Shown here piece by piece: positions 1-47,570 of a stretch of DNA of 47,570 nucleotides. Location of the stretch: assembly GCF_029688865.1 (NCBI RefSeq), contig NZ_JARUKV010000033.1, forward strand, positions 1 through 47,570. The letters run 5' to 3'. Under the pieces are notes generated by a model, which did not search any database, had not been told where the DNA came from, and saw only the letters and a list, made by a program, of their open reading frames with translations. How positions within the stretch are numbered: the first letter of the stretch is position 1; each line of letters starts with the position of its first letter. Position numbers and translations under genes: made by a program. Origin of the DNA: Natronococcus sp. A-GB7 (lineage in GTDB: Archaea; Halobacteriota; Halobacteria; Halobacteriales; Natrialbaceae).

Positions 1-51
1 TTTTCAAAAAAAGCCTACAACAGTTGAGAGGAAACTCGAACGCGAAGTATA

Positions 52-849
52 ATGGGAGAACCAACCACACAGCAAAACTGGATTACTCAGTACGACCCAG
101 CGTCATGGGTTATAGCGGCCATCGGATCAGTATTGGGTGTTTCAGGACTTGCGTATGTGATCACGCATCCTGAACCGATGGCAGTATGGCTGACCGAGCT
201 TGCACTGGTTAGTCTCCCGGCCGCAGCAATCGTCGCTGGCGGCTACTGGGTCGGAAACCATCAGCTTCCACACGAGAATAAACGGAACATAGCGAGATGG
301 TGTCTGGCTGGTGCGGTCGTCTCGGGATTGCTCGTAATCGGCTATATTGGTGCCGAACGGATCGGTGGTGAGACTATACTCAACCCAGAGCTGCTCGTCG
401 TTTTCGGTGCCTTGGGGGGTTCTCTCGTCGCGCTGTTTGCCTCCATTTCGACTGAGCGACGGCATCTCGAGAGGACCATCGCTACTGACGACCACAGACG
501 GCTGGACGACTTGAGGGCTGCTCCGTTCTCTGCCGAAGCACAAGCGTTCGCGGAGCTGGCACTTGATACTCGCTCCTGGCACGTCATACGTGTGCTACGG
601 CTATCTGAAGGCCCCCTCGGCGTAGAGAAGGTCGCGTCTCGGATCGCGGCGGTCGAGGACACAGACGAACGGGACGTCCATCTCGACCTGGTTCACGTTC
701 GTCTCCCAAAGCTCACCGACCGGAACTTGATCACCTATCGTTCGGGCATTGGTATCGTTGAACCCAACGACCGAATTACGACGGTCGCGGACGCCGGTGA
801 CGAACTGTCGGCAGCAGGCGAAAAGATCGCTCCGAAAGAAAACGACTGA
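52..849 (+). CDS. Membrane protein with C-terminal DUF7344-type winged helix
   Basis: The 265-residue protein has about four hydrophobic segments (roughly residues 17-38, 44-66, 82-102 and 113-133), then a cytoplasmic C-terminal domain at about 160-245. That domain resembles the haloarchaeal DUF7344 winged-helix fold: a helix around RSWHVIRVLRLSEG, a DERDVHLDLVHVRLPKL helix and a short wing near LITYRSGIGIVEPND. DUF7344 domains in haloarchaea are thought to bind DNA, so a membrane-anchored regulator is likely, but the target is unknown. The ATG lies 10 nt after an AT-rich stretch and no better start is seen. The next gene, a TFB, points toward it, so the two are convergent. The family assignment rests on motif memory and is fairly good; the function is inferred. 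Confidence 0.75.
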   Translation: MGEPTTQQNWITQYDPASWVIAAIGSVLGVSGLAYVITHPEPMAVWLTELALVSLPAAAIVAGGYWVGNHQLPHENKRNIARWCLAGAVVSGLLVIGYIGAERIGGETILNPELLVVFGALGGSLVALFASISTERRHLERTIATDDHRRLDDLRAAPFSAEAQAFAELALDTRSWHVIRVLRLSEGPLGVEKVASRIAAVEDTDERDVHLDLVHVRLPKLTDRNLITYRSGIGIVEPNDRITTVADAGDELSAAGEKIAPKEND

Positions 850-1056
850 ACTACAGCGGTCCCTCTCTGATTTACGCACGGATTCCAGCATCTCGATTCG
901 TCGCTTTGGTACAGGATGTTGTTAGCGTGATTCGCGTCGCCACCTTGTTATTCTTTCACATGAACCTGAACGATCTATTAGTTCGTTCGGAGCCCCCCTC
1001 AGACCCTCTGAACCCAACTGTACCATTTTACTAATCTAGCTGACATACTAAGCTTT

Positions 1057-2013
1057 CTAGTAAATATCGAGCATCTCGATTTGTTCTTGATACCGGTTAC
1101 GAATAGTAACTTCGGTAACCTGAGCGACGTCTGCGACTTCGTTCTGGGTTCGTTTCTCATTGCAGAGCAAGGCGGCAGCATAGATAGCGGCAGCAGCGAA
1201 CCCCGATGGACCTCTTCCGGAGAGCAACGGATCAGCAGTTTCATCGATAATTTCGTTGGCTTTCGTTTCCACCTCTTGTGGAAGATCCAGCTTTGAGACG
1301 AAACGAGGGACATACTGCTTCGGATCGATCGGAAGCAACTCGAGACCGAGTTCGTTCGAAATATATCGATAGGTACGGCTGATCTCTATCCGCTCGATAC
1401 GTGACACTTCCGTGATCTCCTCCAATGAGCGAGGAATACCTTCTTGGCGACAGCCGGCATACAGCGCGGCTGTAGCCACACCTTCGATCGACCGACCACG
1501 AACAAGATCTTCCTGGAGTGCTCGTCGGTAGATCACACTTGTTACCTCACGAACTGCCTGGGGAACACCGAGCGCACTCGCCATGCGATCGATCTCACTG
1601 AGTGCGAACTGAAGATTCCGCTCACCGGCATCCTTCGTACGGAGACGGCTTTGCCATTTCCGCAGTCGGTTCATTTGCGAACGCTTCTTCGAGGAAATCG
1701 AGCGTCCGTATGCATCCCTATTCTTCCAGTCGATTTTGGTAGTGAGTCCCTTATCGTGTATCGTCCGGGTTGTTGGAGCACCAACACGCGACTTATTCTG
1801 CCGTTCCTGATGATTGAAGGCACGCCATTCCGGTCCTGAATCGATCATGGCCTCCTCGATAACGAGTCCACAGTTCTCACAGATCCGTTCGCCTGGATTA
1901 GAATGGTGGACTATGTCATTCGATCCACACTCGGAGCATATGGAAGGAGTCGTATCGGTCTCAGATTGCTCTAGTTCGTGCTCATCGTCTCGGAGTCGAA
2001 CAGACCAGACCAT
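1057..2013 (-). CDS. tfb: Transcription initiation factor B (TFB)
   Basis: The 318-residue protein is a full-length archaeal TFB, which recruits RNA polymerase to the TBP-TATA complex. The N-terminal zinc ribbon has Cys26, Cys29, Cys45 and Cys48. A B-reader/linker follows at about 63-97 ([10 protein letters not shown], then [15 protein letters not shown]). Two cyclin-like repeats occupy about 130-215 and 228-312, the second holding the BRE-reading helix near [17 protein letters not shown]. An AT-rich TATA-like element (ACTTTATGC on the minus strand) lies about 30 nt upstream of the ATG. Haloarchaea carry several TFB paralogues, and which one this is cannot be told here. The residues before the ribbon (about 25) are rich in Asp/Glu and variable. 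Confidence 0.95.
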
Positions 2014-2559
2014 TACTGTTTGATGGTAGTGCTACAGAAGCATAAAGTTTGGAGCTGTGAAGGGCTGGAAAAGGCGTATGAGTTTCACCAGGACACCGTA
2101 GTGAGTTCCCTCGAGATCGGGCCCTGAAACACGCTATATCCGTTAATCTGCAGAAGGCGGTCTAGACTAACGACACATCGCTGACCGGAGGGGCCTCAGA
2201 CGGGCCAGCACGAGGCCTTCAACCCCAGTTATGAGTGTTGAGAGAAGTCGGAGGTTGATCGAATTTTTGTGGTAGGCCTGTAGGAGTCAGGCCCATCTCG
2301 TGTTAGATGCCGATGTCGCCTAATCTATTCGGAAAAATAGACGTCGGGTATCTTCTCTATGGGTAACATTCGCTACTGCGCTTTCCGCCGGTAGATCGCG
2401 TGAGTACTCCAAAGGCAACATCGCATCGTAATTTTCGTGCCCAAGCATGTCAGTGCTGCACATGCGTGTTCGTTTGGATCACCGAGCGGTCTATCCATCG
2501 CTGATAGCCGGGTGGGAATCCTCGCTGACTTCCGTTGTCGATGGGTGTTCCAAATCGAT
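2014..2559. other. Gene-free stretch upstream of tfb
   Basis: No open frame here has haloarchaeal codon use or a recognisable motif. The first 40 bases contain the tfb promoter. The rest is mixed sequence with scattered stops in all frames and may be decayed coding DNA. Confidence 0.5.
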
Positions 2560-2691
2560 TCAGATCGTCCCATTCGTTATTAGGAGTAGTGCGAACCCGG
2601 CAACAACGACGATTGCGAGCCAGAGAAAGAAAACCATTGCTGCTTGCTTGCCAGTGAGCTGGTCACCACTAAGGAGTCGGTCGAGCTCCAT
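2560..2691 (-). CDS. Small single-pass membrane protein (43 aa)
   Basis: A 43-residue reading frame starts at ATG 2691 and stops at 2560. It has a charged N-terminal part (MELDRLLSGDQLTGKQ) and then one strongly hydrophobic helix of about 23 residues (AMVFFLWLAIVVVAGFALLL). The clean amphipathic-then-hydrophobic pattern and the codon use make it look like a real small membrane protein. No family is recognised. It stands alone, with no partner on the same strand within 500 bases. The function is unknown. Confidence 0.55.
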   Translation of the reverse strand: MELDRLLSGDQLTGKQAAMVFFLWLAIVVVAGFALLLITNGTI

Positions 2692-3287
2692 GATCGTAAG
2701 TAATGAGTCGGCAAAGATAAACTGTTTGATGTGCCTCTGAGAGAGGTGAAGTCACCCCAGGTGCGGTGACCCAGGGAACTCTACTAGCGAGTTCGTTAAA
2801 TTCTGTCCAGACCGCCCGGTGAAGACGTGTAAACCTCCACAAACAGTAGTGACATCTGGAGTTAGATAACTACGCACGCTCGTTTTCAAAGTCCACTACT
2901 CCTCCGACTTCATTGCTGCAAGCTTCTGAGGAGGTCGTTGGTTGAGACGCTTTCTTCGAGGGTTACCCTTCCTCGGTATTCGTTTGGCTGATCTTCGGAC
3001 CACAAGTCCACCACAGAGATTGCTTGCTCGCGGCGCCCGTACTTGCTCTGACTATAGTTATCCTTTCTCATGCGTTTGCTGTTTTGACGAATCAGAATAT
3101 CCGCCGCCGAGGTAGCTACTCATCGATGCGACAACCATGTATAGTACTCCAGTATAGCTGTAATATACATGGATCCGGGTACTGGCAATCTATCTGTCGG
3201 AGGCCACCCACAGGGCTAATCTTCGCGGGGTCTTTTTTATCACGTAGCATCTATTTACATCCGTACTTTCGTATAATCCATCTCCGG
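2692..3287. other. Gene-free stretch with one inverted repeat
   Basis: About 600 bases show no supportable gene. The only structure seen is the 9-bp inverted repeat at 3135-3172, annotated separately. Confidence 0.45.
3135..3172. repeat. Inverted repeat CCATGTATA / TATACATGG
   Basis: The arms CCATGTATA (3135-3143) and TATACATGG (3164-3172) are perfect reverse complements separated by 20 bases. It could be an operator or a stem-loop, but no adjacent gene explains it. Confidence 0.4.
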
Positions 3288-3632
3288 TTACGAGTCGGTG
3301 TGCAATATAAAAGAACACCATAGCCGGACGATAAGCGAAAAGCGTGAGCTAACAAGCGAAGCGTCGTCAAAACCGATCAAAACCACCAGTGTGGACGCCG
3401 CCATCGATTTCCAGGAAGGACCACCGAAGAGATCGCCACCCTCGAGTGTGGCCGCACAGGCGTGCTTATCGATTGCAGACAAGACCCTCGATAGCCGATC
3501 CTCTGTCCGAAATCGTGATCGGATACTCACCCGAGCAGCGAACTCGTCCTCGTTGTCGACTCGAACGCCCCCGACAAAATCATCGAACTGGTTCGAGTTT
3601 AAATCAGAAATCCTTAGGTCCGCAGTCCCCAA
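3288..3632 (-). pseudogene. Possible decayed gene of unknown function
   Basis: The minus-strand frame has haloarchaeal-type codons over its central part, with acidic and arginine-rich runs such as VRVDNEDEFAARVSIRSRF and RTEDRLSRVLSAIDKHACAA. The last 20 residues look non-coding. The ATG at 3632 lies only 8 bases from the oppositely oriented gene at 3641. It may be a truncated or frameshifted gene, or a chance frame. No family is recognised. Confidence 0.25.
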
Positions 3633-3640
3633 TAGAGGAT

Positions 3641-3925
3641 ATGGCCGAGCTCAACCCAATCGCGAAACGGATGCACAACATCAGCCCCGACCCCGTTGAA
3701 CTCACGTTCGACGACGGAACGAATTCGGTCTTTACACTTTCGGGTGCAGAGTTTTTCCAGCAAGAGTTCCAAGCGGAGGGAACCTGCAGTAACGACGATG
3801 CGGAGTATCGATTCATCTCGAGCAGCGACAACGAATCAGTCCTCGTGGGACGGAAGGGGCCAGACGACTCGGGATGGACGAACGTCGGTACGGTCGTCGA
3901 GGTGCACAAAGTCGAGAACGAGTAG
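3641..3925 (+). CDS. Conserved-looking small haloarchaeal protein (94 aa)
   Basis: The 94-residue protein begins MAELNPIAKRMHNISPDP at ATG 3641. The longer upstream extension in this frame is rejected because it is proline/arginine-rich and not protein-like. The sequence alternates short beta-like segments (VELTFDDGTNSVFTLSG, EYRFISSSDNESVLVGR, WTNVGTVVEVHKVE) and would fit a small all-beta domain. There is no signal peptide or membrane helix, so it is probably cytoplasmic. The function is unknown. It converges on the IclR gene at 4107-4907. Confidence 0.65.
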   Translation: MAELNPIAKRMHNISPDPVELTFDDGTNSVFTLSGAEFFQQEFQAEGTCSNDDAEYRFISSSDNESVLVGRKGPDDSGWTNVGTVVEVHKVENE

Positions 3926-3984
3926 GGACGCGGCGCTTCCGAAACTGGATCGTCCGACGTGTTCATACTTTCAGAACGGGTATT

Positions 3985-4026
3985 CCGTGTTGACAGCAGT
4001 ATTCGCCGTGTTGACAGCAGTATTCG
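3985..4026. repeat. Perfect tandem duplication, 2 x 21 bp
   Basis: The 21-bp unit beginning CCGTGTTGACAGCAG occurs twice head to tail (3985-4005 and 4006-4026). It lies in the convergent gap between the small gene ending at 3925 and the iclR-type gene ending at 4107, and disrupts no gene. Confidence 0.85.
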
Positions 4027-4106
4027 TTGACTCAACGCGAAAAGAGCCTGTACGACTCGACTCAGAGGGTAAACGGACAACTCAGAGAAAAAAGCCAGGC
4101 AGACCA

Positions 4107-4907
4107 CTACGGACGACTTTCCATATACTTTTGCTCGATCGCTGTTTCAAGTTCGTCGACGCGGTTTCTGAGAAGAGCGGGCAGTTCGTCAGTGAAACGT
4201 TCGCTCGAGAATCGATACTTCGGTCCGATAATAGCGATCGCACCCAGAACGGTTCCATCAGGCTCCTTTACCCGCCTGCCAACCTCACGTAATCCGTCTA
4301 CATACTCTTCATCGGTAAATGCGATGCCTTCCTCGCGAACCTGCTCGAGTTCGCGAAAAAGCGCTTCCCGCTCCGTAATCGTCTGATCGGTCTGCGCCGG
4401 CAGCCCCCATTCGTCAAGAACGTTTTCGACGTGGTCTTCTGGAAGTTCAGCAAGAATCGCCTTTCCAGTCGCAACGTTGTGGAGGTGATAGTAGATGCCG
4501 GCAGAGGTCGCCATATTTGGTGCGTGTTGCTCCTTAACGAGAAACTGGCTATCCGGATGGAACGACTCGTGCACTAGAATCCCGCGGTTGTTGTTCCGGA
4601 CGACAAATTCGACCTCCTCATCGATTTGATCAGAGATATCATTTACGGCGTTTTTAGCCAACGTATACGCTTTCTTTCGTGACCTTGCGTACTCCCCATG
4701 ATTCAGAAATCGCAATCCAATATGATACTGCTCTCCCTCTCTTGTGAGATATCCGTTCTCGAGAAGTGTTCCGAGATGTACGTGGATTGTACTCTTTGCC
4801 ATCCCTAATTCGGCGGCTAGCTCACTCGCCGTTGCCCCGCCAAGGTTTTGAATCGTCTGTAGTATCAAAAGTGATCGTTCTGTTGTTTTTGCCGTCTGTT
4901 TTCCCAT
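4107..4907 (-). CDS. IclR-family transcriptional regulator (first)
   Basis: The 266-residue protein has an N-terminal winged helix (about 8-65; ATASELAAELGMAKSTIHVH) and a C-terminal IclR effector domain (about 80-255; ATGKAILAELPEDHVENVL, GLREVGRRVKEPDGTVLGAI, IGPKYRF). IclR proteins bind small organic acids or catabolic intermediates and usually control nearby catabolic genes. The nearest candidate target is the amidase at 5707 downstream of its promoter region. A perfect palindrome TACATATATGTA lies 22-33 nt upstream of the ATG, where a TATA box or operator is expected. Its sequence is clearly further from the two purine-linked IclR proteins at 19317 and 33554 than those are from each other. 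Confidence 0.9.
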   Translation of the reverse strand: MGKQTAKTTERSLLILQTIQNLGGATASELAAELGMAKSTIHVHLGTLLENGYLTREGEQYHIGLRFLNHGEYARSRKKAYTLAKNAVNDISDQIDEEVEFVVRNNNRGILVHESFHPDSQFLVKEQHAPNMATSAGIYYHLHNVATGKAILAELPEDHVENVLDEWGLPAQTDQTITEREALFRELEQVREEGIAFTDEEYVDGLREVGRRVKEPDGTVLGAIAIIGPKYRFSSERFTDELPALLRNRVDELETAIEQKYMESRP

Positions 4908-5706
4908 ATCTCCTGCTCTTCTTGCTGATACATATATGTACGGTTATGCTGTCTGCTCAAATGTTGCTCAGTACAGATATAATGTTCTGGTAGGACACTG
5001 TCTAACCACGAACGACCGGAGAGAGCGAAAACAGCGCTTCAAGGAACAGCCCTCGATTTTCGGGGGGAGAACCGACAGGGCTCATGTTACGGAGCGCGAA
5101 ATGAGTGGGATCTCACAACTGCATTCAGAGACCGAGAACACGGGGTGAGGCCCGGTAATGAACAGCAACACGCCAGCCGACCCGATTCATGACCCGTCAT
5201 TCGTCTGTATAGGCGCTCCGTTGATCGCAACACTGAGAAGGAGTATCATTTCGATACTGGTTTTCTATACACCCATACAAATGTAAATTCCGGATGTATA
5301 AATTTGATCACTGCGTCCAACACTCGGACACCAACTACGCAACAGGCGCGAAAAAGGAAAATAGCTAGGATTGTCGGGGCTGTTATCAGAGATAGATGAA
5401 GGTCGGAACAAAATCCTCGAAAGTGTAGACGTATCGTGAAAGTAATAGCGAGTATAATGAGAGAGATTGGGTTTTGTGGTTCTGAGACAGTCCATCGGCT
5501 TGTTGATCAGAGACGACTGCTTAAATAACAATTTGTCTGTTTTAATCGGTGTTCGCCATCTGTGTCGAGCGGGTAGCAGAAGTTATTGTGTAGCCATCCT
5601 TATACTCGAGGGTATATTTCGTGTTCATCGACTTCGCTCCCAAATATCAAAAGGCGCGTTGTGCCATCGCGGAGTATATGCTTCAAGCAAAGAACGATAT
5701 GATAGA
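4908..5706. other. Long gap between divergent iclR and amidase genes
   Basis: About 800 bases contain the iclR promoter (palindrome at 4929-4940) and, toward the right, the amidase promoter. The frame upstream of the amidase ATG stays open from 5467, but it lacks amidase homology and has non-coding composition. No other gene is supported. Confidence 0.6.
4929..4940. promoter_or_regulatory. 12-bp palindrome in iclR promoter
   Basis: TACATATATGTA is a perfect palindrome 22-33 nt upstream of the iclR ATG (4907, minus strand). This is the TATA position for a leaderless haloarchaeal transcript, and it may also be an autoregulatory operator. Confidence 0.5.
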
Positions 5707-7020
5707 ATGCTGTACGACGAACCGCTTGCGGCGGCGGCAGATGGATTGCGTGTGGGACGAATTGATCTCGAAGCGTATCTTGACGAGCTCGAGCAGCGCG
5801 CGGACGTCATCGAGCCGAAGATCCAGTCACTCGTGTCCGAAGACGGACGATGGAAACGACTTCGAAAGGAGGCAGCCGAGCTCTCCGACCGGTATTCCGA
5901 TTCGACGGATCGGCCGCCACTGTACGGGATCCCGGTTGGCGTCAAAGATGTGTTTCACGTGGATGGACTGCCAACTCGTGCCGGAACGGACGTTCCCTCG
6001 GAAGCGCTTGCCGGCGACGAAGCTGCCGCTGTAACGTCGCTTCGCCGTGCCGGTGCGCTCGTCTTCGGGAAGACCGTCACGACGGAGTTCGCTCACTTCG
6101 ATCCGGGGCCGACGCGAAACCCCCACGATCTCGAACGAACACCCGGGGGATCGAGCAGCGGTTCGGCGGCAGCCGTCGCGGCCGGCCTCTGTCCGGTTGC
6201 ACTCGGAACGCAGACGATCGGATCGGTAATTCGACCGGCTGCGTTTTGCGGTATCGTCGGGTTCAAACCCAGCTACGGACGGATCTCGTCCGAGGGGCTG
6301 ATCCCGCTCTCGAAGTCCGTCGACCACGTTGGCGTTTTCACACAGGACACTGCGGGAATAGCACTGATCGCACCTGTCCTCTGTGAGGGCTGGCGGTCGC
6401 TGTCGGCGTCGATCAGAAAGCCGTCGATTGGGGTTCCGGACGGACCGTATCTTGAACAGGCCTCCGACGATGCGCGTAACGCCTTCGAGTCCCAGCTGGA
6501 CCGGCTTCAATCGGCTGGGTACGATGTCGTCCGGCTAACCGTGTTCGACAGCATCGACGAAATTAACGACCGGCACGAACGTCTCGTCGCTTCGGACGCC
6601 GCCCTCGATCACGAGTTGTGGTATGACGAATACGGAGAGCTGTACAGCGACGAGACCAGCCGTTTGATCGAAGACGGAAAGAAAACGACCGCCGCGGAAA
6701 TCGCGAAATCCAGACGGAGTCGGATCGAGCTCCGGGCTCGATTGGCCGAGGCAATGAATCAACACGACCTAGATCTCTGGATCGCACCCGCTGCGCCCGG
6801 TCCCGCCCCCGTAGGAATCGAAACGACAGGCGATCCGATAATGAATCTGCCGTGGACACACGCCGGGCTTCCAACAATAACTGTTCCGGCCAGCCGGACG
6901 AACGAAGGGCTCCCACTGGGCGTTCAATGTGCGGGACGGTTCGGTGCTGACGAGGACGTCGTTCGCTGGAGTCACGATATCGCCGACGTGTTCAGCGAAC
7001 AGCTATACGCGGAAGTATAA
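5707..7020 (+). CDS. Amidase signature family enzyme
   Basis: The 437-residue protein belongs to the amidase signature superfamily, which hydrolyses amide bonds with a Ser-cisSer-Lys triad. Lys80 (YGIPVGVKDV), Ser149 (GGSSSGSAAAVAAG) and Ser173 (GTQTIGSVIRPAAFCG) keep the family spacing of 69 and 24 residues, as in malonamidase E2. One glycine of the usual GG before the nucleophile is Ile171. The ATG at 5707 gives an N-terminus of normal length; the upstream extension has no homology. Followed by a convergent carbamoylase-type hydrolase and then the ABC importer, it probably releases ammonia or acids from an imported amide. It could also act on an aryl or malonyl amide; the substrate is not determinable. 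It is not GatA, because the gatB/C context is absent. Confidence 0.88.
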   Translation: MLYDEPLAAAADGLRVGRIDLEAYLDELEQRADVIEPKIQSLVSEDGRWKRLRKEAAELSDRYSDSTDRPPLYGIPVGVKDVFHVDGLPTRAGTDVPSEALAGDEAAAVTSLRRAGALVFGKTVTTEFAHFDPGPTRNPHDLERTPGGSSSGSAAAVAAGLCPVALGTQTIGSVIRPAAFCGIVGFKPSYGRISSEGLIPLSKSVDHVGVFTQDTAGIALIAPVLCEGWRSLSASIRKPSIGVPDGPYLEQASDDARNAFESQLDRLQSAGYDVVRLTVFDSIDEINDRHERLVASDAALDHELWYDEYGELYSDETSRLIEDGKKTTAAEIAKSRRSRIELRARLAEAMNQHDLDLWIAPAAPGPAPVGIETTGDPIMNLPWTHAGLPTITVPASRTNEGLPLGVQCAGRFGADEDVVRWSHDIADVFSEQLYAEV

Positions 7021-7043
7021 CGCCGCTCGAAACGACCGCCATA

Positions 7044-8285
7044 CTACCGCAGATCGACTCCGGCAGTATCGAGAACGGCGTTTGCGAGCGTGTTCACCGC
7101 TCGCTGACAGTCGTCCCAGCTTGTCCGTTCAGCCGGCGTGTGGCTCTTCCCGTCTTCGCTGACCGCGAATATCATAGCCGCTTCGCAGACATCAGCGACG
7201 TGAGACGCGTCGTGAGCGCCTCCGCTCAACAATTTCGTGCTGTCGTAGCCGAGTTCGTCAGCAGCGGCTTGCACGCTATCGATGCGCCGGTCCTCGAACT
7301 TGACACTCGAGGTCCGGACCGTTTCCGATACGTCGTACTCGATACCTTCCCTGGTCGCGGCCGCGCTGGCGTCGGCCGAAATCTGCTCGACGGCGCGTGC
7401 GATCACCTCATCGGACGGATCCCGAACGTCCCACGTAACCGAGGCAGTTTCCGGAATAATGTTGATCGAGTCGGGCCGAACGTCGATCGAACCAACCGTT
7501 CCAACCGTCCGCTCGCCCAGTCTGGACGGCAGTCTTCGAATATTAGTCACGAGTTCTGCGGCCGGAACCGCAGCGTCGCTGCGCAAGTGCATCGGTGTAG
7601 CGCCGGCGTGGTCGGCGTGTCCGTCGAACGTTACTTCTCCCCATGAGAGCCCAACGATCCCGGTTACGACGCCAACGTGCTTATCGTTTGCTTCGAGATA
7701 CGGTCCCTGTTCGATGTGTAGCTCGAAGTACGCCTCGTAGTCTTCGGCTGGCTCGGCTGGGACGTCACCGCGGTAGCCGATGCGCTCGAGTTCATCGACG
7801 AGCCGAGCACCGTTCCGATCGGTGCGTTCGTACTCTATCTCGAGATTGAACTCACCGGACCACACGCCGCTCCCCTGTAACCCCGGCTGAAAACGGGCCC
7901 CCTCTTCGTTCGTCCAGTTTACGATCTCGATCGGCCGGCTGGTTTCGATCCCTTTGTCCTCAAGCGTCCGGAGTATCTCGAGGGCCCCGATGACGCCGAG
8001 TTGTCCGTCGTATATGCCGCCATTGGGCTGAGAATCAAGGTGCGATCCGACTAAGACTGGCGGCGCAGTCGGATCGGTCCCCGCTCGTCGGCCGAAGATG
8101 TTTCCAATCTCATCTATCCGAACGTTCATGCCGAGGGCGTTCAGCTGATCGACGAACCAGTCTCGAACCTCCTTGTCAGCGTCGGAAAGAGCTAACCGGT
8201 GGAGGCCTCCGTTCGCGGTTCCGCCGATGGATGCCTGTTTGTTCATCGCTTCAACCAACCGATCGCGATTGATATCGATTTGCAC
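7044..8285 (-). CDS. M20-family N-carbamoyl amino acid / ureide hydrolase
   Basis: This is a Zn-dependent amidohydrolase of the allantoate amidohydrolase / N-carbamoyl-L-amino acid hydrolase / beta-ureidopropionase group. Metal-site motifs are His82 and Asp84 (VGSHLDSQPNGGIYDGQLG), Glu127-Glu128 (NWTNEEGARF) and HIEQGP, with the dimerisation-lid segment near GHADHAGATPMHLRSD. The SQPNGG form resembles carbamoylases more than allantoate enzymes, so N-carbamoyl amino acids or ureidopropionate are the likelier substrates (inference). The frame is open back to 8384, but homology begins near the GTG at 8285, giving 413 residues; ATG 8246 is the alternative. It converges with the amidase (23-nt gap), suggesting a joint amide/carbamoyl catabolic role. 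Confidence 0.87.
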   Translation of the reverse strand: MQIDINRDRLVEAMNKQASIGGTANGGLHRLALSDADKEVRDWFVDQLNALGMNVRIDEIGNIFGRRAGTDPTAPPVLVGSHLDSQPNGGIYDGQLGVIGALEILRTLEDKGIETSRPIEIVNWTNEEGARFQPGLQGSGVWSGEFNLEIEYERTDRNGARLVDELERIGYRGDVPAEPAEDYEAYFELHIEQGPYLEANDKHVGVVTGIVGLSWGEVTFDGHADHAGATPMHLRSDAAVPAAELVTNIRRLPSRLGERTVGTVGSIDVRPDSINIIPETASVTWDVRDPSDEVIARAVEQISADASAAATREGIEYDVSETVRTSSVKFEDRRIDSVQAAADELGYDSTKLLSGGAHDASHVADVCEAAMIFAVSEDGKSHTPAERTSWDDCQRAVNTLANAVLDTAGVDLR

Positions 8286-8419
8286 GAATCGGATCTCTCG
8301 GACGGACAAAATAATGGTACCGGTCACACATCTACGAAACCGGCACACGCACGACAATCTGTTCAGAATATTTGTGAACAGCACAACAGCTAATCCACTT
8401 CGGTAGTGTACTCCATGTA

Positions 8420-8878
8420 ATGGATCTCACGCGACGGGTCGTCGTTCGAACTACCTGTATCATGGCCACTGTCGGAACTGCCGGGTGTACAACGGCCCGC
8501 GACTCCGAAAGCGACGGTGACGAAGCGATCGATCGTGCGGAGAACGAGACGCATCATATGGTTACGATCGATGAGGAGAGCGGGTTCAAGCCCACGAGAC
8601 TCGAGATCGAAGTCGGGGAAACGGTTCGGTGGGAGAACGCCGCTCCACCACGACAGACCGTCACTGCGTACGACGATTCCGTACCGGACCAAAGCGAGTA
8701 CTTCGCGAGTGGAGGGTTTGGCCGCGAACTAACGGCCCGTATCACGTATCCTTTTATTGGGGGTCTCAATCAGGGGGAACGGTACAGCTACACGTTCGAA
8801 GCAGCCGGTACGTACCAGTATTTCTCGATACCGAACGAAACCGACGGAACGACGGGAGAGATCGTCGTCACAGAGTGA
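8420..8878 (+). CDS. Halocyanin-like lipoprotein lacking all copper ligands
   Basis: The 152-residue protein has a twin-arginine start (MDLTRRVVVR), a lipobox ending at Cys23 (GTAGC) and one plastocyanin/halocyanin-like cupredoxin domain (about 47-151), so it would be membrane-anchored and face outward. From my recollection of the family, the four type 1 copper ligands lie at His (HTVTAY), Cys (YFCIPHE), His (IPHE) and Met (AGMVG). Here the aligned residues are Gln79 (RQTVTAY), Ser136 and Asn139 (YFSIPNE) and Thr144 (DGTTGE). All four are replaced while the surrounding framework is intact, so it cannot bind copper in the usual way. It lies between the carbamoylase (divergent) and the thioredoxin-fold gene (convergent). 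A structural or ligand-binding role replacing electron transfer is inferred. Confidence 0.85.
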   Translation: MDLTRRVVVRTTCIMATVGTAGCTTARDSESDGDEAIDRAENETHHMVTIDEESGFKPTRLEIEVGETVRWENAAPPRQTVTAYDDSVPDQSEYFASGGFGRELTARITYPFIGGLNQGERYSYTFEAAGTYQYFSIPNETDGTTGEIVVTE

Positions 8879-8907
8879 GTTCTCCTCTCGACCGCATCGA
8901 TCGATCG

Positions 8908-9582
8908 TCACTGACCGATCAATCGAAGTTCAGTCGCAAGCTTTTCCCTGGCTGTTGGGCCAACGAGGCGCGTCTCGATACTCCCGTCAGCGGTACACAG
9001 TACCGTCGGCGCACCGACCACGTCGTACTCCGTTCGAAGGAGCCGTCCGCAGTCCGGTCCGTACACGGCGAGTGGAATCGTCTCGGTTGGGGGCTCCTCG
9101 GCGACTATCGCCTCGAGATCCGACCGAACGTCTTTACAGGGATCACACTCGTCTCGCCAAATGTACACCAGGCACCGCTCACAGGTCTCGACAAGTTTCA
9201 TCAGCCCGGGTCCAGTAACTGGAACGAATCCGTCAGGAGCACCGTGCTCCGGTGGAACGCCATCTTCGAGCTGTTCGGTAATGATCGCGACGAGTACCGT
9301 TTCCGTCACCGTCAACTCGGTTCCACGCTCGCGAATCGCGACGAATCGCGAGAGCAGATCCGGGTCGTACTCGGTGCGGGTACACAGTTGGACCGCGGTT
9401 TCACCGTCATCAACTACCGTTTCGATCGTCGCCTCCATCTCGTCGTTATCTGCCGCGTCCAGGCACTTTCGGTACGTATCGACTGTTGACCCGAACGAGT
9501 CGGTAAGGCGGAGTTGTTGGTCACACGCCCGTTCGAAGACGTCCCGCTCGATCAGCTGCTCAATTCCGGCTTTGGAAGCCAT
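8908..9582 (-). CDS. Thioredoxin-fold protein with CDPC active site
   Basis: The 224-residue protein has an N-terminal helical region (about 1-110) and a C-terminal thioredoxin-like domain (about 122-222). The redox motif is Cys146-Asp-Pro-Cys149 (IWRDECDPCKDV), with the cis-proline at VVGAPTVL (Pro192). There is no signal peptide, so it is a cytoplasmic disulfide reductase or thioredoxin-type protein. It is the downstream neighbour of the binding-protein gene on the same strand but has its own TATATAT element 20-27 nt upstream of the ATG. The gene converges on the halocyanin-like gene with a 29-nt gap. The N-terminal domain is not recognised; its partner is unknown. Confidence 0.8.
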   Translation of the reverse strand: MASKAGIEQLIERDVFERACDQQLRLTDSFGSTVDTYRKCLDAADNDEMEATIETVVDDGETAVQLCTRTEYDPDLLSRFVAIRERGTELTVTETVLVAIITEQLEDGVPPEHGAPDGFVPVTGPGLMKLVETCERCLVYIWRDECDPCKDVRSDLEAIVAEEPPTETIPLAVYGPDCGRLLRTEYDVVGAPTVLCTADGSIETRLVGPTAREKLATELRLIGQ

Positions 9583-9601
9583 ATGTCCACTATTTACGCA
9601 T

Positions 9602-9609
9602 TATATATC
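9602..9609 (-). promoter_or_regulatory. TATA element for thioredoxin-fold gene
   Basis: A TATATA run 20-27 nt upstream of ATG 9582 fits a leaderless archaeal promoter and supports that start. Confidence 0.5.
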
Positions 9610-9687
9610 AAAGTGCCGGCGGCAATTAGTCAAGACCCACCTGAATGTCGGTATCGGTGACCGAGGGAAAAACGTGGTGGCTCGAGC

Positions 9688-11478
9688 TTACGGGTCGAGC
9701 CCGAGTTCGTCGATACAGGGGAACTCATCGGCCGACGGAACATCACCTTCCTCCCAGAGAGGGTCGAGATCCGCGTCGGGTGGATAGTAGAGGTTGTCGT
9801 TGCTATCCCACTCCCAGCCGGCTTCCTCGAGAATCTGCCGCCCTTGTTCCGGGTCGCCCGACGAGTCATCTGCCATCTGGTATACTTCGCCTTCCGACGG
9901 GTGCATCGGGTGGACTTCGGAAATAAACGTCCCGTATAGTTCCGCATCGACCTCCCCACCGTACGCGATATCTATCATCTCCTGTCTGTTGAGCACGGCG
10001 GCCATAGCCTGTCGAAACTCGGTGAACTTCCCGGGGGCGATGTGTGACGCTGGCTGGAGCAGGAAGGTGGTGTGTGACTCCTCGAACGCAGATTCGGCGT
10101 CGTCGATTTCTTCGTTGGCGCGATCGGCATTGGGTGGCGAGATCTCCGGGGCGATGTGGCACTCGCCGGACTCTATTCCTTGCATCATCGTCTCTTCGTC
10201 CGCGAACGCTTCGAACACGATTGGTTGCCCGGGTTCGTACACGGGATGACCGCCGTGGGGCTCGCAGATGAACCGCTGTCCGGGCTCGAGCTCAGTTACC
10301 TCCAGCGGTCCGGAGCTGACCAACGGCAGCTCGAACGACGCTTCGCCCGGATCATCGACTGCACCGGCCTCCTCGAAGGTTTCCTCGTGCCAGATTCCCC
10401 ACCGCATGAGCGTTGTTTCCGCGAACGGTAGGTACGGTTCGGAGAACTCGAACTGGCAGGTCTGCTCGTCGACGGCGGTAATCGCCTCGTACGGAACGTC
10501 GGCGGCGCCCGGATATGCGCCGGCGTCGGCCCCGCGCTCGATCTGTTCGAACGTGAATTTCACGTCCTCCGCCGTGATCTGATCACCGTTTGTGAACGTG
10601 GCATCGTCGAACAGTTCCACCACCACCTCTTGAGGGCCGACGACCTCAACCTCCCCGAGGAGGTCGATCGGGTCGTAGTTCTCGTCGTACTTGTGGATCG
10701 GCGAGTGGATCATGTGCTGCCACTGGGCCTCGGGCATCGACGCCGACAGCGTCGGGAAGTTCGTCGTCTCCGTCGCTTGTGGATCGGTACCGATTACGAG
10801 GTAGTCTTCGTCGGAATCGATCAGCTCCGATTTGAATGCCCACTCGGCGTTAGATCGAGCGATACCTGCATCTCCGATTCCGTCGACTTCGACCTTGTCG
10901 GTTCGCCACGCACCGACGTTCGCAACGGGGCAGATATCGATACAGACGCACTCTTCTGCGACGACTCCCATCGCATCGGTAAGCATCTCATCGCGTTCTT
11001 CTTCGGTGTCTGCGGACACCTGGTTTACCTGTAACTCGGTAAACTCACAGTTCGCCCAGTTGTTCGAGTTTGACTGTCCGTTTGCGCCCGCCCAGTCCAG
11101 CCGCAAGTTATCGTACAGTTCGTTCGGATCGAGTCGATCCGGGGTTCCGACCCACCACGTGAAACTCACGTCGCAATCTCGGTTTTCGTCGTTGTACTGC
11201 TGGGACGTCTGCGTCGAGAGATCCACCGGAACCAGATCGACATCGACGCCGAGGTGGTCCTCGAGGTTCCGTTCGATGACGACGGCCATCTGCTCTTGGA
11301 TCGTGGTGTACCCACCGTAGTCTCCCCAGTACTCGATTTGGAGCGTCGGGACGCGTTCGCCATCCATGTCATCACCACTGAGACACCCGGCGAGACCGAC
11401 TGTCCCTGCACCGCCGATCGCTTGCATGACGGTCCGTCTGCTAACCGCGTCGTTACGTTCCGTGCCAGATTTTGGCAT
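9688..11478 (-). CDS. Family-5 ABC substrate-binding lipoprotein, halves in permuted order
   Basis: The 596-residue protein has a Tat motif (SRRTVMQ), lipobox Cys32 (VGLAGC) and then a dipeptide/oligopeptide/nickel-type (SBP_bac_5) binding domain. The order is unusual. Residues about 45-205 (IQEQMAVVIERNLEDHLGVD, then CDVSFTWWVGTPDRLDP, TEEERDEMLTDAMGVVAEE) match what is normally the C-terminal third of these proteins. Residues about 224-575 hold the normal N-terminal parts (DDATFTNGDQITAEDVKFTF at 291-310, then FRQAMAAVLNRQEMIDIAYG and DPEQGRQILEEAGW). The protein ends where the usual C-terminal lobe would begin. This is best read as a circular permutation. The divergent permease/ATPase genes start at 11851. 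The ligand is unknown; an amide or peptide-like compound is inferred from the neighbours. Confidence 0.88.
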   Translation of the reverse strand: MPKSGTERNDAVSRRTVMQAIGGAGTVGLAGCLSGDDMDGERVPTLQIEYWGDYGGYTTIQEQMAVVIERNLEDHLGVDVDLVPVDLSTQTSQQYNDENRDCDVSFTWWVGTPDRLDPNELYDNLRLDWAGANGQSNSNNWANCEFTELQVNQVSADTEEERDEMLTDAMGVVAEECVCIDICPVANVGAWRTDKVEVDGIGDAGIARSNAEWAFKSELIDSDEDYLVIGTDPQATETTNFPTLSASMPEAQWQHMIHSPIHKYDENYDPIDLLGEVEVVGPQEVVVELFDDATFTNGDQITAEDVKFTFEQIERGADAGAYPGAADVPYEAITAVDEQTCQFEFSEPYLPFAETTLMRWGIWHEETFEEAGAVDDPGEASFELPLVSSGPLEVTELEPGQRFICEPHGGHPVYEPGQPIVFEAFADEETMMQGIESGECHIAPEISPPNADRANEEIDDAESAFEESHTTFLLQPASHIAPGKFTEFRQAMAAVLNRQEMIDIAYGGEVDAELYGTFISEVHPMHPSEGEVYQMADDSSGDPEQGRQILEEAGWEWDSNDNLYYPPDADLDPLWEEGDVPSADEFPCIDELGLDP

Positions 11479-11850
11479 GGGATGAGAAGTGAACTACTTC
11501 ATAATGAAGCTGTCGAACGGTAATCCGAAATCTTACTATCTGCGATAGAATAGTACAATTGTCCAGGTATTTAGCGGAGATGCCTTCGCTTTCTCGTATA
11601 TGATCGGAACAGCACGGGGCCGGCGGCAAAAGGAAGAGGGCATTCGGAAAACCGGCCTCAAGGACGACACGGCGCTATTCGGTGCGGATTCGACATCCAT
11701 TCGGAAAAACTCTCGTAGGCGAAGGCGAAATTTTACTTCCCAAAGCCAAACGGACAGATTAGATCTATTTGCGGAACATGCTTCGCTATTTGAGCCACGA
11801 TACGAATCCTATGCGTCGAAAAGATATATATCCGGTGGGCGGAAACTCAG
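11479..11850. promoter_or_regulatory. Divergent promoter region of the ABC importer
   Basis: The 372 bases separate the minus-strand binding-protein gene from the plus-strand permease. TATATAT at 11825-11831 lies 20-26 nt upstream of the permease ATG. No gene is supported within it. A regulator site is expected here, but no clear palindrome stands out. Confidence 0.5.
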
Positions 11851-12816
11851 ATGCGTGTCGGAACGAAACGTATGATCTCGAAACACCGGATACAGTCGTT
11901 ACGCCCGTATCAAATGGTAGCAGAGAACCATATCTTGCGCAACTTTCTCACCGCGTTGCGAAAGATGCTCGACGATCGAACAACATCGTTTTATTTCGCG
12001 ATTCTGCTGGTAATAGTCGTGATGGGGCTTTTCGGGCCAATGCTCGCACCTCACGATGTCAATGCAACTCACTACGATGACAATGGCGATATACTACGAG
12101 CCGAAGCTCCGTCAGTGGACCACCCGCTTGGAACGACCCACGCCGGATACGACGTCTTTTCCCGAATCCTCGTCGGCGCCCGACCAACGGTTCTTACGGG
12201 ATTGATCGGTGGTGGAATGATTCTGTCGATTGGCACGGCCGTCGGCGTCACCGCCGGATACGTCGGTGGGAAAACGGAAACCGTCTTGATGCGCTTTACC
12301 GATTTCGTGTACGGTGTGCCGCTGATTCCGTTCGCGATTGTGCTGATCACCTTCATGGGAGTCGGATTCCTCTCTTCCGCACTTGTTATCGGATTGATAC
12401 TTTGGCGCGGTGCTGCCCGCGTGATACGCGCACAGACGATGCAAGTAAAACAGTACCCGTTCGTGAAAGTGGCAAAAGCGAGCGGAGCGAGCACGCCACG
12501 AATCATCTTCAAACACATCTTGCCGAACGTCGCACCGATGGCGATTTTCTTCCTCGCGATGGGCGTCGGCTACGCGATTATTCTTCAAGCTGGACTAACG
12601 TTTCTCGGCGTTGCCGATCCGTTCGTCCCCTCCTGGGGAGTGATGATTCGGAACGCGTTTGACTCGGGCTACATGGCGACGGCACCATGGTGGTCGCTTA
12701 CACCTGGACTACTGATCGGAATTACGGTCCTGTCGACGTTTATGTTCGGACGCGGGTACGAAGACCTGATCGACGAGGACGCGGAGAGCGTCGATGCGGA
12801 GGCAGTGAGTGCGTGA
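11851..12816 (+). CDS. ABC transporter permease, DppC/OppC type
   Basis: The 321-residue inner-membrane permease has the DppC layout: an N-terminal helix (FYFAILLVIVVMGLFGPM), a periplasmic loop with DHPLGTTHAGYDVFSRILVG, then five helices. The EAA-type coupling loop reads VKVAKASGASTPRIIFKHIL. Helices near FFLAMGVGYAIILQAGLTFL and LTPGLLIGITVLSTF follow. The ATG at 11851 is supported by the TATA element at the right distance; ATG 11872 is a possible alternative. Its C-terminus is acidic. The gene is followed after 4 nt by the OppD-like ATPase, so the genes are co-transcribed. With the DppB-type permease at 15283 it forms the heterodimeric channel. Confidence 0.92.
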   Translation: MRVGTKRMISKHRIQSLRPYQMVAENHILRNFLTALRKMLDDRTTSFYFAILLVIVVMGLFGPMLAPHDVNATHYDDNGDILRAEAPSVDHPLGTTHAGYDVFSRILVGARPTVLTGLIGGGMILSIGTAVGVTAGYVGGKTETVLMRFTDFVYGVPLIPFAIVLITFMGVGFLSSALVIGLILWRGAARVIRAQTMQVKQYPFVKVAKASGASTPRIIFKHILPNVAPMAIFFLAMGVGYAIILQAGLTFLGVADPFVPSWGVMIRNAFDSGYMATAPWWSLTPGLLIGITVLSTFMFGRGYEDLIDEDAESVDAEAVSA

Positions 12817-12820
12817 TACG

Positions 12821-13885
12821 ATGACTGAACCACTACTCGAGGTCGAAGACCTCACGATTCAGTACGAAACTGACGGTGGAATGTTAACCGCCGTGTCGGA
12901 TGCATCGTTTACGATCGACGAAGGGGAGTTCTTCGGACTCGCGGGCGAGTCTGGCTCCGGGAAGAGCACGATTGCGAAGTCGATTATCGGCGGTCTCGAT
13001 TCGAACGGACAAGTCACGTCCGGGACGATTCGATACCGTGGCGAAGAGATCCAGGGGTACGACGATAAGCAGCTCAACGAAGCGGTTCGGTGGAAAGAAA
13101 TCGCTTGGATTCCACAGAGTTCGATGAACAGCCTGGATCCGCTCCAGCAAGTCAGCGAACAGGCGATCGAAATCGGGCAAGTCCACACGGATCTCTCGAA
13201 CGTTGAATTACGCGACCGGCTCAAGGAGATGTTCGATATCGTGGGTCTCCAAGAGAGTCGAATCGACGACTACCCCCACCAGTTCTCCGGCGGGATGCAA
13301 CAGCGGGCGATTATCGCACTCGCCCTGTTTCTCGAGCCGAGTCTCATTATCGCCGACGAGCCGACAACCGCACTCGATGTCATCATGCAGGATCAGATCT
13401 TCAAATATCTCGACGAAGTCAAATCGGAGCTCGAGACCAGCCTCCTGTTGATCACACACGACATTAGCGTTATCTTCGAATCGTGTGATAGCGTTGCGAT
13501 CATGCACGCAAGTCAGGTCGCGGAGTACGGGTCGGTTGCCGCCGTTCACGACAATCCTCGACACCCCTACGCGTTCATGTTCAAAGAGGCGTTCCCGGAC
13601 GTGCGCGAACCCGATCGGGAACTGGAGGTGATCGACGGCTATCCGCCGGAACTGATTGGCGACGTCGACTTCTGTAGCTTCATCGATCGGTGTCCGTGGG
13701 CGACCGACGAGTGTGGACAGCGAGCACCGAACATGGAATCGGTCGACGACGACGATCCGACGCACGTAGCCGGCTGTTTCCGGAAAGACGAGGCGTACGA
13801 GTTATACCAGTCGGAACGCGATCACGCACGATCTGAGGGACACTCGGGAGAGCAAACGACCGCCGTAACGGAGGGAAGTGACTGA
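12821..13885 (+). CDS. ABC transporter ATP-binding protein, OppD/DppD type
   Basis: The 354-residue ATPase has Walker A (GESGSGKST, 42-50), a Q-loop near [12 protein letters not shown], the signature FSGGMQQ (155-161), Walker B (LIIADE, 175-180) and H-loop His213. The C-terminal oligopeptide-transporter extension contains Cys285, Cys291, Cys298 and Cys319. In this subfamily such cysteines may hold an Fe-S cluster or metal (family knowledge, not shown here). The start ATG 12821 follows the permease stop by 4 nt; an earlier in-frame ATG at 12809 overlaps the permease. It works as half of the ATPase heterodimer with the next gene. Confidence 0.93.
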
Positions 13886-13887
13886 TA

Positions 13888-15183
13888 ATGACCGACGAAA
13901 CACCGCTGCTGGAGATACGGAACCTACGAAAGTACTTCGAGGAAAGCTCGAACGTCCTCGACCTACTGCTTCGGCGAGAGCCGGACCAGATACAGGCCGT
14001 CGACGACGTCTCGTTGACGCTGAACGAAAACGAGTCGATTGCCGTGATCGGCGAGAGTGGCTGTGGGAAGACGACGCTGCTGTTGACGCTTATTGGCCTC
14101 CACGATATCACAGACGGGGAGATCATCTACAAAGGGACCCCTGTTTCGGAGTTCGATAAAGCGGACTGGAAGGACTACCGGAGCAATGTCCAGGTGATCT
14201 TTCAGGACCCGTTCAACGCTCTCGATCCGAAGATGACGATCAGGGAATCGCTGGAAGAGCCCTTGAAAATACACGGAATCGATGACCGCGACAGGCGGGT
14301 GCGGGACGTGCTCGAGCACGTCGAACTGAGTCCGCCCGAGAAATATCTCGGTCGCAAACCGGTCAACTTGAGCGGCGGCGAGAAACAACGAGTTGCGATC
14401 GCGCGTGCGCTGATCGTCGAGCCGGACATCATTCTTGCGGACGAGCCGGTATCGATGCTCGACGCCTCGACACAGGCAGCCGTGCTGAAGATGATGAAAG
14501 AACTTATCGAAGACTTCGGCGTCTCGATGATCTACATCTCGCACGACCTGTCGACCGTTTCGTACATCTCGGAGCATGTGAACGTGATGTACCTCGGCCG
14601 AATCGTGGAGACGGCGCCGACGGGACAGATCCTTGCAGATCCGAAACATCCGTATACCGATGCACTCGTTTCGGCGGTCCCGATTCCCGACCCGGGCCAC
14701 GACCGAGATCGAACACGGATGTCCGGCGCGCCACGTGATCCCATCGGTCTCGGTGACGGCTGCCGGTTCCGCGATCGGTGTCCCGCGGTCATCCCGCCGG
14801 ACCACCTCGAGATCGATCAGGAAGCGTTTCGGGAGGTCATGGAGTTTCGCGAACTCCTCGACCGCGATGAAATCGCCTTCGATCGAGTGGTTGAAACGAT
14901 CGATGACCCTGACCCTGACGATCGAACGATGGCCAGGGCACTGAAACAGGAGTATTTCCGACACGAGTTGTCGGGCGAAAACGAAGCGACCCTCACCGAG
15001 TCCCTGATCGCACTTGCTAACGAAAAACCCGACGTTGCGGCCCGGCGACTCAAGCAGCGGTTCGAAAGCGTCTGCGAGACTACGCCAGCGTACGTCGAAG
15101 CCGAAACCGGATGGAACGTCGCCTGCCACCACTACGAAGAAAGTACCAATGAAACACAGTCCACTCCCGCGAAACAGCACTGA
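13888..15183 (+). CDS. ABC transporter ATP-binding protein, OppF/DppF type with insertion
   Basis: The 431-residue ATPase begins 2 nt after the OppD stop. Walker A is GESGCGKT (55-62), Q-loop Gln106, signature LSGGEKQ (161-167), Walker B IILADE (181-186) and H-loop His219. The C-terminal cysteine motif is interrupted: Cys292 and Cys298 (GCRFRDRCPA) are separated from Cys396 and Cys413 (SVCETTPAYVE, VACHHYEE) by about 97 residues. In typical OppF proteins this gap is some 10-25 residues. The insert is charged and helical (EVMEFRELLDRDEIAFDRVV, ALKQEYFRHELSGENEATL) and of unknown function. Otherwise it is a standard partner of the preceding ATPase. Confidence 0.92.
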   Translation: MTDETPLLEIRNLRKYFEESSNVLDLLLRREPDQIQAVDDVSLTLNENESIAVIGESGCGKTTLLLTLIGLHDITDGEIIYKGTPVSEFDKADWKDYRSNVQVIFQDPFNALDPKMTIRESLEEPLKIHGIDDRDRRVRDVLEHVELSPPEKYLGRKPVNLSGGEKQRVAIARALIVEPDIILADEPVSMLDASTQAAVLKMMKELIEDFGVSMIYISHDLSTVSYISEHVNVMYLGRIVETAPTGQILADPKHPYTDALVSAVPIPDPGHDRDRTRMSGAPRDPIGLGDGCRFRDRCPAVIPPDHLEIDQEAFREVMEFRELLDRDEIAFDRVVETIDDPDPDDRTMARALKQEYFRHELSGENEATLTESLIALANEKPDVAARRLKQRFESVCETTPAYVEAETGWNVACHHYEESTNETQSTPAKQH

Positions 15184-15282
15184 ACGGTCCGTACAGCCGA
15201 GACAACCTATCATGCCCTTCGAGATCCGTTCGGTAACTCTTCCGTTTGCACGCCGAATCCCCGGAGAGGAGGTGAGCCACGA

Positions 15283-16269
15283 ATGGCGTCGATGAAGCGA
15301 TACTTCGTAGTTCGCTTCGTGCAGACGTTCGTCGTGCTATGGTTAGTGTTGACGGGTCTATTCCTACTGTTCAGGCTGATGCCGGGCGATTTCACCGCAC
15401 AGATGGCGGTTGCAGGTGCAAGCCCGGAGGCGCTCGAGGAGATCCGTGATCAGTGGGGACTTAACGACCCGCTGTACGTCCAGTACTGGTCGTATCTCGT
15501 CAACTTCGTTCAGCTCGATATGGGTGAGTCGGCGATTTACCGCCAGGACGTCTGGCAACTCACCAAGATGCGAATCTTCAATACGTTCATCCTCGTCGCT
15601 CCCGCGATCACGCTTACGTACGTTCTCGGTTCCGTTATCGGAACGGTCGCCGGCCGAAAGCGCGGAACCAACTTGGAGAAGTTCGGAATCGTTCCCGTCA
15701 TCGCGGCCGGCTCGTTCCCGTCTTTTTTTATTGCGATCGTGTTCATCATCGTGTTCGCCAGCTGGATGGGGCTGTTTCCGACATCCGGAATGCTCTCACC
15801 TGGCGTCTCCGGCGAGTATGACACGTGGTGGGGCCCTTACTTGTCCGGGAACTTCGCCCACCACTACGTGCTCCCGTTCGCAGCGGTCATCTGTCGGTAC
15901 CTGTTTATTCCGTCAATGATCATGCGAACCAGCGTTATCGAAGTGATGGACAAGGGCCACACGCAGTACCACCGCCTGACCGGTCTCTCGTCAGTCCAGC
16001 GGTTCCGTCACACGGCAAAGCACGCGAGCCTACCGTTGATCACGCTGTATCCGGTATCGATGGCGCGCGCACTCGGTGGTCTCGTCCTGATCGAAACCGT
16101 CTTCAACTGGCCCGGAATCGGTTGGCTGCTCGTCGAATCGGTGCTCGGTCGTGATTACCCCGTCGTCCAATTTGTCTTCTTCATCGTGGCGGCATTCGTT
16201 ATCATCTCGAACTTCGTGGTTGACCTCGTCTACGGGACGATCGATCCGCGAATCCGAGTCGAAGAGTGA
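15283..16269 (+). CDS. ABC transporter permease, DppB/OppB type
   Basis: The 328-residue permease starts with the classic DppB N-terminus (RYFVVRFVQTFVVLWLVLTG, then FRLMPGDF and EEIRDQWGLNDPLYVQYW). It has six predicted helices and a coupling loop near RLTGLSSVQRFRHTAKHAS. The end reads DLVYGTIDPRIR, as is usual. It comes last in the importer operon, 99 nt after the OppF gene, whereas dppB normally precedes dppC. The operon order here is dppC-oppD-oppF-dppB with the binding protein divergent. Confidence 0.92.
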   Translation: MASMKRYFVVRFVQTFVVLWLVLTGLFLLFRLMPGDFTAQMAVAGASPEALEEIRDQWGLNDPLYVQYWSYLVNFVQLDMGESAIYRQDVWQLTKMRIFNTFILVAPAITLTYVLGSVIGTVAGRKRGTNLEKFGIVPVIAAGSFPSFFIAIVFIIVFASWMGLFPTSGMLSPGVSGEYDTWWGPYLSGNFAHHYVLPFAAVICRYLFIPSMIMRTSVIEVMDKGHTQYHRLTGLSSVQRFRHTAKHASLPLITLYPVSMARALGGLVLIETVFNWPGIGWLLVESVLGRDYPVVQFVFFIVAAFVIISNFVVDLVYGTIDPRIRVEE

Positions 16270-16416
16270 GCCACTGACCGCGTGGCCCGCCGGACGGTTC
16301 CGGTTGGGCCTACCGAATGTCCTACCGCCGAGCTGGCATCCTCACTGCTCGTCGGATTCGATCGACCAGTTGCTCGGCAACGACGGAAAACAAACCAAAG
16401 CTCGGCCGTCGGCCGA

Positions 16417-17343
16417 TCAGAGATACGATTTCGGCACTGACGCACCAATCGTGTAGTTCGGATCGACCATGTTCCCCAAGCGGACCGAGCCGACCTGACT
16501 GAGAAACATGTATGCGTCGTACGTCTCGAAGCCGTACTCGTCGACCATCCACTCGATGAGTTCGCGGTACGCGATGCGTGCCGCATCCTCCATCAGACGC
16601 ATGCTCCCGACGGCCATAATGAACTCGTCGCTCTCGATCCGCGGCCACTCGATAGGGGCGTCGGGAATCACGTCGACGGTGATCATCGTTACCGTCGGAA
16701 TCTCGACCGCGACACCGCACAGTTCGCCATCTCCCTGTGCGGCGTGGCAATCACCCAGATACAGCAACGCTCCATCAGTATTGACTGGCAGGTGAATCTC
16801 GTTTCCCGGTCTCACGTCGGGGAGGTCCATGTTACCTCCGTGTTTGAACGGCGTCACCGAACTCACCGAGTCGATCTCCGGCGCAGTTCCGATCGTTCCG
16901 ATAAACGGGTCATACGGAATCGTCGTTTCGTCGTCCCACGCGATGCCGTCAGTCGTGACGTCGCTCATGTTTACTTGCTCCGGCAAACTGTCGTGTAACA
17001 TCGCGGTACGATCCGTCGCCGTCAGTCCCCCGAAGTACGGAACGAGACACGTCGTCCCTCGAGGCTGCGGTCCTCGAGGTTCAATCGATTCGATCGTCAC
17101 GCGGAACGTGTCTCCTTTTTCAGCTCCGTTGACGTAGATCGGTCCGGATTGGGGATTGAGATGAGAGCCTTCGAGCGCCTCGCTCGGTCGGTCTTGATCG
17201 CCGGTGATCTTTCCGCCGAACGCGTCGACCGTTTCGACGGCGACGGTTTCGCCAGGTTCGATCTCGAGAACCGGTTCGGCGTACGGGCCGATCGTGTAAC
17301 GGAAGTCGCCTTGCTGATCGATAGATAGCTTTCGGGTCGCCAT
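16417..17343 (-). CDS. Acetamidase/formamidase (FmdA/AmdA family)
   Basis: The 308-residue protein matches the FmdA_AmdA family, which hydrolyses short amides such as formamide or acetamide to the acid plus ammonia. Family hallmarks are SHLNPQSGPIYVNGAEKGDT, FKHGGNMDLPDVRPGNEIHL and LYLGDCHAAQGDGELCG, in the expected order and length. It is cytoplasmic. It converges on the DppB gene and diverges from the HTH gene at 17565. An AT-rich TTATTACTTG element about 20-28 nt upstream of the ATG is a plausible promoter. Its place next to the amidase, carbamoylase and importer supports an amide-nitrogen scavenging cluster; the exact substrate is not determinable. Confidence 0.9.
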   Translation of the reverse strand: MATRKLSIDQQGDFRYTIGPYAEPVLEIEPGETVAVETVDAFGGKITGDQDRPSEALEGSHLNPQSGPIYVNGAEKGDTFRVTIESIEPRGPQPRGTTCLVPYFGGLTATDRTAMLHDSLPEQVNMSDVTTDGIAWDDETTIPYDPFIGTIGTAPEIDSVSSVTPFKHGGNMDLPDVRPGNEIHLPVNTDGALLYLGDCHAAQGDGELCGVAVEIPTVTMITVDVIPDAPIEWPRIESDEFIMAVGSMRLMEDAARIAYRELIEWMVDEYGFETYDAYMFLSQVGSVRLGNMVDPNYTIGASVPKSYL

Positions 17344-17564
17344 CCATTGAACGTTCGCACACTTATTACTTGAATGTTAGCACATGAGAACCCCTCGATC
17401 GGATTTCAAGTGTCAATCGTGCCGTTCCGAGACGTGTCCGCTCACGAAACCGAATGGCATTGAAATTCTATTGGATATCCTATCGATATTTCTAATGCCA
17501 TCTCCTTGGCAAATGTTGCTTGTGCCAGTATCACATAGTAGGAGAGGTGCGTACCAGTGTGACA

Positions 17565-18485
17565 ATGGCGACCAGCGATGTACTTGCAGATCTCGTCGAT
17601 CTGGTATCGCAAGTCGAAGAGAAAGGAGGCAATGTCAGGGAAATTTCGATCGCAGAGTCCAAGGAACTCACGGGGACGGTTCGGATCGGCCTTCCGGCCT
17701 TCGAAGCTACCACCGACGAAGTTAGATTCGACGTTCTCGAGGCGGAGTTCAACGAAGGGGTCGTCGACCTCGCGGTCGAAGTTTCGATTCCACCGACCGA
17801 TCAGCGCTCGCCCCCGGAGCAGCGAACGAGCGTTATCGACGATCCTGATCGAACCGAAACTGGATCCCAGCCAGTGTACAAAGATCCCACAGAGCTCAAG
17901 AAAGTCTACGAGGAATTTGATACGTTTCCTGAAATGACCGAAGCGCTGGGCGTGGATGTTACCCCCGAAACAGTTCGTCGCTACATGGTCGAGTACGAGA
18001 TTCACGACCCCGTGGCGACTAATCGGACAAGCGAGCTACTCGCAGCCGGTAAGAGTGCAGTGCAGACCCCCGTAACGGAGGAGTCAGACACTGAGAACGC
18101 ATCGACAGACGATGGTCTCGTCGAGGCAAAAACGGATGGTGGCGTTGTCGAATCGGATACCACGTCTTCATTTGAGACCCAATCGGTGGCAGAACTCCTC
18201 GCACGAAAGTCGTCCAGCGACGAGACGCCTCTCGTTGCAGACGGGAGCGGTATCCCGAAATCACTGACTGTCGCCGAACTCGCCGACATTCTCGAGCGTT
18301 CGCGGACGATCACGGAAGCACAGCGCTCGCTCGATCTCGACTACGAGCAGACCCGGCGACTACTGCGAAAACTCGGCCTCCTCGAGTTTGTTACCGGGCG
18401 TTTAGCCGCCTCACATTCGAAAGTGCCGCCGGAGCTCGTCACACAACACTTAGAAAATTATTCAGATTCTGGGTGCGCAACATAA
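17565..18485 (+). CDS. Haloarchaeal protein with two helix-turn-helix-like regions
   Basis: The 306-residue acidic protein starts at ATG 17565 (MATSDVLADLVDLVSQVEEK); an upstream in-frame ATG at 17520 adds 15 unlikely residues. The N-terminal domain (about 1-85) is alpha/beta. A first HTH-like segment lies at about 104-145 (LKKVYEEFDTFPEMTEALGV, TPETVRRYMVEYEI). A low-complexity acidic linker (about 150-225) follows, and then a second HTH-like segment at about 235-285 (LTVAELADILERSRTITEAQ, EQTRRLLRKLGLLE). It is probably a DNA-binding regulator. No family name is assigned. It is divergent from the acetamidase/formamidase gene, which may be its target. Confidence 0.7.
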   Translation: MATSDVLADLVDLVSQVEEKGGNVREISIAESKELTGTVRIGLPAFEATTDEVRFDVLEAEFNEGVVDLAVEVSIPPTDQRSPPEQRTSVIDDPDRTETGSQPVYKDPTELKKVYEEFDTFPEMTEALGVDVTPETVRRYMVEYEIHDPVATNRTSELLAAGKSAVQTPVTEESDTENASTDDGLVEAKTDGGVVESDTTSSFETQSVAELLARKSSSDETPLVADGSGIPKSLTVAELADILERSRTITEAQRSLDLDYEQTRRLLRKLGLLEFVTGRLAASHSKVPPELVTQHLENYSDSGCAT

Positions 18486-18513
18486 GTCGGCCTCGAAGCG
18501 AGCCCGTCGCAAA

Positions 18514-18903
18514 TCACACCAACATCCGCCTCCCGACAATCCGTGCGAGTAGTTCGGCGCCAGCGACGACGTCCTCCCGCTCGGTGTACTCGTTTTCGTG
18601 GTAGCGACTCCCGTTGACGCTTGGTACGAGAATCATCCCAATCGGCGCGGTATCATTCGGATAGTTCGCGTCGTGTCCAGCACTGCTGCGCAGCCGCACC
18701 GTGTCACATCGGACCTCCACTGCAACTTCGGCAACGATTTCGATACACGCGTCGTTGGTCTCGTCAGCGCTGACGCCCACGATCCCCTTGAGTTCGTACT
18801 CAAGCCCGTGTCGTTCGGCAGCCCACTCGATCTCTCGATCCGTCCGCTCGACGGCCGCCTCGACGACGGCGTCATCGTGAACCGGGCGAAGCGCCTCGTA
18901 CTT
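18514..18903 (-). pseudogene. C-terminal fragment of an M20-family ureide/carbamoyl hydrolase
   Basis: The frame encodes the last about 125 residues of an allantoate amidohydrolase / carbamoylase relative: LRSSAGHDANYPNDTAPIGM, then MILVPSVNGSRYHENEYTER and EDVVAGAELLARIV. These match the conserved C-terminal metal-site and substrate motifs of the two intact M20 genes here. An in-frame TGA at 18904-18906 interrupts the frame upstream, and no N-terminal two-thirds can be found. A few related residues may continue toward 18970. It is a dead gene, and the third M20-type locus in the window. Confidence 0.75.
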
Positions 18904-19268
18904 TCACCGGTTCGAAACGCACCCGCCAAGCGAAGCGTCAAATTCATCGTTGATAACATGTTGTCGGATACCACGTCGAGGGTTCGCTTGACGCCGTCGT
19001 CTTCCGGACACGTGTATTCGGCCCGCCCGGTTCATAGGTTGTCCCACGGATCACATCCCAAGCGTACAATGTGTTTTACCGCCATAACCAGCACGACGAA
19101 GCTGATAACCCAAATCCTACTTCCGGTCGGCCGCGGCAGTTCTCTCGTTCGGAGAACACGAACGCGGACGTAGGATAAGCCAGAATCGGTATCGAAACCA
19201 CATATAGAAGTCCAAGTACAGAGTCTGTGGCTATATTTCTTGATGAGTGCAGTACATTATCGAGTATT
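18904..19268. other. Gap between M20 remnant and second iclR gene
   Basis: No intact gene is present. The left part may hold further decayed hydrolase sequence on the minus strand, and the right part is the iclR promoter region. Confidence 0.4.
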
Positions 19269-19285
19269 GTTCGTGATATCAGAAC
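19269..19285. promoter_or_regulatory. GTTC-N9-GAAC palindrome upstream of second iclR
   Basis: GTTCGTGATATCAGAAC is an inverted repeat with GTTC and GAAC arms around a 9-base centre. It ends 19 nt before ATG 19305 and 31 nt before ATG 19317. The same arms and spacing recur at 34415-34431 beside the closely related iclR gene, suggesting an IclR operator. Confidence 0.55.
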
Positions 19286-19316
19286 GTATAAGTCCCTCGT
19301 TCACATGAACTCTGGT

Positions 19317-20135
19317 ATGAGCCAGCGTGACTCCGAGTCAAGGACGCTCAAAACGGTTTCGAGATTGATAAAGATCATCGAAGTTCTGGCTCGATCCGGG
19401 AGCATCGGCGTAACGACGCTCGCTCGTCGGCTTGACCTCTCGAAGAGCACTGTCCACGCGTACCTGAAGACACTCGAAGAGAACGGATTCGTCGTCAAAG
19501 GTGGTGAGAAGTATCAGCTCGCTCACGAACTAATGTTACTCGGGGAATCGATCCGGAGCCAACACATTCTCTACCAGGCCGGGCGAGGCGAGATAGAAGA
19601 GCTCGCAACGGAAACCGGACAGTACGCACACCTCACTATCGAAGAAAACGGAAAGGGAATCAACCTTTACCAAGCTAGAGGAGAGACGGTAGCCGGCTAT
19701 GAGTACCAATCGGCGAAACTGCACCAGCCAGATCACCTTCATCTCACCGCAGCTGGAAAGGCGATACTGGCATTTTTACCGCGCGATCAGGTCGAAGTCA
19801 TACTCAATCGCCACGGATTGCAACGACATACTGTTAATACGATTACCGAGAGAGAAGCGCTGTTCGAGGAGCTAAAAACGATCCGCGAGTGTGGACACGC
19901 ATTTAACGACGAAGAGGAGATCGATGGATTTCGCGCCGTCGGTGCGCCGATTCGACGTCCTGATGGAGAGTTACTAGGCGCGTTGAGCGTCTCGGGTCCT
20001 ACGAGCGTTCTTGCGGGAGACCGGTTCTACGAGGAACTCCCGAAAGCTGTTACCCGTACTGCGAATGAGATCGAAGTCAGCATCAATATGTCGAACAAGT
20101 ACTCTACTTCGTCTCACCGTCCCGGAGACCGATAA
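19317..20135 (+). CDS. IclR-family regulator (second), purine-type paralogue
   Basis: The 272-residue protein has an N-terminal winged helix (about 12-68; VTTLARRLDLSKSTVHAYLK) and an IclR effector domain (about 85-255; TETGQYAHLTIEENGKGINL, HLTAAGKAILAFLPRD, FRAVGAPIRRPDGELLGALS). The effector domain is close to that of the regulator at 33554-34372, suggesting the same class of ligand. ATG 19317 gives a normal N-terminus; ATG 19305 is possible. The palindrome in its promoter argues for autoregulation. The nearest neighbours are a dead M20 hydrolase and decayed DNA, so its present targets are probably elsewhere, perhaps in the purine island. Ligand and targets are inferred. Confidence 0.9.
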   Translation: MSQRDSESRTLKTVSRLIKIIEVLARSGSIGVTTLARRLDLSKSTVHAYLKTLEENGFVVKGGEKYQLAHELMLLGESIRSQHILYQAGRGEIEELATETGQYAHLTIEENGKGINLYQARGETVAGYEYQSAKLHQPDHLHLTAAGKAILAFLPRDQVEVILNRHGLQRHTVNTITEREALFEELKTIRECGHAFNDEEEIDGFRAVGAPIRRPDGELLGALSVSGPTSVLAGDRFYEELPKAVTRTANEIEVSINMSNKYSTSSHRPGDR

Positions 20136-20554
20136 CCAACCGTTTGAGTGAAATCGTCCAGAAGTAATACCTCTGTTCGTCATGTTCAAACGGCCATCTC
20201 ACTCACGACGCTACTGCTCGAGTTGTCGGCCTACGAGTAGTTACATCTGTATGGTCGTAAATAAATGTCATACACTACACTTTAGACCGGCACGTAACTC
20301 GTTGAGAGAGGTGAAGACGTCAGAGGCGTCTCAGCCGAGTTCCGAATTACCGACTTCTCTTCCAGTTGGGCGAGAGTTTGTTCGCATTCTTGAAACGCGA
20401 ACTGGTTCCTGGGGCGAAAAGAACACTTGTTATCCGGTTGCTGACCGACGATGCGTTGTAATTCTCAGGCGCTATTACGGTCAGATGCCTACTCGTACGA
20501 GTCATAGATCCGTTTTATTACCGAGTCCAGCAACGAATGCAACTGATATCTGAG
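20136..20554. other. Gene-free stretch
   Basis: Only short frames with unconvincing composition are seen. It is the start of a roughly 3-kb decayed region running to the XdhC gene. Confidence 0.5.
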
Positions 20555-20925
20555 CCCACCGTTCGAGTACTCAGAGGTCGATTGATTCGTCCTGCAGCGG
20601 CGCCTCGAGATGGACGACATCGAGTTCGAGAGTACTCGAACTGACCGAAGGTACACTCGAAGAAGCAACACAGATCTCACCAGTCCAGGACGTCGACTCG
20701 AGAGCGGGGTCGCGACACTCCGAGACCAGAACGCAGATCGCTACGGAAGCGAGCAGAAAGTCCTCTTCCGACCTCGAAAGTGGATTTACGCTCGAGCAGT
20801 TGGTCCAGAACGACAAAACCGTTGCCGAGTCGGACCGAACTGTCGCGTTCGTCCGGGGCCACCGATACGTCCCTGCATCTGCGCTCCGAAACAACCCCAC
20901 TACAACATCTGTTCTCGAGGAGTAG
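20555..20925 (+). pseudogene. Coding remnant without start, unknown family
   Basis: One plus-strand frame is open from a TGA near 20552 to the TAG at 20923 and has haloarchaeal codon use. It reads for example LELTEGTLEEATQISPVQDV, SSSDLESGFTLEQLVQNDK and AFVRGHRYVPASALRNN. No ATG or GTG start lies in a sensible place, so it looks like the C-terminal remnant of a gene. The family is not recognised. Confidence 0.35.
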
Positions 20926-20960
20926 TCCAGAGACCCGAGAAACGCACCGCCAACACTCAG

Positions 20961-21216
20961 TTAGTACGGCTGGCCACCAGCAGACGTTCGGAAGACCTCA
21001 TTTTTGGGATCGTCCTCAGCCAGTACCCATTCGCCTTCAGCAACAAGCTGCTCAAACTCATCTCGCTCGTAGTCGTAGATCTGTCCAAGAGGGACCAACG
21101 AGACGAACTGAGTTGTCCCCAGTATTGAGCTCGTAGAACAACGGCTCATTTTCAGACTGTGGACCAAGGGCACCCTCCCAGTTCTCGATATCAGCGGTTG
21201 GATTCATATCAGACAT
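20961..21216 (-). pseudogene. Small haloarchaeal gene with a single +1 frameshift
   Basis: ATG 21216 opens MSDMNPTADIENWEGALGPQ and continues SENEPLFYELNTGDNSVRL. After one extra G near the CTCGTTGGTCCC stretch the frame continues as LVPLGQIYDYERDEFEQLVA, EGEWVLAEDDPKNEVFRTSA and stops at 20961. The total length is 85 codons plus one base. Both parts have convincing acidic haloarchaeal composition, so this is a real gene of about 84 residues broken by one base, or a sequencing error. The function is unknown. Confidence 0.6.
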
Positions 21217-22291
21217 GGAGCACTCTACGGACTCTTTTGTAAAGCCGTTCGTACTATCCTCGAGGCTCGAGATTACGGTCCGTAGCCATCCATGACAGCC
21301 GCGTTCGAAGAAACTCGAGAAGGGGACAGCAGCTGGGGCAGAACTGCCGCTCTCGCCAGTTGTGGAAATACCATCTAAGTCCGTACTTACAATAGACTTG
21401 TTCTGCTGTTCGACTAGCGACTGTCTTGCTGCCTTATTTCACCGTTTTGAAAAAGCTCTGCAGTTATGCACTACACAGGCAACATACACTGCCGTCTGGG
21501 CGGTCAGACAAATATAGAAGTTTTCAATTGGGGCAAATCTGTGGAGGGCCTACAGTATACGAACTCAAATTCAAGCGTCACTTGACTCAGCTTACCCCCG
21601 AATCAATGTCGTCAAACTCACCGCTCAACCAACTCAGCGCTGCAACGATCACGCTTCCCTCGAGTGCTGTCGTCTGCATCACCCAGCAGTGGCTATGGTT
21701 TTGATAGAAACCACAACTCTACAATAGCAGTAGGCTACGCTCCCGAATTGAGAACTACGCGAGAACGACTTCCCGTCATAGCTCTACTTTGTGGCCAGAA
21801 GCACTTAAAGAGCAAATCGATTGTAATCCGTTTCTCTGTAAATACGAGTACACTACTCGGAGCGGTGACTCATAAACCAATCAAGGCCATGTCAGTTTCC
21901 AAACTGCACTGTTGGCGCCTGCCGTATAGCCAGATAGTGGCTACCGATCAGGTCCGGGCAGTCTCACGATGTACTCGAGATCATCATGTTCACGGTGGTG
22001 AACACAGTAGAGGCCCGGCTCGCTGGCGATCGTGCTGAGATTCCCATCTGATCGAGCAAGCGAGAGGCACGAACTCCATTCGTTCCCACCTCAACGTCTT
22101 AGCCATAATAGGAGATAATTGGCTACTCGTCACAATACCGCCGAGCCTCGCTGAATAACGCCGATGGCGCGTACAACTCGCTGGCGGCGCAGCTGCTCAA
22201 GCAATCACTCACTCTTTACCCGTGTCCGTACTCCCGTTGCAATCACACTGAGCTTGCTGTCCGGCCTCGGTATCGGGCCAGTCGCGACCAC
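21217..22291. other. Long gene-free stretch left of the IS630-type element
   Basis: About 1.1 kb holds no supportable gene. One short minus-strand stretch (about 21948-22046) reads like the end of a coding sequence (SEPGLYCVHHREHDDLEYIV, ending PGPDR), but nothing connects to it. The stretch looks like decayed DNA. Confidence 0.45.
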
Positions 22292-23353
22292 ACTGTAGTA
22301 GTCGTTAGAACTTTCCGCCCATAGATTGTTGCTGTTTGTAATGGACCATCTCGACGAGATCTCCGTCGAAGAACTCCACGACGCACTCGACAACGTCGAG
22401 GGAAAGAAGCCGACGCAACGGCTGTTGGCGGCAATTGCGTACAAAAACGGCGTCACACAGACCGAACTTGCCGGGTGGCACAACACTGGCAGACGAACGA
22501 TCCACAGTTGGCTCAAGCGACTCGACACTGACGAGCCGCTTGAGCAGGCCGTTACTGATGCTCATCGATCTGGGAGAAAACGAAAGCTCTCAGAAAAAGA
22601 GCAGCAGGAGTTCGAAGAGGCTGTCCACGAATCTCCCGAAGAAGTTGGAATAGACGCGTCGGCGTGGACGCCGGCGCTCGTCCAGCAGTATCTCGACGAA
22701 ACGTACGATGTCGAGTACTCACTCCCGAGCTGCCGGCGATTGCTCAAAGAAGCCGGATTGAGCTATCAAAAGCCACGTCGTACAGCCGCCGAGTCCGATG
22801 GTGACGAGCAAGAAACGTTCCGCGAGGAGTTCAAAAAAAGCGGCGGGAGATGGACGCCACAGTAGTCTGTATCGATCAAACCAAGAAATCCGTGTAAGTC
22901 GAGCCGCGTGCCACGTGGTTTCCGCGCGGCACGCGGCCGTCTGTCGAATTATCCGGGCAACGTGACTGGACACGTCTTTTGGGCGCGATCACCGTCCTCA
23001 GTGATCCCTTTTTCCTCGGTTCGGAGAGTACGTCACCGCCGAACACGCGGAGCATCTCATTCTTGAATTATGAGAAGAGTTTGAAGATGATCTGTTCATC
23101 ATGCTTGATGGAGCGCCGTATTTTCAGGCGTCGACCGTCACGAGCCTGGCGGCCCGCGATGACCTTGCCTTCGTTACGTTACCAGCGTACTCGCCAGAGC
23201 TAAATCCTGCCGAAGAGTGCCGGAGACAACGCCAAGCCGCTCTCGGCAACCGATTCTTTGAGTCAGTTGACGATCTTACAACGGCGATTGATACAGCTCT
23301 CGATCGACTCCCTATTTATACAGTGAGCAATTACTTCTAATGGCAACTATAGT
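22292..23353 (+). mobile_element. Degenerate IS630-type insertion sequence
   Basis: The element is defined by the transposase remnant and imperfect ends. The left end ACTGTAGTAGTCGTTAGAAC (22292-22311) matches the reverse complement of 23334-23353 at about 15 of 20 positions. That gives about 1.06 kb, a normal size for the family. A clean TA target duplication is not visible. The transposase is dead, so the copy is immobile. Confidence 0.6.
22341..23340 (+). pseudogene. IS630-family transposase, multiply broken
   Basis: The N-terminal part (MDHLDEISVEELHDALDNVE; HTH around VTQTELAGWHNTGRRTIHSW; GIDASAWTPALVQQYL) is intact to about 22843. There a run of A bases carries a frameshift. The next frame resumes with MDATVVCIDQTKKSV, where a TAA interrupts before VEPRATWFPRGTRP. 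Another frameshift near 23010 and a TGA near 23072 follow. The C-terminal part is then open: MLDGAPYFQASTVTSLAARD, and LPAYSPELNPAEE holding the last catalytic acidic residue. At least two frameshifts and two stops make it non-functional. Confidence 0.85.
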
Positions 23354-23457
23354 CATATCACCTGGCTCGAATAAATATTTGCTATGTTGATGCACACTCT
23401 CAAGCCCTCGAGTGCAACCGGACAGAGAGTTGGCTACGTGTTGATTGCTTTCCCAGC

Positions 23458-24612
23458 CTACTGGGACGTGAGTGACTGCCGGTCGTGAATAGGTCCTTCC
23501 CGATCCACAAGCCGACCACCGTTACGACCGTTACTAACTGCAATAATTTCCGATACGATACTCAGGGCGATTTCGACTGGTGCATCACTACCCAGATTTA
23601 GCCCGACCGGAGTCGCAATCCGTTCTCGATCCCGTTTCGAGAGTTCGACACCCTCATTATCCAGATCTGACTGAAGCTGCTCAAATCGCTTTCGAGGTCC
23701 CATTAATCCAATGTACGGGGCCTCTGTCTCGAGCGCGGTCTCGAGTGCGAGTCTATCATCAACAAAGTTGTGAGACATAATGAGAACGGATGTCCGTCGA
23801 TCGATTCCGGCATCGGACAGGTTGCTCGGATGGGCTGCCAAGACACGATCTGCAGTAGGGAACATCTCGTCATCAGCACGTCCGCCACGAGCGGTCACGA
23901 CCGTAACTTCAAGCCCGACCTGCGTTGCAAAGCGGACAACGGGGCGGACGTCCGGCTGACTTCCGAACACGACCAGTTTTTGTGGTGGCTCAATACCGTC
24001 AACAACGAGCACTATCTCTCCCGTCTCAGTTGACACAGAGATGCGGTCAGTGTTCCCTTTGGTTGCACACGTCCGTGCATCCGCTTCAATATCTGCGATA
24101 ATCGGGTCAGGAAGCGTCGTTCGCTCATGAATGCGACGGTCATTAGCTCTTGATCCTCGCTCGCCGATAACCGCTCTAGCTCCGACGGGAACCGAGGGAT
24201 CATCGCTCTCGATTGCGGTTATGAGACTACACGCCTCGCGGTTCGCGCGAGCGTCAACCAGCTGTTGCCACGAGTCGTCGACAGGCTCGATAAGAACGTC
24301 GATAACACCGTTACAGCCAAGACCGAGCCCCCAGGTATCGTCGTCCGTAAGATCATATGTGACGACAGTTGCGGACCCAGACTCGAGAACCTCATCTGCA
24401 TCCTCCTGTAGTGGATCATGGAGACAACCGGCAGTGATTCCGCCATGGGATGTTCCATCAGATTCAATCACCATTTTGGCACCAGGTCGTCGATAAGCCG
24501 TTCCCTCGACATCGACGATCGTTGCGACCGCAAATTGAGAGTTGGCTGCAAGAGCTTGCTCAATTTGCCGGTAGACCTCGGATGTAGTGGTACTCGATGA
24601 ATCTGCCGCCAT
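23458..24612 (-). CDS. xdhC: XdhC/CoxI-family molybdenum-hydroxylase maturation factor
   Basis: The 384-residue protein has the XdhC/CoxI N-terminal domain (about 20-115; GTAYRRPGAKMVI, SHGGITAGCLHDPLQEDADE, WGLGLGCNGVIDVLIEP) and the C-terminal Rossmann-like XdhC domain (about 205-340; KLVVFGSQPDVRPVVRFATQ, YIGLMGPRKRFEQL, RIATPVGLNLG). XdhC proteins bind molybdenum cofactor and help insert its sulfurated form into xanthine dehydrogenase. The start at ATG 24612 is chosen because it lies 28 nt from a TATA-like palindrome shared with the divergent small-subunit gene. Earlier in-frame ATGs overlap that promoter. Its assignment is strong from motifs and context. Confidence 0.92.
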   Translation of the reverse strand: MAADSSSTTTSEVYRQIEQALAANSQFAVATIVDVEGTAYRRPGAKMVIESDGTSHGGITAGCLHDPLQEDADEVLESGSATVVTYDLTDDDTWGLGLGCNGVIDVLIEPVDDSWQQLVDARANREACSLITAIESDDPSVPVGARAVIGERGSRANDRRIHERTTLPDPIIADIEADARTCATKGNTDRISVSTETGEIVLVVDGIEPPQKLVVFGSQPDVRPVVRFATQVGLEVTVVTARGGRADDEMFPTADRVLAAHPSNLSDAGIDRRTSVLIMSHNFVDDRLALETALETEAPYIGLMGPRKRFEQLQSDLDNEGVELSKRDRERIATPVGLNLGSDAPVEIALSIVSEIIAVSNGRNGGRLVDREGPIHDRQSLTSQ

Positions 24613-24639
24613 ATGCATAGATTGGCTATTCGATCGACA

Positions 24640-24647
24640 CATATATG
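24640..24647. promoter_or_regulatory. Shared TATA-like palindrome between xdhC and the small subunit
   Basis: CATATATG is a perfect palindrome in the 59-bp gap. It lies 28 nt from the xdhC ATG (minus) and 25 nt from the small-subunit ATG (plus), the position expected for leaderless transcripts in both directions. Confidence 0.5.
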
Positions 24648-24671
24648 GTTGTCGTTAGTCATTGTCATACT

Positions 24672-25226
24672 ATGCCCATAGAGATAGATATCACGCTGAA
24701 TGGGGCTGAACGTACGTTCGAAGCTGAACGGTCGGATTCGCTTCTTGATGTTCTTCGTCGAAATGGCTACACTGGCGCGAAACGTGGCTGTGATACGGGA
24801 GACTGCGGCTTCTGTACTGTGTCTGTTGATGGCGAACCAGAGCGTTCCTGTATTAGACCGATCACCACAATGGATGGGGCAGAGATCGAGACCATAGAGG
24901 GGCTCGGTACTCAGGATGACCTTCACCCCATTCAGGCGGCGTTCGTTGATAACGCCGCGCTCCAGTGTGGTTTCTGTATTCCAGGAATGATCATGCAGTC
25001 ACGAAGTTTGCTTCAGGACAATCCTGATCCTACTGAAGCCGAGATCCGCAAGGGACTCTCAGATAACCTTTGTCGGTGCACCGGCTATGAGAAGATCATC
25101 GATGCCGTGCAGGACGCCGCTGAACGGATGAATAGCGACCAGACCGTCGCTACTGATGGTGGCGACTCGACTCACGAAACAATGCCATGTTCAAGCCAGA
25201 AGTGCAGGGGTGAGAGCGATGAGTAA
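24672..25226 (+). CDS. Molybdenum hydroxylase (xanthine dehydrogenase type), 2Fe-2S small subunit
   Basis: The 184-residue protein is the CoxS/XdhC-small type iron-sulfur subunit. Cys40, Cys45, Cys48 and Cys60 (KRGCDTGDCGFCTV) bind the plant-ferredoxin-like cluster. Cys99, Cys102, Cys134 and Cys136 (LQCGFCIPGMIM, NLCRCTGYEKI) bind the second cluster near the molybdopterin. The start at ATG 24672 (MPIEIDITLNG) removes nine non-homologous residues. The C-terminus has an extra tail of about 30 residues with a CSSQKC motif. Its stop overlaps the ATG of the large-subunit gene (ATGAGTAA), so translation is probably coupled. It carries electrons from the molybdenum site to an unidentified acceptor. 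Confidence 0.93.
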   Translation: MPIEIDITLNGAERTFEAERSDSLLDVLRRNGYTGAKRGCDTGDCGFCTVSVDGEPERSCIRPITTMDGAEIETIEGLGTQDDLHPIQAAFVDNAALQCGFCIPGMIMQSRSLLQDNPDPTEAEIRKGLSDNLCRCTGYEKIIDAVQDAAERMNSDQTVATDGGDSTHETMPCSSQKCRGESDE

Positions 25227-27660
25227 ACCTGATGAGCCACAAAGCGATGAGGCTCACCAGCAATCGAGCTCCGCCGAGGACGAACACCCCCTCGAGTGGG
25301 ACGAGAGCCCGAACAATCGAAAGTCCAAGAGCGAACGACAGGCCATCTCCAAGCGCGAAGAGAAAAACGACGCTCGAAAAATCGTTACAGGTGAGTCGAA
25401 ATACACTGCCGATTACGCGCTAAATTTCCCGGATTTAGCTGAGGCGGCGGTCCTACGGTCTGATATTGCACACGGATACGTAACCGAGATCGATACGAGT
25501 GCCGCTGAAGCAATGGAGGGAGTCTATGCAGTCATCACGCCAGATTCCGACGAGGTGCCTGACACGATGTACACCTCTGCAGGACAGTCCTATCCCGAAC
25601 CAAGCCCATGGGACCTGAGCGTTCTCCGGCGAAAAGTTCGCTATGTGGGCGATCCAATCGCAGCTGTAGCAGCCACAGATAGCCAGACAGCCGACAAAGC
25701 TATCAGAGCGATTGACATCACGTACGAAGAGCTAGACGCCGTTCTCGACCCAGAGGAGGCGATGGAGCCCGATGCGCCACAGATTCACGATCCCGATCAG
25801 GTAGAAAACATTCAGCCGGGTGCGGACTACGAACGGAATATCGAAGCACAGACTGAAGGCGAAATCGGCGATGTGGACGCAGCATTCGAGGAGGCAGCGA
25901 CCAGAGACGACTGGCTTGTTACTGAGACCGAGTGGAAAACGCCGTACCAATCCCACTGTGTCCCCGAACCACATACGACTATTGCACAGCGCGACGAGGA
26001 CAATCGCTTTCACCTTATCTCGAGTACGCAGGTTCCGTACCATACACGTCGGCAACTCGCGCATCTATTCGACGTTCCAATCCGGGATATTCGGGTAACG
26101 AAGCCAAGAATCGGTGCCGGATTTGGCGCCAAACAGTCGATGCTGATCGAACCAATTACCGTAGCACTGATGCTGGCTGCAGATCGCCCTGTGAAATTGG
26201 AGACGACGCGCCGCGAGCAGTTCTATGCCATGCGGTCCCGACGTTCTGCTCGAGTCCGAATGCGAAGCGTCGTTACCCAGGAAGGGGAAATCAAGGCACT
26301 CGATATGTCGGCGGTTACGAACTCGGGTGCGTACGGACCGCATGGATTGACAGTAACCAGCTCTATTGCGACGAAACCGCTGCCGCTGTACACGCATACA
26401 CCGAACATCCGGTTTGAGATGAAAGCAGTCCATACTAATCTCCCGATCGGGGGCGCAATCCGCGGCTATGGTGCCCCCCAGGGGCACCTCGCGCTCGAGG
26501 GCCACATGGACGAAGTCGCCAACGAACTGGAGCTGGATCCCATCGACCTTCGGTCGCGGAATCTCATCGGTAACGGTGATCTGGATACTGCATCGGGTGT
26601 TACGAAGGATGGTGAGGATGTCCGCCGGATTCGCTCGTGTGGTATCGATGAGTGTATCGAGCGTGGGAAAGACGCTATCGGCTGGGAAGAGGTCGAGCAG
26701 CCTGAAGAGGAACATCTTCACCGCGCCTGTGGTGTTGCTCTCACCGCTCAAAAAAGCGGTGTCGCAGGCGACGAACTCGGTGCTGCACATATCAAGATGA
26801 ACGAGGACGGGTCGTTCATCCTTCAAACAGGCGCTGTCGATATCGGGCCCGGTGCGGACACTGCAATGGCACAGATCGCTGCAGAAGTTCTCGGTGTTCC
26901 ACCTGAGGATGTTCTCGTTCAACCCTCGGATACGGATATCTCACCGTTCGATTACGGAGCATATGCGTCCTCAACAACGTACGTTACCGGAAGTGCAGTA
27001 AAAAAAGCAGCCGAGGAGGCACAGACTCACCTCTTCGAGTTTGCCTCACAGATGCTCGATGAGCCAGCAGAGAACCTTGAAGCCCGCGGCGGAGCTGTCC
27101 ACTCGAAACAGACTGGCGATTCGGTCACGATAGAGGAGATCGGATATGAGTCTATCTACGGCGACAGGGTACGTGAGCAAATAATGGGCCAGGCGAGCCA
27201 CAGTACGGACGAATCACCGGCCCCGTTTGGCGCACAGTTTGCCGACGTGACCGTCAACGAGCACACTGGTGAATTCGAGATCCATCGACTCGTGTACGCA
27301 GTCGACTGTGGCGTCGCAATCAACCCAGACCTCGCAGAAGGACAGGTCGAGGGTGCAATGCATATGAGTTACGAGCTCGCAGTGTCCGCAGGGCTCTCGT
27401 TTGACGACGATGGTACCCCGGAAACCCTTGGGTTCCGTGACTATGGGATGCCAACGACAGAGGATCAGCCTCCACTCGACTCAATTCTCGTCGAAACATA
27501 CGAGCCAACGGGGCCATTTGGCGCAAAATCTGTCGCTGAGATCCCCGTTAACGGCGTTCCGCCAGCATTGAGTAATGCGATTCGCCGCGCTGTCGGCGTT
27601 AGGGTCAGTGACTTACCAATCACTGCTGAGAAGATCCAAACAGAGATTGACAATGACTAG
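25219..27660 (+). CDS. Molybdenum hydroxylase (xanthine dehydrogenase type), large molybdopterin subunit
   Basis: The 813-residue catalytic subunit belongs to the xanthine dehydrogenase/CoxL family. The a/b hammerhead domain starts near ARKIVTGESKYTADYALNF. The molybdopterin domains show GAGFGAKQSMLIEPITVALM, GGAIRGYGAPQGHLALEGH, TGAVDIGPGADTAMAQIAAE and, near the end, GPFGAKSVAEIPVNGVPPAL, where the glutamate is the expected catalytic base. The CO-dehydrogenase AYRCSFR loop is absent. In this context it should oxidise hypoxanthine and xanthine to urate. The N-terminus carries about 50 extra charged residues without a Tat signal, so it is cytoplasmic. No FAD-subunit gene follows, which is unusual. 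Confidence 0.93.
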   Translation: MSKPDEPQSDEAHQQSSSAEDEHPLEWDESPNNRKSKSERQAISKREEKNDARKIVTGESKYTADYALNFPDLAEAAVLRSDIAHGYVTEIDTSAAEAMEGVYAVITPDSDEVPDTMYTSAGQSYPEPSPWDLSVLRRKVRYVGDPIAAVAATDSQTADKAIRAIDITYEELDAVLDPEEAMEPDAPQIHDPDQVENIQPGADYERNIEAQTEGEIGDVDAAFEEAATRDDWLVTETEWKTPYQSHCVPEPHTTIAQRDEDNRFHLISSTQVPYHTRRQLAHLFDVPIRDIRVTKPRIGAGFGAKQSMLIEPITVALMLAADRPVKLETTRREQFYAMRSRRSARVRMRSVVTQEGEIKALDMSAVTNSGAYGPHGLTVTSSIATKPLPLYTHTPNIRFEMKAVHTNLPIGGAIRGYGAPQGHLALEGHMDEVANELELDPIDLRSRNLIGNGDLDTASGVTKDGEDVRRIRSCGIDECIERGKDAIGWEEVEQPEEEHLHRACGVALTAQKSGVAGDELGAAHIKMNEDGSFILQTGAVDIGPGADTAMAQIAAEVLGVPPEDVLVQPSDTDISPFDYGAYASSTTYVTGSAVKKAAEEAQTHLFEFASQMLDEPAENLEARGGAVHSKQTGDSVTIEEIGYESIYGDRVREQIMGQASHSTDESPAPFGAQFADVTVNEHTGEFEIHRLVYAVDCGVAINPDLAEGQVEGAMHMSYELAVSAGLSFDDDGTPETLGFRDYGMPTTEDQPPLDSILVETYEPTGPFGAKSVAEIPVNGVPPALSNAIRRAVGVRVSDLPITAEKIQTEIDND

Positions 27661-27961
27661 CTGACCCGGTACTCATACACCGTGTTGTTCGCTAAGTAGG
27701 GTCGTTACGGTCTCTGAAATTCGAAAAGAGATCCATACTCATAGAGGAACGAGAAACGCGGTAGTGACTTGTTCTCCCTGCAGGCTGTCAACTACCCCAC
27801 CCTACTTCGCTCACCCTGACGGGTTCGCTACCGTTCGCTATCGAACGGACCGCCGGTGAGCAGGAAGTCGGCGTGAGTCATATCCGTACTGCTAGGAGGA
27901 TATAACAAAAGTTAGCACCCCACAATGAACGGACGACGTCGTAGGTTGTTCGTTGTCCGCG
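27661..27961. other. Gap between hydroxylase and adenine deaminase holding an IS-end relic
   Basis: The convergent gap contains a 43-base fragment of a TnpB-element end (27787-27829) followed directly by a perfect hairpin (27831-27848). The rest shows no gene. Confidence 0.6.
27787..27829 (-). repeat. 43-bp direct repeat, copy 1 (TnpB-element end relic)
   Basis: The segment is identical over 43 bases to 33072-33114 in the same orientation. It corresponds to the right end of an IS1341/TnpB-type element: the CCCCACCCT arm of the terminal hairpin, compare the live element at 42395-42436. The matching AGGGTGGGG arm is missing here. Instead the hairpin CCGTTCG-CTAT-CGAACGG follows at 27831-27848. 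Confidence 0.8.
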
Positions 27962-29629
27962 CTAATCGACGATAACGTCGACGTGCTTCCAGCGCTCGAC
28001 GTCGACCAATCCCCGATTTGTGAGGCGGTACTCGGGAATGACTTCAAGCGCGAGAAACGAGAGCGTCATCAGGTCATGACGATCGAGACCGAGATCCTTC
28101 GCCCGGGCGATGACCTCCTTGAACCGCTCGCAAACAGTTGACAGCGAGTCGTCGGACATTAGCCCGGCGACCGGAAGCGGCAACGCTGTGATCTCTTGTC
28201 CGTTCCGCTGTGGGTCGTAGACGGCGATACCGCCGTCGGTTTCGCGAAGGTGATTCGCGATTCGGGCCATCGTGTCGTACGCCGTCCCCGCGACGATGCA
28301 GTTATGCGCGTCGTGAGCGACCGTCGAACCGATCGCCCCCCGCTCGAGACCGAGACCCCGAACAAAACCACACCCGATACCGGCGTTCTGACCGTGCCGC
28401 TCGATCACCGCGAGGGGAAGCACATCGTCGTCGGGTACCGGTTCGATCCGCCCCTCAACGACGGGGAGAGTCGCCTCTGTACATCCTGTTTGAATACCAT
28501 CCGCAATCGTGAGGGCACGAACCGTGACTCGCTCCGTTTCTGCCGGCAAAGTGAGCGCGAAATCCGCTCCTGAAACGGGCTCGAAATCGACGGTTTCGGA
28601 TGATAGAGCGGTGGACGACGGGTGGCAAACGGAACTCGTCGGATCGATCTGTCCGTCGATGAGGACGCGGTCGACGTCCCACGATTCGAGGTCGTTGAGC
28701 AGGACAAGGTCGGCAGGTGCACCGGGCTCGATCCGTCCGTACGGAAAGTCGTAGCACTCTGCCGTGTTTAGCGTCGCCATCTGAACGGCCTCGATCGGAT
28801 CGACTCCTTCTTCGATCGCCTTTCGTACCGCGAAATCGACGCCGCCGTTTTCGACCAGGTCGACGACGTCCCGATCGTCCGAACACAGCGAAAGTCGCCG
28901 CGTTGGGACTTCGTCGACGATTCCGACGAGATCTTCGAGATTCTTCGATGACGATCCTTCGCGAAGGTACACGCGGAAACCGAGATCGACTTTCTCTCGC
29001 GCCTCGGCCTCGGATATACACTCGTGATCGTTGTCGAGGTACCGCGCGGCCTCATGTAGATCCGAGCCGCTGACCCGCGGAAGGTGGCCATCGACGGTGA
29101 GTCCCCGCTCGCGAGCGGCGCGTATCTTCGCGTGCAGATCCGGGTCGTTTTCGACGAGCGCGGGGAGGTCCATCACTTCGCCGAGCGCAACAACGTGTTC
29201 GTGCTTGAGCAACGACTCGACGCCGTCGGCATCGAGTGTCGCCCCACCGTCTTGTAAATTCGAGGCTGGAACGCTCGACGGGACGCTAAACCGCACTTTC
29301 AATGGCGTTTTCGTCGCATCCTCGAAGACGGCGCGGACGCCGTCAGCCCCGAGAACGTTCGCAATCTCGTGGGGGTCGTGGACGATACTGGTCACGCCGC
29401 GTGGTATCATCGCTTCCCCGTACTGAGGGATCGTGACCATGCTCGACTCGACGTGCTTGTGTGCGTCGATCAGTCCCGGTGCGATGTATTCGGCTTCGAA
29501 CGTTCGCTCTGCCGGCCGCTCCTCGAGCGCGACTATTTCACCGTCATCGATGGCGATCGCCCCCTCTTGAAGTGCGCCAGCGTTGACGTTGACGATCGTC
29601 CCTTGAACGAGTGTATCTACCTGGCTCAT
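27962..29629 (-). CDS. ade: Adenine deaminase
   Basis: The 555-residue amidohydrolase-superfamily enzyme converts adenine to hypoxanthine plus ammonia. His57 and His59 (PGLIDAHKHVESSM) and the VTSIVHDPHEIANV segment (His84, Glu88) give the binuclear metal site. The N- and C-terminal beta-sandwich parts and the C-terminal adenine-deaminase domain (GSTVAHDAHNCIVAGTAYDT, LPLPVAGLMSD) are present at normal length. It follows a permease gene on the same strand and supplies hypoxanthine to the hydroxylase encoded convergently. Higher GC at third positions than in the neighbouring hydroxylase genes suggests a separate history (visual impression only). Confidence 0.95.
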   Translation of the reverse strand: MSQVDTLVQGTIVNVNAGALQEGAIAIDDGEIVALEERPAERTFEAEYIAPGLIDAHKHVESSMVTIPQYGEAMIPRGVTSIVHDPHEIANVLGADGVRAVFEDATKTPLKVRFSVPSSVPASNLQDGGATLDADGVESLLKHEHVVALGEVMDLPALVENDPDLHAKIRAARERGLTVDGHLPRVSGSDLHEAARYLDNDHECISEAEAREKVDLGFRVYLREGSSSKNLEDLVGIVDEVPTRRLSLCSDDRDVVDLVENGGVDFAVRKAIEEGVDPIEAVQMATLNTAECYDFPYGRIEPGAPADLVLLNDLESWDVDRVLIDGQIDPTSSVCHPSSTALSSETVDFEPVSGADFALTLPAETERVTVRALTIADGIQTGCTEATLPVVEGRIEPVPDDDVLPLAVIERHGQNAGIGCGFVRGLGLERGAIGSTVAHDAHNCIVAGTAYDTMARIANHLRETDGGIAVYDPQRNGQEITALPLPVAGLMSDDSLSTVCERFKEVIARAKDLGLDRHDLMTLSFLALEVIPEYRLTNRGLVDVERWKHVDVIVD

Positions 29630-29737
29630 GGTTTTACAGTTCGGTTGGACGTTCGTCTGGCGATCGCATCATTGAATAGACCGTTCGCCCCGTCTGGACG
29701 AGCTCAGTTCGGCTCGAAGGGACGGACGAATCCACAG

Positions 29738-31126
29738 TCAATCGTCCTCCTGCATAGCAGTGGAATCGCGCGGTGAGGGATCATCGCCGGCAACTGGTTC
29801 CTCCAGCCCGGCTTCGAATTCGCCGTCTGGTCGCGGAACAAAGGTATTGAGCAAAACTGCAGAAAGTGCAGTCATGATCACCGCATTCCCGAAGAAAATC
29901 TCGGCGCTTCCCGGCAATGCTTCGAGCGCTTCGGGACGGACTTCAACGCCGAGTCCGAGACTGATCGAAACGGCGATGATAACCATATTGCGACGGTTCA
30001 TCCGTTCGTTGAGGAAAATGAGTCGAAGACCACTCGCCATCACCATGCCGAACATAACGAGCACGGCACCACCGAGTACCGAGTCCGGGATCGTCGCGAC
30101 GACCGCACTAACCTTGGGAATGAAGCCGAGGACAAGGAGGATGCCGCCCCCGATACCGACCACGTATCGACTCATCACGCCGGTAAAGTTGATGATTCCG
30201 ACGTTTTGAGAGAACGTTGTCAGCGGAAACGCACCGAAGATCCCACCGAGTGAACTGCCGAACCCGTCGACGAACAGCCCGCCGCGAATCTCTCGCTCTT
30301 TTGGATTCCGACCTTCAGCGGCCGTGATGCCGGACATATCGCCGATCGATTCAATCGCCGCCGTAATAAAGAGTGCCGTAAATGTGAGGATTGCTACCGG
30401 TTCGAACGCGAATCCGAACCGACCGGGAACCGGAAGCGCGAACCAGCTTGCCTCCGCGACGGGAGTGAAGTCTACGATGCCAATCGCAATGGCGGCCAGA
30501 TAGCCGACGACAATTCCAATGAGTATGCTAAGAACTCGCCAGACGCCCTCCATAAAGAGGTTCATTCCGACGGTGATTCCGAGGACGAGCATCGCGAGTC
30601 CAAGGTGGTAAAGCGCGCCGTAATCGGGGGCTTCGGCGCCGCCGGCCGCGTAATCGATTCCAACGGGGATCAAATACAGACCGATGATCATCACGATGAG
30701 GCCAGTGACAAGCGGCGGGAAAAACCGTCTAACACGGCTGAACTGCCACGCAATGAGAACCTCTACCAGTGCTGCGACGACGATTGCCCCGAACACCGCA
30801 TCAAGACCATATTGCCCGCCGATGGCGATCGCTGCTCCAACGAACGCGAAACTCGAGCCCATAACAATCGGGAGTCGCGCGCCGACCGGTCCGATTGGAA
30901 ACACCTGTACGAGCGTCGCGAGGCCTGAAAAGATCAGGACCATCTGAATGAGATAGGTCGTGTCCGCTGCGCCGAGCCCGATTGCGCCCGAGACGATGAT
31001 CGCGACCGCGATGGTTGGAACAAACATCGCCGAAACATGTTGCAGTCCTAAGAAGAAGGACTTGAGGGCTGGGGGTTTCTCTTCCAGCTCATACGCCAAC
31101 TCGATGGACCCGTCATTAGGTGGCAT
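29738..31126 (-). CDS. NCS2-family xanthine/uracil permease
   Basis: The 462-residue membrane protein has about 12-14 hydrophobic segments and matches the UraA/PbuX/UapA branch of NCS2 symporters: FFLGLQHVSAMFVPTIAVAI, GSSFAFVGAAIAIGGQYGLD, TAAIESIGDMSGITAAEGR (conserved glutamate and the SIGD motif) and TTFSQNVGIINFTGVMSRYV. Such proteins import xanthine, urate or uracil with protons or sodium. The start ATG 31126 (MPPNDGSIELAYELEEKP) fits; the extra 42 upstream residues do not look coded. Its genomic position next to ade and uricase favours a purine substrate (xanthine or urate). Confidence 0.93.
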   Translation of the reverse strand: MPPNDGSIELAYELEEKPPALKSFFLGLQHVSAMFVPTIAVAIIVSGAIGLGAADTTYLIQMVLIFSGLATLVQVFPIGPVGARLPIVMGSSFAFVGAAIAIGGQYGLDAVFGAIVVAALVEVLIAWQFSRVRRFFPPLVTGLIVMIIGLYLIPVGIDYAAGGAEAPDYGALYHLGLAMLVLGITVGMNLFMEGVWRVLSILIGIVVGYLAAIAIGIVDFTPVAEASWFALPVPGRFGFAFEPVAILTFTALFITAAIESIGDMSGITAAEGRNPKEREIRGGLFVDGFGSSLGGIFGAFPLTTFSQNVGIINFTGVMSRYVVGIGGGILLVLGFIPKVSAVVATIPDSVLGGAVLVMFGMVMASGLRLIFLNERMNRRNMVIIAVSISLGLGVEVRPEALEALPGSAEIFFGNAVIMTALSAVLLNTFVPRPDGEFEAGLEEPVAGDDPSPRDSTAMQEDD

Positions 31127-31246
31127 GAGATAACATGCATCAAATATGCATGCACCGTCATAAAGTCTTGGTAGGGAACGATACTGACAACTCCTTTCCC
31201 TACTTAGATACAATCGGTCATTTCTTAGGGCAATGCTCCTCAAGTT

Positions 31247-31266
31247 GTTCACAACTATATACGAAC
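31247..31266. promoter_or_regulatory. Possible degenerate IclR operator upstream of the permease
   Basis: GTTC and GAAC arms flank a 12-base centre containing ATATAC, similar in its right half (ATATACGAAC) to the palindrome at 34415-34431. It lies about 120 nt upstream of permease ATG 31126. The support is weaker because the spacing is not 9. Confidence 0.3.
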
Positions 31267-31298
31267 AGTGAATGTAAAATTACAATGAATGGATACGA

Positions 31299-32696
31299 TT
31301 ACGTGCTTGAGATAACCCCGCCAGCGGAAACATAGTAATAAAGAATAAACGCAGCGGCCAGAACCCACTGACCAGGATGGACATCTTCTCCCTCACCCAT
31401 AGCGGTCTTGACCAACGGATAGCTAATGATACCGGCTGCGAGGCCATCTGCGATGGAAGCCGTAAGCGGCATAACGGTGATCGTAAGTCCGCTCGAGATG
31501 AGCCACGCGGGGTGTTCCCAGTTGATGTCGGTCACACCCTGGAGCATGATAATGCCAACGACTACCAACGCCAGATACGACGCGTATTGCGGGATTGCAG
31601 CGATTAGTGGGACAGCCACCAATGAGAGCGAGAAAAGCGCGCCGACCGTAAGCGCGGTCATACCGGTTCGGCCACCCTCCTCGATTCCGGTCGAGCTCTC
31701 GATGTATGTCGTAACTGTCGAGGTGCCCACCATCGCACCGAATGTGGTACCGACCGCGTCTGCCATCAGCGGTTTTTCCATCTCCGGTAGATCGCCCTCC
31801 TCGTCAAGGAAACCGCCAAACTGCGAGACGCCGATAAGCGTGCCTGCAGTATCGAAGAAATCTACGAAAAAGAAGGTGAACACAACCAGTACGAACGTTG
31901 CCGGCTCAATCTGGTGGAAGCCCTCGAGGAATGCTCCGGCCAGCGGCGTGATATCATACTGCGGAGATGCGAGTTGGGCCGGCGCAAGAACGCCGCGTTC
32001 GACGACGCCAGCGAGCGTAAGTGCCCAGCCCGCAATCGCCGTCGTAATGATACCGATGATAATTGCACCGGTGATGCCGCGAGCGTACAGGATGAACGTG
32101 AACATTAGTCCCCCAAGTGCGACGAGCGCTACAGGGTCGGTTGCGACGTCGTTTAACTGAACCAACGTCGCGTCGTATGCCACGATGACGTTCATTTCGA
32201 TCAATCCCAGCAAAAGCAAGAACAACCCAATCCCTGCGCCGACAGCAAACTTGACCGGTGCCGGAAACAGTTCGATAATATAGCGTCTCGCGCCGAAGTA
32301 CGTCAGTGCCATGAAAATTATCCCTTCGACGAATACCGCAGCGAGTGCGGTTTGCCATGGAACGCCCAGTAGTATCACAACGGTGAACGCGAAGTACGCG
32401 TTCAACCCCATTCCGGGCGCTAATCCGAAGGGACGATTCGCGTGAAATGCCATCACGAGAATACCGGCGACAGCCGCCAAAATGGTCGCGATCGCAATCA
32501 TTTGGAACACCTCCTGATCGGTGTAACCCTCGATCTCGATCGCTTCCGAGAGGATTGCAGGGTTGACGATAATGATGTACGACATCGTGAGGAACGTCGT
32601 CATGCCTGCGATTACCTCCGTTCTCAAATCCGTCCCGTGCTCTTCGAACCCAAAGTACTCCGCTAACCGCGATCCTGAGTCGCGTGATTTCGACAT
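31299..32696 (-). CDS. AzgA/GhxP-type adenine-guanine-hypoxanthine permease
   Basis: The 465-residue protein matches the AzgA branch of NCS2 transporters (adenine, guanine, hypoxanthine). Motifs are AEYFGFEEHGTDLRTEVIAG, MTTFLTMSYIIIVNPAIL, GLAPGMGLNAYFAFTVV, FTFFFVDFFDTAGTLIG and STVTTYIESSTGIEEGGRTG. About 12-14 hydrophobic segments are present and the length is normal. ATG 32696 (MSKSRDSGSRLAEYF) is preferred to the ATG nine bases upstream. It is followed after a 172-nt gap by the xanthine-type permease and then ade, all on the same strand. The block would take up adenine-type bases and feed ade. Confidence 0.94.
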   Translation of the reverse strand: MSKSRDSGSRLAEYFGFEEHGTDLRTEVIAGMTTFLTMSYIIIVNPAILSEAIEIEGYTDQEVFQMIAIATILAAVAGILVMAFHANRPFGLAPGMGLNAYFAFTVVILLGVPWQTALAAVFVEGIIFMALTYFGARRYIIELFPAPVKFAVGAGIGLFLLLLGLIEMNVIVAYDATLVQLNDVATDPVALVALGGLMFTFILYARGITGAIIIGIITTAIAGWALTLAGVVERGVLAPAQLASPQYDITPLAGAFLEGFHQIEPATFVLVVFTFFFVDFFDTAGTLIGVSQFGGFLDEEGDLPEMEKPLMADAVGTTFGAMVGTSTVTTYIESSTGIEEGGRTGMTALTVGALFSLSLVAVPLIAAIPQYASYLALVVVGIIMLQGVTDINWEHPAWLISSGLTITVMPLTASIADGLAAGIISYPLVKTAMGEGEDVHPGQWVLAAAFILYYYVSAGGVISST

Positions 32697-32803
32697 ATGA
32701 TGCATGTCATTCTATACCACCCTATATGTTTCCCTAACTCACCATTTTCGAAATGAAATACAATGGTCGCCCACTGTTTGGTAATGGAGATCAAAAGGCG
32801 ATT

Positions 32804-33069
32804 ATACGAGTGCTGGTGCCGTACGATCCGCGGGAGCCGAAGACGCGGCTTGCTGACATACTGACGACTTCAGAGCGGCACGCGTTCACAGACACGATGC
32901 TTCAGGCCGCCGTTGCTGCGGTTCGAGATGCAGGGGCCGACCAGAGGTCTTCTCCACTGCGTGATCGACGCCGACGTATGCAGTGGCCGCCGACAAGCAA
33001 CCGCTCTCACGCGCGGTCAACGCGCGTCTGAAGACTGCAGATGAACCACTCGGAGTGATGAGAAACTAG
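32804..33069 (+). pseudogene. cofC: Truncated, frameshifted cofC (phospholactate guanylyltransferase) remnant
   Basis: The first part reads IRVLVPYDPREPKTRLADIL and TTSERHAFTDTMLQAAVAAV, which is the N-terminus of CofC, the coenzyme F420 biosynthesis enzyme 2-phospho-L-lactate guanylyltransferase. The expected ATG is ATA at 32804. After a frameshift near 32945, a second CofC-like part follows (YAVAADKQPLSRAVNARLKT, ADEPLGVM). It ends at TAG 33067-33069, directly before a TnpB-element end. The C-terminal half of CofC is absent. A dead gene cut by a mobile element is the simplest reading; an intact cofC is expected elsewhere in the genome. Confidence 0.7.
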
Positions 33070-33071
33070 CG

Positions 33072-33355
33072 GTCAACTACCCCACCCTACTTCGCTCACC
33101 CTGACGGGTTCGCTCGTGGAGGGTGGGGCTTGTCCATGAACTCGGCCTCGAACCCTTCCGGGTGGGGCGGTAAATCCGCCACTCGGCGTCACTGTTCCAG
33201 ACTTTAGGGCAAGCTGACTGTTGCCCGTCCGCCGAGACGACTATTGGCCCCGACGGACATACCGCATCCCGGTGTTCTTCGCTGCGTTGTAATCCGCGTT
33301 CGCTTCCGACTCGCACTTCACGCATCGGAAGTCGTAGACCAGTCGCAGCCAATTT
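33072..33355 (-). mobile_element. Relic of an IS1341-type (TnpB) element
   Basis: The left edge (33072-33114) is the second copy of the 43-bp repeat. With AGGGTGGGG at 33120-33128 it forms the terminal hairpin (33080-33128). To the right, a minus-strand frame encodes the TnpB C-terminus: [20 protein letters not shown] and RYVRRG, the last RuvC/zinc-finger segment. The N-terminal part of TnpB is gone. The relic stops next to the palindrome at 33360. Confidence 0.75.
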
Positions 33356-33359
33356 GTGC

Positions 33360-33376
33360 GTTCAATATATACAAAC
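33360..33376. promoter_or_regulatory. IclR-operator-like sequence next to the TnpB relic
   Basis: GTTCAATATATACAAAC differs at one position from the palindrome at 34415-34431 (GTTCAATATATACGAAC). It lies downstream of the third iclR gene and upstream of the AzgA-type permease, but separated from it by the cofC and TnpB relics. It may be the original permease operator pushed away by the insertion. Confidence 0.5.
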
Positions 33377-33553
33377 AAGATCTATTATTCATATTAACAC
33401 GACACATCTAATCAGTTCTCGAGATTGGCCAGCCCCAATATTTACACCAGTATGGTCGTAATTTCGAAAAATACGGAAGACAATTGTCCAGACCCGAGAG
33501 CCTCGAAATGTACACAAACAAGTGCCAAATAGTGATGAACGAGACTACGGACT

Positions 33554-34372
33554 TTATGACTCGTTTTTGACTATCTCGGAGCTTCTTCTATGCATATTGA
33601 CGTTCACCTCGATAACGTTCGCCGCTTTTGTTACCAAATCAATGATTTTCTGGCACTCAGAATCCTCCCCGAACATGCTTTTCGGACCGGAGACACTTAG
33701 GGATCCCAGTACAGTTCCATCCCGGGATCTAATTGGAGCACCAATAGCTTGGAACCCCTCAATCTCTTCTTCGTTGTTATGTGAGAACCCTTGCTCGCGA
33801 ATGTCCGCCAGTTCTTCGAATAGACGGTCTTCGCAGGTAATCGTCTGCTCGGTACGAGCGGGCAGGCCATAGCGATCAACAATCTTTTCCACTCGCTCTC
33901 GAGGAAGATATGCAAGGATCGCTTTCCCTGAAGCAGTAATATGGAGATAGTCCCGCTGCTGGAATTTGGCCATTTGATAGCCGTCGCCAACTGCCTGTTC
34001 CCCTTTCGATTTATACAAATTGTGTCCACGGCCGTTCTCCTCCACAACCAAGTGAGCGTACTGTCCTGTTTCTGCGGCTAAGTTATCGACCTCGCTTTTC
34101 CCTATCGTGTAGAGAAGGCTTTGGTTCCGAACGTACTCCCCAAAGATCAGCATATCATACGATAACCGATAGCGGTCATCATCTTTCCTAACGAGACCGC
34201 CCTTTTCAAGAGATTTGAGATAGGTATACGTTGTACTCTTTGACTCACCGAGATGAGTAGCGAGCTCTGTAACACCTGCTCCATCCAGATGCATAAGGGC
34301 GCGTATGATATCGATTGCGTTGAGCACAGTTGTTAGTGTACGTGGATCGGATTTTGTGTCGTCAGTTGGCAT
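33554..34372 (-). CDS. IclR-family regulator (third), purine island
   Basis: The 272-residue protein has an N-terminal winged helix (about 12-70; VTELATHLGESKSTTYTYLK) and IclR effector domain (about 85-255; AAETGQYAHLVVEENGRGHN, HITASGKAILAYLPRER, FQAIGAPIRSRDGTVLGSLS). It is close to the regulator at 19317-20135 along its whole length. It is divergent from the allantoinase gene, with the GTTC-N9-GAAC palindrome in the shared 156-bp region, so it probably controls allantoinase and itself. In bacteria the IclR member AllR senses a ureide-pathway intermediate, which makes a similar ligand plausible here but unproven. Confidence 0.92.
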   Translation of the reverse strand: MPTDDTKSDPRTLTTVLNAIDIIRALMHLDGAGVTELATHLGESKSTTYTYLKSLEKGGLVRKDDDRYRLSYDMLIFGEYVRNQSLLYTIGKSEVDNLAAETGQYAHLVVEENGRGHNLYKSKGEQAVGDGYQMAKFQQRDYLHITASGKAILAYLPRERVEKIVDRYGLPARTEQTITCEDRLFEELADIREQGFSHNNEEEIEGFQAIGAPIRSRDGTVLGSLSVSGPKSMFGEDSECQKIIDLVTKAANVIEVNVNMHRRSSEIVKNES

Positions 34373-34414
34373 AGCACAGTATCAAGGGCAAACCCTCTTC
34401 AATATTTTGTCAGT

Positions 34415-34431
34415 GTTCAATATATACGAAC
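34415..34431. promoter_or_regulatory. GTTC-N9-GAAC palindrome between iclR and allantoinase
   Basis: GTTCAATATATACGAAC lies 43-59 nt upstream of the iclR ATG and about 98-114 nt upstream of the allantoinase ATG. It shares arms and spacing with 19269-19285 and is nearly identical to 33360-33376. It is a probable operator of the adjacent IclR protein. Confidence 0.6.
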
Positions 34432-34528
34432 GCCCTATTCGATATCTGATTGTGACACTCCCGATGATCCAATCTGAACTGTCCACCCAGTGCAATCAAT
34501 TATATAGCCGTGTACAGAAAAGCAGGCC

Positions 34529-35932
34529 ATGACCATCGATACAGTAATTAGTGGAGGCACGCTCGTTACCAGCCAAAATACGCTTTCTAGCGATCTGGCG
34601 ATAGATGATGGCACTATCGTAGGAATCGGCGACAAAGACTGCATGCCGGAACCCGAGGAAACGGTCGACGCCTCGGGACTCCTGGTGATGCCTGGTGTGA
34701 TCGACCCGCACGTGCACATCGACGACCACGTTTCTCTCGACACGTACGAGACGGCCACCGGTGCTGCTGCGCTGGGCGGTGTCACGACGGTCATTGACTT
34801 CGCTTGGCAGTCGTATGTCAGTGAAGATAGTCCCTGGAAAAAAGAAAAGACATTGCGGGAAGGGGTCACACGCAAGCGCGAGAAAGGAGAAAAAGCACTT
34901 GTCGATTTTGGGTTACACGGCGGAATTCTCCGCGAGGATCCAGCTATATTTGATGAGTTGGCAGGCCTCGTTGAGTTGGGGATAACGTCGTTCAAAATGT
35001 ACACTACCTATGAATTCGGTCTTTCGAACGGATTCATTCGCGAAATTCTTGAAGAACTCCGAGAAGTCGATGCAGTCGGTGTCGCTCACACGGAGGACGA
35101 TAGTGTATGTAAATCGTTGACTGCTGAGCTCCAAACTGCAAGCCGAGATGAACCGATGTGGCTTCCCGCCGCCCGGCCAGATTATGCGGAAGCCATGGCA
35201 GCAGACGATATCGCCAGGCTCGCACGTGAAACTGGAACCAAATACTATGGAGTCCACACTTCGTGCCGAAAGGCAGCAGACGCACTCGCACGATATCAAC
35301 GTGATGGGAGTCTTATTCGAGGCGAAACTTGTACACACTACACGACCCTGACAGAGGAGATTTATCAGAAGTTAGGGAATCTTCCGAAGATTGCGCCACC
35401 GCTTCGTACCAGCAACGACAACGATGCGATGTTTGAATACCTCCGTAACGGAACACTGAGTGTTGTTTCAACCGATCACGTAGCCCAAACTCGCGAACGA
35501 AAAGAAGAGAGCGAGTGGTGGGAGGATCCGTTCGGTGCGAATAGTCTCCAAACGAGTCTACCGGTGTTTCACGACGAGGCAGTGAACAAACGCGGGCTCT
35601 CGTATCCGCTCCTTGTTCGTCTGATGTGTACGAATCCAGCTCAGACGTTCGGCCTTCCAAAAAAAGGGACACTCGAACCAGGAACCGACGCGGACATCGT
35701 GTTATTCGATCCTGACGAGAAGTATACGATCTCGGCTCAAGATAACGCTTCAGTTGCCGACTACACGATCTACGAGGATCGAGAAGTAAGCGGAAAAGTA
35801 AAACGCACGTATCTTAGGGGCGAACTCATCGCGAGTGAAAATGAGATTATCGGCGAGCCAGGTTACGGAGAGTTCGTTCGCCGCGAACGGCCTACATGGG
35901 ACGACGATTGTACAACCGCGATCAATAGCTGA
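34529..35932 (+). CDS. Allantoinase / dihydropyrimidinase-family cyclic amidohydrolase
   Basis: The 467-residue TIM-barrel amidohydrolase has metal ligands His61 and His63 (GVIDPHVHIDDHV), the bridging lysine Lys156 (GITSFKMYTTYE), His187 (GVAHTEDDS), His243 (YGVHTSCRKAAD) and the STDHVAQ aspartate. The family includes hydantoinase, dihydropyrimidinase and allantoinase. Placed between an IclR gene and allantoate amidohydrolase, and with uricase, HIU hydrolase and OHCU decarboxylase downstream, it should open allantoin to allantoate. Its sequence style is as near to D-hydantoinase as to classic AllB, so a broader cyclic-ureide activity is possible. Cytoplasmic. Confidence 0.9.
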   Translation: MTIDTVISGGTLVTSQNTLSSDLAIDDGTIVGIGDKDCMPEPEETVDASGLLVMPGVIDPHVHIDDHVSLDTYETATGAAALGGVTTVIDFAWQSYVSEDSPWKKEKTLREGVTRKREKGEKALVDFGLHGGILREDPAIFDELAGLVELGITSFKMYTTYEFGLSNGFIREILEELREVDAVGVAHTEDDSVCKSLTAELQTASRDEPMWLPAARPDYAEAMAADDIARLARETGTKYYGVHTSCRKAADALARYQRDGSLIRGETCTHYTTLTEEIYQKLGNLPKIAPPLRTSNDNDAMFEYLRNGTLSVVSTDHVAQTRERKEESEWWEDPFGANSLQTSLPVFHDEAVNKRGLSYPLLVRLMCTNPAQTFGLPKKGTLEPGTDADIVLFDPDEKYTISAQDNASVADYTIYEDREVSGKVKRTYLRGELIASENEIIGEPGYGEFVRRERPTWDDDCTTAINS

Positions 35933-36084
35933 ACTCGGACGACGAACAGTCTCTCCTTGTGATACAGCGCTCGGGGCCCTTTTTGCCGATGATATACCCA
36001 TTGAGTGTAGAGAGCACAATTGAGGGTCCGAAAGAGATAATTACGATGGTGTGAGAATGAGATACGGACACACAGTCAACAACC

Positions 36085-36504
36085 ATGAGTTCACTAGAGT
36101 TTGAAATCGAAGAGCGGACGTTTACAGCGGAACTACACGAGGATGAAGCACCTGAATCAGTTGCTGCGATGCGGGAATTCCTTCCCCTGGAATCGGAACT
36201 GATGCACGTCCGTTGGAGCGGGCATGCGACATGGATCAATATTGACGAGATTGAGCTTCCGGAGCTTCCACGGGAGAACCATACGGTGTATCCTTCCTAC
36301 GGGGACATTCTACTGTACCCAGGATACAGGAACGAACAGGAAATCTTGGTTCCGTGCGGTTCAACATGCTTCAAGAGTCCAGCAGGCGAACTCGCCGGCA
36401 ACCATGTTGCGACGCTGGATGCAGAGCGGGAAGAACTCCGAGAGATGGAGCAAGAGACACTCCGAACCGGGATGAAAGAGGTGATTATTCGTCTGGAGGA
36501 GTAG
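36085..36504 (+). CDS. DUF3830 (cyclophilin-like fold) protein
   Basis: The 139-residue protein matches DUF3830: LEFEIEERTFTAELHEDEAP, HVRWSGHATWINI, YPSYGDILLYPGYRNEQEIL and VPCGSTCFKSPAGELAGNHV are typical of the family. The fold is predicted to be cyclophilin-like, an all-beta barrel. The biochemical function is unknown. It is on the same strand as allantoinase, 152 nt downstream, and converges on the allantoate amidohydrolase gene. The location suggests a role in ureide metabolism, for example in ureidoglycine or ureidoglycolate processing or in binding a pathway intermediate. That is inference from context only. Confidence 0.8.
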   Translation: MSSLEFEIEERTFTAELHEDEAPESVAAMREFLPLESELMHVRWSGHATWINIDEIELPELPRENHTVYPSYGDILLYPGYRNEQEILVPCGSTCFKSPAGELAGNHVATLDAEREELREMEQETLRTGMKEVIIRLEE

Positions 36505-36556
36505 ACCAGCGAAGAACTCTCCATCAGCACACTCGGATAGTTTGGCTGCCAGAGTC

Positions 36557-37825
36557 TCATTCAGTCGCCAGGTCGTAGAGTGCTCCCGTAAGCAACCGCG
36601 TTGAAGTGGCACAGTCACTCCAGTCGGTCCACTCCGCTGCACTGTGCGAATATCCGCCCTCCGAGGGGGCGAAAATGAGTCCGGCGTCAGTTGCTTTCGC
36701 GATATGCATCGTATCGTGCCCTGCACCGGAATGTAATTCTATAGTACTGATTTCTGCTCGTGTGGCTGCGCTGTGAAGCGCTTCGATACAGCGTTCGCTC
36801 ATCGAGATAGGTTCAATATCGTACGGGCGGCTGAAGGTCGTTTCAACGTCGCGTTCGTCCTCTAATCGATCTAAACACTGCCGAATACTCGAGACAATCT
36901 GTTCCATAGACTCGTATTCGACATCCCGGATATCGACTCCGAGATGTACGGAACCGGGAATAACATTGATCGAGCCTGGTTCAACATCAAACTGGCCCAC
37001 AGTCCCAACAGCTGTCTCACTGTGTGTCTCGACGATTTCGTTTGTTACTGACTCGATCTCGAGAGCCAGTTCGCTTGCTGCAGTCAATGCATCGATGCGA
37101 GAGTCCATGGAAGTAGTTCCCGCGTGATTTGCCTCGCCGAGGATCTCAATATGACAGCGGATGGTTCCGGTAATATGCGTCACTATACCAGCAGAAACAG
37201 GGGCCTCCTCCAACCGAGTGCCCTGTTCAACGTGTAGCTCGAGCCATGAATTCCATGCGGTTGCGTCCAAGCGCTCTTCGCCTCTAAAGCCAATCTCTTC
37301 CAGCGCCTCACCCAACGTTACACCAGCCTTATCAGTAGTTGCAAGCGCATCTGCTACACTGGCGTCACCAATTGCCACTGAAGATCCGAGTACGCCATCA
37401 GAAAACCGTCCCCCCTCTTCTTCGGTGAACGCTACGACTTCGAGAGGAAGACTAGGAGAAAGTCCAGCGTCTTGCATGGCGCGAATCGCCTCAAGACCAG
37501 CGTATACACCGAGTACACCATCAAACATCCCTCCATCGATGACCGAATCGAGATGACTGCCAGTTGCGACTGAACGAGCGGCCGGGTCGACATTGTCAGG
37601 CACCCATCGACCGGTGATGTTGCCAACGGCATCGACGGAAACCTCCAGTCCTCGTTCCTCGAGTTTCTCTACGAAATATTCTCGTGCCTGTTTGTTGGCT
37701 TCCGTGCCAGTCAGTACCGTCCGACAATTACCTTCCTCGACAGGAACGGAGCCGAATTCGGCAGTGTGCATGATATCAGCCCGAAGTCTCTCCTCGTCAA
37801 CGTATTGGTAGAGATGATGATCCAT
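36557..37825 (-). CDS. Allantoate amidohydrolase (M20 family)
   Basis: The 422-residue enzyme belongs to the AAH/carbamoylase group. Metal-site residues include His91, Asp93 and Asp102 (ATGSHLDSVIDGGMFDGVLG), Glu135-Glu137 (AFTEEEGGRF) and LELHVEQGTRL. The HSGAGHDTMHIAKATDAGLI segment holds a further metal histidine. The DSVIDGGMFDGVLG form is typical of allantoate amidohydrolase. Start ATG 37825 removes 69 non-homologous residues. The product would hydrolyse allantoate to ureidoglycine plus CO2 and ammonia. It is divergent from the OHCU decarboxylase gene across 247 bases of presumed shared promoter. It could alternatively act on N-carbamoyl compounds, but the pathway context favours allantoate. 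Confidence 0.9.
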   Translation of the reverse strand: MDHHLYQYVDEERLRADIMHTAEFGSVPVEEGNCRTVLTGTEANKQAREYFVEKLEERGLEVSVDAVGNITGRWVPDNVDPAARSVATGSHLDSVIDGGMFDGVLGVYAGLEAIRAMQDAGLSPSLPLEVVAFTEEEGGRFSDGVLGSSVAIGDASVADALATTDKAGVTLGEALEEIGFRGEERLDATAWNSWLELHVEQGTRLEEAPVSAGIVTHITGTIRCHIEILGEANHAGTTSMDSRIDALTAASELALEIESVTNEIVETHSETAVGTVGQFDVEPGSINVIPGSVHLGVDIRDVEYESMEQIVSSIRQCLDRLEDERDVETTFSRPYDIEPISMSERCIEALHSAATRAEISTIELHSGAGHDTMHIAKATDAGLIFAPSEGGYSHSAAEWTDWSDCATSTRLLTGALYDLATE

Positions 37826-38072
37826 TGTCTGACTATGGTATGGTAAAACACGACTTCTTTTGAAGTTATCGGAAGAACGGATCCTCAAGTCCCTCAGAAA
37901 CCCCATCTGTCTGCTGTACAAAAACAGTACGGCAAACCAGAGCGACACTACAGAATGCCGTGGCTGAACTGTTTGAGAGATGCTGGTAAAATGTAGAGAT
38001 ATTGCGCGTAGCTTCCAACGGATACTGTTCAAAGAAAGTTTTAAGTGAAGAGTAGTCTATATTTGAGACGCG

Positions 38073-38594
38073 ATGACGAGACTCACGGTTGAATATCTCA
38101 ACCAAGCTGATAAGAAACGGTTTGTTGATATTCTTGGTGGCGTATACGAGGAATCACCATGGGTAGCTGAGCGAGCCTGGTCGGAGCAGCCGTTTTCTTC
38201 TACCGAAGACTTACGCCAGACCATGGCGGATGCCGTCAGAAACTCATCACAGAAGAAGCAGCTTGACCTATTACGAGCCCACCCTGATCTCGGGGAACGT
38301 ACTGAAATGACTGATGAGTCCGAAGAAGAACAAGCTTCCGCCGGACTTGATCAGCTAACTCCCGAACAGTACGAGACGTTCCAACAACTGAACACAGCTT
38401 ACCGAGACAAATTTGGATTCCCGTTTATTATGGCGGTGAGAGGAGAATCAGTTGATGCAATCCAAAATGCCATGGAAGAACGGATTGACCACTCTGAATC
38501 CGAGGAATTCCAGACCGCCTTAGACGAAGTCAACGTCATCGCGAAACTTCGACTCGAAGAACTGGTTGCATCGAGTGAGGAGCAATACAGCTGA
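38073..38594 (+). CDS. OHCU decarboxylase
   Basis: The 173-residue protein is 2-oxo-4-hydroxy-4-carboxy-5-ureidoimidazoline decarboxylase, which makes S-allantoin from the product of HIU hydrolase. Diagnostic motifs are LGGVYEESPWVAERAW, LLRAHPDLGER with catalytic His70, EEEQASAGLDQLTPEQ and YRDKFGFPFIMAVRG, in the usual order and length. It is all-helical and cytoplasmic. It starts an apparent operon with uricase and HIU hydrolase (gaps of 55 and -4 nt), so the three enzymes that turn urate into S-allantoin are made together. An AT-rich TTTTAAG element 24-36 nt upstream of the ATG is a plausible promoter. Confidence 0.95.
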   Translation: MTRLTVEYLNQADKKRFVDILGGVYEESPWVAERAWSEQPFSSTEDLRQTMADAVRNSSQKKQLDLLRAHPDLGERTEMTDESEEEQASAGLDQLTPEQYETFQQLNTAYRDKFGFPFIMAVRGESVDAIQNAMEERIDHSESEEFQTALDEVNVIAKLRLEELVASSEEQYS

Positions 38595-38649
38595 TGAGAA
38601 CCAATCACCCGAGTATAATGATGAACACTGAGATATCGAAATACCACAC

Positions 38650-39624
38650 ATGAGCGATAGCAATGAAACCGATACCGACACTCAGAGTACTGACCGACGA
38701 ACAATGAACTACGGAAAAGAAAAGGTGGCAGTCTACCGGACCTACGCCAATCCACTGGAAGGCGTTCGTACTATTCCGGAATCATCTTTCGACGGGCGGG
38801 ATAACATTCTCTTCGGACTAGAAGTTCGTGTCCAGTTCGAGGGTGAAGACTTTCTACCATCCTTCAGCGAAGCAGACAACAGCAAAGTAGTCGCGACAGA
38901 CTCGATGAAGAACTTCGTCCTCCATCAAGCAGGGGAGTACGAGGGAGCGACAGCAGAGGGCTTCCTCCACTTCGTCGGGAAAGAATTTTTGGACACGTAC
39001 TCACACGTTGAGGCAGTCAAAATGTCGGCAACTGAATACCCGTTCGACGAGCGGCCCGTTCCCGGGGAGGACGGGTTTGAGCCGAGTGACCTCGTGTTCC
39101 GGGTCTCCGATGACGAATCGGCATTCGGAGAGATATATCTTGAACGAGATGATGACCTGATTGAGTTCAAAGAGCAGACAAGCGGCGTTACAGGGATCGA
39201 ACTCATCAAAGTTAAAGACAACTCGTTCACGGGCTATGTCCAAGACGAGTATACAACGCTCCCAGAACGGGAGGATCGCGCACTGTACATCTCGCTCGAT
39301 ATTTTCTGGACCTACGACGAGCCGGAAGACGCGCTGGGGGAAGAACCACAGCGATATGTTCCAGCTGAACAGGTTCGAGATATCGCTCAAGTAGTATTCC
39401 ATGAGGTTGACTCAAACTCAATTCAAGATCTCATCTATCAGATCGGCCTTCGAGTCTTGGAGCGATATCCAGAACTCGAGTCTGTGAGCTTTGAGGCAAA
39501 TAACCGAACGTGGATTGAGGTTCGTGATGATCTAGAGGGAGATGCAAGGGTGTTCAGAGAACCACCCCGGCCAACTGGCTATCAACAATTCTCGATGGAT
39601 CATAGCGACCTGGAGGAACAATGA
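38650..39624 (+). CDS. Factor-independent urate hydroxylase (uricase)
   Basis: The 324-residue tandem T-fold enzyme oxidises urate to 5-hydroxyisourate with O2 and no cofactor. Catalytic Lys23 (MNYGKEKVAVYR) and Thr83 (KVVATDSMKNFV) match the Lys-Thr pair of Aspergillus uricase. The HVEAVKMSATEY, IELIKVKDNSFTGYVQDEY and SVSFEANNRTW motifs occur in order. It has an N-terminal extension of about 18 acidic residues typical of salt-adapted proteins. Its stop overlaps the ATG of HIU hydrolase by 4 bases, so translational coupling is likely. Assignment is very secure. Confidence 0.96.
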   Translation: MSDSNETDTDTQSTDRRTMNYGKEKVAVYRTYANPLEGVRTIPESSFDGRDNILFGLEVRVQFEGEDFLPSFSEADNSKVVATDSMKNFVLHQAGEYEGATAEGFLHFVGKEFLDTYSHVEAVKMSATEYPFDERPVPGEDGFEPSDLVFRVSDDESAFGEIYLERDDDLIEFKEQTSGVTGIELIKVKDNSFTGYVQDEYTTLPEREDRALYISLDIFWTYDEPEDALGEEPQRYVPAEQVRDIAQVVFHEVDSNSIQDLIYQIGLRVLERYPELESVSFEANNRTWIEVRDDLEGDARVFREPPRPTGYQQFSMDHSDLEEQ

Positions 39625-39971
39625 GTGCAGAGCTGACTACACACGTCCTTGACACCAGCCGTGAAGGCCCTGCGTCCGGTGTCGACGTGACGCTTCAGCG
39701 ATTAGATGATTCGGGAAATGCAGAAACAGTCAATCAGGGTACAACCAATCATGATGGGCGGCTCGATGAGCCACTCTTGACCGAAGACGAAATGGAAACC
39801 GGTACGTACCAACTCCTGTTCGAGGTCGGGGCCTACTACCGCCAATCGGAGTCGGAATCCTCGTTCTTAGAGACAGTCCCTGTTCGGTTCATTATCGATG
39901 ACGTTGATGAACATTACCATGTCCCGCTTCTATTGTCGCCAGGGGGTTATACAACCTACCGAGGAAGTTGA
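39621..39971 (+). CDS. 5-Hydroxyisourate hydrolase (transthyretin-like)
   Basis: The 116-residue protein is a HIU hydrolase, converting 5-hydroxyisourate to OHCU. Conserved residues are His8 (LTTHVLDTSREGPA), Arg47 (TTNHDGRLDEPL), His100 (DEHYHVPLLLSPGGY) and the C-terminal Tyr-Arg-Gly-Ser signature that distinguishes the enzyme from transthyretin. The length is normal. It overlaps the uricase stop (ATGA) and ends the OHCU decarboxylase-uricase-HIU hydrolase operon. Confidence 0.96.
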   Translation: MSAELTTHVLDTSREGPASGVDVTLQRLDDSGNAETVNQGTTNHDGRLDEPLLTEDEMETGTYQLLFEVGAYYRQSESESSFLETVPVRFIIDDVDEHYHVPLLLSPGGYTTYRGS

Positions 39972-40037
39972 TCGTTAGGCGTTGTACAGAGCCCAGACTG
40001 ATTCTTGCTAATTCCAGATCTTGTCCGTGGTAAGTGT

Positions 40038-40054
40038 GTTCAATCCATACAAGT
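40038..40054. promoter_or_regulatory. Partial IclR-operator-like sequence
   Basis: GTTCAATCCATACAAGT resembles GTTCAATATATACAAAC at 33360, with a degenerate right arm. It lies in the convergent gap after HIU hydrolase, which also holds further AT-rich motifs on both strands (CATATACGTATAC near 40105; ATATACAAACA on the minus strand near 40180). No promoter is needed there, so its role is unclear. Confidence 0.3.
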
Positions 40055-40234
40055 CGATACCAGCACGGGGATATCAGATAACATAGGTGGGTGGATTTAA
40101 CAAACATATACGTATACTATACAATCGATCTGTAAGGAAACGCACTATGTGATCTGAATTGTATAAAATAGGTGTTTTGTTTGTATATTCGCCAGGAATA
40201 CACATGGCCGTATGATTATAATTAGCGGACTATC

Positions 40235-40873
40235 CTATGCTAAATCGTCGGGAGTGTCAATATCTCGAACAACACCCGGATCTTCGGTTTCAACGAGAAC
40301 AGCATCGTTGCTTTCTAGAATAAGATGACGAGCACCAGTGTCTCCACAGATTGACGCTAACGACTCAAGATATGCAGTATCAAAAAGAACCGGGTTGCCT
40401 CGGTATCCCCGATAGCCAGCTACGATAATTCCAGCAGCACCCTGCTGATAGGTCGCTATAAGACGGTTGATGGTCGTGGAGGTAACGAACGGCATATCGC
40501 CGAGAGAAATCAAAACAGCATCAATAGAGGCATGTTGACGGACAGCTCTAATCCCTGTTCTAATCGATGTTGCTTGGCCTTGCTCATATGCCCCATTAGT
40601 GACAGTCTGAACATCAAGATGACCAATAGCATCTTGTACCCGATGATGCTCATTGCCAGTTACCACATATACTATGTCGACTTTTGAACCAATGATATTT
40701 TGTATAGATTGTACAAGAACTGTCTTTCCATTGATATCGGCAAGTAGTTTGTTTTCATCACCAAACCGAGAACTAGTACCTGCAGCAAGTACAATTCCTG
40801 CGATAGTTATTGAGTCGGGGGACTGTTGACCATCTGGTGGCGAGACTATAGGAAGCGTAGTTCGGTCGGACAT
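40235..40873 (-). CDS. MocA/MobA-like nucleotidyltransferase (molybdenum cofactor cytidylyltransferase type)
   Basis: The 212-residue protein has the MobA-like NTP-transferase fold: IAGIVLAAGTSSRFGDENKL (nucleotide-binding loop and lysine), VLISLGDMPFVTSTTINRL (metal-binding GDMP) and GYRGYRGNPVLFD with GDTGARHLI. This pattern is typical of MocA, which makes molybdopterin cytosine dinucleotide for hydroxylases of the xanthine dehydrogenase/CoxL group. With XdhC it would mature the hydroxylase at 24672-27660. It closes the purine island and converges on HIU hydrolase. The gene is visibly more A+T-rich than its neighbours, which suggests separate acquisition. Confidence 0.88.
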   Translation of the reverse strand: MSDRTTLPIVSPPDGQQSPDSITIAGIVLAAGTSSRFGDENKLLADINGKTVLVQSIQNIIGSKVDIVYVVTGNEHHRVQDAIGHLDVQTVTNGAYEQGQATSIRTGIRAVRQHASIDAVLISLGDMPFVTSTTINRLIATYQQGAAGIIVAGYRGYRGNPVLFDTAYLESLASICGDTGARHLILESNDAVLVETEDPGVVRDIDTPDDLA

Positions 40874-40984
40874 AGCACACTACAGTATCCGTTTAGACGT
40901 CAGTGGTCATAAGACTATACGCCAACCAGAAGTTAAGCGAGCGTTCAAAGACGCTGATTTTCGATGTGATTATACTGATCTCGA

Positions 40985-41251
40985 ACAGCACGCCCGGTGG
41001 ATGATCCATCAGCGCTGAGGACAACAACGCTTGCTCGGCCTTTCATAGGTGTTCATGCAGTGTTGCACGACTGATCTCGAGTTCCTCGGCAAGTTCTCCG
41101 TTCGTTATTTTTCGCGGCCAGACGTTTGCGCCGGGTGACGATTTCTTGGATAAGTCGGTCGGGTTCAATCTCTTTGAGACCTACCACGAGCCGGACGAGA
41201 CCGGGTTCGACGAGGAGATTGAGGGAATTGTCGACGACTTCAAGCAGTTGC
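40985..41251 (-). pseudogene. Decayed helix-turn-helix gene
   Basis: Minus-strand fragments in two frames read LLVEPGLVRLVVGLKEIEPD, then RLIQEIVTRRKRLAAK. After a frameshift they read ITNGELAEELEISRATLHEH, then a TGA, then KAEQALLSSALMD. The second fragment is a good HTH with the GELAEELEISRATLHEHL pattern seen in Bat-like HTH_10 and related haloarchaeal regulators. The frameshift and TGA show that it is dead. Its upstream part runs into the small pseudogene at 41252. Confidence 0.5.
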
Positions 41252-41553
41252 TCAAGGCCGGCGATTTCTGGAGGTGAGTTGGTCGAGGAGAGAGTCGACG
41301 ACTGAGCCACTGCTTTTCTCCGTGTCTGTAGAGTAGTCCTCTCGAGGATCCTCATACACTTCGAGTTCAATGCGGCGTGCAGCAGCGAGGTCGCCCTCGA
41401 GGACTTCGACGTTGAGAATTGCGGTCTGGTAGATTACGAGTGCCCGAGTCTCGTTGACGTCGATATACTGGATGTTGAGACTCTCGAGTGTCGAGAACAA
41501 ATCGATAGGGGCCCAAAGGTATGCTCTCGAGACGGATCCGAGTCGGTTGTCAT
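41252..41553 (-). pseudogene. Small haloarchaeal gene, single-base deletion; paralogue of 44364-44681
   Basis: ATG 41553 opens MTTDSDPSREHTFG. After a one-base deletion in the GGGCCCC run it continues as PIDLFSTLESLNIQYIDVNE, TRALVIYQTAILNVEVLEGD, then a conserved EDPREDYSTDTEKSSGSVVD. The intact copy at 44364-44681 has GGGTCCCC at this point. The total length is 100 codons plus two bases, fitting one lost base. The family function is unknown. Confidence 0.75.
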
Positions 41554-41658
41554 TGAGTGAGTTAGAAGTGAACTGTGCGTAGCAAATCTTTCTTGAGCGG
41601 ACTCTTCAACTCTGGGTGACAAGTCTTATTGCGATCTGCATGCAATTTGCTACTAACG

Positions 41659-42174
41659 ATGGCAACGAAAGAGACAGGCTGGACTGCGCCTCTTGATACG
41701 GGAGGAGAAGCGTTTGAGCTGCTCGGGAATTCTCGAAAGGCGTGGATATACACCTACATTCGGCATAATGAGGACGCAACGATAGACGATATCGTTGACT
41801 CGCTTGATATCCCACAGCGAACGGCGTACGCCTATATTGACGACCTCGAGGCAGCAGGGTTCATCGAACAGTCGAACGAAGGGCGACCGGCACAATACGT
41901 GGCTTACACGATCGATCTTCGCTTAGCACAAGGTGATGTCGAACGCCACATCACACCGGAATTGATCGAGGCCATCGCACGGCGGGAGAAAGATGGTGAC
42001 ATCGACACCTACATCGAACGCTATGGGTTCGATGGGCTCGCAGTTGCGCTTGACTATGCTCATGAATATGCCGAAGGAGAGGTAACACATCACATTATGG
42101 CCCGTGAACAAGATATCTCTCCAATGGAAGCCGGAATCATTCTGGATGCCCTTCGGCACGTCGTTGAGGACTGA
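41659..42174 (+). CDS. Winged-helix protein, probable antitoxin of a PIN-type pair
   Basis: The 171-residue protein starts at ATG 41659 (MATKETGWTAPLDTGGEAFE). An N-terminal winged helix (about 20-75) has the NSRKAWIYTYIRHNEDATID and IPQRTAYAYIDDLEAAGFIE pattern. The C-terminal half is helical (VERHITPELIEAIARREKDG, YAHEYAEGEVTHHIMAREQD). It resembles haloarchaeal HTH antitoxins (DUF7437-like) that sit just upstream of PIN toxin genes. The toxin gene starts 6 nt downstream. Because the toxin is disrupted, this gene may now be an orphan antitoxin. The pairing is inferred from gene order and motifs. Confidence 0.75.
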   Translation: MATKETGWTAPLDTGGEAFELLGNSRKAWIYTYIRHNEDATIDDIVDSLDIPQRTAYAYIDDLEAAGFIEQSNEGRPAQYVAYTIDLRLAQGDVERHITPELIEAIARREKDGDIDTYIERYGFDGLAVALDYAHEYAEGEVTHHIMAREQDISPMEAGIILDALRHVVED

Positions 42175-42180
42175 TCTCTG

Positions 42181-42390
42181 ATGAGTGGGAATAGGACACG
42201 AGAGCTCTTTTTCATCGACTCCTCTGTTCTCATCAGCTGTGGTCGGCATGGGAACGCACGATTCCAAGCACTGGCTCGCGAAGCACGTCAGCGAGAAACG
42301 ACGTTTCGGATCTCTCCACTGGTGTACGCCGAACTAACCGGTGATACTGCTGTTGAGGGATACGAATCTAGCGACCTTGCTGTCGGTGAA
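42181..42390 (+). pseudogene. PIN-domain toxin gene, N-terminal half (split by TnpB element)
   Basis: The frame encodes MSGNRTRELFFIDSSVLISC, then GRHGNARFQALAREARQRET and SPLVYAELTGDTAVEGYESS. That is the N-terminal half of a PIN nuclease with the first acidic residue (FIDSS) and second (YAEL). Homology stops near 42385, where the right end of a TnpB element begins. The C-terminal half resumes at 43956. PIN toxins are RNases that need four acidic residues from both halves, so the split gene is inactive. Confidence 0.8.
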
Positions 42391-42394
42391 CTAT

Positions 42395-42436
42395 CCCACC
42401 CTACCGCTCGCCTGACGGCTCGCGCTTGAGGGTGGG
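42395..42436 (-). ncRNA. Probable 3' hairpin of the TnpB guide (omega/re) RNA
   Basis: The right-end hairpin of the element, overlapping the 3' end of tnpB, is where guide RNAs of TnpB systems are encoded. The same hairpin arm occurs in the relics at 27787 and 33072. The guide segment would be the host sequence just beyond the right end, on the PIN-gene side (below 42386). This is inferred from the known TnpB system architecture; transcription is not shown. Confidence 0.45.
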
Positions 42437-43624
42437 GCTTCCTGCTTCGAGGACGCGCTTTGCAGGAACCGAATGGGTCCCCGTAGGGAGCGCAGTCTCC
42501 ACAGGCGTTGATTCGGAGCGTCCCGCTCCTAACTGCTTGATACCGCGAGAAAGAATGTTCCAGGCTGCGTTCCAGTCCCTGTCAGCGGTGAACCCGCACG
42601 ATGGACAGGAGTGTTTGCGGACCCACAGCGGTTTGTCGGTCGAGACACCGCAGGCTGCACACTCTTTGGTCGTCCCGGACGAATTGACGGCGACGAAGTG
42701 TGTGCCTTCACGTTCGCACTTGTACTCGAGCATTCGGAGGAACGTACCCCATGCTGCACCGGCACGGTTCCGAGAGTTGCCGTCAAGTTCGACCAGACCT
42801 TTTGCGTCAAGGTCTTCGACCGCGACGAGATCGTACTCTCGAGCGTAGTAGTTCGAGAGTTTGTGCAAGAAGTCTCTGCGCTTGTTCTTCAGGTCGGCGT
42901 GACACTCGGCCACACGACGGCGTTGTTTTTCGTAGTTATTTGACCCGTGCTCTTTGCGCGAGAGTTTTCGTTGCTCACGCTCGAGCCGGTCGCGTTCGTC
43001 CGAGAGGTCGACCGATTCGATCGCGTGGTCGTCAGTGTCGTGTGCATACTTCAGGATGCCCACGTCGATGCCAACGACGTCCTTCGGATTCTCTGGTTTC
43101 TCTGGCGGGTCGTCGGGCGTTTCGACACCGAGAACAGCGAACCACTTGCCCGTTGGTTCCTTTTTCACCGTGGCCTGTTTGATCGTAGCGTCGTCGGGTA
43201 GCTCCCGGTGGAGCCGAACAGGTATTTCTCCGATCTTTGAAAGCCGTAGGACGGTCTGACCACCCGTGTTCTTGAGTTCGAAGCCAGACTGTCGGTACGT
43301 GAATGATCGGTATTCGTTCGGTGCTTTCCACTTGAGCTGGCCAACCACACGACCATTATCCTTCGCGTCTTTGAGCCGTGAGAGATTGTTGTACAATCGC
43401 TCGACAACGTTCTGAAGCGTTCGGGAATACAGGTCGGTGAGGTCGGTCCACCACTTCTTGACCGACGGCAGTTGGTTGATCTCGTCGTACTTCGTCGTCC
43501 CATCGTTGTGGTTGAGGCGATGGAGGAAATGGTTGTACACTTGCCGGTACAGATCTCGGTGTCGGTCCAACGTCTCTCGGAGAGCATCAGACGGCTCGAG
43601 TCTGTACCGGTAGTTGTAGTTCAT
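42401..43624 (-). CDS. tnpB: TnpB RNA-guided nuclease (IS200/IS605, IS1341 group)
   Basis: The 407-residue protein has the TnpB N-terminal WED/REC parts (MNYNYRYRLEPSDALRETLD; VYNHFLHRLNHN), a RuvC-like domain with Asp187 (VVGIDVGILKYA), Glu270 (YDLVAVEDLDAKG) and Asp350 (TADRDWNAAWNILSRG), and a zinc finger with Cys322, Cys325, Cys340 and Cys343. All catalytic residues and the full length are kept, so it is probably active. TnpB proteins cut DNA guided by an RNA from the element's 3' end and help retain the element. The ATG follows directly after the stop of a 40-codon frame (TAGATG). Confidence 0.95.
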   Translation of the reverse strand: MNYNYRYRLEPSDALRETLDRHRDLYRQVYNHFLHRLNHNDGTTKYDEINQLPSVKKWWTDLTDLYSRTLQNVVERLYNNLSRLKDAKDNGRVVGQLKWKAPNEYRSFTYRQSGFELKNTGGQTVLRLSKIGEIPVRLHRELPDDATIKQATVKKEPTGKWFAVLGVETPDDPPEKPENPKDVVGIDVGILKYAHDTDDHAIESVDLSDERDRLEREQRKLSRKEHGSNNYEKQRRRVAECHADLKNKRRDFLHKLSNYYAREYDLVAVEDLDAKGLVELDGNSRNRAGAAWGTFLRMLEYKCEREGTHFVAVNSSGTTKECAACGVSTDKPLWVRKHSCPSCGFTADRDWNAAWNILSRGIKQLGAGRSESTPVETALPTGTHSVPAKRVLEAGSPTLKREPSGER

Positions 43625-43747
43625 CTACGAACGTTCTTCGATGAGTTCGTCCAGTTTCTCTTGGACGAACGAGGAGAGATTCAGATGGTTCTCCTGAATC
43701 CACTCCTCTTGGTCATCTCGAATCGATATGTTCTTTCGCGTTGTCAC
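43625..43747 (-). CDS. 40-aa ribbon-helix-helix-like protein abutting tnpB
   Basis: The frame from GTG 43747 to TAG 43625 encodes 40 residues. A short beta-like strand (TTRKNISIRDDQEEWIQE) is followed by two amphipathic helices (HLNLSSFVQEKLDELIEERS). This is the size and pattern of a ribbon-helix-helix DNA-binding subunit, or a fragment of one. Its stop codon touches the tnpB start, so the two are co-translated. A repressor of the element is the natural guess. The start codon is uncertain because no ATG is available in frame. It may equally be a structural part of the element's 5' region. Confidence 0.55.
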   Translation of the reverse strand: MTTRKNISIRDDQEEWIQENHLNLSSFVQEKLDELIEERS

Positions 43748-43831
43748 AACACAAGTTACACATTTTGTGTAGTTAAATGCTTCGGGCGTGGGCCTGCTAT
43801 AGAATAGTGTATGAAAGACGAGTGGCGTTGA

Positions 43832-43931
43832 CGAGACGCTTCGCGTCTCGTTCGCACACCAGAAATCGAAGATTTCTGGGGACGCTGTATCCCCTCCCTG
43901 CTCGAGCCTTCGGCTCTCGCTGAGGAAGGGG
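43832..43931. repeat. Three successive hairpins at the left end of the TnpB element
   Basis: CGAGACGC-TTC-GCGTCTCG (43832-43850), CCAGAAATC-GAA-GATTTCTGG (43859-43879) and GAGCC-TTC-GGCTC (43904-43916) lie close together. The last is nested within an outer CCCCT...AGGGG stem (43891-43931). Subterminal hairpins are what Y1 transposases recognise at IS200/IS605 ends. Confidence 0.7.
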
Positions 43932-43955
43932 TCTTAGCGCCTAAATTCAGATAAA

Positions 43956-44296
43956 GCATTGCGCGATGGGTGGATCAAGGTCACTGAGAGTCATCTTACT
44001 CCGAGTCGGAGGTGTCGACGATAATGGACCAGTCTCGACGGTTCATCGCTACTGCCAGCGATCGGTCAGAGGATATCGTTGAAAGAGCCGATACAGAACT
44101 CCTCGGTTTGGCACTCGAGTCACTTATCGAGGGTCTCACTGATTGTGTTGTTGTAGTCACGAACGATATTCCTCTTGGCGAAGCGGCAGAATCGCTGATT
44201 CCGCAGTACGGATTCGATGAGAACCAAGTTGTTTGGCTTACTGGCGGCGAGCTGGCAGCCGAACTCGATGACGACTTTGTCTCTGAATTCGAGTAG
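43956..44296 (+). pseudogene. PIN-domain toxin gene, C-terminal half, with a frameshift
   Basis: After the TnpB element the PIN reading resumes with ALRDGWIKVTES. It shifts frame near 43995 and continues SEVSTIMDQSRRFIATASD, ERADTELLGLALESLIEG and TDCVVVVTNDIPLGEAAES, the latter holding the third and fourth PIN acidic positions (ADTELL, VTND). It ends at TAG 44294. A GTG at 44012 could start a 94-residue product, but that would lack half the active site. Confidence 0.75.
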
Positions 44297-44363
44297 CCGT
44301 CTTGGTTTTCGCCCAATAGTCGGGCTTGGACTACAGTTCTCGAGAAAAGCAGTACCACCCCAT

Positions 44364-44681
44364 TCAGTTTTGATTTAAGCAGGTGGAATTATCTTTGGGA
44401 GCAAGTTGGCTAAGGAGGGAGTCGACGACTGAACCGCTGTTTTTCTCCGTATCTGTAGAGTAGTCCTCTCGTGGATCTTCATACACTTCGAGTTCGATAC
44501 TGCTTGCAGCCGAGAGTTCGCCTTCGAGGACCTCGAGGTTGAGGATTGCAGTCTGATAGATCACGAGTGCACGAGTTTCATTGACGTCCAGATACTGAAT
44601 ATTGAGTGCCTTCAGTGTTGAAGGTAGATCAATTGGGGACCCAAAGGTATATTCTCGAGATGGATCCGAATCGCTTGACAT
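44364..44681 (-). CDS. Small haloarchaeal protein, intact paralogue of 41252-41553
   Basis: The 105-residue protein (MSSDSDPSREYTFGSPIDLP, then LKALNIQYLDVNETRALVIY, ILNLEVLEGELSAASSIELE, VYEDPREDYSTDTEKNSGSV) is the uninterrupted copy of a gene that is frameshifted at 41252-41553. The sequence suggests a small alpha/beta domain without signal or membrane segment. The function is unknown. The two copies flank the PIN/TnpB locus in the same orientation, so the whole block may derive from a duplication. Confidence 0.75.
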   Translation of the reverse strand: MSSDSDPSREYTFGSPIDLPSTLKALNIQYLDVNETRALVIYQTAILNLEVLEGELSAASSIELEVYEDPREDYSTDTEKNSGSVVDSLLSQLAPKDNSTCLNQN

Positions 44682-45066
44682 TTGATTCTCATTTGAGGCC
44701 TATGCAAATAGATCCTCTCCTTGTTGCAGCAGCTGAGTTTGGTTGCCTGTGGCGAAGTCTTCGGGAAAGAGCGGAATGAGTTGCAAACGGGCCACCGGTC
44801 AGGTGGGGAGCTGATGCCGGTAGCCAGGTGCAGATTGGGGTGCTGAGTGGCGTTGTCGCGTTGGGTGGTACGCGACACTCGAAATATACGTTAGGAGTAT
44901 TATCAATCTCTTGCTTGCCCTACGGGCTCGAAACGATATTTCAGGGTTAGTCCCAAATGGTTGGTCGTGAACGCTGAGTCAACGTACTCAAACTTGGCTA
45001 AACGATCATTGGGAACGGGTCGGCTGTTTGAGAAGTAATTTATATAGCGATGTGGCAGTCCGTGCT
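44682..45066. other. Gene-free stretch before the HalOD1 gene
   Basis: No gene is supported. In the paralogous locus an antitoxin-PIN pair follows the small gene divergently; here that pair is missing and the sequence is not recognisable. The HalOD1 promoter is at the right end (TTTATATAG near 45040). Confidence 0.45.
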
Positions 45067-45351
45067 ATGTCAGATTCACTTGTTCAGCAGACGAGTGCCG
45101 ATTTAGTGACGGAACAGAGCCTGAACCATGAGATGACGCCTGTTGTCGCTGTCGTTTCTGCAGTTGCCGATGCGGCTGGCACAGACCCATTCGAGTTGCC
45201 GCCTCTCAGCAATGCGATCAACCCAGAGGCACTGAACGACCTGATCGGCACCGGACAGAGTTCCGGTCTGGAGTCTGTTTCTTTTGAGTATGTTGGATAC
45301 GACATTGTTGTCTCCGGAACTGGTGATATTCAGGTAACTCCATCCGAGTGA
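45067..45351 (+). CDS. HalOD1-domain protein
   Basis: The 94-residue protein starts at ATG 45067 (MSDSLVQQTSADLVTEQSLN) and consists mostly of a HalOD1 output domain: VVAVVSAVADAAGTDPFELP, PLSNAINPEALNDLIGTG and FEYVGYDIVVSGTGDIQV. HalOD1 is a small haloarchaeal alpha/beta domain found alone or at the end of signalling proteins. Its exact role is unknown. A TATA-like TTTATATAG lies about 22-30 nt upstream, supporting this start. Confidence 0.85.
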   Translation: MSDSLVQQTSADLVTEQSLNHEMTPVVAVVSAVADAAGTDPFELPPLSNAINPEALNDLIGTGQSSGLESVSFEYVGYDIVVSGTGDIQVTPSE

Positions 45352-45460
45352 GTTGGAAGAGTTGAGCCGCTCCCTGGGAAGGTCGTCTAAAATAGATTTT
45401 ACGCTGCTCGTAAGCGAGCCCTTCTTCTACTCAGACGACGTTCATCCAAGACTAGTCATA

Positions 45461-45607
45461 ATGGCTTCTAAGCAACGCCCAGAGAAGGTCCGTATTGTGT
45501 GCAGAGAGTGTTCCTTCTCGAGGGAAGTTACTACGGAAGGGGACACATCTGCAGAAGTGATCAGAGAACACGGCCAGGAAACAGGCCACAAACTCACTGT
45601 TGAATAA
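45461..45607 (+). CDS. Small zinc-finger-like protein (48 aa)
   Basis: The 48-residue protein starts at ATG 45461 (MASKQRPEKVRIVCRECSFS) and ends REHGQETGHKLTVE. Cys14 and Cys17 plus the two histidines in REHGQETGHKL form a C2H2-like zinc site. Small proteins of this type are common in haloarchaea and some affect stress or biofilm behaviour, but no function can be given here. The longer upstream frame from 45353 overlaps the HalOD1 gene end and lacks protein-like composition. Confidence 0.7.
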   Translation: MASKQRPEKVRIVCRECSFSREVTTEGDTSAEVIREHGQETGHKLTVE

Positions 45608-45642
45608 CTCGACACCGATGAGTAAGCACGTCTGCGTGGTAG

Positions 45643-45961
45643 TTAGTTCTCCAGAATCCGGTTGAACTCAACTCTTGGAGCCCGTTCTCTGTCGACCTCA
45701 TGGAGAAGAGGGAGACGTAGCCACACACCGGTTGTTCGAGAAACCAGTATTAGTCCACGAACGGCGTTGTCGGCGCCGAACGGGTTTTCGAGGCCGACAA
45801 ACTCCTTCCGCTGGTAGACCTGCGAACATTGCGAGAAACGGCGTGGATGCAACAGTGGCGTAGAGCTCCCACCAGTAGTGCCGCTCGTGAGTCTGGTTAA
45901 GATACATCCATCGAGGGCTTGGCGACCAGAACAGCACAGTAGTGAGCGACTGAACTCCCAT
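45643..45961 (-). pseudogene. Small membrane protein gene with a single +1 frameshift
   Basis: ATG 45961 opens MGVQSLTTVLFWSPSPRWMY, then HYWWELYATVASTPFLAMFA with membrane-like segments. After one extra base near GCGGAAGGAG the frame continues KEFVGLENPFGADNAVRGLI, LVSRTTGVWLRLPLLHEVDR and ends at 45643. The total is 106 codons plus one base. About three hydrophobic segments suggest a small integral membrane protein. The family is unknown. A sequencing error cannot be excluded. Confidence 0.5.
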
Positions 45962-46012
45962 TTCTACGACTCTTGAGCAAGGAGTTAACCGCCTCTGCGC
46001 TGTATCTATATC

Positions 46013-46450
46013 ATGATAGAACAAACTATAGCATCCGTAATGACACAAGATGTGCGAACTACCACCAGAGAGACGACAGCTAGCGCCATTGCGAGAACGT
46101 TCGCGGCAGACGATATTGGATCCGTAGTCGTGATTTCCCCAGAGACAAAAGATATCTTGGGTATTATTACCAAATCAGATATTATGCACCAGGTCGCTGT
46201 TGATGCAGATATCTCGTCTATCTCTGTGGATTCGTTTATGTCGACACCGGTTGTTACAATCACGAGTGACAAATTGATTCGTGAAGCGGCCACGCTAATG
46301 AGAGAGCATTCAATTCAACACCTTCCAGTCGTGGATTCCGATGAGCTCGTGGGAATTTTGACAACAGCTAATCTAGCTCACTATTTACCCCGGCTTCGGA
46401 GGAACATTCTCCGATCCCGGAACGAGTTTAGCAGTCCAGACGGATCATAA
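46013..46450 (+). CDS. Tandem CBS-domain protein
   Basis: The 145-residue protein consists of two CBS domains: residues about 5-60 (VMTQDVRTTTRETTASAIAR, DDIGSVVVISPETKDILGII, TKSDIM) and about 70-125 (FMSTPVVTITSDKLIREAAT, HLPVVDSDELVGILTTANLA). Such CBS pairs bind adenine nucleotides or similar ligands and usually regulate a partner. No partner gene is adjacent and it appears to be transcribed alone. The cytoplasmic location and start are clear. Confidence 0.93.
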   Translation: MIEQTIASVMTQDVRTTTRETTASAIARTFAADDIGSVVVISPETKDILGIITKSDIMHQVAVDADISSISVDSFMSTPVVTITSDKLIREAATLMREHSIQHLPVVDSDELVGILTTANLAHYLPRLRRNILRSRNEFSSPDGS

Positions 46451-46510
46451 ACTTCCGCTGAGGGCGGTCTACCAGCAGATAATAGTCTGGGTCTGATCTG
46501 GTGATCTTCG

Positions 46511-46566
46511 ATGAGTGGGGATAGAGCGCGAGAACTATTTTATCCAATCATGGTCGAGGGCCTCTA
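46511..46566 (+). pseudogene. Tiny remnant of a second PIN-toxin gene start
   Basis: The sequence ATGAGTGGGGATAGAGCGCG and its upstream GATCTTCG closely match the PIN gene start at 42181. It reads MSGDRARELFYPIMVEGL and then stops. Only the first 10 codons are recognisable. It supports an earlier second antitoxin-PIN copy near the right end. Confidence 0.45.
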
Positions 46567-46627
46567 GATTTCTAACTTCTCGCGGCGGTGGAGTAGTAGA
46601 TCGCTTGAGCAGGATATTGCTCGAGCG

Positions 46628-46652
46628 GGGTTATCTCATGGGGGGATAACCC
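46628..46652. repeat. Hairpin GGGTTATC / GATAACCC
   Basis: Perfect 8-bp arms (46628-46635 and 46645-46652) with a 9-base loop lie between the CBS gene and the receiver gene. It could be a terminator or the end of a lost mobile element. Confidence 0.4.
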
Positions 46653-46725
46653 ATGCCAATATGCAGAACCCACATGCAAGAGCATGACGGCGTTTGGCTT
46701 GATAACAAGATCAAATCATTGGTAA

Positions 46726-47199
46726 TCACTCATCTGATTCGCCATTATTTTGAACAACAGCGAGCCAAAAGTCCTCGACTTCTTTGGCAAATGAGACGAA
46801 TTCTTCAGCCTCGACCGGCTTTCGGATATACTCGTCCGCCTCGAGCCCATGAGATTTCACAATGTCTTGCCCGACTTCCGAGCTCGTTAGAATTATCACT
46901 GGAATCTCTGTCAGTTCTGGCTCGTTATTCAGCTCCGAGAGGACTTCCATACCACTTTTTCCAGGTAACTGGGGCTCAAGTAAAATAAGGTCTGGTTGTG
47001 GAGCCTCTTCGTACTCGCCCTGCTGATTCACGAAATCAAGCGCTGCTTCGCCATTAGAAACGGCATGAATACTGTTAAAGATCTTCCCTTGCTCAAGGTT
47101 TTCCTCAAAGAGGCGTACATCGCCCTGGTTCGGTTCGACTAATAGAATGTCAATCATTTCTCCTCCATCATTGGTATTCTCCCCACTTGGTGAAGCCAT
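46726..47199 (-). CDS. Receiver-domain protein with Glu at the phosphorylation site
   Basis: The 157-residue stand-alone receiver domain resembles haloarchaeal response regulators that follow the LLVEDNPGD...LLDLNLPG...LTSS...KP pattern. Here the acidic pair is Glu22-Pro23 (LLVEPNQGD), the phospho-acceptor position is Glu75 (LILLEPQLPGKSG), and Thr105 (IILTSSE) and Lys127 (YIRKPVE) are kept. Replacing Asp by Glu should prevent normal phosphorylation and may mimic the active state. No histidine kinase is nearby. The start may be ATG 47199 or 47157 (MIDILLVEPNQG), the latter giving 143 residues. Confidence 0.88.
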   Translation of the reverse strand: MASPSGENTNDGGEMIDILLVEPNQGDVRLFEENLEQGKIFNSIHAVSNGEAALDFVNQQGEYEEAPQPDLILLEPQLPGKSGMEVLSELNNEPELTEIPVIILTSSEVGQDIVKSHGLEADEYIRKPVEAEEFVSFAKEVEDFWLAVVQNNGESDE

Positions 47200-47307
47200 A
47201 CCACTGCATTAAGTTACAAGCTTAAAAGATAAACGGCGATGATTTCTACGGAGCAGCTTGGTTTGTTCTGAAGGCAGTAGAAGGGCTCTGTATCACATAC
47301 TGGTGCC

Positions 47308-47439
47308 CTACGTCTCAATTAACTCGAAGTCAGTTCCGTCGCAGTTAGGACATGTATCCCAGTTCATGGGAGTGGGATCAGCATCGCTTACCGCTTGCAG
47401 AACAAATCCACAGCCTTGACATTCACTAAAGACGTCCAA
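47308..47439 (-). CDS. Small double-CxxC zinc-ribbon protein (43 aa)
   Basis: The frame encodes DVFSECQGCGFVLQAVSDAD, then PMNWDTCPNCDGTDFELIET. Two CxxC pairs (CQGC, CPNC) about 23 residues apart give a minimal zinc ribbon. No ATG is available. The likely start is TTG 47439, because a TGA lies ten codons before the first CxxC. Such mini zinc ribbons are common in haloarchaea; the function is unknown. Confidence 0.55.
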   Translation of the reverse strand: MDVFSECQGCGFVLQAVSDADPTPMNWDTCPNCDGTDFELIET

Positions 47440-47488
47440 GCAAGAGTAGTTATGGTGTCAACTGATATTCCTCTTCTCCCGGCACTGT

Positions 47489-47570
47489 CTAGTTCAGCAC
47501 CTCCTCAGCTGGCGTTTTTCCACCGAGTGATTAATGCGGTCTCTGGCGGTTATAATAATGCACGAACTGT
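47489..47570 (-). pseudogene. C-terminal end of a DDE integrase-type transposase, stop-interrupted
   Basis: At the window edge the minus strand reads FVHYYNRQRPH, then TAA, then SLGGKTPAEEVLN and a stop at 47489. The HYYN-QRPH-SLGG-TPAE pattern is the typical end of IS481/IS3-like integrase-core transposases, with a stop replacing the usual Gln. The rest lies outside the window. Confidence 0.65.

Follow-up and report, generated by a model that had tools for sequence, protein, structure and literature searches.

The window analysed here, a whole stretch of 47,570 nucleotides from Natronococcus sp. A-GB7, carries a gene for an ABC substrate-binding protein (SBP) in which the two lobes typical of the family appear to have changed places. 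The question raised by this locus is whether the lobe order is truly that of a circular permutant, and if so whether this is a peculiarity of one protein or a form that has arisen elsewhere.

The gene (Table 1) starts with ATG and encodes 596 residues. Its product, hereafter the window protein, has a twin arginine (SRR, residues 13-15) followed by the lipobox cysteine C32, the pattern of a haloarchaeal Tat lipoprotein; R14, R15, G31 and C32 are invariant across A1, a family profile built from 22 permuted relatives. Motifs of the canonical C-lobe come directly after this leader, and the N-lobe signature FTNGDQITAEDVKFTF is found at residues 295-310.

Table 1. Features of the window and SBP_bac_5 genes of the same genome.
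Feature	Position	Strand	Basis
Circularly permuted SBP_bac_5 (cluster C) substrate-binding lipoprotein, 596 aa	9688..11478	-	ORF, Pfam, PDB, profile alignments
Leader, residues 1-32: Tat motif SRRTVMQ and lipobox LAGC (C32)	11383..11478	-	read directly
Canonical C-lobe, residues ~45-197, now N-terminal; equals AppA 360-497 / DppA 354-491	10888..11346	-	lobe HMMs, family profile
New linker from old C-terminus to old N-terminus, residues ~198-229	10792..10887	-	lobe HMMs, family profile, dN/dS
Canonical N-lobe, residues ~230-564, now C-terminal part; equals AppA 18-351 / DppA 11-339	9787..10791	-	Pfam, lobe HMMs, family profile
C-terminal tail, residues 565-596, and stop; new C-terminus at inter-lobe break	9688..9786	-	translation, alignment A1
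Permease, DppC-like, divergent from SBP gene	11851..12816	+	Pfam BPD_transp_1, OppC_N
ATPase, DppD-like	12809..13885	+	Pfam ABC_tran, oligo_HPY
ATPase, DppF-like	13888..15183	+	Pfam ABC_tran, oligo_HPY
Permease, DppB-like	15283..16269	+	Pfam BPD_transp_1, BPD_transp_1_N
M20-family amidohydrolase, resembles N-carbamoyl amino acid hydrolase; possible catabolic partner	7044..8285	-	Pfam Peptidase_M20; syntenic in L037, L038
Acetamidase/formamidase; possible catabolic partner	16417..17343	-	Pfam FmdA_AmdA; adjoins dppB in L037, beyond M20 gene in L038
Permuted SBPs, own genome	window on C27; C9; C1:289756; C1:9254; C1:11949; C14		
Canonical SBPs, own genome	C40, C23, C41		

SBP_bac_5 (PF00496) was the single Pfam family matched by the window protein up to E = 1, with 136.5 bits (E = 1.6e-39), above the curated gathering cut-off of 32.4 bits. 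It had been predicted that this HMM would match in reversed model order; indeed, the match fell into two stretches, the best of which placed residues 287-563 on model positions 21-286. The NCBIfam SapA model aligned with residues 64-194 at its positions 396-519, and a single chain of PDB 5isu aligned twice, query 286-565 on 76-346 and query 59-181 on 351-464, the second piece being weak alone. The A1 profile matched AppA with columns 218-559 on 18-351 (i-E 4e-63) and 50-192 on 360-497 (i-E 8e-18), and its lobes mapped to 11-339 and 354-491 of DppA. The order was crossed in each search that covered both parts, and the Pfam, SapA, 5isu and AppA matches agree on the swapped order under one leader that the sequence-only reading had proposed. 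Its further claim, that all parts are present behind a relocated Tat/lipoprotein leader, was also borne out: both AppA segments are covered, each lobe occurs once in the permuted profile, the gap at the cut is only 8 to 14 residues in the AppA and DppA alignments, and a single leader stands before the moved lobe.

One collinear match over the full length, named beforehand as the finding that would speak against a permutation, appeared only after the lobes had been exchanged. In its native order the permuted profile gave two crossed alignments with a canonical profile (177-508 on 2-317 and 8-149 on 329-463), whereas exchange of the lobes gave one collinear alignment over 456 of 464 columns with a score of 734, where the best native piece had reached 560. 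Both cluster C lobes are present at full length in the window protein and do not run N-lobe then C-lobe; because the C-lobe precedes the N-lobe, we class it as a permuted variant and not as a canonical member. One detail of the earlier proposal did fail: the protein was said to end right after DPEQGRQILEEAGW (residues 542-555), but 41 further residues follow, and this C-terminal tail is common to close subfamily relatives (L008-L014, L037 and L038). An AlphaFold2 prediction of the window protein on a three-sequence alignment had a mean pLDDT of 30.5 and a pTM of 0.23.

The gene lies next to an importer gene set of the Dpp/Opp kind, as judged by Pfam: two BPD_transp_1 permeases and two ABC_tran/oligo_HPY ATPases form an intact dppC-D-F-B set (11851-16269), with the SBP gene divergent from dppC; no other SBP_bac_5 ORF was found on the contig. 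The SBP gene, dppCDFB and, on the other side, the M20 hydrolase gene are kept together in Halorubrum vacuolatum (L038) and in a Natrialbaceae MAG (L037), and an acetamidase/formamidase gene is near both loci, at different places. To judge from the neighbouring enzymes, the transporter may take up an amide, ureido or peptide-like substrate. Between the window gene and its Halorubrum vacuolatum counterpart (83% identity), dN/dS was 0.08 overall, 0.07 in the C-lobe and 0.08 in the N-lobe, and in the new linker (stretch 206-224) it was 0.09, as low as in the lobes. The window gene is thus a functioning one, under purifying selection across the lobes and the new linker. Separately, an ORF at 8908-9582 of the window looks thioredoxin-like by eye, with no Pfam match at 1e-5; its place next to the SBP gene is kept in both L037 and L038, with an identity of only ~48%.

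No more than two close relatives came up when contigs were searched with just the window protein. Its own genome has nine SBP_bac_5 ORFs, and in six of them the chain is permuted at this same loop. We then used SBP_bac_5 matches that stop near model position 285 as a mark of permuted proteins in 24 sampled Halobacteriales genomes, and classed lobe order with separate N-lobe and C-lobe HMMs. Among the 46 such short-match ORFs checked in this way, 44 were permuted and two, L127 and L131, were canonical with insertions. The permuted share comes to ~28% of roughly 155 SBP_bac_5 ORFs (163 matches minus separate C-lobe stretches, counted by hand), and the permuted form is present in 18 of the 24 genomes; other haloarchaea thus have the same order, and the window protein is not unique. 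Over all loci, the lobe HMMs gave 102 permuted and 46 canonical ORFs (106 and 79 in an enlarged set), ratios that are not frequencies because loci were partly picked for being permuted.

Two of the permuted genes in the Natronococcus genome, L045 (G000:C1:8500-11500) and L044 (G000:C1:11200-13900), lie near tandem, and each is followed by a gene for a membrane protein, not by permeases. The protein encoded behind L045 belongs to PAP2_3 (PAP2 superfamily), and those behind L044 and L047 look alike by eye. Instead of serving a transporter, these SBPs may act as sensors or as partners in some other process.

Outside the haloarchaea, the permuted form was found on alphaproteobacterial plasmids of Maritalea, Nitratireductor, Ketogulonicigenium, Roseomonas, Neorhizobium and Microvirga. 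Where annotated, these genes head operons of two permeases and two ATPases, and several adjoin genes for M28 or M20 peptidases, hydantoinase/oxoprolinase or gamma-glutamylcyclotransferase. No lipobox turned up when the alphaproteobacterial proteins were scanned with a simple motif; lipid anchoring is therefore no general reason for the permutation. The copy of Neorhizobium galegae VafX2 (L057, 5935-7588) has internal stops in the annotated frame and is annotated as two separate genes, whereas the match on other N. galegae plasmids is single and uninterrupted. In a sample of 393 genomes of the phylum, almost all of the matches listed outside Halobacteriales were canonical, the exception being genome G307 (family f13), and a scan of viral contigs for distant relatives found none. 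Candidates from Cytobacillus, Pseudohalocynthiibacter, Meiothermus, Fusobacterium, Roseivivax and Phyllobacterium, for which coverage had looked possible, are canonical by lobe order. The permuted G307 protein (L090, G307:C2:103732-105465) has at its end a stalk rich in Pro and Glu and a hydrophobic segment that contains RRRR, resembling a C-terminal membrane anchor, and thus seems to be anchored at its new C-terminus and not at its N-terminus.

A search of the order to which G307 belongs found four permuted proteins: L090 and one in each of three species (L180, L181 and L182) of genus g101, which is probably Archaeoglobus and includes A. fulgidus. Four other species of this genus (G209, G224, G385 and G355) have the canonical form, and the permuted and canonical proteins are 83-88% identical lobe by lobe: permuted L181 and canonical L184 share 86% of the N-lobe and 83% of the C-lobe, permuted L180 and canonical L185 84% and 88%, respectively. 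The canonical proteins read through the cut as ..AGYSEDNKLKLELWWTP.., while L181 has ..KKAGYSE at its C-terminal end and ..KKLKIELWWTP at the start of its mature C-lobe, its old ends being joined by a few residues as ..MIFRYYLVYSEEQKDTITIGVTDK... The permuted gene is divergent from a dppBCDF-like set (L209) and the canonical gene stands beside other genes (L212-L215); the permutation coincides with a change of locus in this presumed Archaeoglobus genus. No relic of a duplicated half was found beside the recent permuted genes in the loci compared.

For phylogeny, the lobes were extracted and rearranged into the canonical sequence before alignment, which kept the permutation itself from serving as a character in the tree. 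Four changes of topology were needed both in a quick tree of 86 rows and in a careful tree of 60 rows. Permuted haloarchaeal and alphaproteobacterial proteins formed a main clade (98/91); a second haloarchaeal group (L043, L096, L098, L105 and L113; 100/98) fell among canonical proteins, together with canonical L040 (95/91); and L090 and the g101 permuted proteins were placed among canonical f13 proteins (97/88; 100/100), bootstraps that are not fully settled in a tree with some long-branched rows. A single clade of all permuted rows, a grouping fixed before the tree, was rejected (p-AU 0.000535, lnL lower by 455). For two subsets chosen once the tree was known, a clade of the main set, the L043 group and L090 was also rejected (AU p 0.000116), and one of the main set and the L043 group only marginally (AU p 0.033).

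The place of the cut hardly differs between the groups. On the canonical model (length 461), the median end of the N-lobe was 320 in the main haloarchaeal set, 320 in the alphaproteobacterial set, 322 in L090, 312 in g101 and 314 in the L043 group, and the median start of the C-lobe was 321, 323, 320, 321 and 318, respectively; in every group the cut falls within the loop that connects the N-lobe block helix (ending ..ILEEAGW in the window protein) to the first C-lobe strand. In OppA and DppA the original N- and C-termini are both in lobe 1, hence the old termini could be joined by a short linker.

The rejection of a single permuted clade, together with the mix of forms in g101, argues that the permutation recurred, always in the same inter-lobe loop. 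We therefore think it likely that this loop of cluster C proteins is the site of a recurrent switch with at least three origins: in the haloarchaeal clade with its alphaproteobacterial proteins, in the G307 lineage, and recently within one genus, probably Archaeoglobus. The second haloarchaeal group is possibly a fourth, which we do not count because its separation from the main set rests on a marginal rejection of a post hoc subset. The direction is taken to be from canonical to permuted because canonical order is the rule in the bacteria and other archaea sampled.

Could a single ancient permutation have been inherited by all, the interspersed canonical relatives being due to tree error or to reversals? 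The shared loop, the unity of the main clade and the marginal result for the second haloarchaeal group are all as one would expect from such a history; both of the firmer rejections speak against it, and it is strongly contradicted by L180-L182, nested as they are among canonical proteins of the same genus that are nearly as similar in one lobe as in the other. We regard a single origin as improbable. Less probable still is domain shuffling or convergence, in which the C-lobe of another gene was fused before the N-lobe to make a chimera and not a permutant. Some C-lobe similarities are indeed weak in single-sequence searches, but both lobes of L181 match the same canonical gene, L184, equally well, the old ends of this recent case are joined by few residues, and the lobe HMMs found all blocks once in the permuted ORFs, none doubled and none missing. 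Mis-joined halves of a canonical gene, conceivable in a draft genome of 77 contigs, are already refuted by recurrence in independent assemblies, with 102 distinct ORFs sharing this order, some of them from plasmids whose records are complete or from a genome in one contig, and by the low dN/dS across the new linker.

The window protein is very probably a cluster C (OppA/DppA-type) substrate-binding lipoprotein that has been circularly permuted in nature, and the sole SBP serving the neighbouring importer of the DppBCDF type. Its chain is opened at the inter-lobe loop and the old C-terminus is linked to the old N-terminus, with a single Tat/lipobox leader ahead of the moved C-lobe; a likely route is tandem gene duplication followed by loss of the outer halves, the leader being kept. 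Because covalent order and not packing has changed, both lobes should still form an ordinary two-lobed "Venus flytrap". The protein is probably exported folded via Tat and held by its lipid through lobe 2 instead of lobe 1, and its cleft would capture a small peptide-like or amide ligand that is then probably handed to DppBC.

In E. coli DppABCDF, a scoop motif of DppB touches both lobes of DppA, and ligand salt bridges are made through DppA R383 and D436 (PMC12136057). Both residues lie inside the segment that is moved in the permutants, and by reading of the HMM alignment an Asp is kept at the D436-equivalent place of the window protein (D114); a regular-expression test for this ligand-contact Asp was uninformative, as it failed on most canonical proteins too. 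One hypothesis is that the permutation may have been kept as it puts the membrane tether on lobe 2 instead of lobe 1. A relation to tethering was also raised by the authors of the permuted Treponema pallidum protein MglB-2 (PMC4990184); the present family allows this idea to be tested and does not establish it.

This class of SBP is among the best-studied transport folds, and its solved relatives, the 60 best-scoring PDB chains, all have canonical order, with no permuted chain among them. The permuted branch nevertheless makes up more than a quarter of the class in the sampled haloarchaeal genomes, where ordinary annotation shows just a domain match that stops short. The sister forms of g101 offer a natural experiment, since they can be compared for stability, order of folding, export and docking while almost everything else is equal, and with them it can be tested whether the anchor-bearing lobe matters for docking to DppB/DppC. 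The inter-lobe loop also suggests itself as a place at which to permute cluster C proteins when sensors are built from them.

The sequence-only reading knew of no described permuted member, and a literature search agrees for SBP_bac_5, OppA and DppA: it found none, in sources that lacked most subscription papers, which leaves priority uncertain. "Just how versatile are domains?" mentions SBP_bac_5 and circular permutation in unrelated places only, and the available passages of CIRPIN mention no SBPs. The one precedent found is in another class. Tp0684 / MglB-2 of Treponema pallidum and its relatives is a naturally circularly permuted ABC substrate-binding lipoprotein, proposed as "Cluster Bc", and its ligand binding was shown to be kept (PMC4990184). 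The window protein shares with it the natural permutation of an ABC substrate-binding lipoprotein. MglB-2, however, is of cluster B (sugar-binding), with only strands of the N-lobe moved and a large insertion (PMC4990184), whereas the cut in the window family is the lobe boundary of cluster C; homology to cluster B or Cluster Bc was not detected in the window protein, SBP_bac_5 being its sole Pfam match up to E = 1. With the cluster C proteins DppA, AppA and OppA, by contrast, it shares homology over both lobes, an operon with two permeases and two oligo_HPY ATPases, and a lipoprotein or periplasmic leader. It differs from them in running C-lobe then N-lobe with the leader on the other lobe, its new termini lying at the loop that corresponds to AppA 351/360 (DppA 339/354).
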